From a virus: a DNA stretch of 23,852 nt. Under the pieces are notes generated by a model. The model saw only the letters and a program-made list of their open reading frames with translations, did not search any database and was not told the origin of the DNA. The stretch's first letter is position 1, and every line of letters starts with the position of its first letter. The DNA lies in IMG/VR virus record IMGVR_UViG_3300007512_000200, positions 1 through 23,852 of that record; one strand, given 5' to 3'. Of the stretch, positions 1 through 23,852 are shown one piece after another. A program made the position numbers and the translations under genes.

Positions 1-646
1 CGGCATATGTGCTACCACCGATAGGGTCATACCCAGATTCACTATAATATAAACAACAATTTCCTGTTCTTCCTTCAGTTCCTGCACCACATATTTGTTT
101 TGCTTTAATTGATAGCGAAGTAGTTGAATTAACTTCCTCTTGCAATTGCTCAAATGGTGCAATCTCTTGATATCTACTACTCAACTGGTCAAAAGAATCT
201 GGAACAGCATTAATTGCCATGTATGATATTCCGTCTACAGTTTCTATCCCACCATCAATTCTTGTAGGTTTATTTCTTGTAAGGATAGAACCCATCTTGT
301 CTATTCTATTTTGAATACCAGGCATACCAACAACCATGAATAAAATTCCATCACTAACAAACAACCATTGTCCATTCGCAGTTCCATCAGAGTAATAGCA
401 ATGAGGTGCTAGACCAGTTTTCCAATACTTTGTTTCGTTTGCTCCAAACTGCACAACTGTTTTTATATCTTTGTCGAGAATTTTTTGTGCGAACATACTA
501 TTATCATTAGCATCGTTGTTGCCTTCTGGAGAGTTATTTATAATGTCTGAATTTGACCTGCCAAGACAAAATGATAAATTTTTCTCTTTGAGTCCAGCAC
601 TAACAATACTTGCTTGCGGGGTTCTTCTTCCTAATGATTTAGCCAT
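1..646 (-). CDS. 8: Baseplate wedge protein, gp8-like (partial, C-terminus beyond the window)
   Basis: The minus-strand frame opens at the ATG at 646 and runs without a stop to the left edge, giving 215 residues that begin MAKSLGRRTPQ. It is the last visible gene of the baseplate operon, 12 nt after the stop of the gp7-like gene, with a weak AGGAT ribosome site. Several blocks resemble T4 gp8 (334 aa, a dimeric wedge component): an early F-x-L-GRS block like T4 FGRSEPW, and a block around residues 140-180 (GGIETVDGISYMAINAVP, then a run ending QEIAPFEQLQEE) that matches the T4 stretch with GDGYVWEYLFEIPPD and YIVVPWPEELKE. The gp6-gp7-gp8 order is the T4 order. An N-C-C near the end adds to the cysteine pattern seen in neighbouring baseplate genes. 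The assignment rests on recalled motif similarity and gene order. Confidence 0.62.
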   Translation of the reverse strand, partial: MAKSLGRRTPQASIVSAGLKEKNLSFCLGRSNSDIINNSPEGNNDANDNSMFAQKILDKDIKTVVQFGANETKYWKTGLAPHCYYSDGTANGQWLFVSDGILFMVVGMPGIQNRIDKMGSILTRNKPTRIDGGIETVDGISYMAINAVPDSFDQLSSRYQEIAPFEQLQEEVNSTTSLSIKAKQICGAGTEGRTGNCCLYYSESGYDPIGGSTYA

Positions 647-658
647 ATGAATATCCTA

Positions 659-1909
659 TTATGTCCAACACTGTCCAGTACCTGAAGTGCATCCCGTTAT
701 TCCAATATTTGGACTACTTGTTGAGGGATACAAATATATGAAGTCACGAATATATATGCCTCCAAAAGTTAGTCCGGCATCAATATCACCATCCCATGTA
801 GGCCATTGGTGTGTTGGTAAATTATAATCGGCAGATATACCTCCACCACCGACTGCACCCCAACCTTGTCCCATTGTCCAACCACCAGATGCACCACCGA
901 ATGTACCAAGAGTTGCACCAATATATGCGGTAGGACCGTCATAACCAAACGCACTACCACAACAGCCAATACATGCAGAATATCCTGTAGTTCCTAACGC
1001 AGAACCAATTCCTCCTGTATTACTTAAACGATATGCAAAATAATTTCCTAATACTGGTCTTTCTCCTTGAAGTATATTACCATCAAAATCATCTGGAGGA
1101 ACATAATCATTAATAGTTTTTTCAAAAAATCCCTTAGTTCCCGCAGGGTGAAGCATTGTATTTAAATCTTCATAGTAAACTGGCAATCCAGTTTCTTCAT
1201 TAACTACATCAACTCCTGCTTTTATAACATAAGAAAAATCTTGATAAAAATCACTATCTTGAATTTTATAATTTCCATTTAGGAAACTACCACCAAGATG
1301 ATTAAGATTTTCATAATAACCAGTAGCACCATCTGTTCCTTCCCATCCTTGGTCATCAAACTTGCCACCATTTAGACGAAATACAGTTTGTTTAGGATAT
1401 TGTATGGATATATCAGTTCCTTTAGAACCAAAAAGACTTTGAAAGAAGTATCGATACGCTTCTTCAGTACTTTTTCGCATATACAAGTTTTTACGAATAC
1501 CCTTTAAAAACTCTCTTACATTATCATCCGAAGGTCCAGAAGTTGCACCGATAAAATGACTAGAAAGACCAGTTGCATATGCATATGCAAAATGTTTTAA
1601 AAATTTTGTGGGAGTTTCGTCTATGTCTGATAGTTTACCAAACCCACTGTAATGATATGATGTTTTATTTAATTCATATCCACTTTTAATATATAACCAA
1701 TTATAATATTCTTGAACAAAATCAACTAAAAAATTAACAGGGTCACTAGATTCTGACCTTTCTAATATCCAATAAGGAAATAAATCCGTAATGTCTACCA
1801 ATCTCTCATATTCTACATCTACATTTTCACTTATAAGTTTACTACCAAAAAAAAGAGTTTGATATCTGGTAGTGGCATCAGAATTTGTAAAAATAGTAGT
1901 GAAAAACAT
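659..1909 (-). CDS. 7: Baseplate wedge protein, gp7 / tail-protein-I-like, with glycine-rich C-terminal tail
   Basis: This 416-aa protein lies directly after gp6 (gap 4 nt) and before the gp8-like gene, the place of gp7 in T4. Residues 1-290 carry the signature of wedge proteins related to P2 gpI and T4 gp7: a helical block at 129-172 (VREFLKGIRKN, then STEEAYRYFFQSLFG and a SIQYPK strand), and at 209-262 an LNGNYKIQDSDFYQDFSYVIK block followed by LHPAGTKGFF. T4 gp7 is far longer (about 1030 aa), so this is a reduced form. Residues 295-416 are glycine-rich, of low complexity and probably surface exposed, with a CIGCCG cluster at 313-318 and C-x6-C at the end. The SD-like AAGAAG lies just before the ATG. 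The family call is fairly secure; the gp7 name leans on synteny. Confidence 0.68.
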   Translation of the reverse strand: MFFTTIFTNSDATTRYQTLFFGSKLISENVDVEYERLVDITDLFPYWILERSESSDPVNFLVDFVQEYYNWLYIKSGYELNKTSYHYSGFGKLSDIDETPTKFLKHFAYAYATGLSSHFIGATSGPSDDNVREFLKGIRKNLYMRKSTEEAYRYFFQSLFGSKGTDISIQYPKQTVFRLNGGKFDDQGWEGTDGATGYYENLNHLGGSFLNGNYKIQDSDFYQDFSYVIKAGVDVVNEETGLPVYYEDLNTMLHPAGTKGFFEKTINDYVPPDDFDGNILQGERPVLGNYFAYRLSNTGGIGSALGTTGYSACIGCCGSAFGYDGPTAYIGATLGTFGGASGGWTMGQGWGAVGGGGISADYNLPTHQWPTWDGDIDAGLTFGGIYIRDFIYLYPSTSSPNIGITGCTSGTGQCWT

Positions 1910-1913
1910 ATTA

Positions 1914-3716
1914 TTAACTTCTTGCGACTAAGGAAAAACCCTCAAAACTTAAATTAGAAAAATACATATTTTCTTTTATATTAAATTTATCAGAACCAAT
2001 ACCGCCAGGTTGCACTTTCAATTTAATAGTATCACCAGGAAAACAATCTTTTGTTATATTAACTTCTCCTGTAAACGGATGCCACTTTCCAACCGTGAGA
2101 GGGATAGTTCCAGTAGAATCAACAACCTGTAAAGTTTGAAATCCTCTATTGTCAACCAAACCAGTAGTTCGTAGTTTTATGAGCGTTCCAGAATCAAGTT
2201 CCATCTCACCACGAGTGTGTACTGGTGGCATAAAATAATCAGTTGTAAGGGACCCGGCTAAGCATATATTTTTAAAGTGCTGTGTGTTTATCTTATAATT
2301 AGTAACAGGACATGGTTTTATTAATTTCAAAGAGAGTTCATCAGAAGAAACACTAAAAGAATCATCTACAGAATTTACTAGATTAGCAATAGAAGAAGTA
2401 TCAAATTTTTCTAATTCAAATCTAGGTCCATATGCATCGATAATATTTTGTTTTGCATACGATAGTAAAGCACCTTCCGAATATGCTGTTGCATTGGGAT
2501 TATATGTACACTGACCAGAAACAACTCCTTCAACTCTTTCTAAATTAATAAATTCTGGAACGATAGTAACACAGGTTTTATCCTTCAGAATATTCATTGC
2601 AGTTGCAGATGCATATGGGTCTGTTGTTGTATCTAAAGAAACAAAAAGTCTTCCGTATCTTGGTGGGTTCATTTCTTCTCCACCCCATACATTAAATACT
2701 GAATAGGGGTCTTCATCACCTGTTACAAATCCCGATTCTGCAAGAAGCCCTTTACAATCTTCTACAGTAACTGCTCTATCTTGTGCAGCGAACCACTTTG
2801 GTGCGAAAAATCTAATTGCTTCTAAATCTGGTTTATCTCTACCACCATCAGATAAACCATCACTTGCAGTATAACTGCTAAGTGTTGACATATCCCTAAT
2901 AGTAAAATTACCACAAACATTACTAGCAGAACCACTACTCTTTAAGTATGAAATTCTTACTTGTTGGTTTGGAGCAAGTTCTTGTCCTACATTTCCATAA
3001 GAAGAATCAAACCCACCACCAAATACTACAAAGAATCCAAGTTCTGTTCTTTCCAACCAATATACTCTACTTGTTACATTTAATCCTGCTTGTGCATTAC
3101 TTGCCTTTTCCCATTCTTGCCAACCAACATCACTTCCATCAATATTTTGTTCTGTATTGTATACTTCTACCCTAATCGTAGATATGTCTATATCTAAACC
3201 ATGAACGAATCCTTTATTTATTGTATCGTCTACAATTAATGGAACTTCTTTTATTAAACTTTTACCTTCCACAACAGTAAATATATTTTCGCCTTGGTCA
3301 TTCAAAACACCATCTTCTAATGTGTAAAAGTTATATAACAACCCAGAAGGAGAATTTCCAGTAAATCTTGTGTATCTCGGAACAAGATATCCAGAACCGT
3401 CCACTCCTTCGCTTGATTTAACAAATGCTAAACCTTTAGAAGATGTTTTTCCAGGCACCACATAACCCAATGGTTTTACAAGTGAAACTATAGATTCCTC
3501 TCGTTGTGCAGTATCTAGAAACATCTCACTAGCAGTCATGTTTGCATAATATCCATAATATAAAGTATTGTATGCAAGCATATCTAAAAGAACCTGTGCG
3601 GCAGAACCTTCATAATCATAATCTTTAATATCACTCTGCCCTTTTAAATGGTCTATAATACTAGATTTAATAGATTCAAAATCAAGACTTCCTAATTGAA
3701 TGTTTACATTGCTCAT
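1914..3716 (-). CDS. 6: Baseplate wedge subunit gp6
   Basis: This 600-aa protein is close to the length of T4 gp6 (660 aa), the backbone of the six wedges that forms a ring of dimers around the hub. The N-terminus (residues 1-90) has the typical gp6/J-like pattern: a short amphipathic start, then DYDYEGSAAQVLLDMLAYNT, YYANMTASEMFLDTAQ and a run ending LVKPLGYVV. The middle includes the block around GRDKPDLEAIRFFAPKWFAA followed by RAVTVEDC, characteristic of this family. The start is set by AAGGTAAG upstream of the ATG at 3716. The gp25 stop lies only 1 nt before it, so translation is probably coupled. The order gp25-gp6-gp7-gp8 supports the call. Confidence 0.93.
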   Translation of the reverse strand: MSNVNIQLGSLDFESIKSSIIDHLKGQSDIKDYDYEGSAAQVLLDMLAYNTLYYGYYANMTASEMFLDTAQREESIVSLVKPLGYVVPGKTSSKGLAFVKSSEGVDGSGYLVPRYTRFTGNSPSGLLYNFYTLEDGVLNDQGENIFTVVEGKSLIKEVPLIVDDTINKGFVHGLDIDISTIRVEVYNTEQNIDGSDVGWQEWEKASNAQAGLNVTSRVYWLERTELGFFVVFGGGFDSSYGNVGQELAPNQQVRISYLKSSGSASNVCGNFTIRDMSTLSSYTASDGLSDGGRDKPDLEAIRFFAPKWFAAQDRAVTVEDCKGLLAESGFVTGDEDPYSVFNVWGGEEMNPPRYGRLFVSLDTTTDPYASATAMNILKDKTCVTIVPEFINLERVEGVVSGQCTYNPNATAYSEGALLSYAKQNIIDAYGPRFELEKFDTSSIANLVNSVDDSFSVSSDELSLKLIKPCPVTNYKINTQHFKNICLAGSLTTDYFMPPVHTRGEMELDSGTLIKLRTTGLVDNRGFQTLQVVDSTGTIPLTVGKWHPFTGEVNITKDCFPGDTIKLKVQPGGIGSDKFNIKENMYFSNLSFEGFSLVARS

Positions 3717-3717
3717 T

Positions 3718-4146
3718 TTATCTTACCTTCTGTAATGTTACCTGTAAAGTGTCTGTTAGTTTGGACTTTCTTCCGTTAAGAATGGTATAGTTAATTGTCA
3801 TGTTAATTTGATTTGCAGTTCCTGAACTTCCTTGTTTTGCAACATCCGAATCTTCATCAAACTTAACAGAATTAATAACTGCTCTGGGTTCTAATCTAGC
3901 AATTGCTATCTTTATATCCCTTTCCATAATTGCGGATTGGTGTGGAGTCCACAACTCAAATAAATAATTACGAAGACCCACACCAAAATCATCATTAAAT
4001 CTTTTTTCACCCGGAGCAGTAAGAACTATATTCATAATAGATTGTCTAATTGCATTCCTATCACCGACCACAGAGATGTCATCGTTGAACGAATTCTTAT
4101 TTAAATCTATATCAAAATCTATGAATTGAAAATCTGATATTGGCAT
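3718..4146 (-). CDS. 25: Baseplate wedge subunit gp25
   Basis: At 142 aa this matches T4 gp25 (132 aa), the small lysozyme-fold wedge protein that joins gp6 and gp53 and helps nucleate the sheath. The sequence shows the family core: RNAIRQSIMNIVLTAPGEKR, then F-x-x-DFGVGLRNYLFEL and the LEPRAVI motif with the near-invariant EPR. The start at 4146 has AAAGGAATGCC just upstream. The gene sits 27 nt after the 268-aa hub-type gene and 1 nt before gp6. Confidence 0.95.
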   Translation of the reverse strand: MPISDFQFIDFDIDLNKNSFNDDISVVGDRNAIRQSIMNIVLTAPGEKRFNDDFGVGLRNYLFELWTPHQSAIMERDIKIAIARLEPRAVINSVKFDEDSDVAKQGSSGTANQINMTINYTILNGRKSKLTDTLQVTLQKVR

Positions 4147-4173
4147 GGCATTCCTTTTTTATATGTATAATAA

Positions 4174-4980
4174 TCAATTCCAAAAATAGTTCCAAATTTC
4201 TCCAAAGAAACCTAAAGATTCACTCGTTTCTGGGTCTATTGGACTGCTATCTCTGATTAGGTGACAAAGCATCTTGTGATGTCCACCTCTAATCATGTTA
4301 TGTTGAATTTCTGCAACCAACCATCTACCAGACATTCTCCTTTCTTTATCTGAACCAACATTTTTATTTGTTATATTGATTATTTCTCCAGGTCGCAAAC
4401 TCAAATCTCCACTCAACATAATTGAAGCCTGTTGAGAATTTATCAGAGCCATTTGAGCATCTCTCCATAAAGGAGTTTCACTAGGAGTATCCCAATATGT
4501 TGAACTGGTTCTTGTGTATTCGATATATTTTTTAAAGTCTTCACCTACGCAGGGACAATTACAACTGCTAGGGTGGTTTTGGTCTTTCCACAAACATCCC
4601 ATCCAAGATTCACCAAGATTGCTTTCAATTAAATCACATTCTTTTATGGATTCTATAGATTCTCTTATTTGGTCTTTTGTTGGTTCGGTAACAGCATCCT
4701 CACCCCAAATCCAATTCCAAACAGTTTCTACAAGTTGTCCCCCAATTCCAGTATACCAAGGAAAATCAATTTTATTTTCTGGTTTAAAGGGATTTAATTC
4801 AGGACATGGGCAGTTACAAAGTGGGTCATCATCATCGCATTCTGAATTGTCTACTGGACCATCTGGATTAGCACAAGGATAGTTATCATCAAATGCACCA
4901 ACAGAATGTCCCAACTTGACACTAGGCCATTCGGTATTAGCAAAGTGAGTGAGTTTTACTAGAAAGTCATGTTCTGCCAT
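4174..4980 (-). CDS. Hub-type baseplate protein with a cysteine-rich insert
   Basis: This 268-aa protein has three parts. Residues 1-30 are conserved-looking. Residues about 36-150 form an acidic Cys-rich insert with two CNCPC clusters (CNCPCPE and CNCPCVG). Residues about 165-250 read like the C-terminal beta domain of hub proteins (gp27, Mu gp44, P2 gpD): L-R-P-GEIINITNK, then GRWLVAEIQHNMIRGGHHKM and LIRD. It lies between the giant Cys-rich gene and gp25, roughly where T4 has the hub lysozyme gp5, but I see no lysozyme motif. One reading is that the hub C-terminal domain is supplied here as a separate polypeptide. The start at 4980 has GGAG 7 nt upstream and an exact late promoter 16 nt upstream. 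The hub link is moderate; the insert's function is unknown. Confidence 0.6.
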   Translation of the reverse strand: MAEHDFLVKLTHFANTEWPSVKLGHSVGAFDDNYPCANPDGPVDNSECDDDDPLCNCPCPELNPFKPENKIDFPWYTGIGGQLVETVWNWIWGEDAVTEPTKDQIRESIESIKECDLIESNLGESWMGCLWKDQNHPSSCNCPCVGEDFKKYIEYTRTSSTYWDTPSETPLWRDAQMALINSQQASIMLSGDLSLRPGEIINITNKNVGSDKERRMSGRWLVAEIQHNMIRGGHHKMLCHLIRDSSPIDPETSESLGFFGEIWNYFWN

Positions 4981-4986
4981 ATATTT

Positions 4987-4990
4987 CTCC
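4987..4990 (-). promoter_or_regulatory. Ribosome binding site GGAG fixing the start of the 268-aa hub-type gene
   Basis: GGAG lies 6 nt before the ATG at 4980. It follows the late promoter so closely that a transcript from there would have a leader of only about 10 nt. Confidence 0.6.
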
Positions 4991-4995
4991 TAATC

Positions 4996-5003
4996 TATTT
5001 ATA
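4996..5003 (-). promoter_or_regulatory. T4-type late promoter (TATAAATA)
   Basis: An exact TATAAATA on the minus strand in the 27-nt gap after the 1420-aa gene. This is the sole sequence requirement of T4 late promoters, read by gp55/gp33-modified polymerase. It would let the distal half of the baseplate operon (268-aa, gp25, gp6, gp7, gp8) be transcribed independently of the giant upstream gene. Motif and position are seen; activity is inferred. Confidence 0.6.
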
Positions 5004-5007
5004 CGAT

Positions 5008-8000
5008 TTATAGACATACTATACCATTTCTTGTTTTTAAACAGTTACATTCACATCCTGCATCAGTGCATTCTTGTGGGCAAGTTTGCTGTGGTGTTCC
5101 TCCATCGGGTGTTCCTCCGAACATATTCGGGTCGGGCTGACCCGAAGGTGTATCACCGCAGTCGGCCGAGTTACAAGATGTATTGGGGGAGTGCTGGTAC
5201 CAACCAAAGTCGTTGTAGGATTCGCACGCGTCACTATGTACGGCCGAACATTCATTAGGAGTTAGTCCTTCCCAACAACCCATGAAAGTCCAGCAATCCG
5301 GCGGACCCCAATCACCACAATCATCACACCATACACAACAAGCGCCCGGCGGGTCTTTTAAACACCCACAATCGTCTTCCCACGCATCATTCCCACACCC
5401 ACATTGCTCTCCCTCATATATACACCATGTCGCATCACTCCAAGCAAAACACCCTCCACATTCCTGAATGCACGACCCAACCCATGACCATCCACTACTT
5501 GGACCAGAACAATCCCCACACAACGGTCCACAACAATCGATACCGCACCCAACCTCCGCATCCGAACATCGTGTGCAACCTCCAAACCAAGCATAACATC
5601 CATCGCCATATCCGCACCAATCATTAGCATCTTTACATTCTTGAAATGTAACACCATCTGAACAATCCAAATTTTGGTTGCAACATGCACCTATGTGTGG
5701 ACAAGCATCTGCACAGTATTCATTCGCAGTGAACTCACCGCCTTCATAACTACAAGAAGTACTATTAGAGTTCTCTATACAATCTCCGCACAATCTACCA
5801 TCTGTATAGAGGCAACATGCTCCCAATGTTGTGTCATAGATATCACTACACAGACAACAACAAGAATCGAAATCACCAAATGTGTCTTCCCATGTGTAGG
5901 GGTGAAATTGTCCATCTTCATCATCGCACCAGGCCTGAACACACCACCAATCTGTTGAACCATCACAACCACAACCGTAATCGTTGCAACCTATATCCGT
6001 GAAGCAGTCACCATCGTTTGTATCGAATGTACAACATGTTCCCTTTGGAAATTGACATTGGTAGATGTGGTCTTCGTTAGAAGATGGTATACAAGCATCA
6101 CCGTCAAGCCAAACATTATCCTCGTCCTTTTCGCAGACAGACTGAATATATCCATCAAAGCACACCCCATTAATACAACAACCACCTTCTGCGTCTGGGT
6201 CGCATAAAATATCATCGTTATAACAAGTAGGGTCTGGGGGTTCTCCTCCAGAACAATCATACTCATTCCACGCACCATTAAACTCTACTGTACATTGATT
6301 GTCAAATATACAATCTTCGCAACTGTTTTTACCGTGACAACAATATCCAGGTCTACACATTTGACTTTCTATATCTTCATTATCACACTGTTGTCCTGGA
6401 TTGTAATATACTGTGTTTGTTCCGTTTTGTAATTGGTCACATTCATCTTCATCTGCAACATTTACACAATGTCCTATACAACTATTAGGAATCTCATCAT
6501 CAAAACATTCAGAAACACAACAAGCACCAAATTCTTCACAATTTATTTCGTCTTTAGTACCACAATCATCTCCGCAAGCACAATCTTCACAATCGTGCCA
6601 TAATAGAGTTCCGTCTGGACATGCTTCGTTCGCAGGGTCGCTTACCAAACACCACCATTCACTCCCCATACCACAACCACTTAAACAACGAGTATCTTCT
6701 TCTTCTATACAGCAACATGCACCGCAACAATTAATATCTTCACAATGAGTATCGGCACGAAAGTCATTTGTTCCTGGAACACCAATAGAATAACACTCAT
6801 CCCCGCTGTTCACCATAACACAACAACAATAATCATCATCGCATTCGTTTGCCGCCCACGGATTTCCAATACAACATGCACCACCTGGACATCCACTTGT
6901 GTCGCAAGGGTAATCATCACAAGAAGTTTCCCACCAATGCACTCCGCCAGCCTTTTCACATTCGATATCCGTTAGGTTCTGACATTCTTCACAATTTACA
7001 TCTGGTCCAGGAATACAACATGCCCACGCATCAGATGGTTGGGTGCAGTCAACATCATTATCATCACAACTAGTACCCACACCATTAAAATCTCCATCAT
7101 TTGCGACACAAACTTTATCCGTAAATTCTTGACAAGTTCCATCTGGTAAACAACACGCACCAGTATCTGGGAAGTCACAAGGGTCATCATCACAAGAAGT
7201 TCCAGCACCTTTCCAATCACAATCATCGCAATCACAATCATCTTCTGAAAAGTCATCAAAGCATTGCCAAAATCCACTAAAACAACACGCACCAGTACAG
7301 GGGTTGGGTTCACATGTAGTATCTGGTCCTTGAAAAACTCCACCATTTTTAGTACATACGAAATCTTTTACTTGTTCTGAACATCCAGTAGGATAACAAC
7401 ACGCACCAATAATATAACAAGTATCACAGTTACGGTCATCACCATACTCAGGATTTGGGTCTGTCCACATATCGTTAACATCCGATGGTTCATATCCATT
7501 GTCTTGTGCAATTTTGCAACATTCATATTTGTATACTAAATTACCACCATCTAATCCTTTCCCTTCACTCAAACAACAATCTGGTCCTGTAAGACTGTTC
7601 TGAGAACATCCTGCTTCTAAAGAACAACATAATTTTTTTTCTTGTTCCTCACATTCAATATCTGCACATGTTAAATCACAAGAATCAATACCACTTGGAT
7701 GAACTGCTACTGAACCATGCCAAATTCCAGGCAATCTATTTTCGTTGTCATCTTTATACCCAAAACATTCCCAGACAGTAACATCGTCTAGACACTCACG
7801 GTTTGGTAAACAACACGGCGCAGTTGGAAGGCATGGATTTTCAGAAGTATAATTATCTGGGTCTTTGTTATCCCAATAACTATCACTTTCTGTGCATGAA
7901 TAATTTGGCATCTCACCACCAAGAAAATCGTCACACATAAATCTCCAGAAATCACTATTGCAGGCTCTTAGTTTTAATGTTTCTGCATCGAGTTGAATTT

Positions 8001-9270
8001 CTGGATGTAAAGTTTCTTGCTCCCACCAACTCATTGGAATCTGTGAATTGGTAGCACCCCAAACATTGGAATCATATACAACAACAACTGCACCATCACC
8101 ATTAGGTTTCCATACAACCGTACACCCTTCACCGTTACAATGTCCGACTAGTCCTTCACCTTTTCCTTTTGGAAGGAGTCCACTACTCGAAGAACAATGA
8201 AACGAAAATGATTTTACTACTTCTTCATCTTGTTTTAGGAATGGTCTTTTTGACCTTTGACAACAAGAGATTGTTGGTGATGTTTCATCTTCCCCCTCAA
8301 ATGCTTCAAAGTTGTTGATGAAATTTTCTTCTCTGTCTGCATCATAATATTCATCATCTCTAAATTCAAAGAATTCTTCTATTTCTTCTTCATCTTCTTG
8401 TTGAGCGCAATACAATGCAAAGTTTCTTAATAGTTCCGCTACTTCTAAACCATCAAGTTCTAATGGTGCTTCACCACTTAAATCGTCTAGACACCTATCA
8501 GTATAATATGAAGACTCTTTATTAAAGAATCCTATCTTATCTTTACATTCTGTTCCTCCCATTGGACTTCCACTGGATTCTCCCATGATAATTAATTTAC
8601 CACCAGACCTAACCCATTCACGGATTTCAGACCAATCACTTTCGGGTGGTGGAACAGTAACAATGTCAGAACCACATAACGGAAATTGGTCTGTGTTTCC
8701 ATTTTGAGAACCAAAGTTCTTTCCGATAGCACCAACGAATGCCAATTTATGACAACCAAGATTACCTTCCGCACCAAGAGTACAGTGCATTGTACAATCA
8801 CCTTTTGGTAATAGTGGTCCTTCCCAATTGTCTATCCAATCTGTAAATGCTTGTGGTGACCATGGCAAAAGTCCCATAGGAGAATCGTATTGATAGAATG
8901 TAGATTCTGGAATAATGTATTCATGAAAAGAATATTCTTCGTCATTGATGTATTCTGTCCAACAACTATTCCACTCACATTCTTCAGGATAATGTTCCCA
9001 ATCTTTTTCTCCCGGATGCCAACACAAATTTCCATAATGTAAATTGTCTGGATGCCCATCGCCTTCAGAATCCCTACCTTCCCAAAAAGAATCACCTTGA
9101 TTTCGTGTGGGTTCATATGGAGCAAATTCTTCAAAGTCTGTTGCACTAGTTGTAGTTGTACCTAACGCACATATAGGACAATTCGCTCCACCACCACCAT
9201 AACGATATTCGTTATCCCAATCTTTACAAGGTTTATCTCCGCAACAGCAACATGTTTTTATGGTTCTCAT
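5008..9270 (-). CDS. Giant cysteine-rich GACC-repeat protein inside the hub operon
   Basis: This 1420-aa protein has no known T4 counterpart. It begins MRTIKTCCCCGDKPC. Residues about 172-410 resemble a glutamine-amidotransferase/ThuA-like alpha/beta fold: HKLAFVGAIGKN, EWVRSGGKLIIMGE and a late GDGAVVVVYDSNVWG. An acidic linker lies near 290-330. From about residue 480 to the end the sequence is dominated by diverged units of roughly 35-50 residues of the form GACC-x-x-x-G-x-C ... C ... GTSCDDxxC. There are nine exact GACC and several ACC/GCC/TCC variants, with about one Cys in six or seven residues and many Asp/Glu. No signal peptide or membrane segment is seen. The ATG at 9270 lacks a good SD, so expression may depend on coupling to the upstream hub gene, which ends 17 nt away. 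The DNA of the last few repeats looks more GC-rich than its neighbours. A virion appendage, spike or adhesin stabilised by disulfides is likely but unproven. Confidence 0.85.
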   Translation of the reverse strand: MRTIKTCCCCGDKPCKDWDNEYRYGGGGANCPICALGTTTTSATDFEEFAPYEPTRNQGDSFWEGRDSEGDGHPDNLHYGNLCWHPGEKDWEHYPEECEWNSCWTEYINDEEYSFHEYIIPESTFYQYDSPMGLLPWSPQAFTDWIDNWEGPLLPKGDCTMHCTLGAEGNLGCHKLAFVGAIGKNFGSQNGNTDQFPLCGSDIVTVPPPESDWSEIREWVRSGGKLIIMGESSGSPMGGTECKDKIGFFNKESSYYTDRCLDDLSGEAPLELDGLEVAELLRNFALYCAQQEDEEEIEEFFEFRDDEYYDADREENFINNFEAFEGEDETSPTISCCQRSKRPFLKQDEEVVKSFSFHCSSSSGLLPKGKGEGLVGHCNGEGCTVVWKPNGDGAVVVVYDSNVWGATNSQIPMSWWEQETLHPEIQLDAETLKLRACNSDFWRFMCDDFLGGEMPNYSCTESDSYWDNKDPDNYTSENPCLPTAPCCLPNRECLDDVTVWECFGYKDDNENRLPGIWHGSVAVHPSGIDSCDLTCADIECEEQEKKLCCSLEAGCSQNSLTGPDCCLSEGKGLDGGNLVYKYECCKIAQDNGYEPSDVNDMWTDPNPEYGDDRNCDTCYIIGACCYPTGCSEQVKDFVCTKNGGVFQGPDTTCEPNPCTGACCFSGFWQCFDDFSEDDCDCDDCDWKGAGTSCDDDPCDFPDTGACCLPDGTCQEFTDKVCVANDGDFNGVGTSCDDNDVDCTQPSDAWACCIPGPDVNCEECQNLTDIECEKAGGVHWWETSCDDYPCDTSGCPGGACCIGNPWAANECDDDYCCCVMVNSGDECYSIGVPGTNDFRADTHCEDINCCGACCCIEEEDTRCLSGCGMGSEWWCLVSDPANEACPDGTLLWHDCEDCACGDDCGTKDEINCEEFGACCVSECFDDEIPNSCIGHCVNVADEDECDQLQNGTNTVYYNPGQQCDNEDIESQMCRPGYCCHGKNSCEDCIFDNQCTVEFNGAWNEYDCSGGEPPDPTCYNDDILCDPDAEGGCCINGVCFDGYIQSVCEKDEDNVWLDGDACIPSSNEDHIYQCQFPKGTCCTFDTNDGDCFTDIGCNDYGCGCDGSTDWWCVQAWCDDEDGQFHPYTWEDTFGDFDSCCCLCSDIYDTTLGACCLYTDGRLCGDCIENSNSTSCSYEGGEFTANEYCADACPHIGACCNQNLDCSDGVTFQECKDANDWCGYGDGCYAWFGGCTRCSDAEVGCGIDCCGPLCGDCSGPSSGWSWVGSCIQECGGCFAWSDATWCIYEGEQCGCGNDAWEDDCGCLKDPPGACCVWCDDCGDWGPPDCWTFMGCWEGLTPNECSAVHSDACESYNDFGWYQHSPNTSCNSADCGDTPSGQPDPNMFGGTPDGGTPQQTCPQECTDAGCECNCLKTRNGIVCL

Positions 9271-9286
9271 AATATAAGTATATTAA

Positions 9287-11458
9287 TTAAGAAAGACACC
9301 CACACAGTCCATCGTGTGCATTTGGAACATCGAAGAAATATATGTCTTTTGGAATGGTTGGGTCTGGTTCATCTAATGGTTCTTCTTTTGGAGCAATTGT
9401 TCCTTTTACAATTTCTCCGTCTTCATTTAATTCTCCTAGCATGTAATTAGGAATTCTATACATCTGTACGATGTGACGCTTCATGTTCCAAGGTCCATCC
9501 ATTATATCGTTCTCATTACTTTCTAATGCACATGGGTCGTCCAACATATCAGCACCTTCTGCAACATTAACTTCAAAATATCCACCGACTGGCATCATTT
9601 GATATGATTCTGGATAATCATTATATTCTAAATCAGCAACATTAATACCAGGACCAACATTAACATTAGTACCGTCTGTTGTGTTCATTAATTCGTTTAA
9701 GTTATAAGCAGGGTTTGTCCATTCCACATCCTCGTCTGGGTTTGCTCCTCTAAATGTTCCTGCTAGACCTTGACCTTCAGGCGGTATAACAATTTTTACT
9801 GGTGAACCTTCTGGACTAATGTCTGTACCCAAATTGTCTTCCACATGGTCACTAGGCCATATCTCAACTTCTCTCCAAGAATATTCGTAGATTCCGCCCC
9901 TGTCATCTGGTGTAACTTTTTTTGCATCTTCAATAACTGCAAGAAACACAAAAGGTTTAATAGATTGTTTATCACAACAAATAGAATGTCTGTATACATT
10001 AAACTTTTCTTTAAGATTAACTACTTGAAGGTGTGCTTTAATACTATCAGATGTTGGTTTTTTAATATCTTTTTGAATAGTTTTTATTATTTCCCCTTCA
10101 AGAGTTGTTTGGTCAAACATTGTTTGCCAAAGTTTATCATTTCTTTTTCCTTGCTTTCCTTCTAGTGCCGCAGAACCAAGAAAATCATAAGACTTTTCTC
10201 CATGATAATTATATGGAGAATCAAAATATCCATACAGTCCAGTGTTGTCATGTTTTCTTACAGACTTTCTTTCTATGTTTACTGGATTATCAATGTTTAT
10301 AGAAGTGTCTATACTTTCTGGAAGAAGTTTAAATTTTTCTACCCTTCCACCGTCCGACTCAGTACCCCATTTTCCTTCTTCCCCATCTCCACCTTCATTA
10401 ACTTCATGATAACCATATGTAATAATTTCTCTACCTCCCCAATCCGTTGATAGCGGATGAGTGTGTGCGGTGGTAAAATCTACATAATCAAAATACGGGT
10501 CTTCATATGATGGTTTTATTCTTTCATAATATGATGTATATGCGCCAGACTTGAACGCATTTAAATGGTCATACTCACTAAAGTTTATCATCGATTCAAT
10601 TTTTCTATTACCTTTTCCTTCTTCTTCATCATCTATCATTCCAACTCTATATTCGTTTGCTCCACCACGCTCACCACCGTAAAGAACACCTTTCTCATTC
10701 GCATCTTTAATCATCTGTCTAATAGATTTAAAATGCCATCCATCTAGGTCTGCATAAAATAAATAATTTACACCACTCAAGTCTGTTGTAACGGCATTTT
10801 CAGAAAGATTATTCATGAGTTGCATAAGATTTGGTGGATGAACATCCTTACCCCAAGGATACATACTTTGATTTTTTTTCAACCATATCCAGTTATGTGT
10901 ATCTTCAATTTCCATTTCCTTTTGTGCGTTAGAAAATCCTTCCACAGCATCGGGATTTAAATATTTACCTGCTAACTCATTTACTAAACCATCACTACCC
11001 GCAATTGGTCCAATAAAATCTTCATCCATATAATCTAAATTATCCCAATCTAATATGTAACTTTCACAAGACACAAATTCAAGTTCCCACCCCGCTCCAG
11101 GTCTAGCACTTGGTCCAGAAGTTGCTTCTACTGATTCGTTACCTGTTGCTCTTACATCATTCACACAGAAGGTTAATGTGTGTTTAGAATTTTCAATCTC
11201 TGGAGATTCCATTTCTATGTCTACAAATTCATTACCTGTCATATTAAAATAATCACCGACAGTATTCGGTTCTTTGAATTTTAAAGAACCAACTATACCA
11301 TTACGCATTATGTTTTCATTAATTTGCATACCTGCAAACAATTCTTGCATTACACCATCTTCTTCTGGTGCAGGTATAATTTGAAGTTCATCCCCACTTC
11401 GTTGATTTCGTATAACTATTTTTGTAATATTAATGTCTGATGGTGTTTGCTTTGCCAT
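9287..11458 (-). CDS. 27: Baseplate hub protein, gp27-like
   Basis: This 723-aa protein has the N-terminal pattern of marine myovirus hub proteins: INENIMRNGIVGSLKFKEPN, GNEFVDIEMES and a run ending LTFCVNDVRA, equivalent to the first beta-barrel of T4 gp27/Mu gp44. Around residues 490-515 is a NVYRHSICCDKQSIKPFVFL block also typical of these proteins. It is much longer than T4 gp27 (391 aa), with long acidic inserts. It ends in a Cys-bearing tail, LCGCLS. The hub links the tail tube to the central spike and the wedges. Start at 11458 has AAGGGTGA upstream. The family assignment is from recalled motifs and from its place between gp53 and the other baseplate genes. Confidence 0.65.
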   Translation of the reverse strand: MAKQTPSDINITKIVIRNQRSGDELQIIPAPEEDGVMQELFAGMQINENIMRNGIVGSLKFKEPNTVGDYFNMTGNEFVDIEMESPEIENSKHTLTFCVNDVRATGNESVEATSGPSARPGAGWELEFVSCESYILDWDNLDYMDEDFIGPIAGSDGLVNELAGKYLNPDAVEGFSNAQKEMEIEDTHNWIWLKKNQSMYPWGKDVHPPNLMQLMNNLSENAVTTDLSGVNYLFYADLDGWHFKSIRQMIKDANEKGVLYGGERGGANEYRVGMIDDEEEGKGNRKIESMINFSEYDHLNAFKSGAYTSYYERIKPSYEDPYFDYVDFTTAHTHPLSTDWGGREIITYGYHEVNEGGDGEEGKWGTESDGGRVEKFKLLPESIDTSINIDNPVNIERKSVRKHDNTGLYGYFDSPYNYHGEKSYDFLGSAALEGKQGKRNDKLWQTMFDQTTLEGEIIKTIQKDIKKPTSDSIKAHLQVVNLKEKFNVYRHSICCDKQSIKPFVFLAVIEDAKKVTPDDRGGIYEYSWREVEIWPSDHVEDNLGTDISPEGSPVKIVIPPEGQGLAGTFRGANPDEDVEWTNPAYNLNELMNTTDGTNVNVGPGINVADLEYNDYPESYQMMPVGGYFEVNVAEGADMLDDPCALESNENDIMDGPWNMKRHIVQMYRIPNYMLGELNEDGEIVKGTIAPKEEPLDEPDPTIPKDIYFFDVPNAHDGLCGCLS

Positions 11459-11483
11459 TATTATTCACCCTTGATATCATTTT

Positions 11484-12488
11484 TTATGTGTATGTTACAA
11501 GTTTGGTAGTTCCTCTTGGAACATTACCCCTTAATAAAGATTCTACTTCATTAGAAACTAAACCTGCTAGATTTGCATTCAGTAATCTAATTGTTTTATT
11601 TCTGTCATTATCATATACCACTTCTTCCTCAACAGTAATTATAGAAACTTCATCTGGTAACGATGTACCTATCATATATTTATATAACAAAGTTCCAGTT
11701 AATCCACACATATTACGAAACTGAAAATAGTCGTGAGTTAGTCCGACAGTAGTATAAGGATTTAGTTCATTTATTCTATCACCACTCTCATATGAAAATC
11801 TAGAAACACCTTCTTTAATAGAAGTTTTCTTTTGTACCTTTGCAAATGTTGCACCAGCAGTTGCACACAGAGGGGCAGCATTTGAATCGGGTGCAGTAAA
11901 TACAGTACATGATGTAGCACCCACATTTTGTCTAAAGCAACCAGTTTCACCAAAACCAGATGTTATAGGATTAGTCCACTGTCCCTGCTCATCTAAACCA
12001 AATGCACAAATTTCATCTCCTGAAGAAATAGTCCCCACTTTTCTTTTTACATTTATTCTATGAAAAAGTCTATCATAAGAATCTACTACTCCAAAGTGGT
12101 CTATATCAATCCCTCCAGTTTTACCTGTATCTCTCTTAACAACTATATCACCCTCAGAAATATCCAAATCCTCTAATACAAAATAACTATCTCCATTTAA
12201 AAAATTATTAAATAGTGATTTTATTTGAGATTGAGATTTAGGCCATTCTGAATTTACATCAGACATATTATTTGAAAATAATACTAACCACCAATACCTT
12301 GAACTTCCATAATAAGTTCTTGCTATATCGTCTGGTCTAGAACCTTCTGGAACTAAAACTGCTACAAAGTTTTGGGTTTCCTGAAGTGTCTTATCCGTAA
12401 ATTTTACTCTACGGAAAATGTCCATCATTTCCAAATCTGGTACACCCGGAAAACTATAATTAATACTTTCCATTTTTTCAAAATACAT
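11484..12488 (-). CDS. 53: Baseplate wedge subunit gp53
   Basis: This 334-aa protein carries the diagnostic gp53 N-terminus: a hydrophobic strand (FVAVLVPE, residues 41-48), then RPDDIARTYYGSSRYWWLVL (51-70), FSNNM and EWP. This LysM-like block is shared by gp53 and related baseplate proteins, and T4 gp53 (196 aa) is shorter. The remaining 250 residues are a beta-rich extension with little low-complexity sequence. gp53 joins the wedge to gp25 and the hub and primes sheath assembly. The ATG at 12488 shares its A with the stop of the preceding gene (TAATG), with GGAG about 12 nt upstream. An internal Met at residue 6 has no better ribosome site. Confidence 0.9.
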   Translation of the reverse strand: MYFEKMESINYSFPGVPDLEMMDIFRRVKFTDKTLQETQNFVAVLVPEGSRPDDIARTYYGSSRYWWLVLFSNNMSDVNSEWPKSQSQIKSLFNNFLNGDSYFVLEDLDISEGDIVVKRDTGKTGGIDIDHFGVVDSYDRLFHRINVKRKVGTISSGDEICAFGLDEQGQWTNPITSGFGETGCFRQNVGATSCTVFTAPDSNAAPLCATAGATFAKVQKKTSIKEGVSRFSYESGDRINELNPYTTVGLTHDYFQFRNMCGLTGTLLYKYMIGTSLPDEVSIITVEEEVVYDNDRNKTIRLLNANLAGLVSNEVESLLRGNVPRGTTKLVTYT

Positions 12489-13390
12489 TATTGCGACGCT
12501 CCAGTTTGTACATCTTGTTCACCCTCTCCACCTCTAGCCGCACCACCACGAAGTTGACTTCTGGATTGTAAGAACTCTCCAGTGTTGATTGCAGGTTCTA
12601 GTTCAGCGAAGTTTACTTTTAGTGCAGTAGCCGCTGGATAACCACCCTGTGTCTGGTGCAATGAACCATCTGCTGTTTGTATCGATACACTTGTGAGAGA
12701 AGAAGGTAATGGGTCGATTACCCAAGTGTTATTATTTTTGTTAATATAGTCAAAAGTTCTAATTTGCCAAATAGGAGGATGAACTACTCTAGAATAAATT
12801 TCATCATTTGAAGCCATAGGATATGCCATCCTCTGAAATGTCTTAACGATACTATCAACGATTGCTCCCTCTGTTTCATTTTTTGGAATAAGAATCCATG
12901 CATATGAATGCTTTCTTAATTCTGCTCCTTTGTATATGTTATCACTTTCGTCCATAGGTCTTTGCGCATACAAAGAAGAAGTTCCAAGAAAATCAGATGC
13001 AAGTGTTTTCAACCCAAACCAACTTCTCCATGTTTCTCTCCATCCACCCGGAGTCATATCCCATATACCACCAGTAGTTTCTGCTTGCCCCCTTGCATAA
13101 TTTATTTGTGTATCATCGGTAAGATTGTTGGGTAGAGGTAAAGTTATATCAGCAAGATTTCCTTTAATTGCATTCTCTCTGAACATTTGTTTATTCTCAT
13201 ATACATCTGCACAGAAATTAATAGAAACTGGAATCTGCATTCCACGACTTGTTACCCCACCATAACCATTCGGTGGAAATTTTTGGGCGGCAGCGGCAAA
13301 ATCTGACCTGTCAGAATCTGGTGTAAGAACATCAGAAGCAAATTTTGCTGCCAATGCTCCTCCTGCCATAACTAAAAGTGGTGCTACCAT
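12488..13390 (-). CDS. 48: Baseplate tail-tube cap protein, gp48/gp54-like
   Basis: I start this gene at the ATG at 13390 (300 aa) because AAGGAGAA lies 8 nt before it. An upstream in-frame ATG would run into the divergent gp4 gene and has no ribosome site. The N-terminus is hydrophobic (VAPLLVMAGGALAAKFA). The body ends with SRVVHPPIWQIRTFDYI, then WVIDPLPSSLTSVSIQT and ATALKVNFAELEPAI, the beta-strand pattern of tube-fold proteins that cap the hub and start the tube. T4 gp48 is 364 aa and gp54 320 aa. Only one of this length is present, so it may serve both roles. The tail is rich in Arg, Gly and Gln. Confidence 0.75.
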   Translation of the reverse strand: MVAPLLVMAGGALAAKFASDVLTPDSDRSDFAAAAQKFPPNGYGGVTSRGMQIPVSINFCADVYENKQMFRENAIKGNLADITLPLPNNLTDDTQINYARGQAETTGGIWDMTPGGWRETWRSWFGLKTLASDFLGTSSLYAQRPMDESDNIYKGAELRKHSYAWILIPKNETEGAIVDSIVKTFQRMAYPMASNDEIYSRVVHPPIWQIRTFDYINKNNNTWVIDPLPSSLTSVSIQTADGSLHQTQGGYPAATALKVNFAELEPAINTGEFLQSRSQLRGGAARGGEGEQDVQTGASQ

Positions 13391-13442
13391 GTTATTAATT
13401 CTCCTTCTTGTATAATATATATCTAAAGAAACGATATAATTT
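13391..13442. promoter_or_regulatory. Divergent promoter region between gp48/54 and gp4
   Basis: These 52 bases separate two operons that start in opposite directions, so both must have promoters in or near here. On the plus strand there is a TATAAT at about 13411 and a second TATAAT at 13435 close to the gp4 start. On the minus strand a CATAAATT overlaps the first bases of gp4 and differs from the late promoter at the last position. No clear -35 is visible. The role is inferred from the layout. Confidence 0.4.
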
Positions 13443-13874
13443 ATGGCATATAAAACAAAATATAAGACAATAAATCCATCAAAGTATATAGGAAATCCAA
13501 CGAACATCATATGTCGTTCTTTGTGGGAAAGGAGAGTGTGTAAATACCTTGACTATAATAAGAATGTTATAAGGTGGGGCAGTGAAGAAGTGATAATTCC
13601 ATACTACTCTCCTGTGGACAAAAAGAATCATAGGTATTTTCCAGACTTTATAGCAGAAATAAAAACCAACAGTGGTGAAGTAAAAACCTACATCATAGAG
13701 GTAAAGCCAAAAAAACAAACCATTCCACCAAAGAAAAAGAAACAAACTAGGTCATATATCAAAGAATGCTTAACATATAGTGTAAATGAAGCAAAATGGA
13801 AATCCGCTAATAAATACTGCAAACAAAAAGGCTGGAACTTTATTATTCTTACAGAAGATACGATATTACCATAA
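13443..13874 (+). CDS. 4: Head completion nuclease-fold protein gp4
   Basis: This 143-aa protein matches T4-type gp4 (head completion protein): AYKTKYKTINPSKYIGNPTN at the N-terminus, RSLWERRV at 25-32, HRYFPDFI at 63-70 and YIIEVKPKKQT at 83-93. E29, D68 and E86-V-K88 form a PD-(D/E)XK nuclease core of the TnsA type. gp4 acts on filled heads before tails attach, probably on DNA ends. Residues 89-102 are very lysine-rich. It opens the plus-strand operon, diverging from the gp48/54 gene. The start has only a weak purine-rich ribosome site. The C-terminus ends 34 nt before the tube-like gene. Confidence 0.88.
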   Translation: MAYKTKYKTINPSKYIGNPTNIICRSLWERRVCKYLDYNKNVIRWGSEEVIIPYYSPVDKKNHRYFPDFIAEIKTNSGEVKTYIIEVKPKKQTIPPKKKKQTRSYIKECLTYSVNEAKWKSANKYCKQKGWNFIILTEDTILP

Positions 13875-13880
13875 TTTTAT

Positions 13881-13888
13881 TATAAATA
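13881..13888 (+). promoter_or_regulatory. T4-type late promoter (TATAAATA)
   Basis: An exact TATAAATA, 20 bases before the ATG of the tail-tube-like gene and with GAGGAA between. It gives a short leader and fits late expression of a structural protein. Confidence 0.7.
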
Positions 13889-13908
13889 ATAAAGAGGAAA
13901 CTATAAAA

Positions 13909-14469
13909 ATGGCAGGATTTTCATCAATAGATTATTTCAAACAAACATTTCTCAGAAATGGACTAGCAAAACCTTCTAGATATCGTATAGAATTTGGTAA
14001 TGTTCCAGATGGTGGTTATTCGTCACGACAAGACCCTATATTTCCAGCAGAAACAGTAACTCTACCAACTAGAAGTTTTGTAACCAAAGAGGAACAATGG
14101 TTTGGTCCAAAAAGAACTGTTCCTGTTGGTAATTCATATAATACGGAAGTGGTTGTAACTTTTCCTGTATCATCAGACCAAAGAGAACGAGCATTTTTGG
14201 AAGGGTGGATGAGTTCGATAGTTCCTGACCATCAGGCAATGAATGGAAGTCCAGAACAGCATCAATATTCAAATTATATCGGTTCAATACACATGTCAAT
14301 AAAAACATTAGACGAATTAGATAAAGTGACATCTACATATACTTTTCAGGAAGTTTATCCATCAAACATATATCCTATATCTCTTGGTGCAAATATGTTT
14401 AATGATTATACAAGATTACAGGTTTCATTTCAATTCAGACATTATGCATTTCATATGGGTGAAGTATAA
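13909..14469 (+). CDS. Tail-tube-fold protein (gp19 family; possibly the gp54-type tube initiator)
   Basis: The start at 13909 gives 186 aa. GAGGAAAC lies upstream and a late promoter sits 20 bases before, while the longer in-frame ORF would overlap gp4. Family features are a short helix at the start (DYFKQTFLRNGLAKPSRYRI), EAFPAETVTLPTRS-like strand residues around 45-60, a central FLEGWMSS helix, and a YPSNIYPISLG stretch followed by LQVSFQFRHYAF at the C-terminus, equivalent to the last strands of T4 gp19 (163 aa). The main tube gene of T4-like phages is usually next to the sheath gene in the head cluster. This copy sits with the baseplate genes, so it may instead be the second tube-fold protein (gp54 role) or a paralogue. 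Confidence 0.75.
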   Translation: MAGFSSIDYFKQTFLRNGLAKPSRYRIEFGNVPDGGYSSRQDPIFPAETVTLPTRSFVTKEEQWFGPKRTVPVGNSYNTEVVVTFPVSSDQRERAFLEGWMSSIVPDHQAMNGSPEQHQYSNYIGSIHMSIKTLDELDKVTSTYTFQEVYPSNIYPISLGANMFNDYTRLQVSFQFRHYAFHMGEV

Positions 14470-14479
14470 TATTAATTGA

Positions 14480-14487
14480 TATAAATA
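14480..14487 (+). promoter_or_regulatory. T4-type late promoter (TATAAATA)
   Basis: An exact TATAAATA 19 bases before the gp26 start, with GTGAGG as ribosome site between them. It would drive gp26, the gp26-51 fusion and the tape-measure candidate. Confidence 0.7.
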
Positions 14488-14506
14488 TAATAAAGTGAGG
14501 TAAATA

Positions 14507-15226
14507 ATGAACAGATTGTCAAATTTATTAGTGTCAGATATTCCAAAATATGAAGTAGTTCTTCCATCTTCTGGTGATAAAAAATCATTTAGACCATTTT
14601 TGGTAAAAGAAGAAAAAATTCTTCTTCTTGCTCAACAGTCTGAAGATGATTCTTCCATGATTAGAGCAATAAAGAATATAATAGAATCCTGTGTTGATGA
14701 TATAGAAGATGCAGGTTCATTACCATTATTTGATGTAGAATATATATTTCTACAAATAAGAGGAAAATCTGTGGGTGAAGGAATAGAACCTATAGTTGTG
14801 TGTCCAGTTACAGAAGAAAACATACCAGTGAAGGTATCAATACCAGATATAGAAGTAATAACAACAGAAGGACACACAAAAGAAATAGAAATAAATAAAG
14901 AAATTATATTAAAGATGAAATATCCATCATTGGACGATTTAGATAAAAGGGATGGTATTATTGATTATGAAGACCCCTCTGCTTTCTATGATTTAATTTC
15001 AGATTGTATAGTTTCCATACAAACAAAATCTGAATTAATAAATTCATCTACTATACCTAAGCAAGAAATATCAGAGTTTGTTGACAATCTTACCAATAAA
15101 CAGTTTGAAAAAATATTGGATTTCTTTTTAACATCACCAAAAATAGAACATAGAGTTTTATATACCGCTTCGGATGGTATTGAAAGGGAGGTGGTGTTGT
15201 CAGGACTTTCGGATTTTTTCGGTTAG
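14507..15226 (+). CDS. 26: Baseplate hub assembly protein / tail assembly chaperone gp26
   Basis: This 239-aa protein fits T4 gp26 (208 aa, T4_baseplate family). Diagnostic is residues 15-40: YEVVLPSSGDKK-SFRPFLVKEEKILLLAQQ, followed by a helical SSMIRAIKNIIESCV and a central PVTEENIPVKV strand. The last five codons read gat ttt ttc ggt tag and contain a slippery site. A fraction of ribosomes should shift -1 there and continue into the gp51 frame, making a roughly 312-aa fusion. Position just ahead of gp51 and the tape-measure candidate mirrors the lambda G/GT/H arrangement. Start is supported by GAGG and the late promoter upstream. Confidence 0.88.
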   Translation: MNRLSNLLVSDIPKYEVVLPSSGDKKSFRPFLVKEEKILLLAQQSEDDSSMIRAIKNIIESCVDDIEDAGSLPLFDVEYIFLQIRGKSVGEGIEPIVVCPVTEENIPVKVSIPDIEVITTEGHTKEIEINKEIILKMKYPSLDDLDKRDGIIDYEDPSAFYDLISDCIVSIQTKSELINSSTIPKQEISEFVDNLTNKQFEKILDFFLTSPKIEHRVLYTASDGIEREVVLSGLSDFFG

Positions 15227-15248
15227 GACTCAGCCATTTGAGTCTTAA
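15214..15248 (+). promoter_or_regulatory. Programmed -1 frameshift signal: slippery T TTT TTC plus downstream hairpin
   Basis: In the gp26 frame the bases t|ttt|ttc at 15214-15220 form an X XXY YYZ heptamer, 4 nt before the stop codon at 15224. Right after it, 15223-15232 (ttaggactca) pairs with 15239-15248 (tgagtcttaa): ten pairs, one of them G-U, around a 6-nt loop (gccatt). The -1 frame is open from the slip site to 15444 with no stop. The heptamer, hairpin and frame are directly seen; frameshifting itself is inferred. Confidence 0.8.
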
Positions 15249-15444
15249 AGATTACTACCAAACAATATTCCAGATGGTACAACATCACAAATATAACATA
15301 TCTGAATTAGAAAATCTTATTCCGTGGGAAAGAGATGTGTATTTGGCTCAATTAATTGAATATATAGAAGTAGAGAATGAAAGAATAAAATTAGCACACA
15401 TAGAAGCAGAAAGGGCTGGTTCAAGAACAAACATAGTTGGATAA
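15220..15444 (+). CDS. 51: gp51-like hub assembly domain, expressed as -1 frameshift extension of gp26
   Basis: In the -1 frame after the slip site, 74 residues follow: R-L-G-L-S-H-L-S-L-K-DYYQTIFQMVQHHKYNIS, then ELENLIPWERDVYLAQLIEYI and a charged helix ending NIVG. The pattern fits gp51-type proteins next to gp26 in T4-like phages and the T domain of tail assembly chaperones. As an independent gene it would have only a TTG start (15238) with no ribosome site, inside the hairpin, so expression as a gp26-51 fusion is more likely. The fusion would bind the tape-measure protein made from the next gene, by analogy with lambda gpGT. Homology of this short domain to T4 gp51 is recalled, not computed. 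Confidence 0.7.
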   Translation, partial: RLGLSHLSLKDYYQTIFQMVQHHKYNISELENLIPWERDVYLAQLIEYIEVENERIKLAHIEAERAGSRTNIVG

Positions 15445-15450
15445 ATTTAA

Positions 15451-16812
15451 ATGAAGAACAAAAAGAAAATTAAACAAAATATTATTTCCCATTTCAATAA
15501 AAGAAAGAATGGAGATTCTGTTAATATAGTTCCGAAAGATAAAAATCCAATACCCAAAATAATAGAACCTATTAAAAAAGAAAAAAACAAACAACCAAAA
15601 AAAGAACAAAATTATATTCCAACAGAATTTAATGAAGCAATATTAAAATTAAATAAAAAAATAGAATTTATTGCCAATCGACCAAATGATTATCTCAACA
15701 CAAAGACAATAGAGAAGCATTATTATACAAACACCAAAAACAACAAGACAATAGAGAAGCATCATACAAACACCAAAAACAACAAGACAATAGAGAAGCA
15801 TCATACAGATACTAATAATAACAAGACAATAGAGAAGCATCATACAGATACTAATAATAACAAGACAATAGAGAAGCATCATACAGATACTAATAATAAC
15901 CAAAGAATAATTAATATTCCAAAGGAAATTAAAATTCCTACTGTAATAACTCCGATATCGGCAAAAGAAAAAGGTTTAAACAAAGAAACCAAAAATATAA
16001 AAAATATACACAACAATATTAAAAAAATATTATTTCACAATTCTAGAAATGACAAAAATATTAAATCACCAACAATAACAAATAACACAAATAACACCAA
16101 TAATAAAAACCCCTTTACAATAAACAAAACGAATATATCAAATAAAGAACTATCAAAGATACTAGAAAGAAATACAGATACCAATAGTACCAAAACAAAT
16201 AACAAATATTATACTATAGATAAGTCAACAGTAAATAAGATATTATCTGGTAAGACACAAGTCCCTAAAACTATACATGCATACGGTTATGGTACACCTA
16301 CAGACAAGCCAATCCAAAGAATATTTGGTGGGAAATTGGCTTTATTGGCTGACAAAGGTGAAGACGAAATAGTTACACCAGTGACAAAGATGAAAGAAGC
16401 CGAAAAAAGATGGAACGAATCAATAACCCGTACTGACCCAAACTCAGCGGCAGGTCGTGAACTTAGAAAGGACCCATCATATAGACGGTATCATAATGCA
16501 CATATAATTAAAAATGCACCTATAATTATTGACAATAATTCTGGTGCGCCTATAATTAAGAATCAAAATCAAACATTATCATCGATTGCTACTGATTCAA
16601 TAATGGAAAATACAACATTAAAACAAGAAACATCTGGACCTAAAACAGAAGAAAATGAACTTTCCGTCCACCCGAATGTTACTAATAACTATTATACAAA
16701 TGGTGGCAGTGATAGTGGTGGTGGTGCTTCAAGTTTTGGTGGAGGCACCAAAGCAACAGAGTCTATGGGATTACAAACCCAATATCCAATATGGCGTAGA
16801 GGGTTTGGTTAA
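15451..16812 (+). CDS. Probable tail tape-measure / tail-tube interior protein with 13-aa tandem repeats
   Basis: This 453-aa protein begins 6 nt after the gp51 frame ends, without an SD, so it is probably coupled to it. It occupies the tape-measure place in the chaperone-frameshift-tape order. Residues 1-280 are basic and very rich in Asn, Lys, Ile and Thr, with five tandem copies of KTIEKHHTDTNNN-type units at residues 85-150. The conserved-looking C-terminal part (about 285-453) has FGGKLALLADKGEDEIVTPVTKM, similar to the G-E-x-GPELVVP block at the end of many tape-measure proteins, and ends in a glycine-rich run and PIWRRGFG. T4 gp29 is 590 aa. The predicted order-poor, Asn-rich body is unusual, since tape measures are usually helical, so another internal tail protein is possible. 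Confidence 0.6.
   Translation: MKNKKKIKQNIISHFNKRKNGDSVNIVPKDKNPIPKIIEPIKKEKNKQPKKEQNYIPTEFNEAILKLNKKIEFIANRPNDYLNTKTIEKHYYTNTKNNKTIEKHHTNTKNNKTIEKHHTDTNNNKTIEKHHTDTNNNKTIEKHHTDTNNNQRIINIPKEIKIPTVITPISAKEKGLNKETKNIKNIHNNIKKILFHNSRNDKNIKSPTITNNTNNTNNKNPFTINKTNISNKELSKILERNTDTNSTKTNNKYYTIDKSTVNKILSGKTQVPKTIHAYGYGTPTDKPIQRIFGGKLALLADKGEDEIVTPVTKMKEAEKRWNESITRTDPNSAAGRELRKDPSYRRYHNAHIIKNAPIIIDNNSGAPIIKNQNQTLSSIATDSIMENTTLKQETSGPKTEENELSVHPNVTNNYYTNGGSDSGGGASSFGGGTKATESMGLQTQYPIWRRGFG
15703..15900. repeat. Five in-frame 39-bp tandem repeats (first copy 42 bp)
   Basis: Copies start at 15703, 15745, 15784, 15823 and 15862. The last three (15784-15900) are identical in sequence. The second differs at several positions in its 3' half, and the first carries one extra codon. 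Each encodes KTIEKHHTDTNNN or a near variant. Identity of adjacent copies points to recent slippage or unequal recombination. Confidence 0.97.
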
Positions 16813-16813
16813 T

Positions 16814-16843
16814 AAAAAAAAGGAGTCGTAAGACTCCTTTTTT
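16814..16843. terminator. Bidirectional intrinsic terminator between convergent operons
   Basis: The stem aggagtc / gactcct (16821-16827 with 16832-16838) has a 4-nt loop (gtaa). It is flanked by eight A on one side and six T on the other, so it gives a U-run when read from either strand. It lies between the tape-measure candidate (ends 16812) and the gp32 stop (16862). Confidence 0.92.
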
Positions 16844-16861
16844 AGTGAAGATTATAACGAA

Positions 16862-17752
16862 TTATTCGTTTGCTAACTTTTCAAAGTAAGAAAGAGCATC
16901 CGTTTCTTCAGTTCCTTCTCCATCTCCAAATGCTTTTTCTGCTTTGGCAGCACCATCATTCTCAGATTCACTAATGGTTTCAGCAGTAGTAGATGTATCT
17001 TGAGTTGTCTGGCGAATGTCAGCACCAAGAACAGCATCTCGTTTTGTTTTCAATTCATCATATGATTTGAAATTCTTGGGGTCAATAAATTCTGCAAGTG
17101 CATATTGAGTCTTCCAAAGTTCTTCCAATTTGGCATCATCACCATCAAGTAATGCAGAGGTAGATTCAAATTCACTCTTATCATAGTTGATAAAGCCTGC
17201 AACCTTACGAACCTTCAACTTGAAGTTAGCACCACTCCAGAAATCGAATGGATTGATTGCATCTTCGTCTGCAAATTCTGGGTTCATTGATTCGTTGATT
17301 TTATCAAAAATCTTCTTTCCAAATTTGTAAAGAAATACCTTACCTTCGTTTTGTGGATTGGCAGGGTCACTTACAATCATAATGTTGGACACATAGTGCA
17401 ATCGCCTCTTACGATTTCGTGCAATATCTTTATCCTTTTCGATTCCACTATTCCAAAGTTCACTGTTTGCTTCACATACAGGACACTTTTGACCAAGTGT
17501 AGTAGGACAATTCTCAATAAACCATCCACCCTTACCTTGAAAACCATGTGAATAATACTTTGCCCATGGCAAATCTTCACCCTCTGATGCAGGGAGGAAT
17601 CTAATTACAGCAAAACCGTTACTGGATTTGTCCAACTCTGGACGCCAGAAACGGTCATCGGTGTATGATTCTTTCTTGTTTGTTTCTTCAATCTTCTTAG
17701 TCAATTCTGTAATACTTGACTGAGAACGCTTCTTAAAATCTGCAAATGACAT
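16862..17752 (-). CDS. 32: Single-stranded DNA-binding protein gp32
   Basis: The start at 17752 (296 aa) has AAGGAGC 6 nt upstream; a longer in-frame ORF would cover the leader hairpins and is rejected. T4 gp32 is 301 aa. The basic N-terminus (FKKRSQSSITELTKKI) is the cooperative-binding region. The core carries RFWRPELDKSSNGFAVIRFL and the zinc ligands H69, C82, C90 and C93 (SHG ... NCP ... KCPVCE), like T4 H64/C77/C87/C90 with slightly shorter spacing. The C-terminus (SESENDGAAKAEK and after) is acidic, ending SYFEKLANE, the usual partner-recruitment tail. It coats replicating and recombining DNA. It lies after gp33 with its own promoter and a structured leader, consistent with translational control as in T4. 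Confidence 0.96.
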   Translation of the reverse strand: MSFADFKKRSQSSITELTKKIEETNKKESYTDDRFWRPELDKSSNGFAVIRFLPASEGEDLPWAKYYSHGFQGKGGWFIENCPTTLGQKCPVCEANSELWNSGIEKDKDIARNRKRRLHYVSNIMIVSDPANPQNEGKVFLYKFGKKIFDKINESMNPEFADEDAINPFDFWSGANFKLKVRKVAGFINYDKSEFESTSALLDGDDAKLEELWKTQYALAEFIDPKNFKSYDELKTKRDAVLGADIRQTTQDTSTTAETISESENDGAAKAEKAFGDGEGTEETDALSYFEKLANE

Positions 17753-17776
17753 ATAAATGCTCCTTATTTTGCTATT

Positions 17777-17820
17777 CACGGAACTACCGTGTTCTAAACT
17801 CGGTCGGGAACTACCCAACC
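17777..17820 (-). promoter_or_regulatory. Tandem leader hairpins with identical UAGUU loops ahead of gp32
   Basis: On the minus strand two hairpins share the 9-mer GGUAGUUCC. The outer (17802-17820) has a 7-bp stem GGUUGGG / CCCGACC, which needs one G-U pair that exists only in the minus-strand RNA. The inner (17777-17791) has a 5-bp stem CACGG / CCGUG. Both present the 5-nt loop UAGUU. The inner hairpin ends 11 nt before the SD. Two identical protein-display elements in the leader of an autoregulated gene suggest an operator, perhaps for gp32 itself. The structures are seen; the role is inferred. Confidence 0.65.
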
Positions 17821-17837
17821 ACAACTGATATATGTAT

Positions 17838-17865
17838 ATAATACTAAAAAACTACCAATAGTCAA
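17838..17865 (-). promoter_or_regulatory. Sigma70-type promoter for gp32
   Basis: On the minus strand TTGACT (17860-17865) is followed after 16 bases by TATTAT (17838-17843). A start near 17831 would give a leader of about 80 nt that contains both hairpins. The spacer contains a further GGTAGTT. The promoter begins just after the gp33 stop (17869). Confidence 0.6.
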
Positions 17866-17868
17866 ACA

Positions 17869-18096
17869 TTAAATTGGAAGTTTTGCAGTATTTTTAGAGA
17901 ACATATTATATTCTCTACCTTCTTCTTCTATTTTTTCTATAATTGGCTGTGAAAGTATCTTTGATGCCACATTAGGTTCTATCTCATATTCGTCACAAGC
18001 AATTATAACTGCCTCAATATAACCGGCACCATCGTCTAAAACAATAGTTTCTATTCTTTTTAAAAATTCTGCTTGATTTTCTTCGCTAAATAACAT
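17869..18096 (-). CDS. 33: Late transcription co-activator gp33
   Basis: This 75-aa protein resembles the short gp33 of marine T4-like phages: a helix with a GYIEAVIIACDEYEIEP block and ASKILSQPIIEKIEEEG, then a basic Lys/Leu tail. T4 gp33 (112 aa) links RNA polymerase to the sliding clamp at late promoters. The neighbourhood gp33-gp32 repeats the T4 32-59-33 cluster. Start has AAAAGGAA upstream. The late promoters TATAAATA elsewhere in the window are its expected targets. The assignment is by motif and synteny. Confidence 0.75.
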   Translation of the reverse strand: MLFSEENQAEFLKRIETIVLDDGAGYIEAVIIACDEYEIEPNVASKILSQPIIEKIEEEGREYNMFSKNTAKLPI

Positions 18097-18133
18097 GTAA
18101 GATTCCTTTTCATAATATACACACCTCGTAGGA

Positions 18134-18141
18134 TATTTATT
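18134..18141 (-). promoter_or_regulatory. Late-promoter-like AATAAATA upstream of gp33
   Basis: A minus-strand AATAAATA, 37 bases upstream of the gp33 start, fits the looser NATAAATA late motif described for cyanophages. Sequence here is AT-rich, so chance is possible. Confidence 0.35.
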
Positions 18142-18163
18142 ATATATATTATAATATGAAGAC

Positions 18164-18189
18164 TATAAAAATCAAGAAAAAAACTTGAT
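18164..18189 (+). promoter_or_regulatory. Late-promoter-like TATAAAAA and hairpin in the leader of the 476-aa virion gene
   Basis: TATAAAAA (18164-18171) is one mismatch from the late promoter. Just after it, atcaag (18171-18176) and cttgat (18184-18189) form a 6-bp stem around a loop of seven A. The ribosome site (ggag) follows at 18195. A late promoter with an early-message-blocking hairpin is one reading; both parts are short. Confidence 0.4.
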
Positions 18190-18209
18190 ACTTTGGAGAA
18201 CTTTCAAAC

Positions 18210-19640
18210 ATGGCAGATATAACAGACAATATTTTAATCACTACCGCTGGTGATACCGCATCAATGGCAACCGATTATGGAAATGCGGGTACTGGCTTTA
18301 CAAACTCCCACATTCCTATATCAAAGATTGCATGGGGCGATTTAGACAATGGATATAGGACTTCTCTTACAAATCCACTCCCAATACAAATATCAGGTCA
18401 AACTGGACCGTTAGAAGTTAATATAACCAGTTCAACAGGAGGCACAGGCACTAACATTTCAATAAGAAACTATGGTACTCTTGGCGACACTGCTGGCTTA
18501 GAATATATTGCAGTTTCAGGAAATACTCTTGGAACAAAAGCAGTTGGTATATCTGGTTGGATTCAAGGTGTAACAAATGGAATTCCTGTTATCATTGCAA
18601 CAACTGGACCATCGAATGGAGATTATTCAACAGGTATTCATTTAAGAGGTGCAATGGCAAGTGATGGTGCAAGTTATGGACCAACATTCGGTGGTACATT
18701 TGGTACTGCGTTAGGTATTCTTGTACAAGGAACTTCAGCAGGTGCAACAGCAACAGTTGCAGGGGAAACTTTCCCAGGATATGGATTTGGAGTTCCAATT
18801 GCAGTCACCGCAGGACGAAGACTCGGAAAAGATACAGACATGATTACCGTAACTGGTGATGTCGGAACTAGTAGAGAATGGACAACTTCTGTAGCAACAG
18901 ATTCTATTGCGGTATATGGTGCAGACCAAACACAATACATTCGTGCTAATCTTTATAATGGAACTGGTGGAGCAAGTTGTGGATTCTCTGGAGATGCACT
19001 TAAAGTTGCAGTTGTAAACGGTGGAATTACATTCAGTGTAAATGTTGGGGCAACTGTAGATATTGGAGTAACTGCACAGGGTGGTGCATTAAGAATTCAA
19101 GGAACAACAGGAACATGGGGCGACCCAGTTACCATTCGTGGTGAACAAGCGGGTGCTGTTGATGTTGTTTCAACTGCTGGATTGGCAACCACAATATCTG
19201 GAACTGTTACCATAGACGATAATGAAATTCTACAAGAACTCAAAGGAACAACTGGTGAACTTATTGGTGGGTTGATAAACATCAAAAAGGGAACAGACCA
19301 AATATCTGCCATCCGTACAGATTTAAAGAGTGGTAGTGTAAGAACAACAGTTTCTTCTATAACAAAACCAGAAAATCTTCGAGCAGGAAACAAGACTGTA
19401 CAAAATGATGCAACAAACATTCATAAAGGAATGGAACTATTAACTGGTGTTACTGTTAAAAACTTAATAACAAGTGATACAGATGTTTATGTTGGTTCAA
19501 GTACATTACAATCAAATCCAACTAGTGGATATTTGTTAGAGCCAGGAGAAAGTATCTACCTAGAAATTAATAACTTAAAACACATATATTGCAGGAAAGA
19601 TGGAACAGGCTCCGCATCCCTACACTATATTGGAACTTGA
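18210..19640 (+). CDS. Beta-rich virion structural protein
   Basis: This 476-aa protein is rich in Gly, Thr, Ser and Val with strand-turn patterns typical of phage fibre, whisker or decoration proteins and with few charges. The region 175-330 has repeated valine/threonine strands. The C-terminal 80 residues include MELLTGVTVKNLITSD and LLEPGESIYLEINNLK, then YCRKDGTGSASLHYIGT, a beta domain pattern seen at the end of many phage structural proteins that display single subunits. The start has GGAG upstream. It shares an operon with the next gene (gap 7 nt). Specific function is unknown. Confidence 0.75.
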   Translation: MADITDNILITTAGDTASMATDYGNAGTGFTNSHIPISKIAWGDLDNGYRTSLTNPLPIQISGQTGPLEVNITSSTGGTGTNISIRNYGTLGDTAGLEYIAVSGNTLGTKAVGISGWIQGVTNGIPVIIATTGPSNGDYSTGIHLRGAMASDGASYGPTFGGTFGTALGILVQGTSAGATATVAGETFPGYGFGVPIAVTAGRRLGKDTDMITVTGDVGTSREWTTSVATDSIAVYGADQTQYIRANLYNGTGGASCGFSGDALKVAVVNGGITFSVNVGATVDIGVTAQGGALRIQGTTGTWGDPVTIRGEQAGAVDVVSTAGLATTISGTVTIDDNEILQELKGTTGELIGGLINIKKGTDQISAIRTDLKSGSVRTTVSSITKPENLRAGNKTVQNDATNIHKGMELLTGVTVKNLITSDTDVYVGSSTLQSNPTSGYLLEPGESIYLEINNLKHIYCRKDGTGSASLHYIGT

Positions 19641-19647
19641 TTAAAAT

Positions 19648-21246
19648 ATGTCGTTAAGTATTCGTAGAAATTCTAGACGAAGAACTAAAAAACCGATAGA
19701 ACAAAAGCAATTGGTTGGTGAGGGGTTCTTTATAGGTTTAGATTTTGTTACTAGAATATCTGATATCGTTGATAGCGTAGAATCATTTTCAGTAAATCCT
19801 AATATTCTTTTTAAGGGTGATAGTGTTTTAGTGGACTATGGTGATGCACTAAAAGGAAGAAAGAGAATTAAAGATGAAATCCAAACCTTCTTTGAAGCAA
19901 CAGCAGTCAAGGGAGATACCCTTACATTAACCGATGGTGAATTTCTTGATGCAAGAACTGGAGATGAGGTAATATATAATGTGTCTGGTACTTACACATT
20001 TGAGAGTTTTAATCCTAACACATTTATAGCGTTGCTTACTAAAGTTTCTGTAAAGAATGAAAGTTCGACATACTCTAGATACGACAAAAACTTTTTTATT
20101 AATGGCTCTTTAAAATGGACCACATCATCAAGTACAAAAGAAAACAAAACAGAACAAATCAACGAGATAGTTAATCGTATTGGTAAACATTCTGTAAACT
20201 CTTTTTCTTCAGTATTTAAAACGGTCAAACCAAACGATACACTGGATATTAAAGTGGGGAGTGATATATCTTCTTATACGGTTTCTTCATACTATGTCGA
20301 TTCTGAAAATATGGAACATATAGAATTGGTTGAAGATGTTCCTACAGATACCACTTTATTTGGAAGTGAAGTGTTTGTTATATTAAGAAGAAAAGAAACA
20401 GAAGAAAAAAGTAGAACCACTTCTTTGTCTGGTGGTGGAGGAGGAATGGGTAATGGATATAATCCATCTGCTTCAATACCACCAATACAAGATGCAGGTA
20501 TTGAAGTTGAAGTTGAAGTTACACAACCAGGAACTGTACAATCAAAAGAAATATCAGATTTGATTAAATCGGCACAGAACACACTTGATTCTATAAAGAA
20601 CAAAAGAACCACAACCCCTAAAAAATCTACTGTTGATAGTTCTGTGTCATCAAGTCTTCAGACTGCAAAAGAAAAATGGCAACAGTCTGGAAAGAATACA
20701 TTCAATGTTTCTATAGAAAATGATAGTAAAGGTGTTTTGTCATATGTAATAAATGGAAAAACAAAACCCACACTAGAATTAGATGCAGGTAAAACTTATA
20801 GGTTTAATGTTTCTCATATATCAAATGGTATAAAAGGGTTTACAAACATGTCCCATGAATTTATTATTATGGGAGAAAATGGCGCACATCTTAAAGCAGG
20901 CAATATTGTTCGTTCTTCATCAAAGCCAGGAACTAGAGGAGCAGATGTTTATATTACAATACCAACGAATAGAACTACTTTAAAATATCTCTGTAGGGAA
21001 AGAACTATAGAGGGTGGTAATATAACAGTTATTAATGCTAGAAAACAGTCAAGACAAAGTTTATCTGAACCCACTTGTCCTCAAGGACAGCATTGGATGC
21101 CAGCAGTCAATGGAAAGTCTGGTTATTGTATGAAAGATTCAGATATGAACACAACAACAAGAACTACTTCTAGAACAAGTTATACTTCCCCATCTACAAG
21201 AACATCAACACCATCTAATGGTGGAATGAGTTCTAGCGGATATTAA
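19648..21246 (+). CDS. Virion structural protein with a cupredoxin-like C-terminal domain
   Basis: This 532-aa protein starts with a basic stretch (RRNSRRRTKKP), then a beta-rich region to about 250, a glycine-rich hinge (GGGGGMGNG, near 258-266) and a charged helix. Residues about 350-460 resemble a cupredoxin: SYVINGKTKPTLELDAGKTY, RFNVSH, MSHEFIIMGE, an aromatic-poor strand and LKYLCRERTIEGGNITV. The usual Cu ligand pattern Y-x-C-x-x-H-x-x-M is replaced by C-R-E-R-T-I, so copper binding is doubtful. The tail (from about 490) is Ser/Thr-rich. It ends head-on against the small-gene operon, overlapping its last stop by four bases without a visible terminator. Fibre or neck part is possible. 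Confidence 0.7.
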   Translation: MSLSIRRNSRRRTKKPIEQKQLVGEGFFIGLDFVTRISDIVDSVESFSVNPNILFKGDSVLVDYGDALKGRKRIKDEIQTFFEATAVKGDTLTLTDGEFLDARTGDEVIYNVSGTYTFESFNPNTFIALLTKVSVKNESSTYSRYDKNFFINGSLKWTTSSSTKENKTEQINEIVNRIGKHSVNSFSSVFKTVKPNDTLDIKVGSDISSYTVSSYYVDSENMEHIELVEDVPTDTTLFGSEVFVILRRKETEEKSRTTSLSGGGGGMGNGYNPSASIPPIQDAGIEVEVEVTQPGTVQSKEISDLIKSAQNTLDSIKNKRTTTPKKSTVDSSVSSSLQTAKEKWQQSGKNTFNVSIENDSKGVLSYVINGKTKPTLELDAGKTYRFNVSHISNGIKGFTNMSHEFIIMGENGAHLKAGNIVRSSSKPGTRGADVYITIPTNRTTLKYLCRERTIEGGNITVINARKQSRQSLSEPTCPQGQHWMPAVNGKSGYCMKDSDMNTTTRTTSRTSYTSPSTRTSTPSNGGMSSSGY

Positions 21247-21458
21247 TCAAATAAAGTTTTACTAGATGTTGGGTCAGTTTCGTATAGCATTTTAGAAACT
21301 TCACTCACAGAATGCCAATCTGTTGAACCATCTTCATATTTAATTTTTATAGATTCGGTAGTTCCGTCTTCTGTGCTTTCTGCGGCGTCAACTACTTCGC
21401 CCATCTTTCCACTGCCTCGATGTACTACCGATTCTCCTAAATCATATGTTTCATTCAT
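21243..21458 (-). CDS. Small protein of 71 aa, KOW/SH3-like
   Basis: Start at 21458 is chosen because AAAGGAAAG lies 9 nt upstream, in preference to a longer in-frame version. It overlaps the end of the preceding gene by 8 bases. Residues 8-55 read GESVVHRGSGKMGEVVDAAE and later IKIKYEDGSTDWHSVSEV, a pattern of alternating strands with a G-x-G-x-x-G-x-V turn like KOW or Tudor/SH3 barrels that bind RNA, DNA or protein. This is last in the small-gene operon. Function is not recognised. Confidence 0.6.
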   Translation of the reverse strand: MNETYDLGESVVHRGSGKMGEVVDAAESTEDGTTESIKIKYEDGSTDWHSVSEVSKMLYETDPTSSKTLFD

Positions 21459-21816
21459 TGTTTGCTTTCCTTTCGTTTGATATACTATGTAGTGTTTCGG
21501 ATGCAATTTCTTCCATTGCTTTATTAATTTCACTATCCATCATGATAGCACGGCCGTTCTTTGTTTTATAAACTGACTCTGTTCTTTTTATTTCGTGATT
21601 TTCTGAGGTAGCATAATCAATCCAAGTATTCCAAAACTCTCTTGCACGGTCAATATTTACGACACCTTTGATATCTTGATATTTAACTTCTTTACCAGTT
21701 TCTAAATCATATACATTAACACCCACGACATTCTTTCCATCGTGACCAGTTCGTTTCTTTGATACTACTCCGAATATCGTCAAGGTATCGTCTATTTCAA
21801 GAAGGTGTATTTTCAT
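21451..21816 (-). CDS. Unrecognised 121-aa protein
   Basis: The chosen start (21816) is 2 nt after the stop of the small membrane-protein gene, so translation is probably coupled; GGTG upstream is a weak ribosome site. The N-terminus MKIHLLEIDDTLTIFGVV is beta-rich, with a further VGVNVYDLETGKEVKYQDI block, followed by helices (FWNTWIDYATSE; INKAMEEIASETLHS). No family is recognised. An alternative start at 21870 would cover the upstream small gene and is less likely. Confidence 0.55.
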   Translation of the reverse strand: MKIHLLEIDDTLTIFGVVSKKRTGHDGKNVVGVNVYDLETGKEVKYQDIKGVVNIDRAREFWNTWIDYATSENHEIKRTESVYKTKNGRAIMMDSEINKAMEEIASETLHSISNERKANNE

Positions 21817-21818
21817 TT

Positions 21819-21995
21819 TCAAACACCATATACTGCAAAATAAGAAATAACTGAAATGCCGATTATACATTCAAGAGTAATCATGGCGATAGAAATCAAC
21901 TTGACTCTGCGTTGTCTTTCTTGTTCCCGCCTCCACTCATTTGTATTTTGTTGGGGTTTCTTATACATGGTATATTGATAATTATCATTACTCAT
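21819..21995 (-). CDS. Small single-pass membrane protein, 58 aa
   Basis: Starts at 21995, overlapping the previous stop by ATGA. The first 30 residues are charged (EWRREQERQRRVK at 20-32) and the rest is one hydrophobic helix (LISIAMITLECIIGISVISYFAV, split for length). This is an inner-membrane topology with the basic side in the cytoplasm. Position in a tight operon and close packing support it as a real gene. Function unknown; small phage membrane proteins often act on host membrane or superinfection. Confidence 0.7.
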   Translation of the reverse strand: MSNDNYQYTMYKKPQQNTNEWRREQERQRRVKLISIAMITLECIIGISVISYFAVYGV

Positions 21996-22135
21996 CTGAT
22001 TTTACTGCCATTTCCTTTTTTAGATGTGCGGGAAGGAGCATTGCCCTTCTTTCTAAATATTTTAGAAGTTCTTGGTTTTCCAATCTTTACCCTATTCGCA
22101 ACAGATGGGTCATATCCATGTTTCTTCTTTGACAT
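21992..22135 (-). CDS. Small basic protein, 47 aa
   Basis: MSKKKHGYDPSVANRVKIGK, then many K/R/S/G residues to the end. The start shares its A with the previous gene's stop (TAATG) and the stop overlaps the next start (ATGA). Strongly basic and probably nucleic-acid binding, but no family is recognised. The coding reading rests on the perfect overlaps at both ends. Confidence 0.65.
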   Translation of the reverse strand: MSKKKHGYDPSVANRVKIGKPRTSKIFRKKGNAPSRTSKKGNGSKIR

Positions 22136-22473
22136 TAGTTATAGTCACCAATCTTTAAAGACTCTGCTCCAGGCAAAGGTGCGCCACTAATTACACCAGA
22201 CTTTTTAGGAACAACCAAACCAGAACCAAATGCTTCTTCATATTGTGCGCCCATTTCATCGATAGGTTCTATACTAAACACAACATATTCTTTTGAAATT
22301 TCAATTCCTTCTTTGAGGTTTGCATAAGGCAACCACTGACCAAATGCAAGTTGGTCTTTCCCCGCAGGAATAAGAATTGCGGGTTTATTTAAGGTTATAT
22401 GTGTATCTGTTTCTTTTACTTTTGCAATTAATTCTTCACCAGATGTTAATCGTACAATTTTTACTTCACTCAT
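22135..22473 (-). CDS. Conserved phage protein, LSm-like fold suspected, 112 aa
   Basis: Residues 1-60 read SEVKIVRLTSGEELIAKVKE, then strands with NKPAILIPAG and WLPYANLKEG, and later YVVFSIEPIDEMGAQYEEAFG. The first strands (V-R-L-T-S-G-E-E-L-I-A-K-V) look like the L-x-x-G-x-x-x-x-G/A-x-V start of Sm/LSm-like beta barrels. This type of protein recurs in marine T4-like phages in my recollection. The ATG at 22473 has AAAGGAAAG upstream and overlaps the preceding stop (ATGA). Fold assignment is tentative. Confidence 0.6.
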   Translation of the reverse strand: MSEVKIVRLTSGEELIAKVKETDTHITLNKPAILIPAGKDQLAFGQWLPYANLKEGIEISKEYVVFSIEPIDEMGAQYEEAFGSGLVVPKKSGVISGAPLPGAESLKIGDYN

Positions 22474-22607
22474 TTCGACTTTCCTTTTTTCTTTGTCGTT
22501 TTCTTTTTCTTTTTCTTTTTACCGAAAGACTTTTCCCAATTCTCGGCATATTTTTTCGGGTCTACTGGTCTATACTTGCTTCCTTTGCCTGCTTGACCAT
22601 CAACCAT
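22470..22607 (-). CDS. Small lysine-rich protein, 45 aa
   Basis: MVDGQAGKGSKYRPVDPKKY, then AENWEKSFG followed by a run of lysines (KKKKKKKTTKKKGKSK). The start at 22607 overlaps the previous gene by 8 bases and lies just after GAAGAAG; the GTG/ATG at 22634 nine codons upstream is an alternative. The KGSKYRPVDPKKY core looks conserved. Role unknown; probably nucleic-acid interacting because of its charge. Confidence 0.6.
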   Translation of the reverse strand: MVDGQAGKGSKYRPVDPKKYAENWEKSFGKKKKKKKTTKKKGKSK

Positions 22608-22776
22608 CTTCTTCACACGAATTTGCTTCACCATCGAGAGTTTCAATCCACTCATTGGCAACACGAATATCTTCCATTACCTCATCACATTCACATTTGT
22701 TTGCGGGTGTGCAAGTACAAGATTCGTATAAAAGTTTTGCTTTGAGTCCACGAATCACTTGTTCATTTAGTTCCAT
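22600..22776 (-). CDS. Small cysteine-motif protein, 58 aa
   Basis: Start at 22776 is chosen since AAGGAGAATGTT precedes it. A longer in-frame start at 22821 lies in the previous gene and lacks an SD. The protein is mainly helical (NEQVIRGLKAKLLYE; EVMEDIRVANEWIETL) with a compact C-x-C-x6-C-x-C cluster (CTCTPANKCEC, residues 20-30) that could bind zinc, and a final SCEEDG. Unknown function. Confidence 0.65.
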   Translation of the reverse strand: MELNEQVIRGLKAKLLYESCTCTPANKCECDEVMEDIRVANEWIETLDGEANSCEEDG

Positions 22777-22807
22777 AACATTCTCCTTATAATATAAATG
22801 TTCTATA

Positions 22808-23260
22808 CTATTTATGCTCACTTTTAAACCTATCTTCTAAAAGTGATGTTAATTTAGTTTCAAAATCAGAATTATCATATGCTCCCCTACCTTTATTAAC
22901 AAGTCTGGTAGTTAATGCAATGTTTTCTAGATGATACCCTTTGCTACTATCCAACCTATCTACAGAAGGTGCAAATGGAGAATGTGCTACGAACAAGTCT
23001 TCTACAGACATATCAACACCCAACCAATAACATTTTCCTTCTTGTTTTAACCATAGTTTTTTTAAATCATCTTTTTCTATTGTAATATCATGTCTTCTAG
23101 TACTTTGATTTCCTTTACGAAGTCTACCAGAGAGTTTTGGATTATTTTCAATTCTTGGTCCTGCCGCGCCGTGTTTAGAAGACATATTAGTATTGGTCCA
23201 AAGTCTTGTCCAATACTTTTTATATTTTTTATCTGTCACATATTTTGTATAATCATCCAT
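22808..23260 (-). CDS. HNH-type endonuclease, free-standing
   Basis: This 150-aa protein has a short basic N-terminal half (KKYKKYWTRLWTNT; RLRKGNQSTRRHD) and an HNH-like core in residues 64-125: LKKLWLKQEGKCYWLGVDM, then SVDRLDSSKGYHLENIALT and RLVNKGRG. The D101-R102-x-D104 and Y109-H110-x-x-N113 spacing matches small phage HNH proteins with the S-V-D-R-x-D-x-x-x-G-Y block, in which N122 is the usual later catalytic-core Asn. Only one Cys is present, so no zinc ribbon is seen. It heads the small-gene operon. AAAAGGAAATACAAC precedes the start. It may be a homing endonuclease. Confidence 0.75.
   Translation of the reverse strand: MDDYTKYVTDKKYKKYWTRLWTNTNMSSKHGAAGPRIENNPKLSGRLRKGNQSTRRHDITIEKDDLKKLWLKQEGKCYWLGVDMSVEDLFVAHSPFAPSVDRLDSSKGYHLENIALTTRLVNKGRGAYDNSDFETKLTSLLEDRFKSEHK
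22809..22816 (-). promoter_or_regulatory. Late-promoter-like CATAAATA inside the 3' end of the HNH gene
   Basis: Minus-strand CATAAATA lies 32 bases before the ATG at 22776 and at the last codons of the HNH gene. It matches NATAAATA and may give late expression of the small genes apart from the endonuclease. Confidence 0.4.
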
Positions 23261-23281
23261 GTTGTATTTCCTTTTCTATTA

Positions 23282-23309
23282 ATTATACCACAACATAAAA
23301 AGAAGTCAA
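23282..23309 (-). promoter_or_regulatory. Sigma70-type promoter for the HNH/small-gene operon
   Basis: Minus-strand TTGACT (23304-23309), 16-base spacer, TATAAT (23282-23287), giving a start near 23275 and a leader of about 15 nt. It has the same -35 and spacer length as the gp32 promoter and suggests early or middle expression by host polymerase. Confidence 0.7.
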
Positions 23310-23310
23310 A

Positions 23311-23346
23311 TAAAAAAGTCGGCTTTCCTTAAAGGAATAACCGACT
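23311..23346 (-). terminator. Intrinsic terminator on the minus strand ending an upstream transcript
   Basis: agtcgg (23317-23322) pairs with ccgact (23341-23346) and encloses a smaller ttcct / aggaa stem. On the minus strand the helix is followed by a run of six T (23312-23317). It stands immediately upstream of the HNH promoter and insulates it from transcription arriving from the right. Confidence 0.85.
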
Positions 23347-23852
23347 AGTTTATCGTTCCTAGTGGCGGCCGACCACTCAAGTCCTAATGAATCTTACATC
23401 ATCTTCACATCTTGGGATACCCAACCGATTTCGATGTCAATAAATGCCTTGTACTGGAAGGAACGGATGTTTACTTGGTGGTTCGGATACGGTTTGCTTT
23501 TTATCACCATCGTCCGATTAATCCCTCAGGCGCGCACTTGGGAAACTGTTCGTGCTTCTGCACCACCAAATTGTTTAAGAATCGGGGAAGGAGGTTTCCT
23601 TCATCCACTGTGGTGGCAATGGAAGTGTCTTCCGTCCACTTCCCCAATTCAATTTATCACACTCCGACAGGATTCTATTATACCTGCAACTTTCGAGGTC
23701 AACTAATATTGTTATTACTCTACTCGCACTGCTACTGTTAGAGTTACCCAACTAGAATCTATACCTCTCGGCCGTCTTCCACCCCACCACAGGGAGTCGC
23801 ATACTTTAATCCGCATAACGAAAATTTGTTCAGTCACGGAGTTAGTGCAGGC
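23347..23852 (-). ncRNA. Candidate large structured non-coding RNA (5' part beyond the window)
   Basis: About 500 bases before the minus-strand terminator hold no convincing gene but are visibly richer in G+C than the rest and full of helices. Supported pairings are 23475-23482 with 23562-23569 (8 bp, ttggtggt / accaccaa), coaxial with 23483-23487 / 23513-23517; 23584-23590 with 23639-23645 (7 bp, ggggaag / cttcccc) enclosing hairpins at 23605-23616 and 23621-23633 as a junction; and hairpins 23361-23377, 23412-23424 and 23718-23743. One helix (23667-23671 with 23683-23687) closes with a G-U that exists only in the minus-strand RNA. A class cannot be named; GOLLD or ROOL type phage RNAs, a group I intron or a new class are open. 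The right edge truncates it. Confidence 0.5.

What the first reader, a model, noticed from the sequence alone, without database searches (positions are those of the whole stretch)
23347..23852. GC-rich, gene-free, heavily folded region ending in a terminator: candidate large phage ncRNA
Over 500 bases are without a convincing gene on either strand, in a genome with almost no gaps. There are long-range helices of 7 and 8 bp enclosing a multi-hairpin junction, several shorter hairpins, and a good intrinsic terminator only on the minus strand. It resembles the large ornate RNAs found in phages (GOLLD, ROOL), but I cannot match a class from memory.
Basis: partly seen in the sequence, partly recalled or inferred. 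Interest (0 to 1): 0.78.

Follow-up and report, generated by a model that had tools for sequence, protein, structure and literature searches.

The report
Shuffled phage RNA module array
The end of this marine T4-like phage contig encodes a non-coding RNA built like a string of beads: a known but unexplained RNA (manA) followed by undescribed RNA modules that related phages gain, lose and reorder, which suggests manA is not simply the gene switch it was thought to be.

Summary
Positions 23852-23657 (minus) are a manA RNA (RF01745, 52.6 bits, E 1.3e-12). It misses the 55.2-bit cut-off because the contig ends inside it; many full-length relatives pass. Downstream lie three self-closed modules separated by 6-9 nt A-rich linkers: U2 (23650-23579), U3 (23569-23475), U4 (23465-23354), then a terminator (23346-23311). 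U3 and U4 match no Rfam family, and their helices covary (0 of 500 shuffles reach the observed score). U2 is only weakly supported. In 40-odd IMG/VR loci the modules occur as manA+U4, manA+U3+U4, manA+U4+U3, U4+U3, or U4 alone. In other phages U4 sits between tRNA genes or inside other module arrays. U4 is single-copy in all 20 records tested; only 13 of those have manA. Candidate ORFs are broken in relatives, and the gene after the terminator varies. Best reading: a precursor of several trans-acting RNAs, probably cut apart at the linkers. That it is a shuffled non-coding array is well supported; transcription, processing and function are inferred. Rfam's cis-regulatory label for manA does not fit this group.

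The parts
23657..23852 (-). manA RNA (RF01745), 5' end cut off by the contig end
   Evidence: cmscan 52.6 bits, E 1.3e-12, model 7-192 of 192; full-length relatives with the same layout score up to 73.4 bits, cut-off 55.2
23579..23650 (-). module U2, closed by an 11-bp stem; present in five loci
   Evidence: folds with z -3.57; 5 sequences, 95% of cells paired but weak covariation, 30-54 of 500 shuffles as good
23475..23569 (-). module U3, four helices, no Rfam family
   Evidence: model R2 109.4 bits; 99.2% of cells paired, 5 pairs with changes on both sides, 0/500 shuffles
23354..23465 (-). module U4: 7-bp P1, short P2, P3 hairpin, P4 with GUAAGA loop, P5 abutting P1, loop pseudoknot; no Rfam family
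   Evidence: model R1 99.5 bits; 96.9% of cells paired, 12 pairs with changes on both sides, 0/500 shuffles, slid controls 31-47%; acceptor/T-arm-like geometry in 30 of 30
23311..23346 (-). intrinsic terminator of the array
   Evidence: stem AGUCGGUU-A-UUCCU/AGGAA-AGCCGACU then UUUUUUA, seen in the fold; most relatives also end in a hairpin with a T run
23282..23309 (-). promoter of the next gene, indicating that the following gene is a separate unit
   Evidence: TTGACT-16-TATAAT, 11 of 12 matches, with TG before the -10
22808..23260 (-). downstream gene: endonuclease VII/HNH-like protein, not conserved at this position
   Evidence: phrog_3322 E 5.8e-20; other genes lie here in L124, L131, L138, L122, L130

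Best explanation
The region encodes one non-coding transcript on the minus strand: manA RNA, then modules U2, U3 and U4, then a terminator. Shown: the modules are real structured RNAs (strong for manA, U3 and U4; weak for U2), they are self-closed units joined by 5-10 nt A-rich linkers, and related phages lose, gain and reorder them. Inferred: the array is transcribed as its own unit, the host's RNA-processing enzymes cut it at the linkers, and the pieces act separately in trans as small RNAs, as tRNAs do in a phage tRNA cluster. For U4 a tRNA-like top half (7-bp stem abutting a 5-bp stem with a 7-8 nt loop) makes processing by RNase P or RNase Z plausible. The most likely role is to service or protect translation or RNA metabolism during infection, for example as decoys or antidotes to host RNA-targeting defences; this last step is a guess at about 30 percent.
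For: manA match, confirmed by full-length relatives over the cut-off. Covariation in U4 and U3, including the U4 pseudoknot. Separability: U4 without manA in 7 of 20 records; U3 in 6 of 20; order U3-U4 in window, L124, L131, L142 and L276, but U4-U3 in L148 and L149; in L276/L277 the manA body is missing except its first hairpin and GTGACTGAACAA, while U3, U4 and the terminator remain. U4 lies between tRNA-Arg and tRNA-Leu genes in L133 and L140 and inside arrays with ACAATCTAA linkers in L139, L141 and L144. U4 occurs once per record in 20 of 20, including contigs of 123-135 kb, so it is not a spreading repeat. The 5' context is shared (hairpin, then TTTTGANAANTGAATAA) whichever module comes first, and some loci instead have a -35/-10 promoter just upstream.
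Against: No expression or end-mapping data were available, so transcription, cutting and stability are untested. The gaps between modules could be flexible joints of one RNA. Alignments are small for some modules (U3: 7 distinct sequences, U2: 5). All relatives are metagenomic contigs and some are near-duplicates; no cultured phage matched U4 or the window region.
Confidence: 0.62

Rival explanations
1. One large ornate RNA with optional domain insertions, like GOLLD or ROOL, that works as a single folded particle.
For: Modules lie in one presumed transcript with short gaps and manA, when present, comes first; the whole minus strand folds well.
Against: U4 occurs alone, between tRNA genes and without manA; U3 and U4 swap order; no GOLLD or ROOL match. 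Pairing between modules was not tested for conservation.
Confidence: 0.15
2. manA is a metabolite riboswitch and the following elements and terminator are its expression platform, regulating the gene downstream.
For: Rfam and Weinberg 2010 (PMC2864571) list manA as a probable cis-regulator; in 62 of 98 canonical cyanophage-like loci an ORF is the first feature downstream.
Against: Here three further modules, a terminator and in the window a separate promoter lie between manA and the next gene, and that gene differs among relatives (endonuclease, DNA methylase and several unrelated small proteins). In canonical loci the first feature was a terminator in 27 and a tRNA in 6 of 98. A terminator alone would also fit attenuation, so this is not excluded for the canonical group.
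Confidence: 0.15
3. Coding region or chance structure: a small gene or gene remnant with incidental folding.
For: ORFs of 114, 109, 58 and 38 aa are open in the window.
Against: All are interrupted, frame-shifted or lose their alignment in relatives that keep the RNA; base pairs covary.
Confidence: 0.02

Closest known systems
manA RNA (RF01745; Weinberg et al. 2010, PMC2864571)
   Same: The first module is manA by covariance model; full-length relatives pass the cut-off.
   Different: Here it heads a multi-module non-coding array with its own terminator instead of sitting in a 5' UTR; sequence is divergent (50-73 bits here, against 142 and 172 for two canonical copies).
Phage tRNA clusters with extra stable RNAs, such as RNA C and RNA D of phage T4 (from memory, not tested)
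   Same: Small structured RNAs of unknown function transcribed with or near tRNAs; U4 lies between tRNA genes in L133 and L140.
   Different: U4 and U3 match no Rfam family; in the T4-like group the modules form their own array.
GOLLD and ROOL (PMC12286853)
   Same: Large, gene-free structured RNA of phages or mobile elements.
   Different: No Rfam match; modular, separable units rather than one conserved fold.
wcaG RNA and PhotoRC-II RNA of cyanophages
   Same: Structured RNAs known from marine T4-like phages (PMC2864571, PMC9964418).
   Different: Different families; neither reached Rfam's cut-off in the window or the array loci searched.

Membership tests
manA RNA RF01745 | Covariance-model score at or above 55.2 bits | tested here: inconclusive
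   Window 52.6 bits, cut at the contig end; full-length relatives 55.3-73.4 bits, some 50-54
manA RNA RF01745 | Conserved core GUGACUGAAYAA ... GUGGUG ... GGUAUA ... AAUCC with its helices | tested here: met
   Alignment to the model; model positions 7-192 covered
manA RNA RF01745 | Location in a 5' UTR as a cis-regulator (the Rfam type label, not part of the structural definition) | tested here: not met
   Three modules, a terminator and a promoter intervene before the next gene; downstream gene varies in relatives
GOLLD / ROOL / HEARO / group I intron / RNase P | Rfam covariance-model match | tested here: not met
   None at the gathering threshold or up to E 10 over 23250-23852
tRNA / tmRNA (for U4) | ARAGORN or Rfam match | tested here: not met
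   No call at U4 in the window or relatives
tRNA-like architecture (for U4) | 7-bp stem abutting a 5-bp stem with a 7-8 nt loop, no spacer | tested here: met
   30 of 30 distinct sequences; loop sequence is not a T-loop, so this is likeness in shape only
Riboswitch | Ligand binding and control of a gene | not testable with these tools
   Needs biochemistry

The most novel reading that the evidence does not exclude
Marine phages of at least two different types carry cassettes of interchangeable, separately processed RNA modules (manA, U3, U4 and others), a combinatorial toolkit of trans-acting RNAs that is exchanged module by module, for instance to counter different host defences, and manA itself is one of these modules and not a riboswitch.
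Probability: 0.35. Interest if true: 0.88.

Novelty: new variant of a known kind. Interest (0 to 1): 0.7.

Why it matters
manA has been an orphan riboswitch candidate since 2010. Finding it as the first bead of non-coding arrays, with other modules in tow and variable genes beyond a terminator, changes the question from 'which ligand?' to 'which trans function?'. It also adds two structured RNA classes with covariation support (U3, U4) and points to exchange of RNA domains between phages, which can be tested with RNA-seq from infected cultures or marine metatranscriptomes.

Tried and rejected
Similarity searches of the window region and of U4 against 50,697 phage records found nothing, and the gene upstream of the arrays had no match there either. 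Model R1 (U4) did not ring in 289 alphaproteobacterial genomes, and R1 and R2 were absent from the canonical manA loci, so the modules are not part of manA in general. The genome contigs pattern scan gave mostly chance matches: of 16 loci checked, only two carry manA over the cut-off, one of them (L237) on a contig whose neighbouring ORFs look phage-structural to me and the other (L230) also holding PhotoRC-II, so both may be phage contigs binned with bacteria (not followed further). My first automatic search for U4's closing stem picked wrong partners and was replaced by a constrained one. MAFFT misaligned P5 between U4 subtypes, so covariation was counted on 12 sequences of one subtype, including the window. 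A coding explanation was tested and rejected. U2 is kept as tentative because 30-54 of 500 shuffles do as well. In the window itself the U4 pseudoknot is only 3 bp (GGC/GCC), weaker than the 4-6 bp in nearly all relatives.

Full report
Setting. The window is a 23,852-base virus record held whole as its own genome. Its genes include T4-type baseplate and tail proteins, gp32 at 16862-17824 and a late-transcription coactivator at 17869-18096, so it is a fragment of a T4-like phage, most likely marine. Its gp6-like protein is at best about 30% identical to cyanophage and Caulobacter phage Cr30 homologues. No stretch of the finding region matches any of 50,697 phage records.

Observation. The region is richer in G+C than its surroundings. 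It folds better than shuffled sequence only on the minus strand (z -2.86 against 0.21) and ends at a minus-strand terminator, 23346-23311. A strong promoter-like site for the next gene follows at 23309-23282. The open frames it contains are interrupted, shifted or stop aligning in relatives that conserve the RNA.

First module. Rfam at gathering thresholds finds nothing. The permissive search finds manA, RF01745, at 23657-23852 minus with 52.6 bits and E 1.3e-12, flagged as cut off at its 5' end. The nearest relative, L124, shows what is missing: the 5' half of the first hairpin, GTGCAG...CTGCAC, of which the window keeps only the 3' half. Full-length relatives with the same layout score up to 73.4 bits, and 19 of the 26 positive records in two searches pass the 55.2 cut-off. 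The first module is therefore manA, of a divergent subgroup.

Other modules. Three self-closed units follow, with short A-rich gaps: U2 23650-23579, U3 23569-23475, U4 23465-23354, then the terminator at 23346; the gaps are 6, 9, 9 and 7 nt. A scan of viral contigs for a conserved 21-mer of U4 found 29 loci. Thirty distinct U4 sequences from 36 loci all close with a seven-base stem, 29 of them with 7 of 7 pairs. On 12 aligned sequences the proposed U4 structure including its pseudoknot is paired in 96.9% of cells, with 12 pairs changed on both sides. None of 500 shuffles reaches this, and sliding the partners drops pairing to 31-47%. Watson-Crick length of the pseudoknot is 4.7 for true partners against 3.5 for swapped ones. 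In two loci (L019, L129) the P4 stem AUGA/UCAU is replaced by AGUG/CACU around the same GUAAGA loop. U3 gives 99.2% paired cells and five doubly changed pairs, again 0 of 500. U2 is weaker. None of U2, U3 or U4 matches Rfam at gathering thresholds in 25 related loci.

U4 resembles the top half of a tRNA in shape: in 30 of 30 sequences a 5-bp stem with a 7- or 8-nt loop ends exactly where the 7-nt 3' strand of P1 begins, and that loop pairs with a segment on the 5' side. It is not a tRNA by ARAGORN or Rfam, and its loop is not a T-loop. The likeness is in shape only.

Shuffling. Models R1 (U4) and R2 (U3), Rfam manA, and reading of the sequences give these layouts. manA-U2-U3-U4: window, L131, L142. 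manA-U3-U4: L124. manA-U2-U4: L136. manA-X-U2-U4: L138. manA-U4: L130, L132, L134, L135, L146, L153, L155 and others. manA-U4-U3: L148. U4-U3 without manA: L149. U4 alone: L137/L145. U3-U4 after a stump of manA: L276/L277. In other phages, at least two of which carry a gene that reads as a T7-type RNA polymerase downstream (my reading of the sequence in L141 and L144, not tested with a profile), U4 lies between tRNA-Arg and tRNA-Leu (L133, L140) or among other stem-closed units joined by ACAATCTAA (L139, L141, L144). Among 20 records searched whole, each has exactly one U4, 13 have manA and 6 have U3. Neither U4 nor U3 was found in the canonical manA loci, and U4 was not found in 289 alphaproteobacterial genomes (stricter filters there may lose weak matches).

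Transcription unit. In most T4-like loci the array follows a small HTH-like gene (PF14090 E 0.006, below its cut-off) and a hairpin, then a conserved leader TTTTGANAANTGAATAA that precedes whichever module comes first. In L134, L146, L156 and L157 a -35/-10 promoter-like pair lies just upstream instead. At the other end most arrays finish in a hairpin with a T run, and different genes follow. This is the layout of an independent non-coding gene, but no expression data were available.

manA as a cis-regulator. Weinberg et al. (PMC2864571) placed manA in potential 5' UTRs of varied genes and rated it a possible riboswitch; PMC9964418 says its role is still to be verified. In 98 canonical loci the first downstream feature was an ORF in 62, a terminator in 27, a tRNA in 6 and none in 3. 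The counting is simple and the loci are partly redundant, and a terminator could be an attenuator. For the group studied here the cis role does not fit.

Mechanism. Shown: separate, conserved RNA modules in a shared array, gained, lost and reordered. Inferred: single transcript, cutting at A-rich linkers, trans action. Guess: the modules act on the host's translation or RNA-targeting defences, because they travel with tRNAs, are single-copy and turn over like accessory genes.

Noticed in passing
L128 9285-9615 (-) and L154 6560-6893 (+): Phage-borne tmRNA genes with very short tag peptides (GNSYALAA, GNNSYSRAA) close to the manA/U4 arrays.
   Followed up: no
L144, reverse complement, a few hundred nt downstream of the U4 module: A roughly 78-nt element that reads like the 5' and 3' ends of a tmRNA joined without an mRNA part (GGGGCCGAGACAGGTATCGAGCC ... 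GGTTCGAATCCGAGCGGCTCCA); not called by ARAGORN.
   Followed up: no
Canonical manA loci such as L016, L018, L053, L060, L116: manA is followed by a recurrent terminator-like hairpin with conserved inner segments, GACCTAAGATGCAACTC..GAGTSGGGCAGAKGGTCTTTTT, possibly another RNA module.
   Followed up: partly
L139, L141, L144: Arrays in other phages hold further stem-closed units of the form GGGGnGTAGTA...TACTACTnCCCC, apparently related between phages and present more than once in L139.
   Followed up: partly
L138, L148, L149, L276 upstream of the arrays: A small HTH-like gene regularly precedes the arrays; no match in the phage collection and only a weak Pfam match.
   Followed up: partly
window 22808-23260: Endonuclease VII/HNH-like gene directly after the array; the same gene follows the array in L142 but not in L124 or L131.
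   Followed up: partly
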